Source: Gallaecimonas kandeliae | GTDB lineage: Bacteria > Pseudomonadota > Gammaproteobacteria > Enterobacterales > Gallaecimonadaceae | NCBI RefSeq assembly: GCF_030450055.1 | Contig: NZ_CP118480.1 | Span: forward strand, 3,533,501-3,597,500 | Direction of reading: 5' to 3' | Length of the DNA stretch: 64,000 nucleotides | Shown: positions 1 through 64,000 of the stretch, piece by piece | How positions within the stretch are numbered: position 1 is the stretch's first letter | Layout: the number at the start of each line of letters is the position of its first letter | Notes under the pieces: generated by a model | What the model was told of the DNA's origin: nothing | Database searches by the model: none | Seen by the model: the letters and a program-made list of their open reading frames with translations, nothing else | Position numbers and translations under genes: made by a program

Positions 1-1
1 G

Positions 2-880
2 CAGGGCGAGCTGGAACGCCAGCAGATCCAGGCCAAGCGCCAGACCCTGGAAAACCAGCAAGCCGCCGATCTCGCCAAGGTGGACCTGGAAGCGGCGGAC
101 CGCGAGATGCGCCGCGCCGAACAGTCCTGGAAGAAGCAGGTGATAAGCCAGATCGACTACGAGAAGGCCAAGGACGAGCTGGCCCGTGCCAAGCTGCGCG
201 CCCGCCAGAGCCAGCAGAACGCCGAGCTGGGCACAGAGATGTCCGCCTTCGAGACCAAGAACCTCAAGCTGCAGGTGGAACACCAGTCGCTGCAGGTGGC
301 CGAGCTGCAACGCCAGAGCGATGAGCTCAGCGTCCGCTCCCCCGTGGCCGGCATGGTCGGCAACCTGGCCCTGAACCAAAAATCCTCCGTCACCGCCCAC
401 CAGGCGCTGCTCACCGTCGTCGACCTGTCCAGCTTCGAAGTGGAAGTGCAGGTGCCGGACAACTACGCCGACGACCTGGGCCTGGCCATGCCGGTGGTGG
501 TCAACGTCAACGGCAATGACTGGCAGGGCGAAGTGGCCGCCATCAGCCCCGAAGTCATCGGCAACCAGGTTACGGCGCGGCTGCGCTTCAAGGGCCAGAG
601 CCCCGGCAACCTGCGCCAGAACCAACACCTGACCGCCCGCATCCTGCTGGAAAGCCGCAACCAGGTGCTGGCCCTGCCCAGGGGCGCCTTCGTGGACGCA
701 GACGGCGGCCGCTACGCCTTCAAGCTGGACGGCAACAAGGCAATCCGTACCCCCATACGCCTGGGCGCCATGGGCCTCAAGCAGGTGGAGATCCTCGAAG
801 GCCTCAAGGCCGGCGACACCATCATCATTTCCGACACCAGCCGCTTCAAGAAGGCGGACACACTCCTGATCACCGAATAA
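2..880 (+). CDS. HlyD/MacA-type periplasmic adaptor subunit (5' truncated)
   Basis: The frame is open to the window edge, so the N-terminus is missing; a GTG at 80 is only an internal codon. The first ~100 visible residues are charged and Gln/Ala rich, typical of the coiled-coil hairpin of membrane-fusion proteins. The lipoyl half-motif SPVAGMVGNL follows, then beta-barrel and membrane-proximal segments. Such adaptors sit in the periplasm and link an inner-membrane ABC or RND pump to an outer-membrane channel. The gene is 13 bp upstream of an ABC ATPase and two MacB-like permeases, so a tripartite ABC pump is the natural reading. Substrate is unknown. Confidence 0.9.
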   Translation, partial: QGELERQQIQAKRQTLENQQAADLAKVDLEAADREMRRAEQSWKKQVISQIDYEKAKDELARAKLRARQSQQNAELGTEMSAFETKNLKLQVEHQSLQVAELQRQSDELSVRSPVAGMVGNLALNQKSSVTAHQALLTVVDLSSFEVEVQVPDNYADDLGLAMPVVVNVNGNDWQGEVAAISPEVIGNQVTARLRFKGQSPGNLRQNQHLTARILLESRNQVLALPRGAFVDADGGRYAFKLDGNKAIRTPIRLGAMGLKQVEILEGLKAGDTIIISDTSRFKKADTLLITE

Positions 881-893
881 GAGGGACATAACC

Positions 894-1583
894 ATGTTGC
901 AGATGGACCAGATCCGTAAGATCTACCGCACCGAGATGATTGAAACCCACGCCCTGCGCGACTTCAGCCTGGAGGTGAAGGAAGGGGAGTTCGTGGCCGT
1001 CACTGGGCCTTCCGGCTCCGGCAAGACCACCTTCCTCAACACCGCCGGCCTGCTGGAAAGCTTCGACGGCGGCAAGTACATGCTGGACGGGGTGGACGTG
1101 TCCAACCTCAGCGACAGCGATCGCTCACGCCTGCGCAACGAGAAGATCGGCTTCATCTTCCAGGGCTTCAACCTGATCCCCGACCTCAACCTCTTCGACA
1201 ACGTCGACGTGCCCCTGCGCTACCGCGGCTTTGGCGCCAAGGAACGCAAGGCCCGCATCGAGGACGCCCTGGAGCGGGTCGGCCTGGCCGCCCGCCGCCA
1301 CCACCTGCCGTCCCAGCTGTCCGGCGGCCAGCAGCAGCGCGTCGCCATAGCCCGGGCCCTGGCCGGCAAGCCCGCCTTCCTGCTGGCGGACGAACCCACA
1401 GGTAACCTGGACTCCATGATGGCCCGCCAGGTGATGGAGCTGCTCGAGACCATCAACCAGGCCGGCACCACCATCGTCATGGTCACCCACGACCCGGATC
1501 TGGCCCGCCGCGCCCAGCGCAACATCCAGATCGTCGACGGCCAGGTGTCCGATTTCGCCTTCGACCAGGCCCGCCGCGCCTGA
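894..1583 (+). CDS. ABC transporter ATP-binding protein, MacB/LolD type
   Basis: A 229-residue nucleotide-binding subunit. Walker A is GPSGSGKTT (about residues 39-47), the signature is LSGGQQQRVAIARAL, Walker B is [11 protein letters not shown] and the switch His is in VTHD. These match the family that drives MacB, LolCDE and FtsX-like permeases. It would hydrolyse ATP on the cytoplasmic face for the two permeases directly downstream (10 bp gap). Start ATG is preceded by a purine-rich stretch (AGAGGGACATAACC). Family is certain; substrate is not. Confidence 0.95.
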   Translation: MLQMDQIRKIYRTEMIETHALRDFSLEVKEGEFVAVTGPSGSGKTTFLNTAGLLESFDGGKYMLDGVDVSNLSDSDRSRLRNEKIGFIFQGFNLIPDLNLFDNVDVPLRYRGFGAKERKARIEDALERVGLAARRHHLPSQLSGGQQQRVAIARALAGKPAFLLADEPTGNLDSMMARQVMELLETINQAGTTIVMVTHDPDLARRAQRNIQIVDGQVSDFAFDQARRA

Positions 1584-1593
1584 GGAGCTGACC

Positions 1594-2916
1594 ATGTTTG
1601 CCTACTATTTCCGACTGGCCTGGCTGTCCATCCGCAAGACCCCGGTGATGTCCGCCCTGATGGTGCTGGCCATCGCCGTGGGAGTGGGTGTGGCCATGAC
1701 CACCCTGACCCTCCAGTACATGATGTCCAAGAACCCGCTGAGCGATAAGAACGGCGTGCTCTACGCCGTGCAGCTGGATGCCTGGGGCCCGGACAACCCC
1801 TACAGCAACACCGCCAACCAGTTGCCTGACCTGCTCACCTACCAGGACGCCACCGCCCTGTTGCGCTCCGACATACCGGTGCGCCAGGCCGCCATGCACC
1901 GCTTCGGCGGCGCCGTCCAGGTCCCCAACAGCGACATTCCCGCCTACCTGGCCGACGCCAGGGTCACGGGCCGGGACTTCTTCGGCCTCTTCAAGGTGCC
2001 CTTCCTCTTCGGCGGCCCCTGGAGCAAGGACGCCGACACCCAGCCCACTTTCCAGGTGGTGCTGGGCAAGGCCCTCAACGACCGCCTTTTCCACGGCGAC
2101 AACAGCGTCGGCCGCACCATGCTGATGGACGGCAAGCCCTTCACAGTGGTCGGCGTCATCGACAACTGGGAGATGACCCCCAAGGTCTACGACGTCTCCA
2201 ACGGCGCCCTCAACGACGTCGAAGAGATGTACATGCCCTTCGGCCTGCACCGCACCCTGAAGATCGACACCTGGGGCAACACCAACGGCTGGAAGCACGA
2301 GGACCTGAACACCTACGAGGGCTTCCTGGGCTCGGAGCTGGCCTGGCTGGAATTCTGGGTGGAGCTGCCAGATGCCGAGGCCAAGGCCCGTTACGAGCAG
2401 TTCCTGACCGCCTACATAGCCCAGCAAAAGGCCCACGGCCGCTTCCCAAGCAAGCGTACCCCCAGCTTTGCCCTCAGCCATCCCGATGAGTGGATGAAGA
2501 TCAACCAGGTGGTCAGCAATGACAGCAGGGCCCTGAGCCTCTTGAGCCTGGCCTTCCTGCTGGTGTGCGTCATCAACACCGTCGCCCTGCTGCTGGCCAA
2601 GTTCCTGCGCAAGGCCCCCGAGGCAGGGGTACGTCGGGCCCTGGGTGCCAGCCGCGGCGCCATCTTCGCCCAGCACCTCATCGAGAGCGGTTGCATCGGC
2701 CTGATGGGCGGCGTCCTGGGCATAGGCCTGACCCTGCTCGGCCTGACCAGCCTGGATCACCTGATCCCCGGCCAGGTGGACAAGGTGGCCCGCATGGACT
2801 GGGTGATGCTGTTGGCCGCCGTCGGCCTAGCCATCCTCGCCAGCCTGCTGGCCGGCCTCTACCCTGCCTGGCGCGTCGGCCGTACCAACCCCGCCTATTA
2901 CCTCAAGACCCAGTAA
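1594..2916 (+). CDS. ABC transporter permease, MacB/FtsX fold (first)
   Basis: A 440-residue permease. One N-terminal membrane helix (about 17-38, MSALMVLAIAVGVGVAMT) is followed by a ~250-residue periplasmic domain like MacB_PCD. Three C-terminal helices form the FtsX domain (about 310-335, 362-385, 400-425), with the coupling segment EAGVRRALGAS typical of the family. It has no fused ATPase, unlike MacB itself, so it uses the separate subunit upstream. With the second permease it probably forms a heterodimer. RBS GAGGAG lies 5 bp before ATG. Confidence 0.93.
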   Translation: MFAYYFRLAWLSIRKTPVMSALMVLAIAVGVGVAMTTLTLQYMMSKNPLSDKNGVLYAVQLDAWGPDNPYSNTANQLPDLLTYQDATALLRSDIPVRQAAMHRFGGAVQVPNSDIPAYLADARVTGRDFFGLFKVPFLFGGPWSKDADTQPTFQVVLGKALNDRLFHGDNSVGRTMLMDGKPFTVVGVIDNWEMTPKVYDVSNGALNDVEEMYMPFGLHRTLKIDTWGNTNGWKHEDLNTYEGFLGSELAWLEFWVELPDAEAKARYEQFLTAYIAQQKAHGRFPSKRTPSFALSHPDEWMKINQVVSNDSRALSLLSLAFLLVCVINTVALLLAKFLRKAPEAGVRRALGASRGAIFAQHLIESGCIGLMGGVLGIGLTLLGLTSLDHLIPGQVDKVARMDWVMLLAAVGLAILASLLAGLYPAWRVGRTNPAYYLKTQ

Positions 2917-2927
2917 GGAGAAGGATC

Positions 2928-4139
2928 ATGTGGCATACAGGCCCCATACTGCGCGCCCTGTGGCGCAACAAGGTCGGCGCCCTGCTGGTCGTCATCCAGA
3001 TGGCCCTGACCCTGGCCATCGTCAGCAACGCCCTGACCATCATCGACCAACGCCAGGCCCTGATAGCCAGGCCCACCGGCATGGCCGACAGCGAGCTGTT
3101 CAGCCTCAACGCCTACCCCAGCGTCAAGCAGCCCCTGGACCAGGGCAAGGTGCAGCAGGATCTCGACAAGATCCGCGAGCTGCCGGGCGTTATCGACGCC
3201 ACCCTCATCAACCAGATCCCCATGTCCGGCAGCGGCTCCTCCTCCGGCTTCCGCACCGCCGACGCAAATCCGGACGGCCAGCATGTCCCCGCCGCCGTAT
3301 TCAACGGCGGCACCAACATCCTCAACGTCATGGGACTCAAGCTGGTCAAGGGCCGCGACTTCACCCCGGCCGATTACCATGTCTCCGCCTACGGTTACAC
3401 CCAGGACGCCCCGGCCGTCATCATCACCCAGCAGCTGGCGGACGAGCTCTTCCCCGGCAAGGACCCGATCGGCCAGTCCATCACCCGCGACAGCGGCCTG
3501 ATGGAAGTGGTAGGGGTGGTGCAGACCATGCTGGGCAGCTGGCCGGAATGGAACCACGCCGGCAACGCCGTCATCACCCCGGACTTCATAACCGACCTGG
3601 TGATACCCCACTACCTGATCCGCACCAAGGCCGGCAGCCGCTCCGAGGTGATGGGCAAGGTGCAGGATCTGCTGCTCAAGGTCGATCCCAACAGGGTGAT
3701 ACTGACGGTGCGCACCATGGACGAGTGGAAACACAGGGTCTACGCCCAGGACATCGTCATGGTGGGTGTGCTCAAGGCCTGCATCACCATACTGGCGATG
3801 ATCACCGCGCTCGGCATCACAGGCCTGACGGTGTTCTGGGTCAACCAGCGCCGCAAGCAGGTGGGCACCCGCCGCGCCCTGGGGGCCACCAAGGCGGCCA
3901 TAGTGCGCTACTTCCTGGTGGAGAACGGCATCATCTCGGTGGTGGCCACCCTGGTGGGCACAGGCCTTGCCCTGGCATTGAACCGGCTTCTGGTGCAGCA
4001 TTACCAGCTGCCGGCCCTGCCCCTGGGCTACCTCCTTGGCTCCCTTGGCGCCCTGGTGGTGCTGGGCCAGCTGTCGGCGCTGCTGCCCGCCTTCAAGGCG
4101 GCGCAGATCCCGCCGGCCACGGCCACAAGGAGCGTTTAA
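2928..4139 (+). CDS. ABC transporter permease, MacB/FtsX fold (second)
   Basis: 403 residues from the ATG at 2928, which has AAGGAGAAGG just upstream. A longer in-frame opening back to 2565 overlaps the previous gene and lacks family similarity, so I reject it. Topology repeats that of the preceding permease: one N-terminal helix (about 15-40), a periplasmic domain, and three C-terminal helices with the QVGTRRALGATKAA coupling segment. Two similar but non-identical permeases point to a heterodimeric membrane unit. It sits between the first permease and the two-component genes. Confidence 0.92.
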   Translation: MWHTGPILRALWRNKVGALLVVIQMALTLAIVSNALTIIDQRQALIARPTGMADSELFSLNAYPSVKQPLDQGKVQQDLDKIRELPGVIDATLINQIPMSGSGSSSGFRTADANPDGQHVPAAVFNGGTNILNVMGLKLVKGRDFTPADYHVSAYGYTQDAPAVIITQQLADELFPGKDPIGQSITRDSGLMEVVGVVQTMLGSWPEWNHAGNAVITPDFITDLVIPHYLIRTKAGSRSEVMGKVQDLLLKVDPNRVILTVRTMDEWKHRVYAQDIVMVGVLKACITILAMITALGITGLTVFWVNQRRKQVGTRRALGATKAAIVRYFLVENGIISVVATLVGTGLALALNRLLVQHYQLPALPLGYLLGSLGALVVLGQLSALLPAFKAAQIPPATATRSV

Positions 4140-4148
4140 AAAGGCACT

Positions 4149-5480
4149 ATGGATCGCATTCTCATCATCGATGACAACCCGGCAGTGGGCCTGGCCCTGG
4201 GCCTGCTGCTGAAGGTCAACGGCCTGGAGGCCGAAAGCGTCCTGACCCCCCAGGCCGGCCTGGCAAGGCTGGCCCAGGGGGACATCAGCCTGGTTATCCA
4301 GGACATGAACTTCACCCAGGACACCACCAGCGGCGAAGAGGGCAAGGCCCTCTTCTTCGCCATCCGCGACCAGCACCCTGACCTGCCGATCATACTGCTC
4401 ACCGCCTGGACTGAGCTGGAGACGGCCGTGACCCTGGTCAAGGCCGGCGCCGCCGACTACCAGGGCAAGCCCTGGGACGACACCAAGCTGATCGCCACCG
4501 TCAAGAACCTGCTGGAACTGGCCGAACTGAGCCAGCAGCAGCAGGCCAGCCAGCGCGCCCTCTCCAAACGGCGCCTGGAGCTGGCGGCAAAATTCGACCT
4601 GGCGGGCCTCATCTACCAGTCGGACGCCATGCAGCGGCTGGCGGAGATGGCCACCCAGGTGGCCCGCGCCGAGGTGCCTGTGCTGATCACGGGTCCCAAC
4701 GGCGCCGGCAAGGAAAAAGTGGCCGAGCTCATCCAGCGCAACTCCAGCGCCGCCGGCGGCCCCTTCATCAGGGTCAACGCCGGCGCCCTGCCCCTGGAGC
4801 TGATGGAAGCCGAGCTGTTCGGCGCCGAACCGGGCGCCTATACGGGCCTCACCAAGACCCGCATCGGCCGCTTCGAGGCCGCCGACGGCGGCACCCTCTT
4901 CCTGGACGAGATAGGCAACCTGTCCCTCTCCGGCCAGATGAAGCTGCTGCGGGTGCTGCAGACCGGCGAGTTCGAACGCCTGGGCTCCACCCAGACCCGC
5001 AAGGCCCAGGTGCGGCTGATCTCCGCCACCAACACCGACCTGCCGGTGGCCATCCGCGACGGCAGCTTCCGCGAAGATCTCTACTACCGGCTCAACGTCA
5101 TAGAGCTGCGCCTGCCGCCCCTGCGGGAGCGCCGCGAAGACGTGCTGCCCCTGGCCCGCCACTTCCTGGCCGGCCGCCCCCTGAGCCTGGACGCCTGCCG
5201 GGCCCTGGAGGCCCATGACTGGCCGGGCAACGTCAGGGAGCTGGAAAACTGCCTCAAGCGGGCCGCCCTGCTGGCCCCGGGCGACCACATAGAGGCCGGC
5301 GATCTCAACCTGCCGGCGCCGCGCCTCAGCCGCCCCAGGCCCGCCTTCGAGCCGGACGAGGCCCAGCTGCGCCAGGCCCTGCAGGACGCCCCCTCCATCG
5401 CCGAGGCGGCCCGCAGCCTGGGCTTGTCCCGCCAGGCCCTGTACCGGCGCCTGGAAAAATACGGGATAGCGCCGCCATGA
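4149..5480 (+). CDS. Sigma-54 type response regulator (REC-AAA+-Fis)
   Basis: 443 residues. A receiver domain (about 1-125) has acidic pocket D8/D9, phospho-acceptor D52, T85 and K107. The AAA+ domain (about 150-370) has Walker A GPNGAGKEK and Walker B GTLFLDEIG. A Fis-type helix-turn-helix closes the protein (IAEAARSLGLSRQALYRRLEK). Odd point: the sigma-54 contact loop reads GAYTGL (229-234) instead of the usual GAFTGA, with its last Ala replaced by Leu. The key Thr is kept, so it may still act with RpoN. It lies 10 bp after the pump genes and overlaps its kinase by 4 bp, so it probably controls the pump operon. Confidence 0.93.
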   Translation: MDRILIIDDNPAVGLALGLLLKVNGLEAESVLTPQAGLARLAQGDISLVIQDMNFTQDTTSGEEGKALFFAIRDQHPDLPIILLTAWTELETAVTLVKAGAADYQGKPWDDTKLIATVKNLLELAELSQQQQASQRALSKRRLELAAKFDLAGLIYQSDAMQRLAEMATQVARAEVPVLITGPNGAGKEKVAELIQRNSSAAGGPFIRVNAGALPLELMEAELFGAEPGAYTGLTKTRIGRFEAADGGTLFLDEIGNLSLSGQMKLLRVLQTGEFERLGSTQTRKAQVRLISATNTDLPVAIRDGSFREDLYYRLNVIELRLPPLRERREDVLPLARHFLAGRPLSLDACRALEAHDWPGNVRELENCLKRAALLAPGDHIEAGDLNLPAPRLSRPRPAFEPDEAQLRQALQDAPSIAEAARSLGLSRQALYRRLEKYGIAPP

Positions 5481-6775
5481 CATTGGAAGCCAAACTGTCG
5501 CTGGTGCTGCTGGCCAGCCTGCTGACCCTGGCCGGCAGTTCCGGTCTGCTCTTGGAACTGGGCTGGCCGCCCTGGCTCAGCCTGCAACTGGGGCTGCTGG
5601 CCGCCCTGCTGGCCGGGCTCTTCCTCGGCCGCCTGGTCACGGCCCGCCTCAACCAGGGCCTGGACGCCCTCACCACTGGGCTGCTCAATTTCAAGGACAA
5701 CGACTTCTCGGTGTCCCTGAACTACCGGGGCCATGACGAACTGGCCAGGCTGGCGGCCCTCTACAACGAGTCGGCCATCCGGCTGAGCGCCGAGCGGGCC
5801 CACATCTACCAGCGCGAGCTGATGCTGGATACGGTGCTGCAGAGCTCGCCCATGGCGCTGCTGCTCTGCGACGACAAGGAGCGTATCCTCTACGCCAACC
5901 CCGCCGCCAAGCAGCTGCTGGCCGGCGGCCACGCCATCACGGGGCTGCACCTGGCCGAACTGACGGCCTGCCCCCAGGCCCTGCTGGAAGCCATAGCCGC
6001 CCCCCAGGACGGCCTCTTCACCCTGCCCCAGGAGCCGGACCCGGAGATCTGGCACCTGTCCCGCAGCCGCTTCCAGCTCAACGGCCAGCGCCACCAGCTC
6101 TACCTCTTCAAGCAGCTGACCAGGGAGCTGAGCCGGGCCGAAGTGGGCACCTGGAAGAAGCTCATTCGCGTCATCAGCCACGAGCTCAACAACTCCCTGG
6201 CCCCCATCGCCTCCATGGCCAACACAGGCCGCCAACTGCTGCAGAACCCCGACACCGCCCTGCTGACCCAGATCTTCGACACCATCAGCGAGCGCAGCGA
6301 ACACCTGCACCGCTTCCTCCAGGGCTATGTGCGCTTCGCTAGGCTGCCGAACCCCCGCCAGGAGGTCATCGAATGGCAGCCGCTGCTCTCCAAGCTCCAG
6401 GATCTGGTGCCCTTCCGGGTCCGCGAGGCCCTGCCCTGTGACCACGGCTGGGCCGACCCTGCCCAGCTCACCCAGGTGCTGGTCAACCTCCTGAAGAACG
6501 CCGCCGAGGCCGGCTCTGCCCCCAGGGACACGGAACTGGCCATCCGCCAACAGGGCGGCTGGCACTGCCTGGAGGTCTGCGACAAGGGCAGCGGCATGAG
6601 CGAAGCCGTGCTGACCCAAGCGCTGCTGCCCTTCTATTCCACCAAGAAGGGCGGCACCGGCCTGGGCCTGGCCCTGTGCCGGGAAATCGCCGAGGCCCAC
6701 GGCGGCCGCCTGAGCCTGGAGAACCGGGCGTCGGGGGGATTGAGGGTGAGGATCTGGTTGCCGATGGCGAGTTAG
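5477..6775 (+). CDS. Sensor histidine kinase (NtrY-like)
   Basis: 432 residues, with ATG overlapping the regulator's stop (ATGA). Two hydrophobic N-terminal helices (about 7-24 and 32-52) have almost no periplasmic loop, so sensing may occur in or at the membrane. A HAMP-like linker and a PAS-like region (about 115-220) follow. The H-box carries His235 in SHELNNSLAPI, then N-box VNLLKNAAEA and G-boxes DKGSGM and GTGLGLALC. The family autophosphorylates His and passes phosphate to the partner regulator. Cell-envelope stress or pump substrate is a plausible signal, by context only. A broken copy of its 3' end lies at 9879. Confidence 0.92.
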   Translation: MTLEAKLSLVLLASLLTLAGSSGLLLELGWPPWLSLQLGLLAALLAGLFLGRLVTARLNQGLDALTTGLLNFKDNDFSVSLNYRGHDELARLAALYNESAIRLSAERAHIYQRELMLDTVLQSSPMALLLCDDKERILYANPAAKQLLAGGHAITGLHLAELTACPQALLEAIAAPQDGLFTLPQEPDPEIWHLSRSRFQLNGQRHQLYLFKQLTRELSRAEVGTWKKLIRVISHELNNSLAPIASMANTGRQLLQNPDTALLTQIFDTISERSEHLHRFLQGYVRFARLPNPRQEVIEWQPLLSKLQDLVPFRVREALPCDHGWADPAQLTQVLVNLLKNAAEAGSAPRDTELAIRQQGGWHCLEVCDKGSGMSEAVLTQALLPFYSTKKGGTGLGLALCREIAEAHGGRLSLENRASGGLRVRIWLPMAS

Positions 6776-6860
6776 GAGAGATTGGCTGGCGCCGCTGGGG
6801 GGAGTTGTTCTGCCTGAGGCTAAGAATGGCGGAGTGCAATTCTCACACTCCTCTTTGATT

Positions 6861-7115
6861 TGATAGTGCATTTATACGCAGGGGGGCGCCCCTGCATGCG
6901 CCCTACTTTCTTGATGGCCAAGAAAGTAGGCGGGGCCTCCCAGGCAAAGAAGCCCCCCCCTGGACGCCGCCCTGCGGGTACCCTCGCCTCCGGTCGTTTG
7001 CCGCAGACCGCTTCATACGCGGGTCCAACCACGTATTCAGCTCTCTCGGCGTCCCTGCCTCGAGTCTGCTCCCACTCCCTACGGCTCGGCGGCTTTAAGG
7101 GGGAAAAGTGGCAGC
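6861..7115 (+). repeat. Dispersed structured repeat, family 1, copy A
   Basis: A non-coding stretch of ~255 bp in the 516-bp gap between the kinase and the AHH gene. It shares an ordered set of blocks with 10018-10262 and, inverted, with 13070-13310: an AT-rich entry, a GC-rich block, a 12-bp hairpin (6902-6913 with 6919-6930), then GGTCG, CATACGCG and a TCCCTGCCTCG-type block. The hairpin sequence differs between copies but pairing is kept. No ORF in it looks real. The rest of the gap (7116-7291) shows only a probable promoter/leader. Confidence 0.75.
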
Positions 7116-7291
7116 TTTGTTTTGGTTTGAGTCCCAAGGATGGACGTCCCCTTCAACGTGAAAAAGGCAGACGAAGCAGCCACCAGTCTGTGGCTGGGCA
7201 CTTTCACAAATGCTGTATCAGCTAAGGGCTGTTGCAATGATTGGATGGTGAGGTATGTTCTTTGCACCTATATGTGACGCAAGGATGCATC

Positions 7292-8062
7292 ATGACTTAT
7301 CCCTACAAGCCGTTAGCGGCCCCGGTAAGGCCAGAGAACCCTACCCCGCTCGAACTCGCCATTTACCAGTTTGAAAAGAGATGCGCCGAGTACCACTCCA
7401 AGGAGCGGGCACAAAAAGTAGCCAATCTTTCACCAAAAGAACAAGCCAAGTTCAGCGAAAACCAACGATTGGAATGGGAGCATCTTCAGAACCTGAAAGC
7501 GGCCCTGATAGCTCACGACATAGCGACACCTGCTAAGCAGCCCTTGGCCGACTACCGCCAGGCAGTCACAAACAAAACGCTGACAGAGCGTCTCCAAGAG
7601 CCACATCACCCTCCAAAAGTACTTGCCAGAAACTTGGAAGCCGACGGCGACCCTCAGCCGAGCCCTCGATATGCACCGCATCACATCATTATGGGCAAAG
7701 GCCGGTACAGAAAACCTTTGATGTCCGCCGCCAGGCTTAATCTGCATTTACATGGTGTTGGTATCAACGACTCTGTAAATGGCGTTTGGCTAGTACACAA
7801 CCGAGCAGAGTCAGAACTGTGGAGAACTGATAATTCCACCGGGGAAAAACCCAAGCACTGGGCAACACCAGATGCACCGGTCCACCTTCCGATCCATACC
7901 TACAACTACGAAACCTGGATTTACTCCCAGTTTGGACCAAGGGGAATACCTAAAGAGTCCTTCCTCAGATCTCTGAAGACAGTTAAAGTTCAATTGAAAA
8001 CAGGTGCTTACCCACAGATGATAGAGGAACGCCCAAGCAAAGACTGGGATGGTAAAGCATGA
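7292..8062 (+). CDS. AHH-family (HNH/Endo VII fold) nuclease, likely toxin
   Basis: 256 residues from ATG 7292, chosen because AAGG stands 9 bp upstream; an ATG at 7241 has no ribosome site. The C-terminal half has PHHII and later NLHLHGVGINDSVNGVWL, the arrangement of the AHH subfamily of HNH nucleases used as toxin tips. The first ~110 residues are charged and helical, with no signal peptide and no recognisable secretion or PAAR/VgrG domain, so the delivery route is unknown. It overlaps the next gene by 4 bp, the pattern of toxin followed by immunity. GC is well below the flanking core genes. Confidence 0.75.
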   Translation: MTYPYKPLAAPVRPENPTPLELAIYQFEKRCAEYHSKERAQKVANLSPKEQAKFSENQRLEWEHLQNLKAALIAHDIATPAKQPLADYRQAVTNKTLTERLQEPHHPPKVLARNLEADGDPQPSPRYAPHHIIMGKGRYRKPLMSAARLNLHLHGVGINDSVNGVWLVHNRAESELWRTDNSTGEKPKHWATPDAPVHLPIHTYNYETWIYSQFGPRGIPKESFLRSLKTVKVQLKTGAYPQMIEERPSKDWDGKA

Positions 8063-8622
8063 TCTATAAACTGATGGAACTTCCCTACCATTACAAAAGT
8101 CTGGATCTCGACATGCTGACTCTGTTTGAGAAGGTAGGGAGTGAAAAACTGGGGCTAAAAATATTCCAGCAGTCAGATACAAACCTCTCTCTTGTAGAGG
8201 ACTGGGTACCCTTTGACTGTAGCCTGTTTGAAATGCCTGAAGCAGAAGCTTTGCAAAAGCCAGATATCTTTCTCTGGTTGGATATCTATCTGGTCCTGAA
8301 CAAAAAGGCTTATGATACCTTAGCGCCCTCCTTAAATAACTTTGGCGAGTTCCTGCCACTAACTGTAAATGGTGAGCCTCACCACCTATTCAACTGCCTG
8401 ATATTTGGTCAGGAGAATGAGGCTAAAACGACTTATAAATACGATGCCGGTATCCCGACAGGACTAACACATTTGGAGTTTGTCGAAGAGGATAAGATCC
8501 TATTTAAATCCCAGATTAGTTTTTGTGGAAGTCTGTTCTGCAACGATAACTTCAAGATGCTCTGCGAAGAGAGCTTCATCAAGGGGCTGAGATTTGAAGA
8601 AAACTTGCTAACAGCCTTTTAG
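8059..8622 (+). CDS. imm11/DUF1629-like putative immunity protein
   Basis: 187 residues; ATG overlaps the stop of the AHH gene (ATGA), so the two are translationally coupled. It starts MIYKLMELP and has a mid-protein pattern (LVLNKKAYDTLAPSLNNFGEFLPL) like imm11/DUF1629 proteins, which often follow polymorphic toxin nucleases. It would bind and neutralise the upstream nuclease in the cytoplasm. It has no membrane helix or signal peptide. Family assignment is from memory of the pattern. Low GC supports recent transfer with its partner. Confidence 0.65.
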   Translation: MIYKLMELPYHYKSLDLDMLTLFEKVGSEKLGLKIFQQSDTNLSLVEDWVPFDCSLFEMPEAEALQKPDIFLWLDIYLVLNKKAYDTLAPSLNNFGEFLPLTVNGEPHHLFNCLIFGQENEAKTTYKYDAGIPTGLTHLEFVEEDKILFKSQISFCGSLFCNDNFKMLCEESFIKGLRFEENLLTAF

Positions 8623-8660
8623 ATATCACCGGCATTCAGAACAAATACCACATCGAACCG

Positions 8661-9341
8661 ATGAATAAAAAGGCATCCATCATTGTTTTTCTTCTTGCTG
8701 TCATTGGAGGTGTTTTTTTCCTCAGTGGAGGAAAAAAATCACCCTCTATGAAAGAAGCAGAAATTGCATTCAGAAAAGCTGTCAGCATGCAGGAAAGCGT
8801 CGTGCCTGGAGATAAGCGATATGACGAGTTTTTAAGCTTGCTGAAAGAATCTTCTGATCTTCATTATCCTATCGCGCAATTCCGGTACGCAGAAATACTC
8901 TTGAAGGGACAGGGGCTCAAAAAGGATGTTCCCGAAGCATTGAGGTTGCTCAATCAGTCCAAAGAGAAGGAACCCAGAAGCAAAGAGCTGCTGGCTCTTA
9001 TCTATCTGCAGGAAATAGGGAAAGGAGCTGTTGGAAGGGACACGGTCAAAGGGATCGGCCTGCTGACACAAAGCGCCGCTGCAGGTCTCATGACCTCCCA
9101 ATACCTGCTGGGGACCTTCTACCTACACGGTGAAAATGGTCTCGATAAGAGTACCCTGCAAGCCTATTACTGGCTAAGAAGGGCGGCAGAACAGGGGGAC
9201 AAGGTATCGCAGCTGACCTTGGCGCGCCTGGTTGGCCAAGGTTTCGAGGTTCCGCCCGATGACAAGCGCAGCAAAGCCTGGGAATGCCTGGCTAACAGTC
9301 AAAAGGGGTTTGATTCTTTTGATCTCTGCAAAGATGGCTGA
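8661..9341 (+). CDS. Sel1-like repeat protein, membrane anchored
   Basis: 226 residues. One N-terminal hydrophobic helix (about 5-22, ASIIVFLLAVIGGVFFL) is followed by helical repeats of Sel1/TPR type, for example AQFRYAEILLKGQG and SQYLLGTFYLHGENG. Such repeats bind proteins; the anchor would place them in the periplasm. It begins 38 bp after the putative immunity gene on the same strand and could be co-transcribed, but its role there is unknown. No strong ribosome site precedes the ATG. GC is low like its neighbours. Confidence 0.75.
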   Translation: MNKKASIIVFLLAVIGGVFFLSGGKKSPSMKEAEIAFRKAVSMQESVVPGDKRYDEFLSLLKESSDLHYPIAQFRYAEILLKGQGLKKDVPEALRLLNQSKEKEPRSKELLALIYLQEIGKGAVGRDTVKGIGLLTQSAAAGLMTSQYLLGTFYLHGENGLDKSTLQAYYWLRRAAEQGDKVSQLTLARLVGQGFEVPPDDKRSKAWECLANSQKGFDSFDLCKDG

Positions 9342-9486
9342 CAATGATAGCCAATCCAATAAGGCTCAGAGAGTGAAGCCATCCATGGCTCCGGAGTCTC
9401 TCTAGCAGGATTAGGGGATATTGGTAAGCAACTGATTTAAAAAAGTAAAATGGGTATTCTGACGAGGAATACAGCTAAAACCAAGC

Positions 9487-9777
9487 TTACCTCAGCTCGG
9501 CCCTTTCCTCTCGGCATTCATATGAACCCATTTCGAATTCCCGGCAGATCCAGGGCCGGTTTTCATAGATGGTGCACATGAAAGTTTCCCTGTCCAAAGC
9601 CGAGCACCAACCATCGGCCAAGCGCAACATGGTTTCACCGCCCCACTTATCCAAGGCTATGTGCTGCCTGGGAACGCCTGTATCACTGATGATCATGACC
9701 TCCAAACGACAACAACAAGCCTGACAATTCGAACAGGACACCTCAGGCTCGGTTATGTTTTTAACAGCAATGGTCAT
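9487..9777 (-). CDS. YkgJ-family cysteine cluster protein
   Basis: 96 residues from ATG 9777 (AAGG 7 bp upstream); a TTG at 9789 is less likely. The N-terminal CSNCQACCCRLEV, then DGWCSALD, FMCTIYENRPWICREFE and YEC form the spaced Cys set of the YkgJ/UPF0153 family, which probably binds a metal or Fe-S centre. Biochemical role is unknown. It is convergent with the Sel1 gene and stands alone, inside the accessory stretch bounded by the duplicated kinase end. Confidence 0.8.
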   Translation of the reverse strand: MTIAVKNITEPEVSCSNCQACCCRLEVMIISDTGVPRQHIALDKWGGETMLRLADGWCSALDRETFMCTIYENRPWICREFEMGSYECREERAELR

Positions 9778-9878
9778 AAATACCTTCAATCGGCGCTATC
9801 ACAGCATGGTACTCCAAATCGCGATTTTTTATTGGTATTTATAACCGGTTGAATTGAATACCATAATTAAAGAATGGT

Positions 9879-10017
9879 ACCAGCCAGGGCCTGGCCCTCT
9901 GCCGGGAAATAGCCGATAACTGGGCTTCGGGGGGAGAGGATTTTGCCTGGCGGCGGCTGGTGGGAGTGCCGTTGTCTCTGCCGAGGGAATGGGTTTTCTA
10001 ATTTCGGTCTTTATTTC
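9879..10017 (+). pseudogene. Degenerate duplicate of the sensor-kinase 3' end
   Basis: The first ~38 bp match 6656-6693 at about 34 of 38 positions and still read GLALCREIA in frame, as in the kinase G-box. Homology resumes after a deletion (CTTCGGGGGGA versus CGTCGGGGGGA) and runs into bases matching the kinase's downstream intergenic sequence. It then joins repeat copy B, just as the real kinase end joins copy A. It has no start and no catalytic core, so it is a remnant. It marks a recombination or insertion event that placed 7.1-9.9 kb between two copies. Confidence 0.75.
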
Positions 10018-10262
10018 AATTTGATAACGCTTTTATATGCCGGGTCCCGCCCCGGCGGGCGGGATACTTTGTTTTCGCACAAAGTATCCAAAAGCACCGC
10101 CCCAAAACGTTACGCGATGTCCTTACCTCTGGTCGCTTGCCGCTGACCGCTGCGTACGGTTCCCGACGCGTCCTCCGCTCGCTCGACATCCCTGTCTCGC
10201 GCCAGCTCACGCTCCCGACGGTAAGGCGCTCCACTTAAAAGGGGCTCCGGGGCCTCACCCGC
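10018..10262 (+). repeat. Dispersed structured repeat, family 1, copy B
   Basis: Second copy of the repeat seen at 6861. Its hairpin is GGATACTTTGT (10062-10072) with ACAAAGTATCC (10079-10089). Blocks CTCTGGTCGCTTGCCGC and CTCGACATCCCTGTCTCG follow in the same order as in the other copies. The gap 9778-10351 contains only the kinase remnant and this repeat; I see no gene in it. Confidence 0.75.
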
Positions 10263-10351
10263 TGGAGTTCGTCGGTTTGCCTTAGTTCCGCTTCGCCTGG
10301 AAGGATGGTTAGAACAATTAAAAAGACTCAAACCACGTACTGGCTGAAACC

Positions 10352-10627
10352 CTAGTCTATGGAGATGGGGATTTTCTTGCGGATAACGGTGGGAATATCC
10401 AGTAACTCTTCTCTTGCAGTGGAGTCCATGCCCCCGTCCAGGGGCTTTAGTGTGGTGCCCACAACCTCTTCCAAGGCCTCAAAGCTGACCCCGAAAAAAC
10501 GCGACGCCGTCATCAGGCCCTTGATGTACTGCTTTTTCTCACGCTTCCTGGGTCCATCCTGGGCTGGGATCAGGCTGTACTGATGCAGTTCGTTTTTCAG
10601 ATAGGCGAGAAATTCCTGCTCACTCAT
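10352..10627 (-). CDS. Small hypothetical protein (91 aa)
   Basis: 91 residues from ATG 10627, which has AAGG 8 bp upstream; the GTG at 10636 is less well placed. The protein is soluble, Lys/Glu rich in the middle (GPRKREKKQYIKG) and has no motif I recognise. The segment MTASRFFGVSFEALEEVVGT could be a small helical bundle. It lies between repeat copy B and the cassette array. Its stop codon is not in an attC-like site, so it does not look like a cassette gene. Function unknown. Confidence 0.6.
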   Translation of the reverse strand: MSEQEFLAYLKNELHQYSLIPAQDGPRKREKKQYIKGLMTASRFFGVSFEALEEVVGTTLKPLDGGMDSTAREELLDIPTVIRKKIPISID

Positions 10628-10744
10628 TGTCGACACCTTTTCAATCGCAATTCATAAAGCGGATTGGGAAATTTTGGAATGTTTTCCGCCATACAGCTTA
10701 TTTTCTGTAAGTTAGTGATGCGTGTCCGTTAAAGCAGGTGAGGT

Positions 10745-10774
10745 CCACAAACGATTTGAACCATTTGTTAGCTG
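10745..10774 (-). other. Half or degenerate attC-like site after the AbiV gene
   Basis: Read on the minus strand, AGCTAACAAATGGTTCAAAT begins with the RYYYAAC box that holds the AbiV stop codon and continues like the left half of known attC sites. A matching right half ending GTTRRRY is not evident in the next 100 bp, so the site may be truncated or decayed. This is probably the distal edge of the cassette array. Confidence 0.4.
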
Positions 10775-11385
10775 CCTTTAAGTGCATTTTCGACTTCCGA
10801 ATATATCGAATCAGTCATGTCGCAAACTTCTGATGCTTCGGCGGTCATGCCCCAGAACTCATCACAAAATATCTCAATTGCAATCAGTAAATGTTCGGCA
10901 GCTAATCGGAGCGCTATGTTGCGAGCTGGGATATGCAAGCCATCGTTGTTTCGCGAAAAATAAAGAGACTCTTCCCTGAGGGATGAGTAGTCGCCAGACT
11001 CATATTTTTCGAATATTTCTTTGGCTCGCTCATGGCCAATGCTATTCGCAATGCGGTCGCCGCTTAAATAAATGGGGTCAACTGCAATCTTATGCTTTGT
11101 GCCATGGTTGAAAAGTGGGTCTTTTCCTCTCCGTACCTTTTCGCGACTTTCTCCCCATGAGCGCATATGACCAGATTTAATTTTAGCAATTTCTTCAAAT
11201 ACTGTGATGGTTAAGAAAAGAGATGGAGCAAAGCTGCCGTTTTCAAACAATATATATGATGCTCGGATTAGGTCGGAAACGTGGTCAACTGCAGCATTAT
11301 ATTCTTCACGGCCATGCAAGCCGGTGTATTCATCTGATACAACCAGGGAGGCTTTATGTGCTAAGTGGGGTCCCTTTTTCACCAT
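10768..11385 (-). CDS. AbiV-family (HEPN-like) abortive-infection protein
   Basis: 205 residues from ATG 11385, with AGGAGG close upstream; the longer opening to 11457 runs back into the attC-like site. The region SYILFENGSFAPSLFLTITV followed by FEEIAKIKSGHM is the helical pattern of AbiV, a HEPN-related family linked to abortive phage infection. The TAA stop lies inside GCTAAC, the first half of an attC-type site, as expected of an integron cassette gene. It probably acts in the cytoplasm; whether it is an active RNase cannot be seen. GC is low. Confidence 0.7.
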   Translation of the reverse strand: MVKKGPHLAHKASLVVSDEYTGLHGREEYNAAVDHVSDLIRASYILFENGSFAPSLFLTITVFEEIAKIKSGHMRSWGESREKVRRGKDPLFNHGTKHKIAVDPIYLSGDRIANSIGHERAKEIFEKYESGDYSSLREESLYFSRNNDGLHIPARNIALRLAAEHLLIAIEIFCDEFWGMTAEASEVCDMTDSIYSEVENALKGS

Positions 11386-11400
11386 GTTTCCTCCTAAGCA

Positions 11401-11498
11401 GCTAACATTTGACGTGAGGGGCGACCGGAGCCGCAAAGCGGCGGAGGGCATTTGCAAGCGCAGCTTGAAAACCGTCCCTCTCGACGGAATTGTTAGGC
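11401..11498 (-). other. attC-type recombination site between AbiV and DUF4365 cassettes
   Basis: About 98 bp. On the minus strand it starts GCCTAACAATTCCGTCGAG and ends CCTCACGTCAAATGTTAGC, so the outer boxes GCCTAAC and GTTAGC are inverted and the inner boxes (GAGAGGGAC against CCCCTCAC) pair loosely. A central hairpin (CCGCCGC with GCGGC) lies between. This is the architecture of integron attC sites. The DUF4365 stop codon is the TAA of the first box. Confidence 0.8.
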
Positions 11499-12350
11499 TT
11501 GCATGTCTTCGATATACGAAGCCAAGTGGTCTGGACGATCAGTTTCAATACCTAACTCGGAAAAGATTGAAACTAATTTCTGAACTTCATTGGTCATGTT
11601 GCGGCTAAAAATTGTATTTGCAACTGTGGCTACAAAAGGAACCATGCATTCTCTTATGTGAGACTTTACGAGATCGTGGTTGCCAGCATACTGATAATCA
11701 ATGGTTCCACTGCGAGGGGGGTTAATTGCAGTATTACCCACATCCCTGTTGCCGAAGATAAAGTTTCTGCCCTCTATTTCTTCAAACCTACCGATTGATG
11801 CAAGCCTTTGGTTGCGCGTTTCAATTTCTATGGCCGGCTTCATAACAGAGTATGCCCAAATGCAAAAATCTGGGTGTCTGGAGTCATCTATGCTCCAAGA
11901 CATCAACGGATCTCCTAGGGAGAAAAAGCTATCACCAGGGTCGTTCTCCATATCATCATCCAGCACGAATATATATTCATCGACCATGCTCAAGTGTATA
12001 ACACGATGCCAATGATTTAATGTATATACATGCGCCGTTGACGTGTCCCGATCTATTACTACCGGAAAGTATGGAATAACTAGCTGCCTCAACCAATTAA
12101 CGCCAATCCCTTTGATGTGAAATCTGGCGGCGCTCGATATTTTTACTTGGAACATGCAGGATTGCTCAGCACTGTATGTTCTCGACGACTGCTTTAGAAG
12201 CGTCCCAATAAAATCTATTCCGAAATCTTCCTCTTGGTCGACGCGGGCTACGGCCATAAATGGCCTGAACAATTCAATTGCCAATCCCTCTGCAATTTGA
12301 CCCGGTCTGAAATTTCTGGCGATCTGTCCGCCAGCGTTATCACTTGCCAT
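11493..12350 (-). CDS. DUF4365-like protein, possible PD-(D/E)XK nuclease fold
   Basis: 285 residues. Near the N-terminus it reads QIAEGLAIELF, then VARVDQEEDFGIDFIGTLL, and about 25 residues later CMFQVKIS. This E...D-G-I-D...Q-V-K layout resembles the DUF4365 group, whose fold is related to restriction endonucleases. If active it would cut nucleic acid; the remaining ~150 residues have no motif I know. It is an integron-like cassette gene: stop codon in the attC box at 11492-11498, and another attC site just upstream. No toxin partner is visible. Confidence 0.6.
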   Translation of the reverse strand: MASDNAGGQIARNFRPGQIAEGLAIELFRPFMAVARVDQEEDFGIDFIGTLLKQSSRTYSAEQSCMFQVKISSAARFHIKGIGVNWLRQLVIPYFPVVIDRDTSTAHVYTLNHWHRVIHLSMVDEYIFVLDDDMENDPGDSFFSLGDPLMSWSIDDSRHPDFCIWAYSVMKPAIEIETRNQRLASIGRFEEIEGRNFIFGNRDVGNTAINPPRSGTIDYQYAGNHDLVKSHIRECMVPFVATVANTIFSRNMTNEVQKLVSIFSELGIETDRPDHLASYIEDMQA

Positions 12351-12369
12351 AGCTGTACTCTTTTATCGT

Positions 12370-12438
12370 GCCTAACGACCAAGGTCACCCGACCAAAACC
12401 GCATCGCGGTTTTGGTCGGGTGAAGCGCCTGGTTAGGG
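12370..12438 (-). other. attC-type recombination site, near-perfect stem
   Basis: 69 bp. On the minus strand it starts CCCTAACCAGGCGCTTCACC and ends GACCTTGGTCGTTAGGC. The outer boxes are CCCTAAC and GTTAGGC; inside is an 18-bp perfect stem around ATC (12385-12402 with 12406-12423 approximately). The upstream gene's TAA stop lies in the first box. This is the clearest attC site in the window. Confidence 0.88.
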
Positions 12439-12843
12439 ATTTTTGTCGCCAACGTCATATGGGAATTCCAATGAATCTATCCATTTTTTAAGTTTCCCTT
12501 CACCAAATGAAGTATTGTTTGGCTTATATAACTTTACTGCCTTTCCTTCTTGTGGTGGCGTACCAAAACCCGTATTCGGGTCATGACCTGTTGTGGACTG
12601 GATATCAAGTGTAAAGCAGCTTAGTGGACGTTTGCTTTCGATTAGATACTGCCTGAACAAGGTTAATGCCGGTACAACATGATTAAACCAGTCCTCAACG
12701 GGTTGATCTGCAGTTCCTAGTTTTGGATATCTGTATGAGCTACCTCCGAGATTCTGCCAACCCAAACGTTCAAAGAAGCTTTGGATTCTGTTTCGCTCTT
12801 GTGGCGGAGCCCCTTGGATATCGAATGTAATTACAACTGGCAT
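12433..12843 (-). CDS. Hypothetical cassette protein with Cas2/VapD-like N-terminus
   Basis: 136 residues, RBS GAGGGGGAAC before ATG. The start MPVVITFDIQG, a helical stretch (RNRIQSFFERLGW) and GGSSYRYP recall the first strand, helix and second strand of ferredoxin-like Cas2/VapD proteins, including an Asp at the end of strand 1. That is a resemblance only, and no cas gene or CRISPR array is nearby. The stop codon sits in the attC box at 12432-12438, so this is a gene cassette. Function unknown. Confidence 0.6.
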   Translation of the reverse strand: MPVVITFDIQGAPPQERNRIQSFFERLGWQNLGGSSYRYPKLGTADQPVEDWFNHVVPALTLFRQYLIESKRPLSCFTLDIQSTTGHDPNTGFGTPPQEGKAVKLYKPNNTSFGEGKLKKWIDSLEFPYDVGDKNP

Positions 12844-12862
12844 GTTCCCCCTCTCTTTAAAT

Positions 12863-12869
12863 CCCTAAC
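12863..12869 (-). other. attC right-half box before the first cassette gene
   Basis: GTTAGGG on the minus strand, 20 bp before the ATG of the 136-aa gene, preceded by TTGCGCT. It fits the right end (GTTRRRY) of another attC site. The left half is unclear; GATAACGCGC about 130 bp away on the same strand could be its degenerate partner. The stretch 12870-13069 holds a short 72-codon frame I do not accept as a gene. Confidence 0.4.
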
Positions 12870-13069
12870 AGCGCAATAGTGCGCATGCTCGTTTTGTCTC
12901 ATTAGACCAGCGCCTGAAAAGCCGTGCAACGCGCTGATCTCCCTATACATTTCATGTATCACTGTCAGAACTTCAGGGATGAAAGCGAGCCTGCGCGTTA
13001 TCCTTCCATCCTTGACACAACATCCCTGAAAGAAGCTGGCGATTTTCAAGGTGAAAACCGAACCTGCTG

Positions 13070-13310
13070 GTGGATGGCTCTATTTCGCCCCGTTAAGCGC
13101 AGCGCTGAGGCGTCGGGAGTGGAAGGCCAGCCGAGACAGGGATGTCGAGGCAGGTGAGTACGTGCCGGGAGCGCGTATGAACCGGTGGCCTGGGAGCGAC
13201 CAGAGGCGAAGAAGCAGCGGAGCGTGGGGCCGGGTTTTGGGTACTTTTGCCGCAAAAGTACCGCGCCTGCGGGGCGCCCCCCGCAAACAAAAAGCCGTGC
13301 CGCCGGGGCG
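13070..13310 (-). repeat. Dispersed structured repeat, family 1, copy C (inverted)
   Basis: Third copy, opposite orientation to copies A and B. On the minus strand it has the hairpin GGTACTTTTGC / GCAAAAGTACC (13240-13262), then CTCTGGTCGCTCC, TTCATACGCGCTCCC and CTCGACATCCCTGTCTCG, the most conserved block. It lies on the far side of the cassette array, so copies B and C flank the array as inverted repeats. Confidence 0.75.
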
Positions 13311-13352
13311 GAGTTCGAAATGAAAGCACTGCTTTCATGCAGCTTCGCGCGA

Positions 13353-13434
13353 CAAAATCGCCGGGAGCGATTTTGAACATCGGAGCATAGTGACGATGAT
13401 CCAAAGGGCGAAGACCATGGATGGTCTGAGTAAC
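13353..13434 (+). repeat. Dispersed structured repeat, family 2, copy 1
   Basis: About 82 bp that match the reverse complement of 19411-19493. The stem CAAAATCGC / GCGATTTTG closes loop CGGGA, then comes ACATCGG, ACGATGATCC, AAGGGCGAAGACCA and GGATGGTC. In the other copy the stem has a different sequence but still pairs perfectly around the same loop. An extra 9-bp hairpin (ATGAAAGCA/TGCTTTCAT, 13320-13338) precedes it. Confidence 0.75.
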
Positions 13435-13926
13435 CTCTGGAAGGGCGAGCCGGAATGAACCGCCATGGACGGCTTCCAGCTCGGGATCCGCCTGTAGCGG
13501 CAAGCTACCCAGGCACATTCAAGACACGCTACCGCCCTTGAGTTCACGGGCCCCACCATCCCTTTGACTTCCTTGTTGTCCCAGCCCCCTAGACAAATCC
13601 CCAATGAGATCCCTACTCCTGACCCATCCCTGGCGGGCCTCCCGGCTTATTGCCGTCCCTGACATCTATAAAGGCGACAAAACCAACCTAACCCCTTAAC
13701 AGCAAAAGGTAAACCAGCAAAGCAGGCTACTACCAGAAGGCCTTCCCTGGGCCACACTATCAAGCAGCTTAAGCCTATAAAGGTGGGAAGCATGGCAAGG
13801 CGATGCCGGCCAGCAGCGGCCATGGCACCCGCAATGCCATAAAGACCGCCACACCATTGTGGTCAAACCAAGCATCACCTAAGATGCCCCCGCATCCACA
13901 GGGGCATGATTGATGAGGGGTCTAAG
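13435..13926. other. Intergenic stretch without a recognisable gene
   Basis: About 490 bp between repeat family 2 and dgkA. It has only short frames with poor coding character. I see a small hairpin (TGCCCC with GGGGCA, about 13884-13908) just upstream of dgkA and a GC-rich inverted repeat around 13462, nothing more. Core-type GC returns towards dgkA, so this is the right boundary of the accessory island. Confidence 0.5.
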
Positions 13927-14286
13927 ATGAAACCTGGGCATAGCGGCGTGAAACGCCTCTGGCTGGCCAGCCAGTATTCCTGGCAGGGGCTCAAGGCCGC
14001 CTGGCGGGCCGAGGCGGCGGTGCGCCAGGAGATACTGCTGATAGCCGTGGCGGTGCCGGTCAGCTTCTTCCTGCCGGTCAGCCCCCTGGAGCGGGCCCTG
14101 ATGATAGCAAGCGTGCTGCTGGTGCTGGTGGTGGAGCTGCTCAACTCCGCCATCGAAGCGGTGGTGGACCGCATCGGCGCCGAACACCACGAACTCTCAG
14201 GCCGCGCCAAAGACATGGGCTCGGCGGCCGTCCTCATCACTCTGATCATGGCGGTGCTGATATGGCTCGGTATCCTCTGGCACTGA
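13927..14286 (+). CDS. dgkA: Diacylglycerol kinase
   Basis: 119 residues from ATG 13927, with GAGGGG 6 bp upstream; an ATG at 13906 is less well placed. An amphipathic N-terminus (SQYSWQGLKAAWRAEAAVRQE) and the active-site segment ELLNSAIEAVVDRIG are diagnostic. Three membrane helices lie at about 32-50, 57-77 and 96-117. The enzyme phosphorylates diacylglycerol to phosphatidic acid in the inner membrane and recycles lipid from membrane-derived glucan synthesis. It overlaps the PAP2 gene by 25 bp, so the two are coupled. Confidence 0.95.
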   Translation: MKPGHSGVKRLWLASQYSWQGLKAAWRAEAAVRQEILLIAVAVPVSFFLPVSPLERALMIASVLLVLVVELLNSAIEAVVDRIGAEHHELSGRAKDMGSAAVLITLIMAVLIWLGILWH

Positions 14287-14972
14287 TCCTCGGCTGGGCC
14301 CTGGCCTTGCTGCTGGCGGCCTGGCACGGCCCCGACTTCTGGCTGGCCGGCCACTTCTACCAGTGGGAAGGGAACCAATGGGCCCTGCAGGAGAACTGGC
14401 TGATCAAGGGCTTCATCCACAACCAGGGCCGGCACCTGGTGGCCCTGGGTTATGTGACGGTGCTGGTCGGCATGGCCTGGAACTGGAAGAAGCCGTCCGG
14501 CCGCCGCTGGCGCTACCTGGCCCTGACGGTGCCGCTGATCTTGCTGGCGGTGGGCGCGCTCAAGCATCTCACCAACATGGACTGCCCCTGGAGCCTGGCC
14601 CAGTTCGGCGGTGACAGGCCCTTTATCGGCCTCTTCGACAGCCGCCCCGCCGGCCTGCCCCACAGCCAATGCTTCCCGGCCGGCCACGCCAGCGGCGGCT
14701 ATGCCTGGCTGGCCCTCTACTTCGCCATACCGGGGCGGCGCAAATGGGCGCTGCTGCCGGGGCTCTTCCTGGGCCTGTCCTTCGGCATAGCCCAGCAGCT
14801 GCGCGGCGCCCACTTCCTGTCCCACGACGTCTGGACTGTGATGCTGAGCCTGACGCTGAGCTACCTCATGGCCCGCTGGCTGCTTCCCACAGCAGTTCCA
14901 GCGCCAGCGCCGTCAGCACCAGCTGAAACAGCAGGTGAAAGCGCGCCTCGGACAGACGCCCCAGGGTCCTGA
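14262..14972 (+). CDS. PAP2-family membrane phosphatase
   Basis: 236 residues, several membrane helices. The three phosphatase motifs are KHLTNMDCPW with later DRPF, the FPAGHASGG block (general base His) and LRGAHFLSHDV (nucleophile His). Similar proteins dephosphorylate lipid A, undecaprenyl pyrophosphate or phosphatidic acid at the periplasmic side. Coupling to dgkA suggests lipid phosphate turnover. The Ala/Pro-rich tail (about 212-236) overlaps the end of the convergent TauE gene by 107 bp. Confidence 0.88.
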   Translation: MARYPLALILGWALALLLAAWHGPDFWLAGHFYQWEGNQWALQENWLIKGFIHNQGRHLVALGYVTVLVGMAWNWKKPSGRRWRYLALTVPLILLAVGALKHLTNMDCPWSLAQFGGDRPFIGLFDSRPAGLPHSQCFPAGHASGGYAWLALYFAIPGRRKWALLPGLFLGLSFGIAQQLRGAHFLSHDVWTVMLSLTLSYLMARWLLPTAVPAPAPSAPAETAGESAPRTDAPGS

Positions 14973-15591
14973 GCCCGAGCCAGGTGCCCGCGATCCCGGC
15001 CAGCAACATGGCCAGGATCTGCGGCCACCAGTCCCGAAAGGCGAAACCCGCCAACCCGAACACCAGCGCCTTGGGGGCATGCTGCACCACCATGGCGCAA
15101 GCGAAGGTGGCCACCGTCTGGAACCTGTCCGAGCTCCTGGCCTTGATGAAGGCCGCCACCAGCGGCCCCGAGGCCCCCACGAACAACGACACGAAGCCGG
15201 TGCCGGCCGCCGCCAGGGCCAGGCCCGCCCTGCCCAGCACCCTCTTGGGCAACTTGGGCCCCCAGCAGAGGTAGAGCACGAACAGCGCTATGGCCAGCTG
15301 CAGCACATTGCCCGGCAGCCGCACCAGCACCAGGCTGGCCAGGGCCGCCCCCAGCAGGCTGAAGGGGACGAACACCGCCAAGGTGGGCCAATGCACATGG
15401 CGCCAGGACAGGCTGGCCCGGCCCAGGTTGGAGCCCAGCTGCACCAGGCCGTGCACCGGTATCACGGCGGCCGGCGGCAACAGCAGCGCCATGGCGGCGA
15501 TGAGGATGGCGCCGCCGCCGGCCCCCATGCTGGCGGTGACGAAGGAAGTCGCGGCCGAAAGCGCCGTCAGGCCCCAGAAGGTCCAGTCCAT
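14866..15591 (-). CDS. TauE/SafE family (sulfite exporter-like) membrane protein
   Basis: 241 residues, about eight hydrophobic helices, with N-terminal TASMGAGGGAILIAAMALLL, the glycine-rich repeat of the TauE/SafE family. The family moves anions such as sulfite, sulfoacetate or other small organic acids across the inner membrane; the substrate cannot be told here. The ATG shares its first base with the last base of the amidohydrolase frame, so it may be translationally coupled to it. Its 3' end overlaps the convergent PAP2 gene. Confidence 0.9.
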   Translation of the reverse strand: MDWTFWGLTALSAATSFVTASMGAGGGAILIAAMALLLPPAAVIPVHGLVQLGSNLGRASLSWRHVHWPTLAVFVPFSLLGAALASLVLVRLPGNVLQLAIALFVLYLCWGPKLPKRVLGRAGLALAAAGTGFVSLFVGASGPLVAAFIKARSSDRFQTVATFACAMVVQHAPKALVFGLAGFAFRDWWPQILAMLLAGIAGTWLGLRTLGRLSEARFHLLFQLVLTALALELLWEAASGP

Positions 15592-16865
15592 CAGGGCCCC
15601 TTGACCAGGACGCCGGCCTTCATCACGAAGCTCACCTTTTGCATCAGCTTGATGTCCTGCAAGGGGTCACCCTGCACCGCCACCAGATCGGCGAGCTTGC
15701 CGGGGCTGACGCTCCCCAGCTCGTCATCGACCCCCAACAGCTCCGAGGCGTTGCGGGTGGCGCAGAGGATGGCCTGCATGGGGCTCATGCCCCCTTCCAC
15801 CATGTACTGGAATTCCCTGGCGTTCTGGCCGTGGGGATAGACGCCGGCGTCGGTGCCGAAGGCGATCTTGAGCCCGGCCTTGACGGCGCGGCTGAAGGTC
15901 TTTTCGATCTGCGGCCCTATGGCGAGGGCCTTGGGGCGCACCATCTCCGGGTAGTAACCCGCTATCTCGGCGTTGGCCGCCACCGTCTTGCCGGCGATGA
16001 TGGTGGGCACGTACCAGGTGCCGGCCTTCTTCATGGCCCGCATCACCTCGTCGTCCATGTAGGTGCCGTGTTCTATGGAGTCGACCCCGGCATGGATGGC
16101 TCTCAGCATGCCCTCCTTGCCGTGGGCGTGGACGGCCACCTTCATGCCGTAGTCCTTGGCCGTAGCCACTATGGCCTGCAGCTCGTCGTCCATGAACTGG
16201 GGATTCTGGCCGGATCTCTCCACCGACAGCACGCCGCCGGTGGCGGTGATCTTGATGAGGTCGGTGCCGTCCTTGTAGTGCTGGCGCACCGCCTTGCGGG
16301 CCTCAATAGGGCCGTTGATCACCCCCTGGGCCGGGCCAGGGTCGCCCATCAGCGCCCAGCTCAGGCCGTCGGTGGGGTCGCCGTGGCCGCCGGTGGTGGA
16401 GATGATCTTGCCGGCCGCATAGATGCGGGGCCCTTCGATCTCCCCCTTGTTGATGGCGTCGCGCAACGAGAGGCTGACGTTGTCCACGTCGCCGACGTCC
16501 CGCACCGTGGTGAAGCCCGCCTCCAGGGTGGTCTTGGCCAGGCCCACGGCCCGCAGGGCGTAGTCGGCGGGGTTGAAATGGGTGCCTTCTGCATAGCTGT
16601 TGGGGCCGGGCTGGAAGCTCAGGTGGACGTGGGCGTCGATGAGGCCCGGCATCAGGGTGGCGCCCTTGAGGTCTATGACCTTGTCCCCCGGGCCCGGGGC
16701 GACATAGCCGGCCTTGACGGCGCTGATCTTGTCGCCGTCCACCACCACAGTCTGCTCGGTCAGCAGCTTGCCGGTGCCGTCGATCAGGCGGCCGGCCTGG
16801 ATCAAGGTGGCGGCCTGGGACCCGAATGCCGCCATCAGGGCGGCGGCCAGCATTGTCTTGCGCAT
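15591..16865 (-). CDS. Secreted amidohydrolase (imidazolonepropionase/prolidase-like)
   Basis: 424 residues from ATG 16865 (GGAGGAG 7 bp upstream). The first ~19 residues are a signal peptide (MRKTMLAAALMAAFGSQAA), so the enzyme is periplasmic or exported. Metal motifs of the amidohydrolase superfamily are present: DAHVHLSF, the Lys region IKITATGG, VAVHAHG, SIEHGTYM and FGTDAGVYPHG. These proteins hydrolyse cyclic amides or Xaa-Pro/Xaa-Arg dipeptides with a binuclear metal centre. It forms an operon with TauE/SafE downstream. Exact substrate unknown. Confidence 0.9.
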   Translation of the reverse strand: MRKTMLAAALMAAFGSQAATLIQAGRLIDGTGKLLTEQTVVVDGDKISAVKAGYVAPGPGDKVIDLKGATLMPGLIDAHVHLSFQPGPNSYAEGTHFNPADYALRAVGLAKTTLEAGFTTVRDVGDVDNVSLSLRDAINKGEIEGPRIYAAGKIISTTGGHGDPTDGLSWALMGDPGPAQGVINGPIEARKAVRQHYKDGTDLIKITATGGVLSVERSGQNPQFMDDELQAIVATAKDYGMKVAVHAHGKEGMLRAIHAGVDSIEHGTYMDDEVMRAMKKAGTWYVPTIIAGKTVAANAEIAGYYPEMVRPKALAIGPQIEKTFSRAVKAGLKIAFGTDAGVYPHGQNAREFQYMVEGGMSPMQAILCATRNASELLGVDDELGSVSPGKLADLVAVQGDPLQDIKLMQKVSFVMKAGVLVKGP

Positions 16866-16964
16866 GGGGTTGCTCCTCCAGTGGGACTGCACCCAGTCAT
16901 AACAAGATGTTTACAGCCGGTCCCAGGCCCTGCGACCAAATCCCGCCCCCTTGCGGCGGACGGT

Positions 16965-17444
16965 TCAGCCGACCATGTAGGTGCCGGTGCCGAAAGCCAG
17001 GTGGTCGCCGGCCTCGTTGTGCAGCTCCATGCGGGTCACCGCCACCTTGTTGCCGGCGCGGATCACCTGGGCGGTGGCGACGAATTCCTGGCCGCGGCCG
17101 GGGCGCAGGTAGTCGACGCGCATGTCGATGGTGCCCATCTTGCCGAACTTCTCGGCCAGGGCCTGGACAGTGGCGCCGTCGAACTTGTCGGACACCGAGG
17201 CGATGGCGGCCATGCCCCCCACCACGTCCAGCACCGAGGCGGTGACGCCGCCGTGCAGGATGCGCTGCACCGGGTTGCCCAGCAGTTCCTTCTTCATGGC
17301 GAAGCGCACCTCGACGGCGTCCGCCTCGTAGCGGGTCACCTTGAGGCCAAGCACCTGGTTGAAGGGCATCTGGGCGGTGAAGAGATCGCCGATAAAGGCC
17401 AGGATCTCGTCGCGGCTCAATGGGGTCTGGGTCAAAGTCGTCAT
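16965..17444 (-). CDS. PaaI/YigI-like hotdog thioesterase
   Basis: 159 residues from ATG 17444, preceded by AAGGAA; longer frames to 17522 are not supported. The hotdog-fold signature appears as ILHGGVTASVLDVVGGMAAI, with the catalytic HGG(x)nD arrangement, followed by DMRVDYLRPGRG and an oxyanion region. Family members hydrolyse acyl-CoA thioesters in the cytoplasm. It stands between the amidohydrolase and recQ, divergent from recQ, so the ~100 bp between them carry both promoters. Confidence 0.88.
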   Translation of the reverse strand: MTTLTQTPLSRDEILAFIGDLFTAQMPFNQVLGLKVTRYEADAVEVRFAMKKELLGNPVQRILHGGVTASVLDVVGGMAAIASVSDKFDGATVQALAEKFGKMGTIDMRVDYLRPGRGQEFVATAQVIRAGNKVAVTRMELHNEAGDHLAFGTGTYMVG

Positions 17445-17542
17445 TTCCTTAAATCCTACTTCTTTGAATCTTCTGAGTTTTATTTTCAGCAAGCGGATGC
17501 TGACGGCCCACCAGAAAGACAAGGCTCCCTCCTTCCATTACA

Positions 17543-19387
17543 ATGGCCGGCGCTATGAGCATGTCCCAAGCCCCCGCTTTTGTGAAGTCCTCCGATGAGT
17601 CGCCACACGCCGTGTTGGCGTCGGTTTTCGGCTACGACAGTTTCAGACCCGGCCAACAGGAGGTGGTTGAGGCCGTGATCGCCGGCCGCGACGCCCTGGT
17701 GATCATGCCCACAGGCGGCGGCAAGTCGCTGTGCTACCAGGTGCCGGCACTCAGCCGCCCCGGCACCGCCATCGTCATATCGCCGCTCATTTCCCTGATG
17801 AAAGACCAGGTGGACCAGCTGCTGGCCATGGGGGTCAAGGCGGCCTACCTGAACTCGGCCCTTTCCCGCGACCAGCAGCTGCGGGTGCTGAACCAGCTGC
17901 ACCACGGCGAGCTGGATCTCCTGTACGTGGCGCCGGAGCGGCTGATGCAGCCGGACTTCCAGCAGCGGCTGCTGGAGATACCGCTCAGCCTCTTCGCCGT
18001 GGACGAGGCCCACTGCATCTCCTCCTGGGGCCACGACTTCCGGCCCGAGTACCTGATCCTGGGCCAGCTCAAGGCCAATTTCCCGGCCGTGCCGCTGATG
18101 GCCCTGACCGCCACCGCCGACAAGGCCACCCGCCAGGACATACTGCAACGCCTCAACCTGGACGGGCCCCTGGAGCACCTGTCCAGCTTCGACAGGCCCA
18201 ACATCCGCTACCTGGTGGTGGAGAAGTTCAAGCCCTTCAACCAGTTGCTGCAATACATCCAGGGCCAGAAGGGCCAAAGCGGCATCATCTACGCCGGCTC
18301 GCGCAAAAGGGTGGACGACATCGCCCAGAAGCTGCGCGGCCAGGGCTTCAACGCCGCCGCCTACCACGCCGGCATGAGTAACGACGAGCGCCAGTTCGTG
18401 CAGGAGGCCTTCCAGAAGGACGAGGTGGACATCGTCGTCGCCACCGTCGCCTTCGGCATGGGCATCAACAAGCCGGACGTGCGCTTCGTGGCCCACTTCG
18501 ACCTGCCCAAGAACATCGAGTCCTACTACCAGGAAACGGGCCGCGCCGGCCGTGACGGCCTGCCCGCCGAGGCCTGGATGCTGTTTGAACCGGGCGACGT
18601 GGCCAGGGTCAGGAGCCTGATCGAGCTGTCCGAAAACGAGGCCCAGCAACGGGTCGAGCTGTCCAAGCTCAACGCCATGGCCGGTTTCGCCGAGGGCCTG
18701 ACCTGCCGCCGCCAGGTGCTGCTCAACTACTTCGGCCAGTACAGCGGCGAGCGCTGCGGCAACTGCGACATCTGCCTGGACCCGCCCCAGGCCCTGGACG
18801 GTACAGAGCTGGCCCAGAAGGCCATGAGCTGCATCTACCGCACCGGCCAGCGCTTTGGCCTGGGCCACATAGTGGAAGTGCTGCGCGGCGCCCAGACGGC
18901 CCGCATCAAGGAGCTGGGCCACGACAAGCTCAGCACCTGGGGCATCGGCAAGGATCAGGGCCACGACTACTGGGTCAGCATCATCCGCCAGCTGATCCAC
19001 CACGGCCTGGTGGCCCAGGACATCACCCGCCACGGCGCCCTGACCCTCACCGAGGCGGCCAGGGCCGTGCTCAAGGGCGAGCGGCCCCTGATGCTGGCGG
19101 TGCCGCGCCTGGTGACCCGGGTCAAGCAGAGCAGCCGCGCCACCGACAACAGCGCCGCCGACAAGGTGCTCTTCGCCCGCCTCAAGAAGCTGCGCAAGCA
19201 GCTGGCAGACGAGTTCGAGGTGCCCCCCTACGTGGTCTTCAACGACGCCACCCTGGCGGAGATGGCCAGCCAGTTCCCCACCTCCGACGCCGAGTTGCTG
19301 GCGATCAGCGGGGTCGGCCAGACCAAACTGGCCCGCTACGGTGAACCTTTCCTGGGTTTAATAACGGATCACCTCAATAAGGGCTAA
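17543..19387 (+). CDS. recQ: ATP-dependent DNA helicase RecQ
   Basis: 614 residues. Motif 0 is FGYDSFRPGQQE, motif I MPTGGGKS, motif II VDEAH, motif III TATADKATR and motif VI QETGRAGRDG. The RQC zinc ligands are in CRRQVLLNYFGQ and CGNCDICLD, and an HRDC domain lies at the C-terminus (about 535-610). RecQ unwinds DNA 3'-5' in the RecF pathway and fork repair. Start is uncertain: a TACAAT hexamer just upstream could be the -10 box, which would favour ATG 17555 or 17561. Confidence 0.97.
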   Translation: MAGAMSMSQAPAFVKSSDESPHAVLASVFGYDSFRPGQQEVVEAVIAGRDALVIMPTGGGKSLCYQVPALSRPGTAIVISPLISLMKDQVDQLLAMGVKAAYLNSALSRDQQLRVLNQLHHGELDLLYVAPERLMQPDFQQRLLEIPLSLFAVDEAHCISSWGHDFRPEYLILGQLKANFPAVPLMALTATADKATRQDILQRLNLDGPLEHLSSFDRPNIRYLVVEKFKPFNQLLQYIQGQKGQSGIIYAGSRKRVDDIAQKLRGQGFNAAAYHAGMSNDERQFVQEAFQKDEVDIVVATVAFGMGINKPDVRFVAHFDLPKNIESYYQETGRAGRDGLPAEAWMLFEPGDVARVRSLIELSENEAQQRVELSKLNAMAGFAEGLTCRRQVLLNYFGQYSGERCGNCDICLDPPQALDGTELAQKAMSCIYRTGQRFGLGHIVEVLRGAQTARIKELGHDKLSTWGIGKDQGHDYWVSIIRQLIHHGLVAQDITRHGALTLTEAARAVLKGERPLMLAVPRLVTRVKQSSRATDNSAADKVLFARLKKLRKQLADEFEVPPYVVFNDATLAEMASQFPTSDAELLAISGVGQTKLARYGEPFLGLITDHLNKG

Positions 19388-19410
19388 GGCTGGCGGAGTG
19401 GCCGTCAGGG

Positions 19411-19493
19411 CCTTACTCCGACCATCCCTGGTCTTCGCCCTTCGGATCATCGTCGTAATACGCCGATGATCAACATCATTCCCGATGATGTTG
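19411..19493 (-). repeat. Dispersed structured repeat, family 2, copy 2
   Basis: Reverse complement of 13353-13434 with conserved loop CGGGA and a re-paired stem CAACATCAT / ATGATGTTG (19471-19493). The block ACGATGATCC-GAAGGGCGAAGACCA follows with few mismatches. It lies 24 bp after recQ and may act as its transcript end or 3' structure. Confidence 0.75.
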
Positions 19494-19586
19494 TCACCTT
19501 ACCCAGCCTTCTTCGCTGACGCCCTTGGCACCCGTTCTCACCACCCTTTTAAAAAGCCTCTGGTCCTGGTTTGCCTTTCGCCTATT

Positions 19587-19608
19587 AGTCAACTAAATTG
19601 ACTGTCAA
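19587..19608. promoter_or_regulatory. Palindromic operator in front of marR-type gene
   Basis: AGTCAACTAAATTGACT (19587-19603) is a perfect 6-5-6 dyad, overlapped by a second dyad TTGACTGTCAA (19598-19608). MarR-family repressors bind short palindromes of this kind and often repress themselves. It ends 24 bp before the regulator's start, where a bound dimer would cover the promoter. Confidence 0.6.
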
Positions 19609-19632
19609 CTTACCTGACTTATGGAGGCGACC

Positions 19633-20094
19633 ATGACGGACAAGAACCCCTGGTACCAGGACATCAGCACCCCGGCGCTGCTGCGCCACGCCCGCAACAC
19701 CTACGGCGGCGCCATGCGCCAGGCCCTGGAGGAGGCGGGCTTTGAGGACATCCCCGGCAACGGCCTCTACCTCATCGGCGGCCTGGCCCAGGGGGCCGGC
19801 GATGCCCCCCTGGGGCAGCTGGTCAGGGAGCTGCGCATCACCAAGCAGGCGGCGGGCCAGCTGGTGGATACCCTGGTCAGCCGCGGTTACCTGCAAAGGA
19901 CGGTGGACGAGCAGGACAGGCGTAAACTGGTGGTGAGCCTCACCGAGCGCGGCCAGGCCGCCGCCGAGGTCCAGACCCAGGCCCGCCAGCGCATCGATCA
20001 GGCCCTGCTGGCGCGCTGCGGCCAGGCGGAGGTGGACAGCCTGCGGCACGGCCTGGCGACCCTTATCGAGCTGGGGCGCGAAGCCAGGGACTGA
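19633..20094 (+). CDS. MarR-family transcriptional regulator
   Basis: 153 residues from ATG 19633, with GGAGG 6 bp upstream. The winged helix is clear: LVRELRITKQAAGQLVDTLV (recognition region) then GYLQRTVDEQDRRKLVVSLT (wing, DxRxxxLxLT motif). Members dimerise and are usually released from DNA by phenolics, oxidants or drugs. The palindrome at 19587 is its likely own operator. No gene is co-directional behind it, so other targets lie elsewhere. Confidence 0.93.
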   Translation: MTDKNPWYQDISTPALLRHARNTYGGAMRQALEEAGFEDIPGNGLYLIGGLAQGAGDAPLGQLVRELRITKQAAGQLVDTLVSRGYLQRTVDEQDRRKLVVSLTERGQAAAEVQTQARQRIDQALLARCGQAEVDSLRHGLATLIELGREARD

Positions 20095-20103
20095 CAGAAA
20101 AGG

Positions 20104-20127
20104 AAAACCCCGCCGCGGCGGGGTTTT
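20104..20127. terminator. Bidirectional terminator between marR gene and pirin
   Basis: A 24-bp perfect palindrome: four A, CCCCGCCG, CGGCGGGG, four T. It can end transcripts from both convergent genes. Confidence 0.9.
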
Positions 20128-20144
20128 AACTGTCAGCACAGGGC

Positions 20145-20825
20145 TCAGGCCGGCACGTCGAAGGCCAGGAACCAGGCCTCGCCGTCGGCGCTGAACCGGC
20201 GCTCCTCACCGGCGCTCAGCTCCAGGCCGTCGCCGGGGCCCAGGCGCAGCTCGCCGGCGCTGATGCCCCCCTCGATGACGTGGAGGTAGCGCTTGCGGCG
20301 GCTTTCGGCCTTGAAGGCCACTTCATCGCCGGCATCCAGCCGGTACTGGGCCAGCTCGGCGTCCTGGTTGATGGCCATCAGGCCGCCGCTGCCTGCCAAG
20401 ATCACCTTGCCCTTCTGGTCCGGCACCTGGGCTTCTTCATAGCTGGGGGCCAGGCCCTGGCTGTGGGGCCTTATCCAGATCTGCAGGAAATGCACGTGCT
20501 CGGTGTCCGAGCCGTTGTATTCGGAGTGGCGGATGCCGGTGCCGGCGGACATGCGCTGCACCATGCCGGGCAGCAGGTGCCCTATGTTGCCCTGTGAGTC
20601 CTTGTGGGTCAGCTTGCCGCTCAGCACCACCGAGATGATCTCCATGTCGCTGTGGCCATGGGTGCCGAAGCCGGCCCCCGGCGCAACGGTGTCGTCGTTG
20701 ATCACCAAGAGGGCGCCGCTGCCGGTCCACTGGGGATCGTAGTGGTGGCCGAAGGAAAAGCTGTGTTTGGAGTCGAGCCAGCCTGCTTTGGTGGGCAGGC
20801 GGCTGCCGGCGGGACGAATACGCAT
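20145..20825 (-). CDS. Pirin-family protein (YhaK/YhhW-like)
   Basis: 226 residues from the second of two adjacent ATGs (20825), 5 bp after AGGAGG. A bicupin starts WLDSKHSFSFGHHYDPQ and has metal ligands in GTHGHSDMEIIS and the later His (GTGIRHSEYN). Bacterial pirins bind Fe or another metal; some have quercetin dioxygenase activity, others are redox sensors. It is convergent with the MarR-family gene and divergent from selO. The physiological substrate is unknown. Confidence 0.9.
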   Translation of the reverse strand: MRIRPAGSRLPTKAGWLDSKHSFSFGHHYDPQWTGSGALLVINDDTVAPGAGFGTHGHSDMEIISVVLSGKLTHKDSQGNIGHLLPGMVQRMSAGTGIRHSEYNGSDTEHVHFLQIWIRPHSQGLAPSYEEAQVPDQKGKVILAGSGGLMAINQDAELAQYRLDAGDEVAFKAESRRKRYLHVIEGGISAGELRLGPGDGLELSAGEERRFSADGEAWFLAFDVPA

Positions 20826-20961
20826 CATTGCCTCCTTTGTTGAGGACAATATGACCCGAAAGTAATCGAATAAAAAGCGACTGATCTTGAGGATAACGTT
20901 CGATAAAGCCGACCTATCTCCCCTTTGTGGCTTATGGGAAAATACCCCCCAGGAGGGCCCC

Positions 20962-22395
20962 ATGGCACTTGAATTCGACAACCGCTACGCCCGCGATTTC
21001 CCCAGCCTCTACAGCGCCCAGGAGCCCATGGGCTTCGCCGAGCCGCAGCTGGTGGTGGCCAACGACGCCCTGGTGGCAGAGCTGGGCCTGGCCGAAGAGC
21101 AGGAGAGGCTGGCCGACTGGTTCGGCGGCCGTCTGCCCCTGCCCGGCGCCCAGCCCCTGGCCCAGAAATACACGGGCCACCAGTTCGGCGTCTACAACCC
21201 CATGCTGGGGGACGGCCGCGGCCTGTTGCTGGGGGAGGTGAAGGACGGCCAGGGCGGTTTCTGGGACCTGCACCTCAAGGGCGCCGGCCCCACTCCCTAT
21301 GCCCGCGGCGGCGACGGCCGGGCCGTGCTGCGTTCCTGCATCCGCGAGTTCCTGGCCAGCGAGGCCCTGCACCATCTGGGGATACCCACGACCCGCGCCC
21401 TGTGCGTGGTGGCCGGCGAGCTGCCGGTGCAGCGTGAGCATGTGGAACGCGGCGCAATGCTGACCCGGGTGGCCCGCACCCATATCCGCTTCGGCCATTT
21501 CGAGCACTGCTTCCACCGCGGCCTGGGGGAGGAGCTCAAGGGCCTGATGGACTACGTGATCGAGCGCCATTGGCCGGATCTGCAAGGCCAGCCGGCCAAG
21601 GTCTTCTTCGAGCGGGTGGTGCACAAGACGGCGCGGATGGTCGCCCTCTGGCAGGCCTACGGCTTCGCCCACGGGGTCATGAACACCGACAACTTCTCGA
21701 TCCTCGGCGACACCTTCGACTTCGGCCCCTATGGCTTCCTGGACGACTACCAGCCCGGCTTCGTCTGCAACCATTCGGACCACAGCGGCCGCTACGCCTT
21801 CGACGCCCAGCCCAGCATCGCCCTTTGGAACCTCAACTGCCTGGCCATGGCCCTGAGCCCGCTGATCGCCTCCGACGATCTGGTGGCGGCCCTCAAGCAG
21901 TTCCAGCCGGCCCTGGCCGGCCATTACCTCAAGACCATGGGCCGCCGCTTGGGGCTCTGCGAAGTGAGCGGCCAGGATGCGCCCCTCATCAACGAGCTGC
22001 TGGCCCTGTTGGCCGACGAAGCCCAGGATTACAACCTGGCCTTCCGCTGGCTGGGCGAGGCCCGCCAGGACGACAAGCTGATCCCCTGCCGCGACCATTA
22101 CGTGGACCGCGCCCGCTTCGACGCCTGGGCCGAGCGCTACCTGGCCAGGCTGCGGCTGCAGGATGTGGGGGACCAGGGCCGGCAGCTGGCCATGAATGAC
22201 GCCAACCCCCTCTATGTGCTGCGCAACTACCTGGCCCAGAACGCCATAGCCGCCGCCGAGCAGGGCGACTTCAGCGAGGTGCGCCGCCTCTACGGCCTGC
22301 TGCAAAACCCCTTCACCGACCAGCCCGGCATGGCCGCCTACGCCCAGAAGGCCCCCGACTGGGGCAAGCGCCTGGAAGTGTCCTGTTCGAGCTGA
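20962..22395 (+). CDS. selO: Protein adenylyltransferase SelO (YdiU)
   Basis: 477 residues from ATG 20962, preceded by AGGAGGGCCCC. It is a pseudokinase that transfers AMP to Ser/Thr/Tyr of target proteins, with links to oxidative stress. Family blocks visible: LHLKGAGPTPYARGGDGRA, RSCIREFLASEA, and the inverted catalytic segment NTDNFSILGDTFDFGPYGF. The tail ends SCSS, with Cys at the place where some eukaryotic homologues have selenocysteine. It is 13 bp upstream of a DUF3630 gene and probably co-transcribed. Confidence 0.95.
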   Translation: MALEFDNRYARDFPSLYSAQEPMGFAEPQLVVANDALVAELGLAEEQERLADWFGGRLPLPGAQPLAQKYTGHQFGVYNPMLGDGRGLLLGEVKDGQGGFWDLHLKGAGPTPYARGGDGRAVLRSCIREFLASEALHHLGIPTTRALCVVAGELPVQREHVERGAMLTRVARTHIRFGHFEHCFHRGLGEELKGLMDYVIERHWPDLQGQPAKVFFERVVHKTARMVALWQAYGFAHGVMNTDNFSILGDTFDFGPYGFLDDYQPGFVCNHSDHSGRYAFDAQPSIALWNLNCLAMALSPLIASDDLVAALKQFQPALAGHYLKTMGRRLGLCEVSGQDAPLINELLALLADEAQDYNLAFRWLGEARQDDKLIPCRDHYVDRARFDAWAERYLARLRLQDVGDQGRQLAMNDANPLYVLRNYLAQNAIAAAEQGDFSEVRRLYGLLQNPFTDQPGMAAYAQKAPDWGKRLEVSCSS

Positions 22396-22408
22396 GGAAC
22401 CCTAAACG

Positions 22409-22684
22409 ATGCGATTGGACAAAGAACACAAGACACTGCTGCTGCCCCTGACCAGCAGCTGGGACAGCTTCGAGGCCGACATCCAGCCCTGGCTGGAACG
22501 GCTGGAACTCAGGGTGCTGCGCAAGGAAAACGGCGCCGACCGCCACCAGTGGTGGCTGGACTTCGAAGGCACAGAACTGCGCCTGGAATTCGAGGAGATG
22601 AGCGGCAGCGCCTGGCTGGAAGCCGAAGACGAAGAGGGCCTGGAAGTGCTGGCCTTCCTGGCCCGTTTCCACGGCGGGCGCTAG
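22409..22684 (+). CDS. DUF3630-family small protein
   Basis: 91 residues, acidic, rich in Trp/Leu/Glu, with no signal peptide or membrane helix. The pattern WWLDFEGTELRLEFEEMSG and SAWLEAEDEEGLE matches a small family of unknown function found in Shewanella and Vibrio relatives. It follows selO closely. Its TAG stop overlaps the stop of the convergent diguanylate cyclase (CTAG). Confidence 0.8.
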   Translation: MRLDKEHKTLLLPLTSSWDSFEADIQPWLERLELRVLRKENGADRHQWWLDFEGTELRLEFEEMSGSAWLEAEDEEGLEVLAFLARFHGGR

Positions 22685-23631
22685 TCGGCCAGGCAGATGG
22701 TGTTGCGGCCCGCTTCCTTGGCCTGGTAGAGGGCCTGGTCTGCGGCCTTGACCCAGGCGTGGGCATTGGCCATGGCCTCGGTGGCCTGGGCGATGCCGGC
22801 GCTGATGGTGATGGGGATGACCTGGCCGCCCACCTTGGCCGGGGTGGCCGCCAGGCTGGAGCAGAGCCGGTCCGCCAGCAGGCGGGCCTGATCGGCGTCG
22901 GTATCCACCAGCAGCAGGGCGAATTCCTCACCGCCGTAACGGCCGGCCTTGTCGGTGGTGCGCAGCTGGCTGGTCAGCAGGGTGGCTGTGTGTTGCAACA
23001 CCAGGTCCCCGGCCTGGTGGCCGTGGGTGTCGTTGACCTGCTTGAAGTAGTCGATGTCGAACATCAGCAAGGTGCTGGTGCGGCCGGAGCGGCGGCAACG
23101 GGCGAATTCCTCCTCCAGGCCCGATTCCCAGGAGCGGCGGTTCAAGAGGCCGGTCAGGGGATCGGTGCGGGACAGCACCGACAACTGCTGGTTGGCGTCG
23201 ATCAGGGCCAGGCGCGAGTTGGCCGCCTCTGTGACGTCGTAAACCACCAGCGCCACCTTGTCCACTTCGCCGCTGGCACCGGCGATGGGCATGAAGGTGA
23301 GGTTCTGGTACATGGCCTTGGAGCGGCCGGTCAGGGGCCGATAGGAACTGAACGGGAAGGGGTGGGGGCGCTGCTCCCAGGTGGTGAAGCTGATGGTACC
23401 GAGCGCCAGGGCCGTGTCGATCTTGGGCTTGATCCAATCCCGGGGCAGCTCGGGGCAGAGGCCGAACAGCTCCTGGCCCAGCACTTCCTGGGGCGCCAGG
23501 CCGGAGTGGTTGGCCATGAAGTCGTTCCAGAAGCTGACGCGGTAGTGCCGGTCCAGCACCACCAGGCCCACATCCAGGCTTTGCAACACCCCCAGCAGCT
23601 GCTGGAGCTCCAAAAGGGACAGGCTCATCAT
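22681..23631 (-). CDS. PAS-GGDEF diguanylate cyclase
   Basis: 316 residues. A PAS domain (about 15-130) precedes a GGDEF domain (about 150-315). The active site is RYGGEEFALLL and the inhibitory I-site RTTD lies five residues before it, so product inhibition is expected. It makes c-di-GMP from two GTP. It starts 2 bp after the end of the response-regulator/CheC gene, so the two form one operon and the regulator may tune it. Confidence 0.93.
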   Translation of the reverse strand: MMSLSLLELQQLLGVLQSLDVGLVVLDRHYRVSFWNDFMANHSGLAPQEVLGQELFGLCPELPRDWIKPKIDTALALGTISFTTWEQRPHPFPFSSYRPLTGRSKAMYQNLTFMPIAGASGEVDKVALVVYDVTEAANSRLALIDANQQLSVLSRTDPLTGLLNRRSWESGLEEEFARCRRSGRTSTLLMFDIDYFKQVNDTHGHQAGDLVLQHTATLLTSQLRTTDKAGRYGGEEFALLLVDTDADQARLLADRLCSSLAATPAKVGGQVIPITISAGIAQATEAMANAHAWVKAADQALYQAKEAGRNTICLAD

Positions 23632-23632
23632 C

Positions 23633-24616
23633 TCAGTTCACCAACTGGGTCAGGCGCTTTTCCAGCACCGGCAGGCAGGCGGGCGCCAGCAGCAGTACCA
23701 GCTCCTGGTGGATCCCTTCGTCGGGGATCTGGTAGCCGAGGCGCACGCAGGGCACTGGGCTTTCTCCCAGGCCGTCCAGCATGCGGTTCTCGCCGCGGCC
23801 CAGTATGATGGGATGGCCCTGGCTGAAGGCCAGCTCCAACTGGGCGGCGATGCCCTTGAGGCAGGCACCGATGAGGATGGAGGACAGCTCCACCATCAGG
23901 GCCCTTTCCTCCGCCTGCTTGCACTCGAGCCCCATCAGGTTGGCGATGCCGTGGGCTTCCTCGCTGGACAGCTCCATCAGCACTTCACCGCTGATGCCGG
24001 CGCCGACGAAGCCTTGGCTGATCACCTGGTGGCCGGGGCGGCATTGCCACTGCTCCACCAGCTCCAGCACTTCGGTAGCGGGCATGGCCTGGACCCTGGG
24101 CACGGGGATCTGCACGAAGACGTTGAAGATGCCGGCCATGATGCCGGCCGCCCTGCCCATGGCCACGTTGGCCACTTCCCGCAGCACTTCCTGGCGGTCT
24201 ATGCCCGGCAGTTCCTGATGCCCGGTGGCAGGCAGACCCAGCATGTCTTCGGTGACAAGGCCCAGCTCGAAGAGGTGCTGCAGCAGGGTGTCGCGGTTGA
24301 GGGGTTTTTGCAGGAAGGACAGGGCCCCCAGGGCCATGACCTTCTCCAGGGCCTTGGGCTGGACGTCACCGGAGATGACGATCACCTTGCAGGGGGCGTT
24401 CTGGGCGCGAAGCTGGGCCAGCACCTGGTAACCGTCCAGGTCGGGCATGTTGAGGTCCAGGAACAACAATTCACCCCGGCCCTGGGAGACCAGCTCCAGG
24501 GCTTCCCTGCCACTGGCGGCAAAGTGCTGCTCGTCGGCAAAGCCGGCAGGCAGGGACCGCGCCAGGAAGTTCCTGGCCAGGCGGGAGTCGTCGCAGATAA
24601 TGACCTTGTAGCCCAA
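23633..24616 (-). CDS. Response regulator with CheC/CheX-type output domain
   Basis: 327 residues. The receiver (about 1-125) has acidic D9/D10, phospho-acceptor in LLFLDLNMPDLDG, and Lys in FLQKPLN. The C-terminal part has a CheC-like motif EVANVAMGRAAG (E-x2-N) and a second, weaker half-site ELSSILIGACLKG, with Ser for Asn. CheC-type domains dephosphorylate response regulators. No chemotaxis gene is near; the partner is the diguanylate cyclase next in the operon. Confidence 0.88.
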   Translation of the reverse strand: MGYKVIICDDSRLARNFLARSLPAGFADEQHFAASGREALELVSQGRGELLFLDLNMPDLDGYQVLAQLRAQNAPCKVIVISGDVQPKALEKVMALGALSFLQKPLNRDTLLQHLFELGLVTEDMLGLPATGHQELPGIDRQEVLREVANVAMGRAAGIMAGIFNVFVQIPVPRVQAMPATEVLELVEQWQCRPGHQVISQGFVGAGISGEVLMELSSEEAHGIANLMGLECKQAEERALMVELSSILIGACLKGIAAQLELAFSQGHPIILGRGENRMLDGLGESPVPCVRLGYQIPDEGIHQELVLLLAPACLPVLEKRLTQLVN

Positions 24617-24836
24617 AACTTAAACAATCCCTCAACAAAATTAGCGCATTAGTGTCGTTTCTTTGTACAGGCGCCGTCAACACAAAAAAAGCATTTCCAC
24701 AAAGTAAATCAATGGCTTTGCCTAGAGGCCAAGCAGAGCCTGGGCTGAAGGATGGGATGGGTGCCATGGAGTCCTTGATCCTGGGAGGGCGGGGCAGTAA
24801 TCTTGCCGGCCGCTCGCCAGAGCGGACTTACCGCAA

Positions 24837-24866
24837 CCGGGTTCCCTCACCCCGCATCAAAAAGGT
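24837..24866 (+). promoter_or_regulatory. Probable preQ1-I riboswitch of yhhQ
   Basis: Just before yhhQ. P1 pairs CGGG (24838-24841) with CCCG (24851-24854). Loop UUCCCUCA holds CCU (24845-24847), which can pair as pseudoknot P2 with AGG (24863-24865) at the end of the A-rich tail AUCAAAAAGG. C50 (24850) takes the place of the ligand-pairing C. AGG is also the ribosome site, so ligand binding would hide it. The regulated gene transports queuosine precursors, as expected. Confidence 0.62.
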
Positions 24867-24871
24867 TTGAT

Positions 24872-25513
24872 ATGTCCAATTCCTGCTTTCGCCGGCCTTT
24901 GGCCTGGCTCGTCGCCTTCCACATCCTGGTGATCACCGCCTCCAACTACCTGGTGCAATTGCCGATCAGCCTGTTCGGCCTGCACAGCACCTGGGGCGCC
25001 TTCAGTTTTCCCTTCATCTTCCTGGCCACCGACCTGACGGTGCGGCTGTTGGGCGCTGCCCAGGCCCGCCGGGTGATCTTCTGGGTGATGATACCGGCGC
25101 TTTTTGTCAGTTATGTGGTGAGCGTCCTCTTCCCCCAGGGGGACTTTGGCGGTTTCGCCCAGGCCGGGGCCCTCAACCTCTTCGTGGCCCGCATCGCCCT
25201 GGCCTCTTTCCTGGCCTATGTGCTGGGGCAAGTGGCCGACGTGCAGATCTTCACCCCCCTGCGCAGCCGCGGCCCCTGGTGGCTGGCGCCCGCCGTATCC
25301 ACCCTGCTGGGCAACCTGCTGGACACCCTGGTGTTCTTCAGCGCCGCCTTCTACCACTGTGGCGATCCCTTCATGGCCAGTCATTGGCTGGAGATCGCCT
25401 GCTTGGATTACGGTTTCAAGCTGTTGATCAGCTTCGCCTTCTTCCTGCCCCTCTACGGGGTGCTGCTCAATGGCCTGCTGGGCCTGATGGGCCGCCGCCT
25501 GGCGCCTGCCTAA
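24872..25513 (+). CDS. yhhQ: Queuosine precursor transporter
   Basis: 213 residues from ATG 24872, six or so membrane helices. The family markers are SNYLVQLP, FPFIFLATDLTVR, and DTLVFFSAAFY. YhhQ imports preQ0/preQ1-type 7-deazaguanines across the inner membrane for queuosine in tRNA. The start lies 6 bp after AAAAAGG, which is part of the putative preQ1-I riboswitch. It ends in a 4-bp convergent overlap with the HTH gene. An upstream start at 24803 would pass through the riboswitch and is rejected. Confidence 0.93.
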   Translation: MSNSCFRRPLAWLVAFHILVITASNYLVQLPISLFGLHSTWGAFSFPFIFLATDLTVRLLGAAQARRVIFWVMIPALFVSYVVSVLFPQGDFGGFAQAGALNLFVARIALASFLAYVLGQVADVQIFTPLRSRGPWWLAPAVSTLLGNLLDTLVFFSAAFYHCGDPFMASHWLEIACLDYGFKLLISFAFFLPLYGVLLNGLLGLMGRRLAPA

Positions 25514-26124
25514 GGGGCCTGGATCAGGTAGACGCAGCGGCGTCCTTCGCTCAGGAGGTGCTCGCTGCGGCTGACGGTGGCGCCATCCAGGCACTGGCCG
25601 AACAGGGCCAGTTCCGAGCGGCAGAACTGCTGGCAGTGCTGGGCGGCGGCGCAGATGGGGCAATGGTTCTCGATCAGCAGCCAGCCGCCGGGAGCCTCTT
25701 CCACTTCCGCCATATAGCCTTCGCTGCTGCGCAGCTCGGCCAGCTTATGGACCTTGGCCTCCAGGGAGGGTTCCCCGGCCAGGGCCCGAAGGTAATGGTT
25801 GCCCATCTGCTGCTCGCGGTGGCCGATCAGGGCATCGAGCCCCTCGTCTCCGAACAGGGAACGGACGCTGTCGATCAGGGTCAGGGTCAGGTCGGCATGG
25901 CGTTCGGGAAAGCGGCCGTGGCCGGCTTCGGTCAGGCGCCAGACCCGGGCCGGGCGGCCGACGCTGCGTTTCTCCATGAAGCTTTCCACCAGGCCGTCCT
26001 GTTCGGCAGCCAGCAGGTGCTGGCGGGCACCCATGGCGGTCATGCCGAGTTCGCTGGCCAGCACCTGGGCGGTCTGGTCGCCCCGGGTCTTCAGGAGATA
26101 GAGGATTCGATTGATACTGGGCAT
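25510..26124 (-). CDS. HTH regulator with C-terminal cysteine cluster (SufR-like)
   Basis: 204 residues. The N-terminal winged helix (QTAQVLASELGMTAMGARQHL, wing EKRSVGRPARVWRLTEAG) is of the COG2345/SufR kind. The C-terminus has CPICAAAQHCQQFC and a later Cys (GRRCVYL), suited to bind an Fe-S cluster or metal, as SufR does. It stands next to the iron-controlled RyhB RNA, and the RyhB promoter lies in its upstream region, so a link to iron or Fe-S status is reasonable but not shown. Confidence 0.82.
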   Translation of the reverse strand: MPSINRILYLLKTRGDQTAQVLASELGMTAMGARQHLLAAEQDGLVESFMEKRSVGRPARVWRLTEAGHGRFPERHADLTLTLIDSVRSLFGDEGLDALIGHREQQMGNHYLRALAGEPSLEAKVHKLAELRSSEGYMAEVEEAPGGWLLIENHCPICAAAQHCQQFCRSELALFGQCLDGATVSRSEHLLSEGRRCVYLIQAP

Positions 26125-26194
26125 GCCCCATTATGAGCGGGGAACAGGGCCCGACTCAATGGCAGCGCGCGTTCGGCGCTGGATAGGCCACCCA

Positions 26195-26222
26195 TTGACA
26201 GGCTAACGATAATCATTATCAT
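26195..26222 (+). promoter_or_regulatory. RyhB promoter with Fur box
   Basis: -35 TTGACA (26195-26200), -10 TATCAT (26217-26222), 16-bp spacer. GCTAACGATAATCATTATC (26202-26220) matches 17 of 19 positions of the Fur consensus and lies over the spacer and -10, where Fe-Fur would block RNA polymerase. Confidence 0.9.
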
Positions 26223-26228
26223 TTGAGT

Positions 26229-26337
26229 GGCGTTCATTTTGACGCTGATGCACTCGCCTTGACAGGTGGCATCGCACGACATTGCTCACATTGCTTCCAG
26301 TTGGAAAAGGCCGGCACCCGCCGGCCTGTTTTTATTT
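26229..26337 (+). ncRNA. ryhB: RyhB iron-responsive small RNA
   Basis: About 109 nt. The core at 26274-26301, with CACGACATTGCTCACATTGC, is identical to the pairing core of Escherichia coli RyhB. A terminator follows: AGGCCGGC ACCC GCCGGCCT (26308-26327) and a T-rich tract. A Fur-box promoter starts it. With Hfq, RyhB represses non-essential iron-protein mRNAs when iron is low. The last bases overlap the stop of the convergent MASE1/GGDEF gene. The 5' end is estimated from the -10 box. Confidence 0.93.
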
Positions 26338-28887
26338 GGCCAACCGCGCTTCCAACTCTGCCGTCGGTTCGGCGCTGACGAAGCGGTTGCGGCCTTTGTC
26401 CTTGGCCTGGTAGAGGGCCTGGTCGGCCCTTGCCAGCAGCGCCTCGGCCCCGGCCGACTCGTCGCTCGGGTAACAGAAGGCGACGCCGATGGAGAGGGTC
26501 ACCCAGGGGCTGATGGGGGAGTCGGGATGCTGGATGGCGGCCGCCCTGACATTGGCCTGGATCTTGGTTGCCAGGCCCCTGGCCTGCTGGCCATCGGAGC
26601 CTGGCAGCACCAGGGCGAATTCTTCGCCGCCGTAGCGGGCCACCACGTCACCGCTGCGCCGCACCGAGGACATCAGCTGGAAAGCGACCTGGCGCAGGCA
26701 TTGGTCGCCGTGCTGGTGGCCTAGGCTGTCGTTGTAGCGTTTGAAGAAGTCGATGTCGATCATCATCACCGCCATCGGCAGCTGCTGGCGTTGGCAGCGG
26801 TACCACTCTTCCTGCAACTCCTGGTCGAAGATGCGGCGGTTGGCCAACTGGGTCAGGGCGTCGGTGCGGGACAGCTCCTCCAGGCGCAGGTTGGCGTCGG
26901 CCAGGGCCCTGTTGTTTTCCGCCAGGATCAGGTTGAGGTCATGGATCTCCTCGTCCCTGGCCAGGCTGTCGGTGATGTCTTCGCAGAGCACCAGCAGGTG
27001 GCGTGCCTTTTCCTGCTCGTCGAAGAGGGGCACCTTGCGGGTGCGCAGCCAATGCTGGCCTGAAGGGGTGGAGACCAGGGCCTTCTCCACCAGCTGCAGC
27101 CGGCCCTCACTGATGCTGTCCCTGTCCCTGGCCATGGTCGCCTCCGCCTCTTCGGGTTTGAAGATGTCCTGGTCGGTGCAGCCAAGCAGCTTGTCCCTGG
27201 GCAGCCCCATCAGCTCCTCTGCGGCCTTGTTGACCTGCAGGTAACGCAGGCTGTTGGCGTCCTTGATGATCAACGTCAGGGGCAGGTTGTCCACCACAGA
27301 ACTCAGCAGGTCTTCCCGTTCCTTGACGCGCCTGTTGGCCTTCTCCAGCTCCCGGGTGCGCAGCGCCACCTGGCGCCCTATGACCTGGGCCTGGCCCGTG
27401 GCCAGCAGCACCGCGAAGCCCACCAGGGAGACCAGCAGCAGGCCCCCCACCAGGGTCAGCCAGAGGCCGGCATTGGCCTCCGCCAGCACATAGCGCCTGG
27501 GGTAGCCGAAGCGCAGCAGCCACTGCCGGCCGCCCACCTCCAGCACCTTGTCCCGCCAAAGGCCCAACTCTTGCCCTGGTTGCGCCATCAAGAAGCTGAC
27601 ATGGGATTGGTCATCCTCGGCGGAGATCGCCAGTTCAGACCCCTGGGCCGGCGCCAGGGCGCGGCTGAGCAGGGTCTTGGCATCGATCACCGCCAGCACG
27701 AAACCGGCTGTGGTACCGTCCTGGCGCCGCACCGCCCTGAAGGCCAGGAAGCCGGGGTCATGGTTGCCCTGCACCAGGGCCACCACGTCGCTCACCACCG
27801 TCTTGCCCGAAGACTCGGCTGCTTCCATGGCCGCTTCCCTGTTGGGATGGGAAGCCGGTGAGTAACCCAGGGCCCTCTCGTTGCCGGCCAGGGGCTCCAG
27901 GTAGTAGATGGGATAGTAGTAAGGGGCCTGGGGCGCCGGCACCATCTGCCCCTGGTCACCGACGACGGTGAAATGGAAGGGCAAGCCCAACTCCCGTGAG
28001 GCCTGTTGCTCCATGGCGGCCCTGTCCGGGGCCGCCACCTTGGGCACCCATTCCAGGGCCTTGAGCCCGGGCAGCTCCTCCAGCAGTTCCCCTGCCACGT
28101 GGTGGAATTCATCCCTGCTCACGGCTTGGGAGCCGCTGAAGAAGAGGCCGAGGCCGGTCAGGGTGTGGAGGTAACGGTCGGCGGAGCTTTGCACCGACAT
28201 GGCCAGGGTGTCGGCCTGGCGCTTGAGTTCCAGCCCCACCTTTTCCCGCTGGTGCTGGGCTATCTGGTTGGTGCTCCACAGCAGCCCCAGCACCATCAGC
28301 ACCATGGTGCTGCCGGTCCAGAGCAGCCGCTGCCGGGCAGCTCCTGACCCCACCAAGAGGCAGAGGGGCGAGATCACCGCTATGCCGAGGGCGTCCCCCG
28401 TCCACCAGGCCAGCCAGTCCACCGGCAGCGCGGCGATCGACACCAGGCCGGCCAGGTAGAGCACCAGGTGGCCGACAGAGGCGGCGACCAGGGAGCTGAG
28501 CAAGGCGCCCTTGCCCAGCAGCGTCAGGATCTCGTTGAGCCTGGCCAGGCGCCAGCGGCGCTTCCAGTCCAGCAGCCAGCCGCCGAACAGGGCCTGCAGG
28601 CTAGTGCCGGTGGCAATGCCGAGAGGGATGAGCCAGGGTTGCCAGGTGCCCGAGATCAGGGCCTGGGGATCGCCCACCATCAGGGCGTTGGTCAGGAAGG
28701 AGCCGACAAAAATGCCGGGCCAGACCCGCGCCCCCCAGACCAGCATGGCAGCCAAGGCCAGGCCGGCCGCCGGCCAGATCGGGCTGGCGTAACCGGGCGG
28801 CAACGCCAGCTGGCTGCCCAGCCATCCCCCCAGCAAATAGAGGATGGCCACCAGCCCTGTCCTGCCCAGATAGCCCCAACTCAACAT
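26332..28887 (-). CDS. MASE1-CHASE-PAS-GGDEF diguanylate cyclase
   Basis: 851 residues. N-terminal MASE1 with about eight helices (1-215), a CHASE-like periplasmic domain (about 240-445), one helix (about 475-495), a PAS domain (about 540-650) and GGDEF (about 685-845). Active site is RYGGEEFALVL, with I-site RSGD five residues before, so activity and feedback inhibition are expected. It senses unknown membrane or periplasmic cues and makes c-di-GMP. It is a single gene; the RyhB terminator hairpin also lies just after its stop. Confidence 0.92.
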   Translation of the reverse strand: MLSWGYLGRTGLVAILYLLGGWLGSQLALPPGYASPIWPAAGLALAAMLVWGARVWPGIFVGSFLTNALMVGDPQALISGTWQPWLIPLGIATGTSLQALFGGWLLDWKRRWRLARLNEILTLLGKGALLSSLVAASVGHLVLYLAGLVSIAALPVDWLAWWTGDALGIAVISPLCLLVGSGAARQRLLWTGSTMVLMVLGLLWSTNQIAQHQREKVGLELKRQADTLAMSVQSSADRYLHTLTGLGLFFSGSQAVSRDEFHHVAGELLEELPGLKALEWVPKVAAPDRAAMEQQASRELGLPFHFTVVGDQGQMVPAPQAPYYYPIYYLEPLAGNERALGYSPASHPNREAAMEAAESSGKTVVSDVVALVQGNHDPGFLAFRAVRRQDGTTAGFVLAVIDAKTLLSRALAPAQGSELAISAEDDQSHVSFLMAQPGQELGLWRDKVLEVGGRQWLLRFGYPRRYVLAEANAGLWLTLVGGLLLVSLVGFAVLLATGQAQVIGRQVALRTRELEKANRRVKEREDLLSSVVDNLPLTLIIKDANSLRYLQVNKAAEELMGLPRDKLLGCTDQDIFKPEEAEATMARDRDSISEGRLQLVEKALVSTPSGQHWLRTRKVPLFDEQEKARHLLVLCEDITDSLARDEEIHDLNLILAENNRALADANLRLEELSRTDALTQLANRRIFDQELQEEWYRCQRQQLPMAVMMIDIDFFKRYNDSLGHQHGDQCLRQVAFQLMSSVRRSGDVVARYGGEEFALVLPGSDGQQARGLATKIQANVRAAAIQHPDSPISPWVTLSIGVAFCYPSDESAGAEALLARADQALYQAKDKGRNRFVSAEPTAELEARLAK

Positions 28888-28926
28888 CCCTTTCTTCGCC
28901 TCCTGATATCCTACCTACGCCAGGCT

Positions 28927-29577
28927 TCAGGCCAGCCGCAGCACTTCCTTGACCAGCTTGTCGATGCCGCTTTTGGCTTCCAGTATGGACCCGGCCAGCA
29001 TGTAGGCCGGTGTCGAGACCACCTTGTTGGCCTCATCCACCCGGAATTCGTCTACGGGACAGCTCTGGTGATCACCGCCCATGGCATTGAAGGCGGCGGC
29101 CGTGCCCTTGTCGGTGCCTATGGTGCCCTTGACGCCCTTGTCGTAGACCCTGGGGATCATCACCGGCGCTATGCAGATGTAACCCACCGGCTTGTGGGCC
29201 TTGGCGAAGGCCTTGAGGGCCGTCAGGACGTCGGGCTGTACCTGGCAGTCCTCGCCTTCGAAGGCAAAGTCGCAGAGGTTCTTGGCGGCGCCGAAGCCGC
29301 CAGGCAGGATCAGGCCGTCGAAGTCCGCCACCCTGAGTTCACCGATATCCTTGACCTGGCCGCGGGCGATGCGGGCGGATTCCACCAGCACGTTGCGCTG
29401 CTCCGGCATCTCTTCGCCGGTGAGGTGGTTGATGACATGGTGCTGCGCCATGTCGGGGGCAAAACACTGCACCTTGGCCCCGGCTTCGGCCAGGGCCAGC
29501 AGCGTCAGCACTGCCTCATGGACCTCGCTGCCGTCGTAAACACCGCAACCGCTTAAAATAACTGCAATCTTCTTCAT
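28927..29577 (-). CDS. elbB: ElbB-type glyoxalase (DJ-1/PfpI superfamily)
   Basis: 216 residues. It reads MKKIAVILSGCGVYDGSEVHE at the start, then LILPGGFGAAKNLCDFA and the nucleophile elbow GYICIAPVM, all matching ElbB. ElbB has low glyoxalase activity and was first linked to isoprenoid synthesis. It is cytoplasmic. RBS GGAGG precedes ATG. It is divergent from polA across 385 bp. Confidence 0.93.
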   Translation of the reverse strand: MKKIAVILSGCGVYDGSEVHEAVLTLLALAEAGAKVQCFAPDMAQHHVINHLTGEEMPEQRNVLVESARIARGQVKDIGELRVADFDGLILPGGFGAAKNLCDFAFEGEDCQVQPDVLTALKAFAKAHKPVGYICIAPVMIPRVYDKGVKGTIGTDKGTAAAFNAMGGDHQSCPVDEFRVDEANKVVSTPAYMLAGSILEAKSGIDKLVKEVLRLA

Positions 29578-29730
29578 GGTAGCCTCCTTGATGCTGATGC
29601 CATGTTAGCCCGCTCTCCGTGTCATGGCATGGATGGAGATGAAAAAGGCTATTGCACATCTTTTGTGCAGTGCTAGACTGCTTGCTTGTGCGTTAAAAAT
29701 AACAACAATTCAACAAACAGGGAATGACGG

Positions 29731-29884
29731 TTATTCACAAGCAGGGAATGGCTATCCACATCTGTCTCCATTCTTACTTATGATCGTCAGCGCCAATCCA
29801 GGCGCGGCCTCCGCCTATGGTCAACGGACAAGTTTTAACAACTTGGCCGACAGCCGTCATACTTGATCAACAGACTTATCCACA
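29731..29884. promoter_or_regulatory. Cluster of three DnaA-box-like sites before polA
   Basis: TTATTCACA (29731-29739), CTATCCACA (29752-29760) and the perfect consensus TTATCCACA (29876-29884), all on the plus strand. The first two are parts of an imperfect ~21-bp tandem repeat beginning CAGGGAATG. They occupy the 385-bp elbB-polA gap, which otherwise holds only promoter-like AT-rich sequence. Confidence 0.5.
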
Positions 29885-29962
29885 GCCCTGACAGGGGCAA
29901 GTTTCTTCCAGCCGGAGGCTGTGGCATCCTGTGCGCCAACAAGGATCACCCGGACTCCCCTC

Positions 29963-32737
29963 ATGGCCACCATCCCCGAAAATCCCCTTATCCTGGTAGA
30001 CGGCTCTTCCTATCTCTACCGCGCCTACTATGCCCCGCCCCACCTGACCAACTCCCAGGGCGAACCTACCGGGGCCATCTACGGCGTGGTCAACATGCTC
30101 AAGAGCCTGCTGCGCCAGTTCAAGCCCACCGAGATGGCGGTGGTGTTCGACGCCAAGGGCAAGACCTTCCGGGATGAGCTGTTCGAACAGTACAAGGCGC
30201 ACAGACCCTCGATGCCCGACGACCTGCGCAGCCAGGTGGCGCCTTTGCACACCCTGGTCAAGGCCATGGGCCTGCCGCTCATCATCATCGAAGGGGTCGA
30301 GGCCGACGACGTCATCGGCACCCTGGCCCGCAAGGCCTCCCAGGAAGGGCGCCCAGTGCTGATCTCCACCGGCGACAAGGATATGGCCCAGCTGGTGGAT
30401 GAGAACGTGACCCTGATCAACACCATGACCAATACGGTGCTGGACCCGGCCGGGGTGGTGGAAAAGTTCGGCGTGGGCCCGGAGCTCATCATCGACTTCC
30501 TGGCCCTGATGGGCGACAAGGTGGACAACATTCCAGGCGTACCCGGGGTTGGCGAAAAGACGGCCCTTGGCCTGCTCCAGGGCCTGGGTGGCATGGACAG
30601 CATCTACCAGAGCCTGGACAAGGTGGCGACCCTGGATTTCCGCGGCGCCAAGACCATGGCCAAGAAGCTGGTGGACAACGAAGAGCAGGCGCGGCTTTCC
30701 TACCTGCTGGCCACCATCAAGACAGACGTGGATCTCAGCGAAGAGCACCTGGATCTGCGCATCAAGGAAGAGGACCGCGACACCCTGGTGGAATGGTACG
30801 GCAAGCTCGAATTCCGCCGCTGGTTGGCCGAGGTGCTGGACGGTAAGACAGCCCCCCAGGCCGAGGCCAAAGGTGAAGCGCCGGCCGCCGCAGAAGAGGA
30901 AATAGCAGACCCCGCCGGCATCGACCGCGACGTCTACCAACTGGTCAATACCGAAGAGGCCCTCCAGGCCTGGATAGCCAAGCTGGAGAAGGCCGAACTC
31001 TTCGCCTTCGACACCGAGACCACGGCCCTGGACTACATGGTGGCCGAGCTGGTGGGCTTCTGCGTGGCCGTCAGCGGCGGCGAGGCGGCCTATATCCCCT
31101 TCGGCCACAGCCTGCTGGACGAGACCCCCCAGTTGCCCCGTGACACCGTCCTCGAAGCCTTCAGGCCGCTGCTGGAAAGCGAGGCGCACAAGAAGGTCGG
31201 CCAGAACCTCAAGTACGACATGAGCGTGCTGGCCAACCACGGCATAGCGCTCAAGGGCATCGCCTTCGACACCATGCTGGAAAGCTATGTGTTCAACTCG
31301 GTCGGCGGCCGCCACGACATGGACAGCCTCTCCCTCAAGTACCTGTCCCACAAGACCATCAGCTTCGAGGACATCGCCGGCAAGGGCGTCAAGCAGCTGA
31401 CCTTCGACCAGGTGGCCATCAAGGAGGCGGCTCTCTATGCCGCCGAGGACGCCGACGTCACCATGCGCCTCCACGAGCACCTCTGGCCGCGCCTGGAAAA
31501 GGAGCCCAGCCTCAAGTCGGTGCTGCTGGACATAGAACTGCCCCTGGTGCCTGTGCTGTCGCGCATGGAGCGCACCGGCGTGCTCATCGATCCCAAGCTG
31601 CTCGGCCAGCAAAGCCTGGAGCTGGCGGAGCGCATCGAGGCCCTGGAGAAGAAGGCCTATGAGCTGGCCGGCGAAGAATTCAACCTCGGCAGCCCCAAGC
31701 AGCTGCAGGCCATCCTCTTCGACAAGATGGTCATCAAGCCCCTGAAGAAGACCCCCACAGGCGTGCCTTCCGTGGCCGAAGAGGTGCTGCAGGAGCTGGC
31801 CCTGGACCATCCCTTGCCCAAGGTGATCATCGAATACCGCGGCCTGGCCAAGCTCAAGTCCACCTACACCGACAAGCTGCCGGCCCTGATCCATCCCAGG
31901 ACAGGCCGTGTCCACACCAGCTACCACCAGGCGGTCACAGCCACAGGCCGGCTGTCCTCCACCGATCCCAACCTGCAGAACATACCGGTGCGCACCGAGG
32001 AAGGGCGGCGCATCCGCCAGGCCTTCATCGCCCCCAAAGGCCGCAAGATCCTGGCCGCCGACTACTCCCAGATAGAGCTGCGCATCATGGCCCACCTCTC
32101 AGGAGACCAGGGCCTGCTGACCGCCTTCGCAGAGGGTAAGGACATCCACGCCGCCACGGCCGCCGAAGTCTTCGGGGTCGCCTTGGCTGCGGTGACCAGC
32201 GAGCAGCGCCGCCGCGCCAAGGCCATCAACTTCGGCCTCATCTACGGCATGTCCGCCTTCGGCCTGGCCCGCCAGCTGGATATCGGCCGGGGCGAGGCCC
32301 AGGGCTACATGGACACCTACTTCGAGCGTTATCCCGGGGTGCTGGACTACATGGAAAAGACCCGCCACAGCGCCGAGGAAAAAGGCTATGTGGAGACCCT
32401 GTTCGGCCGCCGCCTCTACCTGCCCGAGATCAAGGCCCGCAACCAGGCCCGCAAGAAGGCGGCCGAGCGCGCCGCCATCAACGCACCCATGCAGGGCACG
32501 GCCGCCGACATCATCAAGAAGGCGATGCTGGCGGTGGACGCCTGGATCCGCAACGAGGTGGCCGACAAGGTCAGCCTCTTGATGCAGGTACACGACGAAC
32601 TGGTGCTGGAGGTGGACGAGGACTTCGCCGAGGCCGCCGCGGCCAAGGTCGGCGCCCTGATGCAGGGAGCAGCCGAACTGGCGGTGCCCCTGCTGGTGGA
32701 AGCCGGCCTGGGCGCCACCTGGGATGAAGCCCACTGA
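29963..32737 (+). CDS. polA: DNA polymerase I
   Basis: 924 residues from ATG 29963; an upstream GTG at 29921 adds residues not seen in the family. Domains: 5'-3' exonuclease (about 1-300), 3'-5' exonuclease (about 330-520, with D350 in FDTETT, so proofreading looks intact) and polymerase (about 540-924). Motif A is [12 protein letters not shown] (D700), motif B has [15 protein letters not shown] and motif C is VHDELVLEV. It fills gaps in repair and replaces RNA primers. Spot 42 follows at the usual place. Confidence 0.98.
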
Positions 32738-32877
32738 CCGGGTAATTGTAATATTGTTACCAAATGACGCTGTAAGCCGTCTGAAAAGTGGGACAATCTG
32801 GTGATTAACCTGCCGATATGAAAAAAAACTACAAAAAGCGCTTTTAATCTGAGCAGGGGGCCGCTAGACTGGCTCTC

Positions 32878-32977
32878 GTAGGGTACTGAAGACCCTCTCC
32901 TGAGGACGGGTCTTTGTTTCACGTAGTGGATTTAGCTAGATATGGCTGCCTCGCTCAAACGAGCGAGGCATTTTTTT
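32878..32977 (+). ncRNA. spf: Spot 42 small RNA
   Basis: 100 nt starting GTAGGGTAC, with TTTCACGTA and GGATTTAGCT in the middle, as in E. coli Spot 42. A strong terminator ends it: TGCCTCGCTC AAAC GAGCGAGGCA plus seven T. The -10 box is TAGACT (32865-32870). Its place after polA matches enterobacteria. Spot 42 with Hfq represses catabolic genes when glucose is plentiful. I see no clear CRP box upstream. Confidence 0.92.
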
Positions 32978-33109
32978 ATCCGCAGCCCGGCTCCCACCTC
33001 TCATACCCCAAATCCTTGTCCCGCAGGGGCTGACGCTCCATTCCCCGCTCGGCGGAAAAATTTTTAGAGTAAAAACTTCAAATCGGTCAAGAAGTGTTGT
33101 ACCTTGAAG

Positions 33110-33227
33110 TTGCTGCATAACCTCATGGCTTGCTCAGCAAGCCTGTGGTGATTTTCTGCTGACATATTAGCTTCTCCCCCAATAAGCTAATATTTCTGTC
33201 CGGTGGTCTCGACCACCGGTTTTTTTT
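33110..33227 (+). ncRNA. Candidate new small RNA with C-rich loop
   Basis: Three hairpins in a row: GGCTTGC TCA GCAAGCC (33127-33143), a perfect 10-bp stem ATATTAGCTT / AAGCTAATAT around loop CTCCCCCAAT (33164-33193), and a terminator CCGGTGGTC TC GACCACCGG with eight T (33200-33227). No ORF leads into it on this strand and engB is convergent, so it should be its own transcript. The loop CUCCCCC could pair with purine-rich ribosome sites. The promoter is not clear, and the 5' end is a guess. Confidence 0.55.
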
Positions 33228-33250
33228 GCCTGCGATTCAGCACCTTGCAT

Positions 33251-33272
33251 AAAAAAGGCCCCTGTCGGGGCC
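33251..33272 (-). terminator. engB terminator
   Basis: On the minus strand GGCCCC GACA GGGGCC followed by six T, 8 bp after the engB stop. Confidence 0.9.
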
Positions 33273-33279
33273 CTCTTTG

Positions 33280-33933
33280 TCACTCGCTTTCCCCAGCCTC
33301 GGGGTCCGGCGCTTCCTGGTCCACCAGGGACAGCCAGCCAGCCAGGTGCCGGCGCACCTCGTCCAACCCCAGCCCCCTCAGGGCCGAGATGGCCATGACG
33401 GTCACGTCGCCGCCGAAAGCCAGGGCCGCTTCACGACACTGCAGCACAGTGGCCTTGCGGGCCCCGCTCTTGAGCTTGTCGGCCTTGGTCAACAACGCCA
33501 GCACCGGCAGGCCAGATTCCACGGCCCAGTAGATGAGGTCCTGGTCTATCTCCTTGAAGGGATGGCGGATATCCATAAGCACCACGACGCCACGCAGGGA
33601 TTCGCGCTTTTCCAGGTACTCGGACAGGCTGGCCTGCCACTTTTCCTTCAACTCCAGGGGCACCTTGGCAAAGCCGTAGCCGGGCAGATCCACCAGGCAG
33701 TGGCGGGGATCGGCCAGGCTGAACAGGTTGATCAGCTGGGTGCGGCCCGGGGTCTTGGAGGTGCGGGCCAGCTGCTTCTGGCCGGTGATGGCGTTCAGGG
33801 CGCTGGACTTGCCGGCATTGGAACGGCCGGCAAAGGCGATCTCCACCCCTTCATTGCGGGGCAGGTGCCTTATATCGGGCGCAGAAGTGACGAATCTGGC
33901 CTGGCGAAAGTCGATCTCAGGGGTGGGGGTCAT
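33280..33933 (-). CDS. engB: Ribosome biogenesis GTPase EngB (YihA/YsxC)
   Basis: 217 residues from ATG 33933 (GGGAG 5 bp upstream); longer frames to 34287 are not homologous. G1 is [10 protein letters not shown]3 DLPGYG, G4 TKAD, G5 SAL, with the switch-I region KTPGRTQ. This essential GTPase helps to mature the 50S subunit. The order polA-spf-engB is conserved in gammaproteobacteria. The C-terminal tail is acidic ([11 protein letters not shown]). It is divergent from the cytochrome c4 gene. Confidence 0.96.
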
Positions 33934-34136
33934 CAGCTCTCCCGCGCTGTAAACTAAAGACACATCGGAATTTTTGTGTAAACTATCAACAACTCTGGCC
34001 ATAAATTCAGAGCCGCCGGATCCGGCCTTACCGGCAATGGCCAGGGACCGCTCGCAGAATTCTAACATGCCTGGGCGGTCGTGCGATGGGCGCGACACAA
34101 CCGGGCTGAAACTGCACCACAAGATGACGGAACGCC

Positions 34137-34760
34137 ATGAAGAAGATTGCACTTGCAGTGATACTCCTGGCCGGAACCTCAAGCCAGCTCCTCGCCCAGG
34201 GCGATGCCGACGCCGGCAAGGCCAAATCGGCGGTCTGCGCCGCTTGCCACGGCCCTGACGGCAACAGCCCCGTCGGCATGTACCCACGCCTGGCCGGCCA
34301 GCATGCCAGCTACATCATCAAGGAACTGCACGACCTCAAGAAGGGCATGGAGTCCGGCGGCAAGGACGGGCGCTACGATCCTGTGATGAGTTCCATGGCC
34401 GCCCCCCTTTCCGACCAGGACATGGCGGATCTGGCCGCCTACTTCTCCAGCCAGACCATGGCCGGCGGCACCACGCCCAAGGATGTGGTGAAGGCCGGGC
34501 ACAGGTTGTTCATGGGCGGCGACTTGGAACGGGGCATTCCCGCCTGCACCGCCTGCCACGGCCCCAGGGGCGACGGCCACAGCCTGGCACGCTTCCCCGA
34601 CATTTCCGGCCAGCACCCAGAGTACATCAAGACGCAGCTGGAGCGATTCCGCGCCGGCCAGCGCGCCAACGACCCCAACGGCATGATGCGCCAGGTGGCC
34701 GCCAAGCTCACCGACCAGGATATCGACATCCTCTCCAAATATCTGGCGGGCCTGCACTAA
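34137..34760 (+). CDS. Cytochrome c4 (dihaem c-type cytochrome)
   Basis: 207 residues with a signal peptide (about 1-20, [20 protein letters not shown]). Two haem sites: CAACH (about 37-41) and CTACH (about 138-142), with axial Met in each half (GMYPRL.., GMMRQV region). It is a periplasmic electron carrier that feeds terminal oxidases. Two homologous halves show the typical internal duplication. Next to engB, as in Shewanella and Vibrio. Confidence 0.95.
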
Positions 34761-34780
34761 GGCATTTGCCGAAGGATGAA

Positions 34781-34804
34781 AAGGCGCCAATTGGCGCCTT
34801 TTTT
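34781..34804 (+). terminator. Cytochrome c4 terminator
   Basis: AAGGCGCCAATTGGCGCCTT perfect palindrome, then TTTT. Confidence 0.9.
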
Positions 34805-34939
34805 GATAACTGTGATCCAACACGAAATTTTGGCAATGCCTTAACAATATGGCTTCAGTTGGGCTTGCACCCCCCTTACGTGAGCGTTAACTTGAGCGGC
34901 GTCGCAAGGTTTGCAGGGGTTGCCCACGGCACGGGCACC

Positions 34940-35232
34940 TCGACTCGAGGGAAACGGGAATAAGGTCAGGAAGGCCAGCATCGACAAACCTGTGGGAAAA
35001 GCGCTAATCAACCGAGAAAAAGGGGTAAGGCGACCATGATGGTCCCAAGCCTCCAGGGATGAGAAAGAAAGCGCCAGGAGCGGCGTAAAAATAATAACCA
35101 TGCAAGGAAGCTGGCAAAAAAAAAATGGAACCCGTTAGGCCGAAAAAAAACAATAACGGCCGGATACGATGGGAGCAGTGCCTGACTTAGGCACAAGAGA
35201 TGAGGCGATCGCAGTGAGCATCGCCTTTTTCT
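34940..35232 (+). ncRNA. csrC: CsrB/CsrC-family sponge RNA
   Basis: A ~300-nt non-coding stretch with ten GGA motifs between 34950 and 35174 (about 3.5 expected by chance). Several lie in loops: CAGGGATGAG and GCGCCAGGAGCGGCG resemble E. coli CsrC segments. It ends AGGCGAT/ATCGCCT (35203-35226) then TTTTTCTTT, close to the CsrC terminator. It lies between engB/cytochrome c4 and yihI, the same neighbourhood as csrC in E. coli. It would bind many CsrA dimers. Promoter and 5' end are unclear. Confidence 0.72.
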
Positions 35233-35262
35233 TTATCCGCCACTCCCGTAAAATAGCCCCCC

Positions 35263-35895
35263 ATGCAAGCGTGCCCCCTCTGTCACGGCCCAGTCGCGCC
35301 CTTCGGTGCGGACAAGCGCCGGCACTACTTCCAATGCCAAGACTGTGCCCTGGTGTCCGCCGACCCCGGCAGCCATCTGCAGCCGGAAGCCGAGAAAGCG
35401 CTCTACGATATCCATGACAACCAGCCCGGTGATCCCGGCTACCGCCGCTTCCTGTCCAGGTTGGCGACACCGCTGCTGGCAAGGCTGGCTCCCGGCAGCC
35501 AAGGGCTGGATTTCGGCTGTGGCCCTGGGCCGGCCCTGGCGGCCATGCTGGAGGAAGCGGGCATGGCGGTGGCGCTCTACGATCCCTACTATGCTGCGGA
35601 TCCGGCGCCGCTGCAGGCACAGTACGACTTCGTCACCAGCACCGAAGTGGTGGAACACTTCAACAGCCCGGCCGAAAGCTGGGCCCTGCTGGCCGGCCTG
35701 GTGAAACCCGGTGGCTGGCTGGGAGTGATGACCAAGCTGGTGATAGACCAAGACCGTTTTGCCAACTGGCATTACAAAAATGACCCCACCCATGTGAGCT
35801 TCCACAGCGAAGCCACCTTTGCCTGGTTAGCCGAACATTTCGGCTTCGACTGGCAGCGGGTGGATACCGATGTGATCCTGCTGCAAAAAAGGTAG
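35263..35895 (+). CDS. Class I SAM-dependent methyltransferase with zinc ribbon
   Basis: 210 residues. The N-terminus has CPLC and CQDC pairs that can hold zinc. Motif I is LDFGCGPGPAL (about 84-94), motif II DPYY, and motif IV TSTEVVEHF. The substrate is unknown; the zinc ribbon suggests a macromolecular target. It lies right after the Csr-type RNA and 6 bp before yihI, so the two form an operon. Confidence 0.87.
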   Translation: MQACPLCHGPVAPFGADKRRHYFQCQDCALVSADPGSHLQPEAEKALYDIHDNQPGDPGYRRFLSRLATPLLARLAPGSQGLDFGCGPGPALAAMLEEAGMAVALYDPYYAADPAPLQAQYDFVTSTEVVEHFNSPAESWALLAGLVKPGGWLGVMTKLVIDQDRFANWHYKNDPTHVSFHSEATFAWLAEHFGFDWQRVDTDVILLQKR

Positions 35896-35901
35896 GCAGA
35901 G

Positions 35902-36444
35902 ATGACCCGAATCAAGAAGACCCGCGCCCCCGGCAAACAAGGCACTGCCAAGAAAGTCGACACCGGCAACACCAAACTCAGCACCAGCAAGGGCAAGCGC
36001 CATAAGCTGGGCAACAAGTCCGGCAGCCGCCAGGGCAGCGTCGCCGCCAAGTCCACCCAAGGTGGCCAAGGCAAGGGCAAGGGCAAGGCCCAGGACAACC
36101 GCCTCGGCTCCACCAAACCGGTGACCCTGGTCAGCCCCAAGGCAGCCGAGGCGCCCAAGGCCAAGGTGGTGCCCAGCAAGGCCGCCAAGGCGCCCAAGCC
36201 CGCGGTCGTCGAACAGGACGCCCTGGCCAAGGCCACCCTGCTGGAGAGCCTGGAAAACGACGAGCGCCTCAACGCCCTGCTGGACCGCCTGGATGAAGGC
36301 GAGGAGCTGAGCGCCGAGGAAGAGAACTACGTCGAGGAGATGACCGGCCGCATCGAGAAGCTGATGACGGAACTGGGCATCAGCGACGACGAAGACGAAC
36401 TGATGGACGACATCGACTGGGATGACGAGGAACAGCCGGTATGA
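35902..36444 (+). CDS. yihI: Der GTPase-activating protein YihI
   Basis: 180 residues. The first ~95 are Lys/Gly/Ser rich and basic (KGKRHKLGNKSGSRQG); the C-terminal third is acidic (ISDDEDELMDDIDWDDEE). This split charge is typical of YihI, which stimulates the GTPase Der and so slows 50S maturation. The conserved SRQG region is present. It overlaps the DUF2489 gene by 4 bp (ATGA). Confidence 0.92.
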   Translation: MTRIKKTRAPGKQGTAKKVDTGNTKLSTSKGKRHKLGNKSGSRQGSVAAKSTQGGQGKGKGKAQDNRLGSTKPVTLVSPKAAEAPKAKVVPSKAAKAPKPAVVEQDALAKATLLESLENDERLNALLDRLDEGEELSAEEENYVEEMTGRIEKLMTELGISDDEDELMDDIDWDDEEQPV

Positions 36445-36881
36445 CCTGGCTGACCACCCTGGCCCTGCTGGGGGTTCTCGTCATCGCCGGCCTCGCCTTC
36501 TACCTCGGCAAGCTGCTGTTCATGGTCAAGGCCCAGCGCCAAAAGCGCGAGGCCGCCATCGCCGAGCGCAACGAGAAGCTGCTGTCCAGCATCCACATCA
36601 TCGCCCGCGCCATGCTGGAAGAGCAGTGCGACTTCTCCGAAGGCGCCATCCGCATCCGCAACCTGCTGGACCACCTGCACCCCTACAAGGCCTACGGCGA
36701 GCGCTTCCCGGCCCTGTTCGACCTTTATAAGCGGGTCAAGGATCTGCCCACCCACGAGGCCCGCAAGGAACTGGACAAGAAAGAGCTGCGCCGCCAGGAC
36801 CGCGAGCGGGAAGGCTGGGAGCGGGAGCTGAGCGATGCCATCAAGGCCGAGGCCGAGCTGCTCAAAGACCTTAGCCATTGA
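36441..36881 (+). CDS. DUF2489-family membrane protein
   Basis: 146 residues. One N-terminal helix (about 3-25, TTLALLGVLVIAGLAFYLGKLL) is followed by a charged helical cytoplasmic part with ARAMLEEQCDFSEGAIRI and a Lys/Glu-rich tail. The family always neighbours yihI and hemN in Vibrio, Shewanella and Aeromonas. Function unknown. Its TGA stop is part of the FNR-type box of hemN. Confidence 0.9.
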   Translation: MTWLTTLALLGVLVIAGLAFYLGKLLFMVKAQRQKREAAIAERNEKLLSSIHIIARAMLEEQCDFSEGAIRIRNLLDHLHPYKAYGERFPALFDLYKRVKDLPTHEARKELDKKELRRQDREREGWERELSDAIKAEAELLKDLSH

Positions 36882-36891
36882 GTCAGATCAA
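36878..36891. promoter_or_regulatory. FNR/EtrA-type box upstream of hemN
   Basis: TTGAGTCAGATCAA matches 9 of 10 bases of TTGAT-N4-ATCAA. Centred at 36884.5, it would activate a start near 36926, 25 bp before the hemN start codon. hemN is the anaerobic haem enzyme, a classic FNR target. Confidence 0.68.
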
Positions 36892-36904
36892 GTGAGCTTC
36901 CCGC

Positions 36905-36929
36905 CAAGGGCGCCATACTGGCGCCCTTG
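36905..36929 (+). terminator. Hairpin between DUF2489 and hemN
   Basis: CAAGGGCGCC ATACT GGCGCCCTTG, perfect 10-bp stem. The T-tract is weak (TTGCTAT), so it may only attenuate or may structure the hemN leader. Confidence 0.6.
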
Positions 36930-36950
36930 TTGCTATCTGGAGGCCGCCCC

Positions 36951-38309
36951 TTGCACTTCGACCCGGAGCTTATCCGCCGCTACGACATGGCGGCCCCCCG
37001 CTACACCTCCTACCCCACGGCCCTGAGCTTCACGGAGCAGATCCGCGGTGACCAGTGGCGCGCCGCCATCGCCTCGGCACCGTCGCGCCGGCTCAGCCTC
37101 TATGTGCATATCCCCTTCTGCCACCAGCTCTGCTATTACTGCGGCTGCAACAAGGTGGTGACCCGGCACAGCCACAAGGCGGACAACTACCTAGAGCACC
37201 TGGCCAAGGAGATCGCCTACCAGGCACCGCTGTTCAAGGATTTCGAGGTCCAGCACCTGCACCTGGGTGGCGGCACCCCCAGTTTCCTCAGCCAGGCGCA
37301 GATGACCCGGCTGATGGCGATGCTGCAGAGCCATTTCCGCTTCGCTCCCGGCTTCCACGGCGCCATAGAGGTGGACCCCAGGGCCCTGGCGGTGTCGGAC
37401 CTGGCCTGGCTGGCACAGCTTGGCTTCAACCGTCTCTCCATCGGCGCCCAGGACTTCAATCCCCAGGTCCAGCAGGCCATCAACAGGGTCCAGGATAGGG
37501 CCCATATAGAAGCCCTGATGACCGAGGCCAGGCGCCTCGGTTTCGGCTCCATCAACCTCGACTTCATCTACGGCCTGCCCTACCAGGACACCGCCAGTTT
37601 CGGCCAGACCCTGGACCAGGCCCTGGCTTTGCAGCCGGACCGCTTCTCCATCTTCAACTATGCCCACCTGCCGGCCCGTTTCCCGGCCCAGCGCAAGCTC
37701 AAGGAAGAGACACTGCCGAGCCCGGCCGAGAAGCTGCGCATCCAGGGCACCACCATCGAGAAGTTGACCGGGGCCGGCTACCGCTTCATCGGCATGGACC
37801 ACTTCGCCAGGAAAGACGATGAGCTGGCCATCGCCCAGCAAGAGGGGCGGCTGCACCGCAACTTCCAGGGCTACACCACGGACGGCGACTGTGAGTTGCT
37901 GGCCCTGGGGGTGTCGGCCATCTCCAAGGTAGGAGGACTCTACGTGCAAAACGAAAAGGACCTGAAGGCTTACCAGCAGGCCACCGACAGCCAGGGCCAT
38001 GCCCGCACCCAGGGCTACCAGATGAGCGAGGACGATCGCATCCGCGCCGCCGCCATCCACAGCCTGCTCTGCCGCTTCGCCCTGGATTGGCCTGTGTTGG
38101 ACGGCTTCTTTGGCATCGACAGCCGCAGCTATTTCCAGGAAGAGAGGGCCCTGCTGACCCCCTTCGTCCAGGACGGGCTGCTGGTGGAGGAAGAACAGGG
38201 GATCAAGATCACCGAAAGGGGGCGGCTGCTGGTGCGCACCATCGCCACCGCCTTCGACGCCCACTTGAAGAAACAGGTGCAGCAGCACCGCTTCTCGCGG
38301 GTGATCTAA
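36951..38309 (+). CDS. hemN: Oxygen-independent coproporphyrinogen III oxidase
   Basis: 452 residues. I choose TTG 36951 because GGAGG lies 7 bp upstream; no ATG fits. The radical-SAM cluster is CHQLCYYCGC with the HemN hallmark YVHIPFC before it, and GGGTPSFL and RRYDMAAPRYTSYPTA are as in the family. It decarboxylates coproporphyrinogen III to protoporphyrinogen IX without oxygen. The FNR-type box and hairpin upstream fit anaerobic control. Confidence 0.95.
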   Translation: MHFDPELIRRYDMAAPRYTSYPTALSFTEQIRGDQWRAAIASAPSRRLSLYVHIPFCHQLCYYCGCNKVVTRHSHKADNYLEHLAKEIAYQAPLFKDFEVQHLHLGGGTPSFLSQAQMTRLMAMLQSHFRFAPGFHGAIEVDPRALAVSDLAWLAQLGFNRLSIGAQDFNPQVQQAINRVQDRAHIEALMTEARRLGFGSINLDFIYGLPYQDTASFGQTLDQALALQPDRFSIFNYAHLPARFPAQRKLKEETLPSPAEKLRIQGTTIEKLTGAGYRFIGMDHFARKDDELAIAQQEGRLHRNFQGYTTDGDCELLALGVSAISKVGGLYVQNEKDLKAYQQATDSQGHARTQGYQMSEDDRIRAAAIHSLLCRFALDWPVLDGFFGIDSRSYFQEERALLTPFVQDGLLVEEEQGIKITERGRLLVRTIATAFDAHLKKQVQQHRFSRVI

Positions 38310-38310
38310 A

Positions 38311-38332
38311 AAAGGGGCCTCTTGGCCCCTTT
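38311..38332. terminator. Bidirectional terminator hemN / add
   Basis: AAAGGGGCC TCTT GGCCCCTTT, 9-bp stem between the convergent genes. Confidence 0.9.
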
Positions 38333-38335
38333 GTC

Positions 38336-39334
38336 TTATTGCTTGGCTTTGATCAGCGCCTGCTTGTCGGCCTCTGACAGGAAGCTCATGGCCAGGCCAT
38401 GGCGCTGGCAGGCCGCTATCTGCGCCGGGTTCAGCCCCGCCTTGGGCGCCGCCACTTCGTACTCAAAATCCAGCTCCACGGCGCTGACGCCGGGGTCGTC
38501 GGTGTTGAGGCTCACGGGTATGCCGTGTGCCAGGAAGGTGCGGATGGGGTGTACCTCGTAGCTGGCCACAGTGGAGGTGTGGATGTTGGAGGTCAGGCAG
38601 GACTCGATGCCGATGCCCTTCTCGGCCAGGTACGCCAGCAGGGCGGGATCTTCCACCGACTTGACGCCGTGGCCTATGCGCACAGCTCCCAACTCGCGCA
38701 GGGCGTGCCAGACCGACTCGGGGCCCGCCGCCTCACCGGCATGGACAGTGACCTGCAGGCCGGCGTCCTTGACCCGCTTGAAGTGGGGCTCGAAGAAGGG
38801 GCCGGGGAAGCCCAGCTCGTCGCCGGCCAGGTCGATGGCCACCAGCTTGTCCTTGTTGGCCAGGAGGGCGTCCAGCTCCAGCTGGCACTGCTCGGTGCCG
38901 AAGGTGCGGCTCATGATGCCGATGAGGTTGGTCTTGACCCCGAAGTCGCGGCTGCCCGCCGCCACGCCGGCGGCCACCGCCTCCACCACCCCTTGGGTGT
39001 CGAGCTTGTGGCTCATGGCCATATACCAGGGGCTGAAGCGCAGCTCCGTGTAGTCGATGCCGACCCGGGCCGCGTCCTCGACGTTCTCGTAGGCCACCCG
39101 GTAGCAGGCGTCCAGATCCCCCAGCACCTTGACCATCCAGTCCAGCTTGGCCAGGAAGGCCACCAGGCTGGGTTCGTTCTCGATGACATGGACATAGGGC
39201 TTCATGCCCGCCTCGTCTTGGGCCGGCAAGGGCACATTGAAACGGCGCGCCAAATCCAGGATGGTGGCGATGCGGACATTGCCGTCCAGGTGGCGGTGGA
39301 TATCCACCAGGGGAAAATTCTTATCAATCATCAC
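38336..39334 (-). CDS. add: Adenosine deaminase
   Basis: 332 residues. Zinc and catalytic motifs: DIHRHLDGN (His-x-His), TVHAGEAAG (His, Glu), IGHGVKS (His) and SLNTDDPGV (Asp-Asp). It converts adenosine and deoxyadenosine to inosine forms in purine salvage, in the cytoplasm. Length is as usual. It is divergent from the RMD1-family gene. Confidence 0.96.
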
Positions 39335-39385
39335 GGTATCTGCCGCTTATGCTCTAATTAAGCCACAGTGTAACGGATGCACCCC

Positions 39386-40183
39386 ATGAGCCACAGCGCC
39401 TGCTTCAGTTATTGCCTGGGCAATCGTTTTAATCTGGAAAAACTGGCTCCCCTGCTGGCAGAGGAAGGCCAGAGCCAGCGATTCAAGGATGCCACCCTGG
39501 TCAGCCTGCATCAGGGACTGGCCTTTGCCTTCGATTATGGCGCCCTGGTCTGCTGGGGCCTGCCGCTTGACGATGTGCAGGCCCTCTGTGCCAGGCTGGC
39601 GCCTGCCGTGGAAGAGCCCCTGGCCAAGGCCCCCTTCGACGAGATCAGCTTCGCCCTCAACCGCCAGCTGGACCGGCTCCATATCCAGCATGACCACTTC
39701 CAACTGCCGGATGACGCCCCCCTGGCCAAGCTGGCCATCAGCCATGCCCTGGCCCAGTCGGTGGTGCTGGAGGCCTTCGAGCAGCAGGTGACGGTCAATA
39801 TCAGGGACACCGCCTTCATCCCCGAGGCCCTGGCGGAAAAAGGCCGGATCCGCCTGGGCCGGCGGCGCCTGGCCAAGCTGCGGGGCCGGCTGCACCTGGC
39901 CAAGAGCGAGGTCAACCTGCACTTCGATCTGCTGGACAAGCCGGAGTTCTTCTGGGACCACCCCGAGCTGGACCCCTACTACGATCTCAGCCGCGCCAAC
40001 CAGGAACTGGACAGCCGCCTGGCCATACTCAACAAGCGGCTGGAGGTGATAGGGGAACTGCTGGCGATACTGGCCGACGAGGAGCATCACCGCCACTCCA
40101 GCTTCCTGGAGTGGATCATCATCTGGCTGATCGTCATAGAGATACTGATCTTCGTCTTCCACGACTACCTCCGCTGGTTCTGA
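39386..40183 (+). CDS. RMD1/DUF155-family membrane protein
   Basis: 265 residues from ATG 39386 (an ATG at 39377 is possible). The RMD1 pattern is seen in FDYGALVCWGL, DHFQLPDD, LAISHALAQSVVLEAFE and SEVNLHFDLLDKPEFFWDHPELDPYY. A single C-terminal helix (about 243-262, WIIIWLIVIEILIFVFHDYL) anchors it. Homologues in fungi affect meiosis or mitochondrial translation; the bacterial role is unknown. It is 34 bp before epmA. Confidence 0.87.
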   Translation: MSHSACFSYCLGNRFNLEKLAPLLAEEGQSQRFKDATLVSLHQGLAFAFDYGALVCWGLPLDDVQALCARLAPAVEEPLAKAPFDEISFALNRQLDRLHIQHDHFQLPDDAPLAKLAISHALAQSVVLEAFEQQVTVNIRDTAFIPEALAEKGRIRLGRRRLAKLRGRLHLAKSEVNLHFDLLDKPEFFWDHPELDPYYDLSRANQELDSRLAILNKRLEVIGELLAILADEEHHRHSSFLEWIIIWLIVIEILIFVFHDYLRWF

Positions 40184-40217
40184 TGCGCTATCTTGTGCGC
40201 CCCCTAGGAGGTGTCCG

Positions 40218-41198
40218 ATGATCGACCAAAACTGGCAGCCCCAATGCTCCCTTGAGGCGCTCCGTCGCCGCGCCCAACTCTTTGCCGATATCCGCGCCTT
40301 CTTTGCCGAGCGGGGTGTCTTGGAAGTGGACACCCCCATCCTCTCCCAGGGCAGCATCTCGGACCCCCACATAGAGGTGATGACCAGCATCTACACTGGT
40401 CCCCTGGCGCCACAGGGCCTGACCCTCTATCTGCAAACCTCCCCCGAATTCGCCATGAAGCGGCTGCTGGCCGCGGGCTCTGGCCCCATCTACCAGTTGG
40501 GCAAGGTGTTTAGGAACGAAGAGGCGGGTCGGCGCCACAACAGCGAGTTCTGCATGCTGGAGTGGTACAGGCCGAGCCTCGACCATCACCAGTTGATGGA
40601 CGAAATAGCCGATCTGCTGGTGGCGGTGGCAGGCATGGACAGAAGCCGCATCGAGAAGCTCAGCTATCTGGCAGCCTTTGAGCGCAGCCTCGGCATCAAC
40701 CCGCACCGGGCGTCACTGGCCGAGCTCCAGGCCCTGGCCCAGCAGCACGCCGGTTATGGGGAAGTGGAAGAAGACAGGGACACCCTGCTGAACCTCTTGG
40801 TGAGTTTCGTCATCGAGCCCAGCCTGGGCACCGAAGGCCCTTGTTTTCTCTACGACTACCCGGCCAGCCAGGCGGCCCTGGCCCGCACCGCAGAGGATGA
40901 GCACGGCCATCAGGTGGCCTGCCGCTTCGAGCTGTTCATCAAGGGAGTGGAGCTGGCCAACGGCTATTTCGAATTGACCGACGCCGAAGAACAGCGCCGG
41001 CGCCTCTTGGCCGACGGCGAGACCCGCCGCGCCCTGGGCAGGCCCTACAACAACCCCGACCTGCGCCTGGCCGATGCCCTGGCCGCCGGCCTGCCGGATT
41101 GCGCCGGCGTGGCCCTAGGGGTGGACCGGCTGCTGATGGTGATCTTGGACGCCAAGGACATCAGCCAGGTGATGCCCTTTACCCTGGCCCGGGCTTAA
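40218..41198 (+). CDS. epmA: EF-P (R)-beta-lysine ligase
   Basis: 326 residues, RBS AGGAGG. It is a class II LysRS-like enzyme without the anticodon-binding domain. Motif 2 is GKVFRNEEAGRRHNSEF with LEWYRP, and motif 3 is GVALGVDRLLMV. It attaches beta-lysine to elongation factor P, which helps ribosomes at polyproline. Partner genes (epmB, efp) are not in this window. Confidence 0.96.
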   Translation: MIDQNWQPQCSLEALRRRAQLFADIRAFFAERGVLEVDTPILSQGSISDPHIEVMTSIYTGPLAPQGLTLYLQTSPEFAMKRLLAAGSGPIYQLGKVFRNEEAGRRHNSEFCMLEWYRPSLDHHQLMDEIADLLVAVAGMDRSRIEKLSYLAAFERSLGINPHRASLAELQALAQQHAGYGEVEEDRDTLLNLLVSFVIEPSLGTEGPCFLYDYPASQAALARTAEDEHGHQVACRFELFIKGVELANGYFELTDAEEQRRRLLADGETRRALGRPYNNPDLRLADALAAGLPDCAGVALGVDRLLMVILDAKDISQVMPFTLARA

Positions 41199-41268
41199 GC
41201 AATTTAGATGGCCTTGGCGCCACTGCTCCCGGTTGTTCAAGGTTGTCCTTTGCTTCGCTGGCCCGGGC

Positions 41269-41478
41269 CTAGGCGGCCTGGGCGCCTTTGAGCTGCTCGA
41301 CGCAGCGGTTCACTTCACTGACCACCCGCAACTTGTCGTTGCTGGGCCGGGAAGGGGGCTGCAGGCGCCCCTGCTGGAAGCGGAAGGCACCCACCCCCTG
41401 GATCCAGACGACACCTTCGAAATAGGCGGTGACATGCTTGGCCACCTGCTTAACGTGGTAATGAGGAAACTTACGCAC
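41269..41478 (-). CDS. Small hypothetical protein (69 aa)
   Basis: 69 residues from GTG 41478, with GAGGGG about 8 bp upstream. The sequence FPHYHVKQVAKHVTAYF, FEGVVWIQGVGAFRF and SEVNRCVEQLK has a sensible mix of residues for a small folded protein and no membrane helix. It is the only gene candidate in the 400-bp gap between epmA and rmuC. I do not know its family. Confidence 0.5.
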   Translation of the reverse strand: MRKFPHYHVKQVAKHVTAYFEGVVWIQGVGAFRFQQGRLQPPSRPSNDKLRVVSEVNRCVEQLKGAQAA

Positions 41479-41599
41479 AACCTGCCCCTCTGAAAAAGTC
41501 CGCCGCAGCTTAACGGCTGAAGATGACAGACGTATTGACCTGCAGCAGGCTTTGGGGTTCTCGGGGCTTTTCCGATCTGTGCGCTGGATCGGCTTCTTT

Positions 41600-42925
41600 T
41601 TACCGGTCCAGGGCCTGGGCCCGCTGCTTCATGGCCTCGGGGAGCTGTTTCTTGGCCTCCACCCCCAGTTCCAGCAGCATCTCGGTCTGGCGCACCAGGT
41701 TGCCCTTGCCGGAGGACAGTTTGCCCAGCGCCTCGCCGTAGCGCTTCTGGCTGTTGTCGATGGCGGCCCCCACCCGCTCCAGATCTTCGACGAAGCCCAC
41801 GAATTTTTCGTAGAGGGCGGCGGCCCGGCCGGCGATCTCCTGGGCGTTGCGGGACTGCTGCTCGTAGCTCCAGACCCGCTTGATGGTGCGCAGCACCACC
41901 AGCAGGTTGGTGGGGCTGACCAGCAAGATGTTCTTCTGCAGCGCTTCGGTGAAGAGGCTCTGGTCCGCTTCCATGGCGGCGAAGAAGGCGCTTTCGATGG
42001 GAATGAACATCAGCACATAGTCCAGGGCATTGATGCCCACCAGCCGCTCGTAGTCCTTGGCCCCCAGGCCACGGATATGCTGGCGCAACGCCTGGACATG
42101 CAGCCGCAGCGCCGCCTGGCGTTCCCCTTCGTCCTCGGCCGCGAAGTAGCGCTCGTAGGCCACCAGGGACACCTTGGAGTCGATGATGATGTCTTTCTGA
42201 TCGGGCAGGTGCACCACCACGTCGGGGATGAAGCGTTCGCCGCCCTGGTCCTTGAGATTGACCTGCACCTCGAACTCGTGGCCCTGGCGCAGGCCGGACT
42301 CTTCCAGCACCCGGTTCAGCACCATCTCGCCCCAGTTGCCCTGGAGCTTCTTGTCGCCCTTGAGAGCCCGGGTGAGGTTGTGGGCCTCTTCGCTCATCTG
42401 GCGGTTGAGTTCCTTGAGCGCCTTGAGCTCGTTCATCAGCCCCTGGCGCTGCAGGCGCTCGTTGTCGTAGACGCTGTCCACCTTCTTGTGAAAGTCCCCC
42501 AGCTGCTGGCGCAGCGGCCCCAGGATCTGCCCCAGGCTCTCGCTGCTCTGCTTGGAGAAGGCTTCCGCCTTCTGGTCGAAGATGCGCTGGGCCAGGTGCT
42601 GGAACTGCACCGACAGCCGCTGCTCGGCGTCCTGCAAGGCGGAGACCTTGCCCGCGGCCGCCTTCTGCTGCTCTTCGAGCCGCGCCTGGAGCTCGGCCCT
42701 GTGCTGCTGGCTCTGGGCAAAGAGGCGGCGGGTTTCTTCCAGGGTGTCAGCCTGGGCATCCCTTTCCGCCTGCAGCATCTCCAGCCGCTCGGCCTGGGCC
42801 TCAAGGCGGCTCTTGAGGCTGCTGTTGCTGAGGGCCAGGCGCTGGGCGCGCCACAGCACCAGCACCAGCACCAGGGCGAGGCCAGCCAGGCCGGCGGTCA
42901 ACCAGGGCCAGGGCAGGGCCGTCAT
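41600..42925 (-). CDS. rmuC: DNA recombination protein RmuC
   Basis: 441 residues. An N-terminal helix (about 6-24) leads into a coiled coil (about 30-150, Gln/Glu/Leu rich), then the RmuC core: GDKKLQGNWGEMVLNRVLEESGL, FIPDVVVHLPDQKDIIIDSK and MFIPIESAFFAAM. The core resembles restriction-endonuclease folds; the protein limits inversions at short inverted repeats. The start overlaps the end of the DHFR-like gene by 4 bp. Confidence 0.95.
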   Translation of the reverse strand: MTALPWPWLTAGLAGLALVLVLVLWRAQRLALSNSSLKSRLEAQAERLEMLQAERDAQADTLEETRRLFAQSQQHRAELQARLEEQQKAAAGKVSALQDAEQRLSVQFQHLAQRIFDQKAEAFSKQSSESLGQILGPLRQQLGDFHKKVDSVYDNERLQRQGLMNELKALKELNRQMSEEAHNLTRALKGDKKLQGNWGEMVLNRVLEESGLRQGHEFEVQVNLKDQGGERFIPDVVVHLPDQKDIIIDSKVSLVAYERYFAAEDEGERQAALRLHVQALRQHIRGLGAKDYERLVGINALDYVLMFIPIESAFFAAMEADQSLFTEALQKNILLVSPTNLLVVLRTIKRVWSYEQQSRNAQEIAGRAAALYEKFVGFVEDLERVGAAIDNSQKRYGEALGKLSSGKGNLVRQTEMLLELGVEAKKQLPEAMKQRAQALDR

Positions 42926-43455
42926 GCTTTGTCCTTATGGTAATGGAGCTGCACCAGGCCGCTGTCGAAGCTGCGGACCCCGGCCAGTTGCCAGCTCTGC
43001 TGGCGGCCCGTGGGCAGGAAGAGGGGAATCCCTTCCCCCAGGGTGACGGGAATGAGCGACAGTATCACTTCATCCACCAGGCCTTTGTCCAGAAAGCCCT
43101 GCAAGGTCTGGCCGCCGCCCACCAGCCACAGCTGCTGGTGTTTGCCGGCAAGGCTGTCCAGCAAGGCTTCGACGCTGCCGGTGAAAGGGGTGACGGGCCC
43201 GGCCTTGATGCTGTCCTGGTGGCTCAGCACATAGGTGGCCTTGCCCTCGTAGGGCCAGGGCCCCAGCTCCAGCACTTCCTCGTAGGTCTTGCGGCCCATG
43301 ATCAGGCCGTCCATGCGGTCGACAAAGGCACCATAGCCGTAGTCCTCGCCTGGGCTTTCCACCTGCGCCAGCCATTCCAGCTGGCCCTTGGGACCGGCGA
43401 TATAGCCGTCCAGGCTGATGGCGATATAGAGAGTCAGTGTTGGCCGGCCGGACAT
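42922..43455 (-). CDS. Dihydrofolate-reductase-like (RibD C-terminal family) protein
   Basis: 177 residues. The family signs are AISLDGYIAGP at the start, GRKTYEEVL, the NADPH loop LWLVGGGQTLQGFLDKGLVDE and the terminal strand region. The RibD-C/YyaP group reduces pterin- or ribosyl-type substrates; its true substrate is usually unknown. It is the first gene of an operon with rmuC and is divergent from the HIT gene. Confidence 0.88.
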   Translation of the reverse strand: MSGRPTLTLYIAISLDGYIAGPKGQLEWLAQVESPGEDYGYGAFVDRMDGLIMGRKTYEEVLELGPWPYEGKATYVLSHQDSIKAGPVTPFTGSVEALLDSLAGKHQQLWLVGGGQTLQGFLDKGLVDEVILSLIPVTLGEGIPLFLPTGRQQSWQLAGVRSFDSGLVQLHYHKDKA

Positions 43456-43497
43456 CTTTGCTATGCTCCATGCATCGAAAACTTGCCTATCTTACCC

Positions 43498-43908
43498 ATG
43501 TTCACATTGCATCCCCAACTGGCAGCGGACTGCCACGTCGTCCTGGACCTGCCCCTGTGTCAGCTGCTGATGAGCAAGGACGCCAACTATCCCTGGTTCC
43601 TGCTGGTGCCAAGAAGGGAGGATGTCCGCGAGATCTATGAACTGGACGAGGCCGACCAGCAGCAGCTGTGGCGGGAGTCGGCGCGGCTGTCCAAGGTGCT
43701 GATGAACCACTTCCAGGGCCACAAGCTCAACGTGGCGGCCCTTGGCAACATGGTGCCCCAGCTGCACCTGCACCATATAGTGCGATTCGAAGGGGACGGC
43801 GCCTGGCCCAAGCCGGTCTGGGGCCAGCTGCCGGCCGAAGCCTTCGCGGAAGGCGCCGCCGAAGCGCGGATCGCGGCCGTCAAGGCGTTACTGGCCCCTG
43901 GCCTTTGA
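43498..43908 (+). CDS. HIT-domain protein
   Basis: 136 residues from ATG 43498. The histidine triad is PQLHLHHIVRF, near residue 90, with upstream NVAALGN as in the HIT fold. The PWFLLVPRR segment at the start is typical of a short proteobacterial HIT group. These proteins hydrolyse nucleoside phosphoramidates or AMP-linked compounds. It has a weak ribosome site. It is 45 bp before a GlsB-type gene. Confidence 0.88.
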   Translation: MFTLHPQLAADCHVVLDLPLCQLLMSKDANYPWFLLVPRREDVREIYELDEADQQQLWRESARLSKVLMNHFQGHKLNVAALGNMVPQLHLHHIVRFEGDGAWPKPVWGQLPAEAFAEGAAEARIAAVKALLAPGL

Positions 43909-43953
43909 CGCTCGCTTATTTACCGGAAACACCAACAGCATAAGGACAACAGC

Positions 43954-44202
43954 ATGGGCATCTTCACCTGGATCATCCTCGGCCTGGTGGCCGGGGTTCT
44001 CGCCAAATGGATAATGCCGGGTAAGGACGGCGGCGGTTTCATCATCACCATAGTGCTGGGGATCGCCGGCGCCTTCGTCGGTGGCTGGATAGGCACCTTC
44101 ATCGGCTTCGGCCCCGCCACCGGCTTCAACCTGGGCAGCATCTTCACCGCCGTGGTGGGTGCCCTGGTGCTGCTGGCCCTTTACCGGGTGATGAAGCGCT
44201 AA
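43954..44202 (+). CDS. GlsB/YeaQ/YmgE-family small membrane protein
   Basis: 82 residues, three hydrophobic helices with Gly-rich turns: GIFTWIILGLVAGVLAKWIM, IVLGIAGAFVGGWIG and AVVGALVLLALYRVMK. The family is linked to general or acid stress in Enterobacteria and called transglycosylase-associated in databases, without shown activity. Its stop overlaps the convergent metallo-beta-lactamase gene by 4 bp. Confidence 0.9.
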   Translation: MGIFTWIILGLVAGVLAKWIMPGKDGGGFIITIVLGIAGAFVGGWIGTFIGFGPATGFNLGSIFTAVVGALVLLALYRVMKR

Positions 44203-44873
44203 CGCTTTTCCAGCAAAGCCAGGCTGTGGTTGATGGCGCCGGGCCCGCGGCCATCGCCATGGCCTGGTATCACCAACCTGGCACCAGGGTAGCGGTGGCC
44301 CACCGCCTTCAAGGCCTCGGGCCAGTGCCGTAGATCGGCGTCCTCCAGGTTGCCCAGGCTCTTGGCGGCAACATCCTTCACCAGGCAGCCGCCAAACAGC
44401 AGCCGCTGGCCCTGGAACCAGACCACCAGGTTGTCCGGGCTGTGGCCGGCGCCAGGGTAAAAGACCTCCACAGGACCCAGCTTGAGGCTGTCTCCCGACC
44501 AGACCGACAACCGGGGTTCCTTCAGCAGCGCCGCCGTCTTCTCGTGGGCCCAGACGGTCAGGCCGGCGTCCAGGAACACCTTGACGCCCCCGGCCCTGTC
44601 GGCGTGGGAATGGGTCAGCACCACCTGGATGTCCTTGATGCCCTTGCTCTGGATCCAGTTCAGCAGCTCCCGGCCCTGATCCTGGTTCCAGCCTGTGTCC
44701 ACCAGCAACGCCTTGTTGCCTTCCAACTCTATGATGCCGTTGGCCGGCACCCGGCCAAAACCGGGCACGTCCGCCTCCAGCACGTAGCGGTAAAGATGAG
44801 GCGCCACAGGGGTCACCTCCAACGCCTGTGCCGAGCAGGCCCCCAGCAGGGCCAGTAGCCACCCTTTTTTCAT
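44199..44873 (-). CDS. Putative subclass B1 metallo-beta-lactamase
   Basis: 224 residues from ATG 44873; a signal peptide (about 1-17, cut near AQALEV) sends it to the periplasm. All six B1 zinc ligands are seen: HSHAD (His116, His118, Asp120), GAGHSPDN (His196), FGGC (Cys221) and PGHGD (His263). Also R121 after the Asp, and GNLEDAD, the B1 region with Asn233. VIM-like wording (LGPVEVFYPG) runs through it. B1 enzymes hydrolyse penicillins, cephalosporins and carbapenems; the real spectrum cannot be read. No mobile element is adjacent, so it looks native to this chromosome. Confidence 0.85.
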   Translation of the reverse strand: MKKGWLLALLGACSAQALEVTPVAPHLYRYVLEADVPGFGRVPANGIIELEGNKALLVDTGWNQDQGRELLNWIQSKGIKDIQVVLTHSHADRAGGVKVFLDAGLTVWAHEKTAALLKEPRLSVWSGDSLKLGPVEVFYPGAGHSPDNLVVWFQGQRLLFGGCLVKDVAAKSLGNLEDADLRHWPEALKAVGHRYPGARLVIPGHGDGRGPGAINHSLALLEKR

Positions 44874-45031
44874 CAGCGATCCCTTTCTCTTATTGCAGGC
44901 CCCTAGCTGACACCAACCCGGCTGAGCCGGCGCTGAACTGCCTGGCAAAGCCGGCCTGGCTTTGCGCCAGCGCAAGGTTTGGCTAGGAGAGAGTGCCGAC
45001 AATAGGCCAACTTTCTTGAGGAGAGAAGACC

Positions 45032-45226
45032 ATGAAAACCTGGATGAACAGCCTGAAACTCGGCTATTTCGAAAGCCTGGCCCTGCTGGTGTTGAGCTTC
45101 GCCTTGCTGGTGGTGGCGATGGTGGAAGGCAGCACCCTGAGCTGGCTGACCCTGGCCCCGGTGTTCTGCGTCAGTGCCGCCTGGTTCGGCTACCGCCATA
45201 TCTGGCAGCGCGGCCGCACCTACTGA
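45032..45226 (+). CDS. Small two-helix membrane protein (64 aa)
   Basis: 64 residues, RBS GAGGAGAGAAG before ATG. Two hydrophobic stretches (about 14-31 and 36-52) and a basic end (GYRHIWQRGRTY). No family is recognised. It is divergent from the metallo-beta-lactamase gene and 55 bp before the yjaG-like gene, which seems to have its own TACAAT -10 box. Confidence 0.75.
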   Translation: MKTWMNSLKLGYFESLALLVLSFALLVVAMVEGSTLSWLTLAPVFCVSAAWFGYRHIWQRGRTY

Positions 45227-45281
45227 GGACAAGGCCAGCGCCAATGGCTACAATGGGCGGCGTCCAACAAGAGCGCCGCCC

Positions 45282-45851
45282 ATGGAAAAGACCCTGCACC
45301 AACTGAGCCCCTTGGCCCAGCGCGCCTATGCCGCCGCCCTGGCCCTGCGCATGCTGCCCAACTACCTGCTCTTCGCCGAGCTCACCGAACAGCCCGACAA
45401 TGCCCAGGCATTGAAGGCCGCCCTCGACACCGTCTGGGAAAAGCTGCTCAACCCCAAGGCCAAGATCAGCTTCGAGAAGCAGCAGCTGAAGTTGGAAGAG
45501 CTGGAACCTGACCCCGAGCAGTATGACTTCTTCGGCGCCTACCCGGCCTTGGACGCCTTCCTGGCGGTGATGACGGTATTGGCCGCCATGCAGGACAAGG
45601 ACGAACAACCGGCCCTGGATCTCAGCAGGTTGTCCCGCGGTTCGGTGCAGTTCTACCTCAACATCCTGGCCGAGACGACCCTGGAGTACGAACAGCTGGA
45701 CCAGGATCCCCTCTGGCAGGAGGAGCGCGACTTCCAGGACCAGTTGCTGGCCCTGCTCTCCGGTGAGCTGACCGAGGCCACACTCAAAGAGGCCCGCGAC
45801 ATGGGCCGCAACGACGGCGTCTCCAACCTTGGCATCAGCCTGGCCGATTAG
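45282..45851 (+). CDS. yjaG: YjaG/DUF416-family protein
   Basis: 189 residues from ATG 45282. The family pattern is LSPLAQRAYAAALALRMLPNY, then ISFEKQQLKLEELEPD and YPALDAFLAVM, with a final RNDGVSNLGISL. It is a soluble helical protein of unknown function, widely found in gammaproteobacteria. Confidence 0.9.
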   Translation: MEKTLHQLSPLAQRAYAAALALRMLPNYLLFAELTEQPDNAQALKAALDTVWEKLLNPKAKISFEKQQLKLEELEPDPEQYDFFGAYPALDAFLAVMTVLAAMQDKDEQPALDLSRLSRGSVQFYLNILAETTLEYEQLDQDPLWQEERDFQDQLLALLSGELTEATLKEARDMGRNDGVSNLGISLAD

Positions 45852-45949
45852 GGCCGCCTTCACAATTTGCTAATAAAAGGCGGCAAGGCCTTAAGAAAGG
45901 CAGCTTCACGGGCGCTAAGACAATGCATCTTGATGTTGTGGAGTCTTCA

Positions 45950-47134
45950 ATGAAAAGCGCCCTCTATTTGTTCCCCCTTTCCCTGCTCACCCTCAGCGTT
46001 GCCCAAGCCCAAGACGCCCGCGTCCAGGCCATGGGCGGCGCCGGTAGTGCCAACGCCAGCTACCTGGCCGCCTCCTTTTACAATCCCGCCCTGCTGTCCA
46101 ACTTCAACGACGGCGACGACGTCGGCGTACTGTTGCCAGGCCTGGCCGCCAGGGGCCGTGACCAAAACAACCTCCAGGATCAGGTCGACCATTTCCAGAA
46201 ACTCAATGACCAACTGGAAGCCATACAGCGCGACCCCAGCGGCACCACCCAGCAACAGGCCGAACAGCTGATCGGTCAGTGGCAGGACGCCCTGCGTCAG
46301 ATGAACGGCGACCGCCTGGCCGGCGAACTGGACCTGGGCCTGGCCGTGGCCTTGCCGGGTAAGCGCCTGAGTGGCGCCCTCTTCGCCGATGTCAGGGCCC
46401 AGTTCCTGGGCCTGGTCAATATCGATGAAAGTGACCTGAACTGGGCACCAGCAGAGCTGCCCAGCCAGGATCTCGGCAACCTCAAATCCAATGCCCAGGT
46501 ATTGGGGGTGGCGGTGGCCGACCTGGGCCTGGCCTTCAGCCACGGCTGGTCTCTGGCCGACGGCGGCAGGCTGATGCTGGGCGTCAGCCCCAAGGCCCAG
46601 CGCCTCTACAGTTACCTCTACCAGGCCGACGTGGACAACTTCGACAAGAGCAACTGGGACGACAGCCAATATCGGGTGGAAAAGTCCGCCTTCAACCTGG
46701 ACCTGGGCCTGGCCTACCAGAAAGGTGATTGGCGCCTGGGCCTGAGCGGCAAGGATCTCGTACGGCAGCACATTGACTCGGCCCCTGTGGCCGGCAGGCA
46801 GTTCAGCTACAGCCTCAAGCCCAGCGTCACCCTGGGCGGCGCCTACGACAACGGCTGGTTGGCCGCCACCCTGGAAGCCGACTTGACCAAGACCGAGCAG
46901 CCCTCCTTCGACGGCCAACAACGCCAGTGGTTGCGAGCCGGCCTGGAGTTGGACGCCAACAAGTGGGCCCAACTGCGCCTGGGCTACCGCCACGACTTGG
47001 AGGGCTCGCAAGGGAACGTGTGGAGCGCCGGCATAGGACTGTCGCCCTTCGACACCCTCCACTTGGACCTCGCCGCTGAGAAGGGCAAGGGGGACCACAT
47101 GGGTGCCGCCCTGAGCCTCTCTCTCACCCTCTGA
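45950..47134 (+). CDS. TraF-family outer-membrane beta-barrel protein
   Basis: 394 residues from ATG 45950 (GGAG 7 bp upstream). A signal peptide (about 1-21) is followed by RVQAMGGAGSANASYLAASFYNPALLS, the start pattern of the conjugal-transfer TraF-like family, near FadL/PorV porins. Alternating strands run to the end (ALSLSLTL, final Leu). It is chromosomal and no transfer genes are around, so the name is only a family label. A terminator follows. Confidence 0.82.
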   Translation: MKSALYLFPLSLLTLSVAQAQDARVQAMGGAGSANASYLAASFYNPALLSNFNDGDDVGVLLPGLAARGRDQNNLQDQVDHFQKLNDQLEAIQRDPSGTTQQQAEQLIGQWQDALRQMNGDRLAGELDLGLAVALPGKRLSGALFADVRAQFLGLVNIDESDLNWAPAELPSQDLGNLKSNAQVLGVAVADLGLAFSHGWSLADGGRLMLGVSPKAQRLYSYLYQADVDNFDKSNWDDSQYRVEKSAFNLDLGLAYQKGDWRLGLSGKDLVRQHIDSAPVAGRQFSYSLKPSVTLGGAYDNGWLAATLEADLTKTEQPSFDGQQRQWLRAGLELDANKWAQLRLGYRHDLEGSQGNVWSAGIGLSPFDTLHLDLAAEKGKGDHMGAALSLSLTL

Positions 47135-47150
47135 GCAGGAACTTGGCAAC

Positions 47151-47172
47151 AAGGGCGCTTTTTGGCGCCCTT
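47151..47172 (+). terminator. Terminator after TraF-family gene
   Basis: AAGGGCGC TTTTTG GCGCCCTT, then TCGTTT. Confidence 0.8.
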
Positions 47173-47219
47173 TCGTTTACTATCTCGGCAAGCCAAATGC
47201 CGTTGGGACCCTGATATCC

Positions 47220-47807
47220 ATGGACTTTTTTGCTGCCGCCGTCACCCTTTTCCTGATCATGGACCCCTTGGGCAACATGCCCGTCTTCATATCGATACTG
47301 CGCCACCTGCCCGCCAAGCGGCGGCGGCGCATCCTGATCCGCGAGCTCTGCCTGGCATTGGTGATCATGCTGCTGTTCCTGTTCGGCGGTGACAGCATCC
47401 TGCATTTCCTAGGACTCAAGCAGGAGTCGGTGTCCATCGCCGGCGGCATCATCCTCTTCCTGATCGCCATCAAGATGATCTTCCCCAGCCCCGGCGGCGT
47501 GACCGGCCTGGCGGTGGGTGAAGAGCCCTTCCTGGTGCCCATGGCCATCCCGTTGATGGCCGGACCCTCCATACTGGCGTCCCTGATCCTGATGTCCAAC
47601 CAGGCCCCCAACCAGATGGGGCTGCTGACCCTGGCCCTGGTCGGTGCCTGGGCGGTCAACGCCATGATATTGCTGTTCTCGGAAGTGCTGATGAAGCTGA
47701 TGGGCGAGCGCGGCCTGACCGCTATGGAAAGGCTGATGGGCATGGTGCTGGTGATGATCGCCGTACAGATGTTCCTGGACGGCATAGCTCGCTATTTCGT
47801 GAAATAG
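47220..47807 (+). CDS. yhgN: MarC-family membrane protein YhgN
   Basis: 195 residues, six helices. FLIMDPLGNMPVFISIL at the start and PLMAGPSILASLIL in the second half are the repeated MarC/NAAT motifs; LAVGEEPFLVPMAIP lies between. Once thought to be drug or amino-acid carriers, MarC proteins have no firm substrate. It is single, with a hairpin (CTAATAAATG ... TTATTAG, 47891-47926) downstream. Confidence 0.92.
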   Translation: MDFFAAAVTLFLIMDPLGNMPVFISILRHLPAKRRRRILIRELCLALVIMLLFLFGGDSILHFLGLKQESVSIAGGIILFLIAIKMIFPSPGGVTGLAVGEEPFLVPMAIPLMAGPSILASLILMSNQAPNQMGLLTLALVGAWAVNAMILLFSEVLMKLMGERGLTAMERLMGMVLVMIAVQMFLDGIARYFVK

Positions 47808-48061
47808 CGTCCCCCCAAGAAGCTCCCCACGTCCGGCATAACCTCGCGGGCCCGCCAAAGGGTGGGCGGCAGTCAGCTGGCTACAGCTTCCTAATAAATG
47901 GGCCACCTGAGGCATTTCTTATTAGCCATGACGGTTCAAAAGAGTGATTGCCCCTGATCCCCACCCCCTCCCAACCTGACTCCCATGACCAGGAATGCCT
48001 CCACCTACCCGCTCTGGCTGCGACCTTCTGGCCAATCCTGGCAAGACCTCACCCGAAATAA
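47808..48061. other. Intergenic stretch between yhgN and the receptor terminators
   Basis: About 250 bp. Apart from the imperfect inverted repeat at 47891-47926, which may end the yhgN transcript, I see nothing in it. Confidence 0.5.
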
Positions 48062-48065
48062 AAAA

Positions 48066-48119
48066 GCCACCCTGACGGGTGGCCTAAAACGAAAAAGGGC
48101 AGCGACACGGGTCGCTGCC
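48066..48119 (-). terminator. Tandem terminators of the TonB-dependent receptor
   Basis: On the minus strand GGCAGCGAC CCGT GTCGCTGCC with CTTTTTCGTTTT, then GCCACCC GTCA GGGTGGC with TTTTT. Two hairpins in series give a firm stop. Confidence 0.9.
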
Positions 48120-48149
48120 AAGAAGGTCCAGGAAGTGGACGGTTGTTGC

Positions 48150-51113
48150 TTAGAACTTCACTTCGGCACCCAGGCGTACAGAACGCGGAGCCTGGTAGTT
48201 GGTAGCCAGGCCATAGCGCGGATCCTGTGTGCCGGGGTTATCGGCTTCAGCTACCTCAAACACTTCTGTCACACCACCTGCGTCAAGGACGTTGAACACA
48301 TCGAGAGTCAGTTTCACATCAACTTTATCGAAGTGCAGGTTGTAAGCAGTGGACAGGTCGAGGTTGACAGTCCAAGGGGTGCGACCCATGGAACCACGGG
48401 GACGCTTCACGTAGTCGCCCAATACCAGTTGGTATTCCCCAGTGCTGTCGTCGCGCACATAGGATGAGTCCCTAGTGTAGTAGGTGTCGCCGTAAGGAGG
48501 CTGACCACCAAGGGCATCGGGATAACCAATACCGAAGGCATTGATCGGACGCCCGGACTGAACGGAGAAGTTCCAACCAGCGCTCCAGTCATCGGTGATG
48601 CTGTAAGCACCATAGAACTTGAAGACATGGCGGCGGTCGTTGGGCAGGTCGCCGAAGGCACCGTCCATCAGAGCCGGGAAGTCCCAGTCAGTAGTGATAC
48701 CGGCATCCGTTTGGCCATTATCAGACTTCACATAACCTTCGGCGTTACCACGCAGATGCGACCAGGTATAAGAGGCCGACAGGACCAAGTCAGAGGCGCG
48801 GTGGTTCAGCTCCAAAGATACAGCATCGTAAAGGCGCTTGGCCTTGGGCAAGCCTATCTCTTCAGCGGTGTAGGTCCGGGTCTCATTGGTCAAACCGTCA
48901 CCATTGGTATCCACACCGATGGTAGCACCGTAACCCGGGTTGATCAGGGTACAAGCTCCGCCCAGTATGTCTGAGCAGTTATCATCGATCGCACGTTTCA
49001 ACTCGCGGTGAGTGCCGCGAATACCAAGGGTCCAACTAGGCATGAATTCTTTTTCATATCCCAGGATCCACTCCTCCTGATACATGGGTTTGATGTTGGC
49101 ATCAGCCAGCTGATCTTCGGGGTGAGCACCATCGCTATAGACAACCTGATTACCCAAGTGGTCGCCTATGACCGGCAAGCCATCGGAACCAACGCCATTC
49201 AGCATGTAGTAGTCGGCGGTGAATTCTTCGGTACCGGCTACACGGGCAGAGGTATTGTTGGCAATAGGCAGGTAGTAGAGGCCATAGTTGGCGTACAGTT
49301 TGTCAGTGCCTTGACCGCCGATATCCCAGGAGATACCCAGGCGTGGCGCCCACTGGTTGTCGACCTTGATAAAGGGGTTGCCGGCTACACTATCGTTTTC
49401 GAAGGAGTCATTGCGCAGGCCGATTGACGCGAACAGCTCATCATTGATCTGCCACTGATCTTCGATGTAATAGGCTTTAGACTTGGTTTTGAAACTGCCA
49501 CTCAGGGTACGGTGACGGGCACGGACCACGTCGATGGGACCACCAGTACTGTTGGTATAACCTGCATCACCCAAAGACTGGCCGTCGGCCATTTGGAAGT
49601 AGCGGTAGTAGACACCACCTGAATAGGTAAATTCGTTGCTGAAAGAATCAAGATCCTCGTTGTCATAACCTAAACGAAGAGTGTGGTGGTCATTGATGGT
49701 CCACTCTACGTCGAAGCGGTACGCTGTACGCTCATCCTTGTTAATGGCAATACCATTCCAAGCTTCACCCGCGCAGCTAATAAAGGGATAACCAACACCA
49801 GGCCGAACATCAACCACATACGGACAATCCATTGCATTGGCTGAAATGTCAGACAAGTCATATTTATTCTTGCCGTAAAGAGCAGAGATAGTCAGGTCAT
49901 CCGTAATGTAGCCGGTATACTTCAATGACCAGTTCTTACCGCCACGCTTGTAGGTCGTCAAGGAACCACTATCACCATCGGCTATCTTGCCTGTGGCGTA
50001 GTCATAACCATAGGACCTTTCCTTGGTATCGTTCTTATCATTGAAAGCAGTAAATTCAAGGAAATGCTTGTCTGTAATGTACCAGTCGATGTTGGTACCC
50101 CAGAAAGAGTTATCGCTGCCTTGCGTTGTATAGGAAGTACCGCCCTCTGAACCGTTGCTGCTACCAGAGTTCAAGTTTGCCTGTTCAATGTTACGGGGAT
50201 TGAACAAGGCATAGAAGAACAACTTGTCCTTAATGATAGGACCAGAAGCCCAGATATTTGCCTCTTTCTTGGAGTACTTATCTTTATCGTTGGGCAAATA
50301 CATTTTGCCGTTACGGAAGCGAGTATTGGGCTTATCGGTACGAAGTGAATCAGGGGAGTAGTAATAGTTGGCACCGGCTTCAAATTCGTTGCCGCCGGAT
50401 TTGGTTACGGCATCGATAACGCCGCCCAAAGAGCGGCCAAATTCGGCACTGTAGCCACCTGTCTTGACTTTGAACTGGTCGTAGAATTCGAAAGGAACAG
50501 AAGAGCCACCCAGACCGTTACGGAAGTTGGTGACGTTCAGGCCGTTGATGTAGTAGGCGTTCTCGGCAACGGAGGCGCCACCAAAGGCCGCTAGGTTACC
50601 GAAAGCACTATCACCCTTGACGGTGCCAGGGGCCAACATAGCAATAGAGGTAGAGTCACGACCTACCGGCAATTTATCGAACTCGGCTTCACCGATGTTA
50701 AGGCCGCTATCCACGGAAGTGGTGTTGACCATAGAGATAGCGCTGCCGACAACGCTGATGCGCTCCACGTCACCAGTGCCGGCCAAATCCAAGGAGGCGG
50801 CACTGGCGCCCAGGCCTATGTTGAGTTCGGTTTCTTTAAGTACTGAGCCTGAGGCATCAACGATCTGCAGTTTGTATCTACCAACTTGCAGCTGCGGGAA
50901 TTTGAAGGTGCCCGCTTGGGATACGTCAACAGTACGAGTCTGACCGGTAGACTCACTCTTGATAACGGCTTTGAGATTGGCGGCAGGAGCGTGGACAACC
51001 ACGCCATTGACGGTACCTGTGGATTCACCGGCCAGAGCAGGCAAAGAGGCCATTCCCAGCGCCGAGGCCACAGCCACAGCGACCAGATGCCCTTTCAAGA
51101 CATTGCTTCGCAT
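48150..51113 (-). CDS. Oar-like TonB-dependent receptor with carboxypeptidase-regulatory-like domain
   Basis: 987 residues. A signal peptide (about 1-28) precedes a carboxypeptidase-regulatory-like fold (about 30-115; GVVVHAPAANLKAVIKSEST), then the plug (about 130-250, with YYINGLNVTNFRNGLGGSS) and a large barrel ending LGAEVKF. Oar-like receptors import or export large substrates such as peptides or protein at the cost of the proton gradient. No substrate is evident and no TonB/ExbBD gene is near. Codon use and GC are lower than in most neighbours. Confidence 0.9.
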   Translation of the reverse strand: MRSNVLKGHLVAVAVASALGMASLPALAGESTGTVNGVVVHAPAANLKAVIKSESTGQTRTVDVSQAGTFKFPQLQVGRYKLQIVDASGSVLKETELNIGLGASAASLDLAGTGDVERISVVGSAISMVNTTSVDSGLNIGEAEFDKLPVGRDSTSIAMLAPGTVKGDSAFGNLAAFGGASVAENAYYINGLNVTNFRNGLGGSSVPFEFYDQFKVKTGGYSAEFGRSLGGVIDAVTKSGGNEFEAGANYYYSPDSLRTDKPNTRFRNGKMYLPNDKDKYSKKEANIWASGPIIKDKLFFYALFNPRNIEQANLNSGSSNGSEGGTSYTTQGSDNSFWGTNIDWYITDKHFLEFTAFNDKNDTKERSYGYDYATGKIADGDSGSLTTYKRGGKNWSLKYTGYITDDLTISALYGKNKYDLSDISANAMDCPYVVDVRPGVGYPFISCAGEAWNGIAINKDERTAYRFDVEWTINDHHTLRLGYDNEDLDSFSNEFTYSGGVYYRYFQMADGQSLGDAGYTNSTGGPIDVVRARHRTLSGSFKTKSKAYYIEDQWQINDELFASIGLRNDSFENDSVAGNPFIKVDNQWAPRLGISWDIGGQGTDKLYANYGLYYLPIANNTSARVAGTEEFTADYYMLNGVGSDGLPVIGDHLGNQVVYSDGAHPEDQLADANIKPMYQEEWILGYEKEFMPSWTLGIRGTHRELKRAIDDNCSDILGGACTLINPGYGATIGVDTNGDGLTNETRTYTAEEIGLPKAKRLYDAVSLELNHRASDLVLSASYTWSHLRGNAEGYVKSDNGQTDAGITTDWDFPALMDGAFGDLPNDRRHVFKFYGAYSITDDWSAGWNFSVQSGRPINAFGIGYPDALGGQPPYGDTYYTRDSSYVRDDSTGEYQLVLGDYVKRPRGSMGRTPWTVNLDLSTAYNLHFDKVDVKLTLDVFNVLDAGGVTEVFEVAEADNPGTQDPRYGLATNYQAPRSVRLGAEVKF

Positions 51114-51451
51114 AAATTCTCCCTGAAGACAGATGGAACTTTATAGTTTTGAAGTCCTGTGCCTTACGTAGGCACCCACGGGAAGGTCCCAAAAATGTAA
51201 CAAGATTGAAACGTCGCCAGGTTGGCAGTGTGACGAGCGTCACCACATTTTAATAACACCTAATTTGCAATTATATTTTATTGTTTTAAATCATGTGGTT
51301 ACTGACAATTAACCAGGAGGGCGAATGTTAACCAAGTGTTTAATTTGAAACATTTTGAAAGAGTTGTTTCTTGATAGGTCAGGCGAGGTGGTAAGACGAT
51401 GTAGATCAGAAAGGGCCATCCCTCATGAAGAAGGATGGCTAGAAGAGGTGC
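51114..51451 (-). promoter_or_regulatory. Promoter region of the TonB-dependent receptor with CRP-type box
   Basis: This 338-bp AT-rich gap holds no gene. TGTGACGAGCGTCACC (51229-51244) matches 9 of 10 bases of TGTGA-N6-TCACA, about 115 bp before the ATG. A hairpin GCCATCC / GGATGGC (about 51416-51440) near the other end may stop the DUF1145 transcript. Confidence 0.55.
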
Positions 51452-51715
51452 TTACTTCTTTAGGGACTGGGCTTTCATCAGCGCATCGCGCCTTTCGCTG
51501 GCGGCGATGCTGCCGAAGAAGAAGATGTCCAGCTTGCCCTTGGTATCGAGCTGCAGCACTTTGGAAAACAGCAACACCATGATGCCGTGCATGGCGGCGA
51601 AAACAGCCATCGCCACCAGGAAGACGGTGTGGCTCAGCCCCGGCAGGGGGACCACCAGGTTGTAAAGGCAGACCAGCCAGATGGCGGCCATCAGCAGGCG
51701 TTTGATTATCGTCAT
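51452..51715 (-). CDS. DUF1145-family small membrane protein
   Basis: 87 residues, two helices (about 6-25 and 30-52: AAIWLVCLYNLVVPLPG and TVFLVAMAVFAAMHGIMVLL). It overlaps rsmD by 4 bp, as its E. coli relative YhhL follows rsmD. Function unknown. The last part is charged (ASERRDALMKAQSLKK). Confidence 0.88.
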   Translation of the reverse strand: MTIIKRLLMAAIWLVCLYNLVVPLPGLSHTVFLVAMAVFAAMHGIMVLLFSKVLQLDTKGKLDIFFFGSIAASERRDALMKAQSLKK

Positions 51716-52290
51716 GCTTGGGGTTCCTCCCGTTGAAATAGCAGGGCCTGCACCTGGCCGGCCTTGAGTTCGCGATGCAGGTGCCAGTTGGCCGGTGCCT
51801 CCAGGGCCAGGCCCTGTTCGGCTTCCACGTAGATCCAGGCATCTGCAGCCAGCCAACCCTTTTCTTCCAGCAGCTTGAGGGTCGGGGCGGCGAGGGCCTT
51901 GCCGAAAGGCGGGTCCACGAACACCAGGTCCTGGGGCTTGGCCGGGGTCTGGGCCAACCAGGCCAGCACATCCCCTTCCACCACCTGGCCCCGCTGGGCA
52001 TCCAGCCTGGCCAGGTTTTCCCTGAGCTGGTGTGCGGCGCCCTTGTCCTTCTCCACCAGAGTCAGGCTCTCGGCATGGCGGGACAATGCCTCGAAACCCA
52101 GGGCGCCGGCGCCGGCAAAACAGTCCAGCACGGCGGCTTCTATGGTCTGGCCCTGGAGCCAGTTGAACAGCGTCTCCCTGACCCTGTCGGTGGTGGGCCT
52201 CAGCCCCTCCACGTCCTTGACCGGCAGCTTGCGGCCCCGGTACTGGCCGGCAATGATGCGGATCTGGCCGCTTGTACCCTTGACTGCCAT
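51712..52290 (-). CDS. rsmD: 16S rRNA (guanine966-N2)-methyltransferase
   Basis: 192 residues. Start region GQIRIIAGQYRGRKLPV and RPTTDRVRETLFNWL are family signs; motif I is LDCFAGAGALGFEALSR and the catalytic motif is DLVFVDPPFG (DPPF). It methylates G966 of 16S rRNA in 30S assembly. It is divergent from ftsY, as in E. coli. Confidence 0.95.
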   Translation of the reverse strand: MAVKGTSGQIRIIAGQYRGRKLPVKDVEGLRPTTDRVRETLFNWLQGQTIEAAVLDCFAGAGALGFEALSRHAESLTLVEKDKGAAHQLRENLARLDAQRGQVVEGDVLAWLAQTPAKPQDLVFVDPPFGKALAAPTLKLLEEKGWLAADAWIYVEAEQGLALEAPANWHLHRELKAGQVQALLFQREEPQA

Positions 52291-52366
52291 GGCGGTTCTT
52301 TGCCCTCCGGGTTAGACTAGCGCCTTTAAAAATCACGCTATTCTAGCCGCCAGACAGCAGATTGCC

Positions 52367-53800
52367 ATGAGCAAAAAGAAAGGTTTCCTTTCCTGGCTTG
52401 GCCTGGGCCGCGACAAGGCCGAGCCGAGCAAGGAGCAAGTCGAGGTCCAAGAGACCCCTGCCCCCCTAGATACCCCCCTCCCCGAAGCCGAGGTCCCTCA
52501 CGCAGAAGCCCCCGTAGTGGAGGTGGAAGCCGAGCTGCCCGCAGAGGCCGTGGCGGCCGAGCCCGCCCAGGAAGAAACAGCAGCGGCCCTTGTCGAGGCC
52601 GAGCCTGAAGCCGAAGCCGAAGCCGAAGCCGAAGCCGAAGCCGAAGCCGAAGCCGAAGCCGAAGCCGAAGCCGAAGCCGAAGCCGAAGCCGAAGCCGAAG
52701 CCGAAGCCGAAGCCGAAGCCGAAGCCGAAGCCGAAGCCGAAGCCGAAGCCGAAGCCGAAGCCGAAGCCGAAGCCGAAGCCGAAGCCGAAGCCGAAGCCGA
52801 ACAGGATGCTGCGCCGGCCCAGGAAGAAATCAAGGCCGATCTGGCCACCCAGGCCGCCAAGGCCCACGCCGGCAAGGAAAAGCCGGGCTTTTTCAGCCGC
52901 TTGCGCCAAGGACTCAAGCGCACCCGTGAAAACATCGGTGCCGGCTTCCTGGCCATCTTCCGCGGCAAGAAGATTGACGACGAACTGTTCGAAGAGCTGG
53001 AGACCCAACTGCTGCTGGCAGACGTGGGGGTCGAGACCACCACCCGCCTCATCGACCGCCTTACCAAGCAGGCCAGCCTCGGCCAGCTCAAGGACGGCGA
53101 AGCCCTTTACGACCTGCTCAAGAAAGAGATGCGGGCGTTGCTGGATCCCGTCTCCCAGCCCCTGGTGCTGGACCGCAAGCCCCACGTGATCCTGATGGTC
53201 GGTGTCAACGGTGTCGGCAAGACCACCACCATCGGCAAGCTGGCCCGCCAGTTCAAGGACCAGGGCAAGTCGGTGATGCTGGCCGCCGGTGACACCTTCC
53301 GCGCCGCCGCCGTGGAGCAGCTGCAGGTCTGGGGGGAGCGCAACAACATCCCCGTCGTCGCCCAGCACAGCGGCGCCGATTCGGCGTCCGTGGTGTTCGA
53401 CGCCCTCCAGGCCGCCAAGGCCAGGGGCGCCGACGTGCTGATCGCCGACACCGCCGGGCGCCTGCAGAACAAGGCGCACCTGATGGAAGAGCTGAAGAAG
53501 ATAGTGCGGGTCATGAAGAAGCTGGACCCCGAGGCCCCCCACGAGGTGATGCTGGTGCTGGACGCCGGCACCGGCCAGAACGCCCTCAGCCAGGCCAAGA
53601 TCTTCAGCGAGGCGGTGGGCCTGACCGGCATCAGCCTGACCAAGCTCGACGGCACCGCCAAGGGCGGGGTCATCTTTGCCATAGCGGACAAATTTGGTAT
53701 TCCTATCCGCTACATAGGTGTGGGCGAAGGTATCGAAGACCTGCGGACTTTCAATGCCGGGGACTTCGTGGACGCCCTCTTCGAGACAGAGGAAAGATGA
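52367..53800 (+). CDS. ftsY: Signal recognition particle receptor FtsY
   Basis: 477 residues. An acidic A domain (about 20-165) contains 32 tandem Glu-Ala pairs. The NG domain follows: G1 [35 protein letters not shown] and [10 protein letters not shown]. FtsY is the membrane receptor that docks ribosome-SRP complexes at SecYEG. It overlaps ftsE by 4 bp. The perfect repeat, not the GTPase, is the unusual part; see the repeat entry. Confidence 0.97.
52607..52798 (+). repeat. Perfect hexanucleotide tandem repeat (GAAGCC)x32 inside ftsY
   Basis: 192 bp, 32 copies of GAAGCC without one mismatch, in frame as (Glu-Ala)32. Copy change would alter the acidic linker by two residues per unit and never shift the frame. 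It also opens a false (Gly-Phe)n frame on the other strand. Confidence 0.98.
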
Positions 53801-54474
53801 TCCGCTTCGAGCAGGTTTCCAAGGCCTACGCCGGCGGCGCCCAGGCGCTGCAGAACGTCAGCTTCCATCTCGCCAAGGGCGAGATGGCCTTCCTGACCGG
53901 TCATTCCGGCGCCGGCAAGAGTACCCTGCTCAGGCTGATCACCCTCCAGGAGCGCGCTTCGGCGGGCAAGATCAGCATCAACGGCCACGACATAACCCGC
54001 CTCAAGCCGGCCCAGATCCCCTATGTGCGCCGCGACATCGGCATCATCTTCCAGGATCACCGGCTGCTGATGGACAGGACCGTCTTCGAAAACGTGGCCC
54101 TGCCGCTGGTGGTGGTGGGCTTCACCGCCGCCGAGATCCGGAAAAGGGTGCAGACGGCCCTGGGCTGGGTGGGCCTGTCCGACAAGGCCGACTGCCGCCC
54201 CATCCAGCTCTCCGGTGGCGAGCAGCAGCGGGTGGGCATAGCCCGCGCCGTGGTCAACAAGCCGCCGCTGCTGCTGGCCGACGAGCCCACCGGCAACCTG
54301 GACCCCAAGCTGTCCATGGATATCCTCAAGCTCTTTGAAGACCTCAACAGCCTGGGGATCTCGGTGCTGGTGGCCACCCATGACCTGGGCCTTATCGCCC
54401 GCATGCGCCACCATACCTTGACCCTCAAGCAGGGCCGGATGCTGGGGGATTCGCTGGCGGGGGACCTGGCATGA
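53797..54474 (+). CDS. ftsE: Cell division ATP-binding protein FtsE
   Basis: 225 residues. Walker A is GHSGAGKST, signature [15 protein letters not shown] and Walker [12 protein letters not shown]. With FtsX it forms an ABC-type complex that activates EnvC, and so amidases AmiA/B, at the septum. envC is also in this window (58774). Overlaps ftsY and ftsX by 4 bp each. Confidence 0.97.
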
Positions 54475-55451
54475 GCCTACTGTTCGAGAACCGCACCAGC
54501 GCCCCCAGCGCCGCCAAGCCGGGCTTTGGCAGCCGCTTGATGATGTACTTCGTACGCCATATGCAGCAGGGCCTCGGCAGCCTGGGTGAGCTTTGGCGTG
54601 CCCCCCTGGCCAGCCTGCTGACCGTCGCCGTCTTGGGCTTTTCCCTGACCCTGCCAACCACCTTCTATGTGCTGCTGAAAAATGTCGAGGGGGTCTCGGC
54701 CCAGTTCGACAAGGCTTCCCAGATCACCCTCTTCCTCAAGGATTCGGTGAACCTGGAAGAGGCCGCCAAGGCCGCCACCCGCATCGGCCTCTACCCCGAG
54801 GTGGCCAAGGCCAAGCTGGTGACCCGCGACGAGGGGCTGACCGAGTTCCGCGAGAAGAGCGGCTTCGGCGAGGCCCTGGACTACCTGGACGACAACCCCC
54901 TGCCCAACCTGATCCTGGTCACCCCCACCGAGCGCCACTCCAGCCCGGCCGCCGCCCAGGCGCTGCTGGACAAGCTGGACGGTGAGCGTGAGGTGGAACA
55001 GGGCCGCCTGGATCTGGACTGGCTCAAGCGCCTGGACGCCCTGCTGACCCTGGCCAGGGACGCCGTGACCCTGGTCGCCGGCCTGCTGCTGGTGACCATG
55101 GTGCTGGTGGTGGGCAACACCATACGGCTGCTCATCGAGCACAGGCGCGACAGCATCAACGTCATGAAAATGGTGGGGGCGACCGACGCCTTCGTGCGCC
55201 GCCCCTTCCTCTATACCGGTTTCTGGTACGGCCTGGCCGCCGGCCTGATGGCCCTGCTGCTGGTGAGCCTGGGCCTTTTGTGGCTGGAGCGCAGCGTGGC
55301 CCAACTGGTGGATATCTATGATTCCCGCTTTGTGCTCAGTGGCTTAGGCGGCCAGGAAGCGCTGGCGGTGCTGGGGCTCTCGGTGCTGCTGGGGCTCAGC
55401 GGCGCCTATCTGGCCGTCTGGCGCCATCTCAAGGCCATGGAACCGGCTTGA
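54471..55451 (+). CDS. ftsX: Cell division permease-like protein FtsX
   Basis: 326 residues. Four helices: about 45-65, 195-220, 250-275 and 295-318. A periplasmic loop of about 110 residues between the first two is the EnvC-binding part. [16 protein letters not shown] is the FtsE coupling segment. The last codons are followed by the rpoH promoter region. Confidence 0.96.
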
Positions 55452-55458
55452 TCCGGGC

Positions 55459-55486
55459 GGAACTTTTGCCTAGAGTGGCTCTCTCA
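55459..55486 (+). promoter_or_regulatory. Sigma-E-type promoter of rpoH
   Basis: GGAACTT (55459-55465), 16-bp spacer, TCTCA (55482-55486). It resembles sigma-E promoters (GGAACTT, TCTGA) such as P3 of E. coli rpoH, and lies ~47 bp before the start codon. Confidence 0.55.
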
Positions 55487-55533
55487 GGTAAGGTTGTTTT
55501 TGTGACCTTTATCGCAGTTTTAGAGGGAGAGAG

Positions 55534-56385
55534 ATGAGCGACCATCTGCAATCCATGGCGTTGACCCTGCCGGCCAGTGGCAGCCTTGAGGCCTACCTCC
55601 ATTCGGTGAACAGCATTCCCATGCTGAGCGCCGAGGAGGAGCACGCCCTGGCCACCCGTCTGCAAGAAGAAGGCGACCTGCAGGCGGCCAAGGCCCTGAT
55701 CATGTCCCACCTGCGTTTCGTGGCCCACGTGGCCCGCAGTTACGCCGGTTATGGCCTGCCCCAGGCCGATCTCATCCAGGAAGGCAACATCGGCCTGATG
55801 AAGGCGGTCAAGCGTTTCGACCCCAATGTCGGGGTGCGGCTGGTGTCCTTCGCCGTCCACTGGATCAAGGCCGAGATCCACGAATATGTGCTGAAGAACT
55901 GGCGCATCGTCAAGATCGCCACCACTAAGGCTCAGCGCAAACTCTTCTTCAACCTGCGCTCCAAGAAGAAGCGCCTCGGCTGGTTCAGCCACGACGAGGT
56001 GCAGATGGTGGCCGAGGAACTGGGGGTCAGCCCCAGCGAAGTGCGGGAGATGGAAGCGCGCATGAGTTCGCCGGACCAGGCCTTCGAGCTGGCCAGCGAC
56101 GATGACGACGAGTCCTACGCCCCTGTCCACTACCTGGAGGACAAGTCCTCCGATGTGGCCCAGGTCGTCGAAGAAGAGCAGTGGGAAGCCGCTTCCCACA
56201 GCCGCCTCGGCCATGCCCTGGCCGTGCTGGACGAGCGCAGCCGCGACATCCTCCAGCGCCGCTGGCTGGACGAGGACAAGGCCACGTTGCAGGAGCTGGC
56301 CGACAAGTACCAGGTCTCCGCCGAGCGGGTCAGGCAACTTGAGAAAAACGCCCTGGGCAAACTCAAGGGCGCCATGCTCAACTAA
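55534..56385 (+). CDS. rpoH: RNA polymerase sigma-32 factor
   Basis: 283 residues, RBS GAGGGAGAGAG. Region 2 is [19 protein letters not shown] with [14 protein letters not shown]; the RpoH box is QRKLFFNLR; region 4 has [20 protein letters not shown]. It directs heat-shock transcription. ftsY-ftsE-ftsX-rpoH is the usual order. Confidence 0.97.
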
Positions 56386-56386
56386 G

Positions 56387-56413
56387 AAAAAAGCCGGCAT
56401 CAGCCGGCTTTTT
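56387..56413. terminator. Bidirectional terminator rpoH / panZ
   Basis: AAAAAGCCGG CATCAG CCGGCTTTTT between convergent genes. Confidence 0.9.
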
Positions 56414-56430
56414 CGATCCTGGGGTTTGGC

Positions 56431-56808
56431 TCAGAGGGCCTTCTGCCACTGGTCCTCGGCCACGGCCTCGAAACCCAGGGCCAGCAGGAAATCCCCCACC
56501 ATGGCCCGGTTTTCCACAGGGTAGTCGGAGGCCAGGGCGCGGACCTGGCTCAGGCCCATCTCCTTGGCCCGCTCCAGGGCTTTCTCCATCAAGTAGCGGC
56601 CCACGCCGCGGCGGCGGGTCTCGCTGCGCACCCCCAGGTTCACCAGGCGGTCGCCGTCCAGGCGCACGGCGCCGATATGACGGTCGTTGAAGGTCGCCAC
56701 AAACCAGAAGGGGGCCATCAGGTCGGCCGGCAGGTGGCCGTAGAGCTTGCCAAGATCGGTTTCCATCTGCGCCGAAAGTGGCGGATTCGCGTGGATAGTC
56801 AAACGCAT
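56431..56808 (-). CDS. panZ: GNAT-fold PanZ/PanM-like protein
   Basis: 125 residues. The acetyl-CoA loop is VRSETRRRGVGRYLMEKAL; MRLTIH at the start and the end LLALGFEAVAEDQW align with E. coli PanZ, which also lies beside rpoH. PanZ binds acetyl-CoA and promotes self-cleavage of aspartate decarboxylase PanD, linking CoA level to pantothenate synthesis. I call it from similarity and place. Confidence 0.75.
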   Translation of the reverse strand: MRLTIHANPPLSAQMETDLGKLYGHLPADLMAPFWFVATFNDRHIGAVRLDGDRLVNLGVRSETRRRGVGRYLMEKALERAKEMGLSQVRALASDYPVENRAMVGDFLLALGFEAVAEDQWQKAL

Positions 56809-56818
56809 GAGCGGGTCC

Positions 56819-57547
56819 TTAGCCTCGATTTGCCTTCATTCTACCAGAAGTTGCCAGCTGCTCGGCGGGCAGAAGAGCCGATACCGGCACCAGCTCGGTG
56901 GCCGGCAGCTTGGCCAGCGCCGCCTGCAGGAAAGCCAAGGTCCTGGGGTGGGGATGGGCTATGACCACCACCTGGCCGTCGCGCCTGGCCAGGCGCAGGG
57001 CCCGCTGCCATTGGCCGACCATGCCGGCCTGGTCGTTGTCCAGGAACACCTTGCGGGCCACGGCCGGTACCCCCGCCGCCCTGGCTGCGGCCAGGGCCTG
57101 GGACTGGGCCGTAGTGCGGGAATCCACGAAATAGAGGCCGCGTTTGGCAAGATCCGCCATCAACCAGTCCATGCGCTGCCTGTCCTGGGTGAGCAGGGAG
57201 CCCATGTGGTTGTTGACGCCCTTGGCCTCGGGCACGTCCTGCAGGGCAGCGGCCAGGATCTGCTCCAGCTGGGCCCGGCTCTGGGTGTTGGTGAGGGTGT
57301 GGGCTTCCAGCGGCGCCTTGCCCTGGGGCTCCATGGGCAGGTGCAGCATGATCGGCTGCCTGGCCTCGGCGGCCAGCTTGGCGCCATAAGGGGTGTGGGG
57401 CAGCACCGACAGGGTCACGGCCCTGGGCAGGGCCAGGGCCTGGACGTCGGCGGCACTGTAGCCTATGTCATCGACGATCAGCGCCAGCTTGGGCTGGGCC
57501 GTCGCCAGGGCCGGCAAGAGCCCCAGCAGCAGGGAAAGAAGGCGCAC
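56819..57547 (-). CDS. yibQ: Divergent polysaccharide deacetylase YibQ
   Basis: 242 residues from GTG 57547 (AAGGA 5 bp upstream). A signal peptide (about 1-18, LLSLLLGLLPALATA) leads to LALIVDDIGYS, LHLPMEP, NNHMGSLLT, YFVDSRTT and VIAHPHP, the metal and fold motifs of the family. It is periplasmic; its glycan substrate is unknown. It comes last in the gpmI-envC-S41 protease operon. Confidence 0.92.
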   Translation of the reverse strand: MRLLSLLLGLLPALATAQPKLALIVDDIGYSAADVQALALPRAVTLSVLPHTPYGAKLAAEARQPIMLHLPMEPQGKAPLEAHTLTNTQSRAQLEQILAAALQDVPEAKGVNNHMGSLLTQDRQRMDWLMADLAKRGLYFVDSRTTAQSQALAAARAAGVPAVARKVFLDNDQAGMVGQWQRALRLARRDGQVVVIAHPHPRTLAFLQAALAKLPATELVPVSALLPAEQLATSGRMKANRG

Positions 57548-57561
57548 TTTAGTCCTTGTTG

Positions 57562-58761
57562 TTATGGCTGTTTCTGCTCTTCGAAATAGGTGACGGCTTC
57601 CCAAAGCAGGGCATCGTCTGCCCACTGCCCTTCCTGGGCCTGCTCGGCCTGGCGGGTCAGGGGAAAATGGGTTCTCAGCCGGGAACGCTGCCCGGCGTCC
57701 GCCAGCAGGCTGCCGGCCGGGATGTCGGGCACTATGCCCTTGCCCTGGATGGAGGTGCCGCTGGGGGTCAGGTAGAGGGCTGTGGTGAGCTTGAGGGCCC
57801 TGTCGCCGCCGGCCAAGGGGATCAGGCTCTGGACGCTACCCTTGCCGAAGCTCTTCTGGCCCAGCAGCTTGGCCCTGCCCCTGTCCTTGAGGGCGCCGGC
57901 CAGGATCTCGGCGCAGGAGGCCGAGTCCTTGTCGATCAGCACCAGCATCGGCAGCTGTTCATAGGGGTCGCCGCTCTTGGCGTCGAAGATCTGGTTGGCC
58001 ATGTCGGCACGGCCATGGGTGCTGACGATGGGCCCCTTGTCCAGGAAGAGGTCCGCCACTTCCACCGCCGCCGGGAAGACGCCGCCCGGGTCGCCACGGA
58101 GGTCGAGGATCAACTGCCTGGGCTTGGCCTTGGCCAGGGCCTGGCGCACTTCCTTGGGGGTGGAGTACTGAAACTGGGTGAGCCTGAGCCAGAGCCGGCC
58201 CTTGTCCAGGGGATAGGCGACCACCGAGGGCACCTGCACCTCCGCCGGCACCAGGCTGATGTTTCTTTCTACGCCGTCCCTGCTGAGCCGCAGCGCCACG
58301 GCATCACCCTGGCCGCGCAGCTCGTCCACCAGCGCCTTGAGCGCCCGCCCCTTGACCGGCTGGCCATTGATGGCCAGCACCAGGTCACCGGCCTGGATAC
58401 CGGCCTTGTCGGCCGGGGAGCCTTTGATGGGGGCCAGTACCTTGAGCCGCTGTTCCTTGTCGAAATCCACTTCCAGCCCCAGGCCGGAGTAATGGCCGTC
58501 CGCCATCTCTTCCAGGGCCCGGATGTCGTCGGCCTTGAGGTACTTGGAATAATGGTCCAGGGACGACACCAGGCCGGTCAGGGCGCTGTCGGCCAGCTGG
58601 CCTTCGTCCACCGGCTGCACATAGTACTGGCGGATCTGGTTGAGGGTTTCGGTGAAGAGGGCGTCGGGTTTTGGGGCGGCATCCTTACCGGCCAGGGCCA
58701 GGGTCGCACCTGTGAGAAGGCTCCCTGTGACCAGCCCAGACAACCAGGACCATTTGGACAT
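57562..58761 (-). CDS. S41-family C-terminal processing peptidase
   Basis: 399 residues; RBS AAGGAGG. Signal or anchor helix (about 5-25), a PDZ domain (about 90-165, LGLEVDFDKEQRLKVLAPIKG) and the S41 core with DLRGDPGG, KDSASCAEILAGAL (catalytic Ser) and GKGSVQ (catalytic Lys). It cleaves periplasmic protein tails. Its place between envC and yibQ fits a role in wall-enzyme turnover, by context. Confidence 0.94.
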   Translation of the reverse strand: MSKWSWLSGLVTGSLLTGATLALAGKDAAPKPDALFTETLNQIRQYYVQPVDEGQLADSALTGLVSSLDHYSKYLKADDIRALEEMADGHYSGLGLEVDFDKEQRLKVLAPIKGSPADKAGIQAGDLVLAINGQPVKGRALKALVDELRGQGDAVALRLSRDGVERNISLVPAEVQVPSVVAYPLDKGRLWLRLTQFQYSTPKEVRQALAKAKPRQLILDLRGDPGGVFPAAVEVADLFLDKGPIVSTHGRADMANQIFDAKSGDPYEQLPMLVLIDKDSASCAEILAGALKDRGRAKLLGQKSFGKGSVQSLIPLAGGDRALKLTTALYLTPSGTSIQGKGIVPDIPAGSLLADAGQRSRLRTHFPLTRQAEQAQEGQWADDALLWEAVTYFEEQKQP

Positions 58762-58773
58762 GCAGCCTCCTTG

Positions 58774-59892
58774 TTAGCGGCACCAACGCGCCGGATTTAC
58801 AGCCTGGCCTTCATGGCGTATTTCGAAATATAGCCCAGGCTCGTTCTGGCCCCCGGAGTTGCCCACCAGGGCTATGGGTTCGCCGGCCGCCACTGGGTCG
58901 CCGACCCCCTTGAGCAGGGCCTGGTTCTGGCCGTAGAGGCTCATGTAACCGTCCTTGTGCTGCACCACCATCAAGAGGCCGAAGCCCCGCACCCAGTCGG
59001 CGTAGACGACGGTGCCGCCGGCCAGGGCCCTGACCTTGCTGCCCCCGGGGGCGTTGATGATGACCCCTTTCCAGTCGATACCGGCGGCGCGGCGCTTGCC
59101 GAACAGGGCCTGGACGCTGCCCTTGACCGGCCAGGCCAGCTGGCCTTCACGGCCCTTGAGGCTCTGCTGGCCGGCCTGGATCTTGGCCTGGCGCTCCGCT
59201 TCCTTGACCAGCTTGTCGAGGGCGTCACGGTTGGCCAGCATCTGCTCCAACTGGCTGGATTGGCTGCGGATCTGCTGGTTGAGCTTGTCGACTGTGGCCT
59301 TCTGTTTGGCCTGCTGGCTGCCGAGGCTGGCTTGGCGCTCCTGGATCTGCTGGCCCAGGGCGTCGAGTTTGGCCAGGGACTGGTCCAGGTCGGCCTTGGT
59401 GCTCTCCAGCTCGCTGCGGGTAGCCTTGATCTGCTTGAGTTCGTCCAGGCGGGCGCCATTGAGGTATTGGTAGTAGCCCATCATCCGCTCCATGTCCGCC
59501 AGGGACTGGAGGTTGAGCAACATCTTGAGGTAGTCGTCCTGGCCCGTGGCATAGGCGGCCCGCAGCTGCTTGACCAGCAGCGCCTGCTGGGCCTTGGAGC
59601 GCTCCTGGAGCTGGTCCAGCTTCTGCTGCAGGGCCTGGCGGCGCTGCTGCTGGTCGGCCTGCTGGCCTTGCAGGTCGCTGAGATCGCGGCTGAGCTTGCC
59701 CACCTCCAGGTCGATGGCCTTGAGGGCGCCCTGGAGCCGGTCGCGCTCGGCCTTCTGTTTGGCCAGCGCCGCACGGGCCTGGTTGATCTGGCTGTCGACG
59801 GCCTTGAGTTTGTCCTTGTCGCCGGCGGCCCAGCAGCAGCTGGCGGCCATCAGGGCCGCCAGGGTCAGCAGATGCCGGACCTTCAACCTCAT
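58774..59892 (-). CDS. envC: Murein hydrolase activator EnvC
   Basis: 372 residues. Signal peptide (about 1-22), a long coiled coil (about 25-235, Gln/Leu/Lys rich) and a LytM/M23 domain (about 260-370). The LytM part has [21 protein letters not shown] and lacks the full set of zinc ligands, as usual for EnvC, an activator and not an enzyme. It binds FtsX and activates AmiA/B. Overlaps gpmI by 4 bp. Confidence 0.95.
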
Positions 59893-61415
59893 TCAGTGAT
59901 GAACAGCGGCTTGCCGGTCATTTCGGCGGGGATGGGCATCCCCATCAGGGTCAGCATGGTGGGAGCCAGGTCGGACAGCACCCCGCCTTCCACCGCCTTG
60001 GCCGGACGGCCGAAGTAGATGAGGGGCACAGGATCCGAAGTGTGGGCCGTGTGGGGCTGGCCAGAGTCGTGGTCGACCATCTGCTCGGCATTGCCGTGGT
60101 CGGCCGTGATCAGGCACTCACCGCCCACCTTGGCCAGGGCCTGGGTGACCCGGCCAATGCAGTGGTCCACCGCCTCGACGGCCTTGACGGCGGCCTCGAA
60201 AACGCCGGTGTGGCCGACCATGTCGCCGTTGGGGTAGTTGCAGACGATGACGTCATAGTCGCCGGACTCGATGGCGCCCACCAGCTTGTCGGTCAACTCG
60301 GTGGAGTTCATCTCGGGCTGCAGGTCGTAGGTGGCCACCTGGGGCGAGGGCACCAGGATGCGGTCCTCACCGGGGAAGGTCTGCTCGACGCCGCCGTTGA
60401 AGAAGAAGGTGACGTGGGCGTACTTCTCGGTCTCGGAGATGCGCAGCTGGGTCTTGTCGTGCTTGGCCAGCCACTCGCCGAGGGTGTTGGTGAGGGACTC
60501 GGGCGGGTAGGCGCAGCTGGTTGCGATGTCGGCGGCGTACTGGGTCAGCATCACGAAATCGGATAAGGCCGGGCGCTTGGCGCGCTCGAAGCCGGTGAAG
60601 CCGTCGTCCACGAAGGCACGGCTCAGCTGGCGGGCGCGGTCGGCGCGGAAGTTCATGAAGATGACGGCGTCGCCGTCTGCCATGGCCACGGGCTGGCCTA
60701 TGGCGGTGGTCTTGACGAACTCGTCGTTCTCGCCGCGCTCATAGGCGGCCTCAAGGCCGGCCACGGCGCTGGCGGCGGCAAAGTTTGCCTTGCCTTGAGT
60801 CAGGAGATCATAGGCGGCCTGGACGCGGTCCCAGCGGTTGTCACGGTCCATGGCGTAGTAGCGGCCCACCAGGCTGGCGATGCGGCCCTTGCCCAGGGCG
60901 GCAAACTTGGCGTCGGCCTTTTCCAGGGACGCCTTGGCGCTGCGCGGCGGGGTGTCGCGGCCGTCCAGGAAGGCGTGCAGGTAGATGTGCTCGGCGCCGC
61001 GGCGGGCCGCCAGCTCCATCATGGCCAGGATATGGTCTTCGTGGCTGTGGACGCCGCCGGGGGACATCAGGCCCATGATATGCACGGCCTTGCCGGCCGC
61101 CACCGCCTTGTCCACGGCGCCGCAAAGGGCCGGGTTCTCGAAGAAGTCGCCGTCGTCTATGGCTTTGCCGATGCGGGTCAGCTCCTGGTAGACGACGCGG
61201 CCGGCGCCCAGGTTGACGTGGCCCACTTCGGAGTTGCCCATCTGGCCGGCGGGCAGGCCCACGTCCAGGCCGGAGCCGGAGATCAGCGAATGGGGTTTTT
61301 CGGCCCAGAGCCTGTCCATGTTGGGGGTGTTGGCCGCCAGTATGGCGTTGTTATCCGGATCTTCGCGGTAACCCCAACCATCCAGAATGATCAGAACAAG
61401 CGGTTTCTTAGCCAT
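59889..61415 (-). CDS. gpmI: 2,3-bisphosphoglycerate-independent phosphoglycerate mutase
   Basis: 508 residues from ATG 61415 (61427 is possible). Start [19 protein letters not shown]; the nucleophile Ser is in [13 protein letters not shown]; metal ligands in [11 protein letters not shown] and [10 protein letters not shown]. It interconverts 3- and 2-phosphoglycerate in glycolysis with Mn2+. First gene of the gpmI-envC operon and divergent from yibN. Confidence 0.97.
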
Positions 61416-61556
61416 CACATCACCCACATCGCGCTCTAAGCCTAAAGATCCCGCCTAGTTTAAACATAAAGACCCATCACAAACCAGCCGCCGGGACTGG
61501 CATTGGAAGGGCACAAAGGTATACTCAAGGCCCCCAAATTCCGAGGATAGGCCTTG

Positions 61557-61988
61557 ATGAACCTGTCAGAATTGACGACCTTCGTTTCCAACCACCTGAT
61601 GCTGTCTGCCCTCTGGGTGGTGGTCTTCGCGGCGCTGCTGATGTCCCTGGTGCAGGGCGCCCTCTCCAAGGTCAAGAAAATCAAGCCACAACAGGCGGTG
61701 TTCCTGATCAACCAGGACAGCACCCTGGTGCTGGATATCCGCGCCCAGGCCGACTTCAAGAAGGGCCATATCGCCGGCGCCATGAACGTCGCCAAGGACG
61801 AATTGTTAAAAGGTGAAACATCTCGCCTTGAAAAGCACAAAGACGCCCCCATTATCCTGGTATGCGACATGGGACACAGCGCCCAGGCCGTTGCAAATCA
61901 GCTCAGCAAGGCCGGCTTCACGTCGTTGTTTGTACTGAGTGGCGGCATTCAGGGCTGGCGAGATGCCGGCATGCCCGTAAAAGGTTAA
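61557..61988 (+). CDS. yibN: Rhodanese-like membrane protein YibN
   Basis: 143 residues from ATG 61557, with AGG 6 bp upstream. One N-terminal helix (about 17-36) and a rhodanese domain with active-site loop CDMGHSAQA (Cys near 103). It may move sulfur or act in membrane biogenesis; YibN in E. coli interacts with the insertase YidC. First gene of yibN-grxC-secB-gpsA. Confidence 0.93.
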   Translation: MNLSELTTFVSNHLMLSALWVVVFAALLMSLVQGALSKVKKIKPQQAVFLINQDSTLVLDIRAQADFKKGHIAGAMNVAKDELLKGETSRLEKHKDAPIILVCDMGHSAQAVANQLSKAGFTSLFVLSGGIQGWRDAGMPVKG

Positions 61989-61998
61989 GGAGTCTTTA

Positions 61999-62274
61999 AT
62001 GGCCGACATCGTTATTTACACCAAAACCGGTTGCCCCTACTGTGTACGGGCCAAAGCCTTGCTGAACGAGAAAGGGCAGCTGTTCAAAGAAGTCTGCAAC
62101 GACAAGGACGCCGAGCGTCGCCAGCACATGCTGGACCTGACCGGCGGCCAGAGCTACACGGTCCCGCAGATCTTCATCGACGGCCAACTGATCGGTGGTT
62201 GCACCGACCTCCAGGCCCTGGATGCCTCCGGCCAATTGGACGCCCTGCTGGGTGCCGCCGCCGACGCAAGATAA
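61999..62274 (+). CDS. grxC: Glutaredoxin 3
   Basis: 91 residues. Active site TGCPYCVRAKALL, cis-Pro loop TVPQIFIDG and glutathione site GGCTDLQAL. It is a cytoplasmic dithiol glutaredoxin that reduces disulfides and feeds ribonucleotide reductase. RBS AAGGAG. Confidence 0.97.
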   Translation: MADIVIYTKTGCPYCVRAKALLNEKGQLFKEVCNDKDAERRQHMLDLTGGQSYTVPQIFIDGQLIGGCTDLQALDASGQLDALLGAAADAR

Positions 62275-62310
62275 CGAAAACGACATTTTTACACACACAG
62301 GTTTCTAATC

Positions 62311-62802
62311 ATGTCTGAAGAACTGAACAACGCCCAACAGGCCCCCGAATTCCAGATCCAGCGTATCTACACCAAGGACATCTCCTTCGAGACCCCCAAC
62401 TCCCCCGCCGTTTTCCAGAAAGAGTGGAAGCCGGAAGTGAAGCTGGACCTCGACACCCGCTCCAACAAGCTGGCCGACGATGTCTTTGAAGTGGTTCTGG
62501 CCCTGACCGTCACCACCAGCATCGAAGGCGAAACCGCCTTCCTGTGCGAAGTGCAGCAAGCCGGTATCTTCACCATCGCCAACATGGCCGAAGCCCAGCT
62601 GGCCCACACCCTGGGTTCCTTCGCTCCCAACATCCTGTTCCCCTATGCCCGTGAAGCCGTATCCAACCTGGTCAACCGCGGTACCTTCCCGCCGCTGAAC
62701 CTGGCTCCGGTCAACTTCGACGCCCTGTTCGCCCAGTACGTGCAGCAGCGCGCCGCCCAGGCCCAACAGGCCGAGGGTGCCTCCGAGGAGGCCCAGGCCT
62801 AA
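62311..62802 (+). CDS. secB: Protein-export chaperone SecB
   Basis: 163 residues. [19 protein letters not shown] and the [17 protein letters not shown] region are family marks. The tetramer holds precursors unfolded and delivers them to SecA. The end is Gln/Ala/Glu rich. It is 37 bp after grxC and 15 bp before gpsA. Confidence 0.97.
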
Positions 62803-62817
62803 GCCTGAGAAAAACGC

Positions 62818-63834
62818 ATGACAGCCGCACAACCGGCCATTTGCGTATTGGGGGCGGGGTCTTATGGCACCGCCCTCGCCATTTCTCTGGCACGCAATGG
62901 CAACCGTATTCTGCTGTGGGGGCATAACAGCGCCCACCTGGCGGATCTTGCCAGTGAAAGGCAGAACCGCCGTTACCTGCCCGGCATCCCCTTCCCGGAC
63001 AGCCTGGAAATGGAGCCGGATCTGGCCAAGGCCGTATCCAGCTGCCGCGACATCTTGGTGGTGGTCCCCTCTCACGCCTTCGACGACGTGCTGACCCAGA
63101 TGAAACCCTACCTGCGCAGCGATGCCAGGGTGGCCTGGGCCACCAAGGGCCTGGAGCCCGACACGGGCCGGCTGCTGCAGGACGCGGCCCGCGAAGTGCT
63201 GGGAGATAGCATCCCCCTGGCCGTGATCTCCGGCCCCACCTTCGCCAAGGAGCTGGCCGCAGGCCTGCCCACGGCCATCTCCATCTCCAGCACGGATGAA
63301 GACTTCATGCACCGGCTGGCCGATCTGCTGCACTGCGAAAAGCGGCTGCGCACCTACGCCAACCCGGACTTCATCGGCGTGCAGCTGGGTGGCGCGGTCA
63401 AGAACGTCATCGCCATCGGCGCCGGCATGGCCGACGGCCTGGGTTTCGGCGCCAATGCCCGCACCGCCCTCATCACCCGTGGCCTGGTGGAACTGTCCCG
63501 CCTGGGCGCCGCCCTGGGGGCCGATCCGGCCACCTTCATGGGCATGTCGGGCCTGGGCGACCTGGTGCTGACCTGCACCGACAACCAGTCCCGCAACCGC
63601 CGCTTCGGCCTGGCCCTGGGCCAGGGCAAGAGCGCCGAGCAGGCCATGGCCGAGATAGGCCAGGTGGTGGAAGGCTACCGCAACGCCAAGGAAGTCTATG
63701 AGCTGTCCCGGCGCCTGGGAGTGGAGATGCCCATCACCGAGCAGATCTACGCCGTGCTCTATGAAGGGCGCGACCCCAAGGAAGCCTCTGCCAACCTGCT
63801 TTCAAGGGAACGCAAATCCGAATCCCTTAAGTAA
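62818..63834 (+). CDS. gpsA: Glycerol-3-phosphate dehydrogenase (NAD(P)+)
   Basis: 338 residues. Rossmann loop [18 protein letters not shown]; catalytic Lys in [30 protein letters not shown]. It makes sn-glycerol-3-phosphate for phospholipids in the cytoplasm. A terminator follows. Confidence 0.97.
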
Positions 63835-63861
63835 AAAAGCCGGCCAGATGGCCGGTTTTCT
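63835..63861 (+). terminator. gpsA terminator
   Basis: AAAAGCCGGCC AGAT GGCCGG followed by TTTTC and TTTTT. Confidence 0.88.
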
Positions 63862-63957
63862 TTTTCAACAAACACAGATACCTGATATGCCTTTGCCGGC
63901 CTAGATAAAGGCCTCTTAGGCTGCCGATGTACCACCCCATAAAATGCAAGGATGCAA

Positions 63958-64000
63958 ATGACACGGCCTTTTCTTTTCCTGCTGATGCTGTGGCCCGGCT
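63958..64000 (+). CDS. Start of a secreted or lipid-anchored protein (3' truncated)
   Basis: ATG 63958 with AAGGA 6 bp upstream opens MTRPFLFLLMLWPG, the beginning of a signal peptide. The window ends after 14 codons, so no family can be named. The frame stays open to the edge. Confidence 0.6.
   Translation, partial: MTRPFLFLLMLWPG

Follow-up and report, generated by a model that had tools for sequence, protein, structure and literature searches.

A conserved small RNA gene with a C-rich loop lies beside Spot 42 in the polA-engB gap of Gallaecimonas, Shewanella and their relatives

The gap between polA and engB of Gallaecimonas kandeliae carries, downstream of Spot 42, a gene of a small RNA family that is absent from Rfam and is distributed across Shewanella and its relatives (Table 1; coordinates refer to the window, i.e., the whole 64,000-nt stretch of DNA that was analysed). 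The most probable reading, which we hold with reasonable confidence, is a stand-alone sRNA gene whose product would act in trans, pairing through its loop with ribosome sites and thereby blocking translation.

Table 1. Features of the polA-engB gap in the window
Feature	Position	Strand	Details
polA	ends 32737	+	upstream of Spot 42
Spot 42 (spf)	32868-32977	+	RF00021, 39.6 bits vs gathering score 80, E = 4.4e-6
Spot 42 own terminator	32947-32977	+	terminator scan
Palindromic box	33063-33082	+	TTTAGAGTAAAAACTTCAAA; overlaps -35 region
Putative -10	33100-33105	+	TACCTT, 18 nt after CTTCAA; start then ~33112; by-eye alignment
Alternative -10	33116-33121	+	CATAAC, within TGCATAAC (33114-33121); start ~33128
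sRNA gene, C-loop element	33110-33227	+	gap polA - Spot 42 - element - engB
sRNA, about 100-116 nt	33112-33227	+	conservation and structure
SL1, variable 5' hairpin	33127-33143	+	GGCTTGC (33127-33133)-TCA-GCAAGCC (33137-33143)
Linker, single-stranded, conserved	33144-33163	+	U-run TGTGGTGATTTTCTGCTGAC
SL2	33164-33193	+	ATATTAGCTT (33164-33173)-CTCCCCCAAT loop-AAGCTAATAT (33184-33193), perfect 10 bp
SL3, intrinsic terminator	33200-33219, T8 33220-33227	+	CCGGTGGT (33200-33207)-CTCG-ACCACCGG (33212-33219)
engB (ysxC/yihA) GTPase	33280-33936	-	TIGR03598 over cut-off; converges on sRNA

The initial annotation, made by reading the sequence, had described the element as three hairpins with a perfect SL2 stem and a C-rich loop, and this description holds. 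Its account of the terminator needs one correction: the eight T residues and the spacing of six nt between SL2 and SL3 are as described, but the SL3 stem has 8 bp and not 9, because a ninth pair would force an impossible 2-nt loop. SL3 was recovered independently by a consensus terminator scan, and the whole element folds at -43 kcal/mol, compared with a mean of -27.1 in 200 dinucleotide shuffles (z = -4.9, none equal). The SL2 loop is proposed as the targeting loop, and the linker is possibly an Hfq contact or a second seed. No gene runs into the element on its strand, as had been noted at the outset: polA ends well upstream, Spot 42 is terminated by its own hairpin and engB is convergent. 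A further terminator-like hairpin at 33257-33272 may serve one or both strands.

The palindromic box upstream of the element is kept in all five genomes of the genus and in other families. Of 73 Shewanella/Parashewanella loci, 70 have it, and the remaining three sequences end too early to tell. The distance from the box to TACCTT (17-18 nt) equals the spacing in relatives whose -10 is well defined (TATGAT, TATGCT, TATAAT), among them Shewanella, where TATGCT or TATGAT stands 17-18 nt past the box; the most diverged congener has TAGCCT in the position of TACCTT. On this alignment, transcription would probably start at ~33112, near the boundary of 33110 given by the initial annotation. A consensus promoter scan of the window promoter found no good -35, which, together with the position of the box on the -35 region, suggests an activator, and the box is probably the site of a putative dimeric one. 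Within the genus the box occurs once per genome, at the sRNA promoter; other matches to its pattern are scattered, unrelated singletons and thus do not indicate a regulon. Known operators (Fur, CRP, Fnr, CpxR, GacA, HexR, and others) did not fit the box. TTAGAG-N6-CTTTAA has what we take to be the outline of a LuxR/NarL-type site, a lead only.

The element is present at the same place in all five Gallaecimonas genomes sampled (no other genus of the family was among the relatives). All five have exactly the same SL2 stretch TTAGCTTCTCCCCCAATAAGCTAA and linker GTGGTGATTTTCTGCTGA, even a species whose overall identity is only 74%, whereas in the alignment of the five the sequences of SL1 and of the terminator change with their pairing kept. 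Gaps past the 3' end of engB, for which all 149 genomes examined from the order have a homologue, were collected across many families of this order. Spot 42 is followed by a gene built on the same plan clearly in families f6 and f7 and, as judged by eye, in f20 and f25; the shared plan consists of the box TTTAGAGTNNNNACTTTAAA, a spacer of 17-18 nt, a -10, a variable hairpin, the linker, a small TAGCTTCTCCCC hairpin and a terminator. A covariance model (R1) built from 12 sequences matched, at E < 1e-3, 34 of the 296 genomes sampled from the order: 5/5 from the genus, 20 from the Shewanellaceae-type family and 9 from f7. It did not recover the f20 and f25 genes. Six of the f7 genomes carry two copies of the sRNA, kilobases or more apart or on separate contigs. 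A class-wide search with R1 gave nothing convincing outside the order (best stray match, E = 0.003). An initial exact pattern had given no matches in the genome contigs, and an SL2 DNA pattern retrieved 74 records from a collection of named genomes: 73 from Shewanella/Parashewanella, all sharing the SL2 counterpart TTAGCTTCTCCCC-N-AGCTAA and 67 of them with Spot 42 just upstream, and a cyanobacterial one, which we regard as a chance match. In three loci from other f7 genomes, the end of the gap after Spot 42 is formed by a short conserved sequence, TTTTTATGTGTTTTCTCTCA, and a terminator behind it, which is possibly a different small RNA.

Covariation was analysed in 39 distinct Shewanella sequences, from which the structure had also been drawn by hand. 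The three-hairpin structure paired 94.8% of cells, compared with 26-46% (max 45.6%) when partners were slid, a control that is flattering because the structure was drawn from the tested sequences themselves. The covariation score of 0.288 (0.203 in shuffles) was reached in none of 500 shuffles, which ignore relatedness; the more robust part of the result is the count of two-sided changes, seen in 12 pairs (7 of 12 in SL1 and 5 of 9 in SL3). SL2 is almost invariant in Shewanella, so that its pairing is backed by invariance rather than by covariation. The initial annotation had proposed a search for compensatory changes in relatives and had named the loss of the stems there as a ground for rejection; compensatory changes are seen in SL1 and SL3, which covary, and all close relatives examined have retained SL2.

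The proposed mechanism begins with an RNA of ~100-116 nt, made from its own promoter and terminator, that would fold into a 5' hairpin, a U-containing single-stranded linker, the C-rich-loop hairpin and the terminator. The loop and the 5' arm of SL2 (5'-AGCUUCUCCCCCAAU-3') are predicted to base-pair with G-rich ribosome-binding sites (GGGGGAGAAGCU, AUUGGGGGAGAAG), which would block translation there; Hfq probably assists the pairing, and a signal read at the palindromic box probably governs the sRNA. Action by such loop pairing is likely. Candidate targets were sought by pattern scans of genomes, and whole-RNA duplex energies were set aside, as they ignore folding. As ribosome sites are G-rich anyway, short matches are weak and only long, recurrent ones count.

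The best-supported candidates in the window genome are two catabolic genes, hutU in the degradation of histidine and liuA in that of leucine/isovalerate. The loop and the stem edge are perfectly complementary to 13 nt at the ribosome site of hutU (TIGR01228), ATTGGGGGAGAAG, and to 12 nt at that of liuA (isovaleryl-CoA dehydrogenase; 4o5m, E = 2.8e-112), compared with at most 7 nt in 23 other window genes. The genus was scanned with GGGGGAGA-N3-9-ATG and the open frames behind the matches were then read. A liuA site of the form GGGGGAGA[A/C]GCTGATG was present in the four congeners read (of the five genus genomes), in two of them with one mismatch, and the hutU match was seen with this pattern in the window genome alone. 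Matches to GGGGGAGA lying within or antisense to genes (e.g., antisense to a trpB-like start at three loci) were discarded. Single start-site matches also fell on a TonB-dependent receptor, on a PLP-dependent Cys/Met enzyme and, in two congeners, on a DUF1302 protein; a common theme of amino-acid catabolism and uptake at the outer membrane is no more than a hint. When 25 Shewanellaceae genomes were searched for GGGGAGAAGC-N1-9-ATG, no gene being preselected, liuA came up in four of them as the sole gene recurring at clear starts, and a directed look at one Shewanellaceae genus (g28) found the liuA site GGGGAGAAG (9-10 nt match) in nine of ten genomes. The match is absent from the readable liuA starts of other Shewanellaceae genera, including Shewanella proper, which has the same loop, and liuA is thus not a universal target. 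With hutU and liuA as its targets, the sRNA would probably restrain amino-acid catabolism. The suggestion of the initial annotation that the loop acts against Shine-Dalgarno sequences gains support from perfect matches of 12-13 nt at real ribosome sites and from the recurrence of liuA in two families.

A real sRNA whose loop mainly binds a protein or decoys other RNAs, the ribosome-site matches being incidental, is the strongest competing explanation, and we consider it unlikely. It would account for a stem and loop of SL2 that are more invariant in Shewanella than a pairing loop alone needs, for a linker (CTTGAGTCTTGTTGAA) as fixed as SL2 and for candidate targets that vary by lineage, but it leaves to chance the exact matches of 12-13 nt at the starts of catabolic genes and the appearance of liuA in more than one family, and the analogue sX13 acts by base pairing (PMC3771888). 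That the element is a structured 3' element, either of Spot 42 readthrough or merely as the convergent terminator of engB, is suggested by its position downstream of spf and facing engB and by the extra hairpin beyond it; this is improbable, given the strong terminator that Spot 42 has of its own, a private conserved promoter box 30-50 nt upstream, conservation of SL1, linker and SL2 far beyond what a terminator needs, and the second copy located elsewhere in six f7 genomes. Neither hairpins arising by chance nor an untranscribed but conserved DNA element is at all likely, in view of the compensatory changes in two hairpins, the T8 terminator and a -10 that keeps its position across families.

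The element fits a known kind of RNA by its place, its plan and its proposed action, and lies outside the Rfam families tested. Neither the window element nor its relatives gave a threshold match in Rfam 15 (sub-threshold matches in the window, e.g., to the Na+ riboswitch and PsrR1, were taken as chance), and the literature searched held no paper reporting the Shewanella gene. The earlier statement that no RNA of this form is described at this place holds as far as Rfam and the searched papers go; such RNAs are, however, described at the polA locus in other bacteria (sX13, ErsA), and VSsrna24, a different RNA, lies downstream of spf in Vibrionaceae. In Xanthomonas, the sX13 gene follows polA; the RNA forms three stem-loops, and its C-rich loops repress mRNAs with GGGG motifs near their start codons (PMC3771888). 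The element resembles sX13 (RF02232, Xanthomonadaceae) in being adjacent to polA and in having three stem-loops; it differs in having one C-rich loop instead of several and in lying beside Spot 42 as well. The single loop is complementary to ribosome sites and may pair there as the loops of sX13 do with G-rich mRNA motifs. The Rfam model of sX13 had no match in 32700-33320 of the window at E up to 10. ErsA of Pseudomonas occupies the polA-engB gap and is organized as SL1, a U-rich single-stranded domain, SL2 and SL3 (PMC8575079). The element shares this location and plan with ErsA (Pseudomon-1, RF01719), whose Rfam model had no match at this locus even at E = 10, but ErsA depends on sigma-22, whereas the element has a different conserved box and coexists with Spot 42; no sigma-22/RpoE-type GAACTT/TCTGA elements were seen by eye in the genus and Shewanella alignments. 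VSsrna24 of Vibrionaceae (~60 nt) lies just downstream of spf and before engB (PMC3295665). The element has the same spf-engB position and does not fit the description of VSsrna24, which is shorter and belongs to Vibrio-type loci that lack the box and the C-loop hairpin. One locus of family f11 with the box and a -10 lacks the C-loop hairpin and carries, beyond the -10, a sequence like VSsrna24 (TTTCTCTCCCGTTGCCCC) that ends in a terminator, which suggests that the two are separate genes. The RNAs ar7 and ar14 (RF02342, RF02344) and anti-hemB (RF02837) are likewise multi-hairpin RNAs with C-rich loops, and ar7 is described as a polA-locus RNA, but their sequences are unlike that of the element, to which they gave no threshold match. 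Spot 42 itself, a terminator-ended regulatory RNA in the same gap and on the same strand, is a separate gene ~135 nt upstream with an unrelated sequence; the RF00021 match covers this neighbour and not the C-loop element. We treat the element as a new RNA family, likened to sX13 and ErsA without a claim of common descent.

The sX13 paper points out that Spot 42 and ar7 map to the polA locus and raises the question of whether such RNAs are encoded there in other bacteria, too (PMC3771888); for the bacteria studied here the answer is yes, and side by side with Spot 42. A strongly conserved, uncurated sRNA present throughout Shewanella thus joins the short list of polA-locus regulators, and it offers named candidate targets (hutU, liuA) and a promoter box unique to its gene. 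Shewanella is a model genus for metal respiration. Among the polA-engB gaps of other gammaproteobacteria, 12 of the 15 that could be folded contain C-rich-loop hairpins, and sub-threshold Rfam matches to the anti-hemB, ar14, sX13 and ErsA models occur in such gaps; two to four C-rich loops (CCTCCCT, CCCCA, TCCCCCC) were observed in 11 loci. The gap may, as a tentative idea that we rate somewhat below an even chance, be an ancient sRNA slot of Gammaproteobacteria, occupied mostly by a C-loop RNA directed against ribosome sites (sX13, ErsA and unnamed others), of which the element would be the Gallaecimonas/Shewanella descendant beside Spot 42. Since R1 had no convincing matches outside the order, the grounds for this idea are solely synteny and loop composition. 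If the idea of a slot is true, the element would have been retained alongside Spot 42, the two polA-locus RNAs would have been neighbours and not alternatives, and catabolism would be divided between Spot 42 and the C-loop RNA.

The 5' half of Spot 42 in the window is strongly diverged, with GTTTCACGTAGTGGATTT kept across the genus, and its score below the gathering score means that annotation pipelines would miss it here. Upstream of spf, at 32747-32761, lies a palindrome-like sequence, TGTAATATTGTTACC, kept in four of five congeners, which resembles a HexR-type operator. A RyhB gene (RF00057, 58.1 bits) was found at 26270-26333. It precedes Spot 42 by 6.5 kb and brings the small RNAs around polA in the window genome to three (RyhB, Spot 42 and the C-loop element); RyhB adjoins spf in Aliivibrio as well (PMC3295665).
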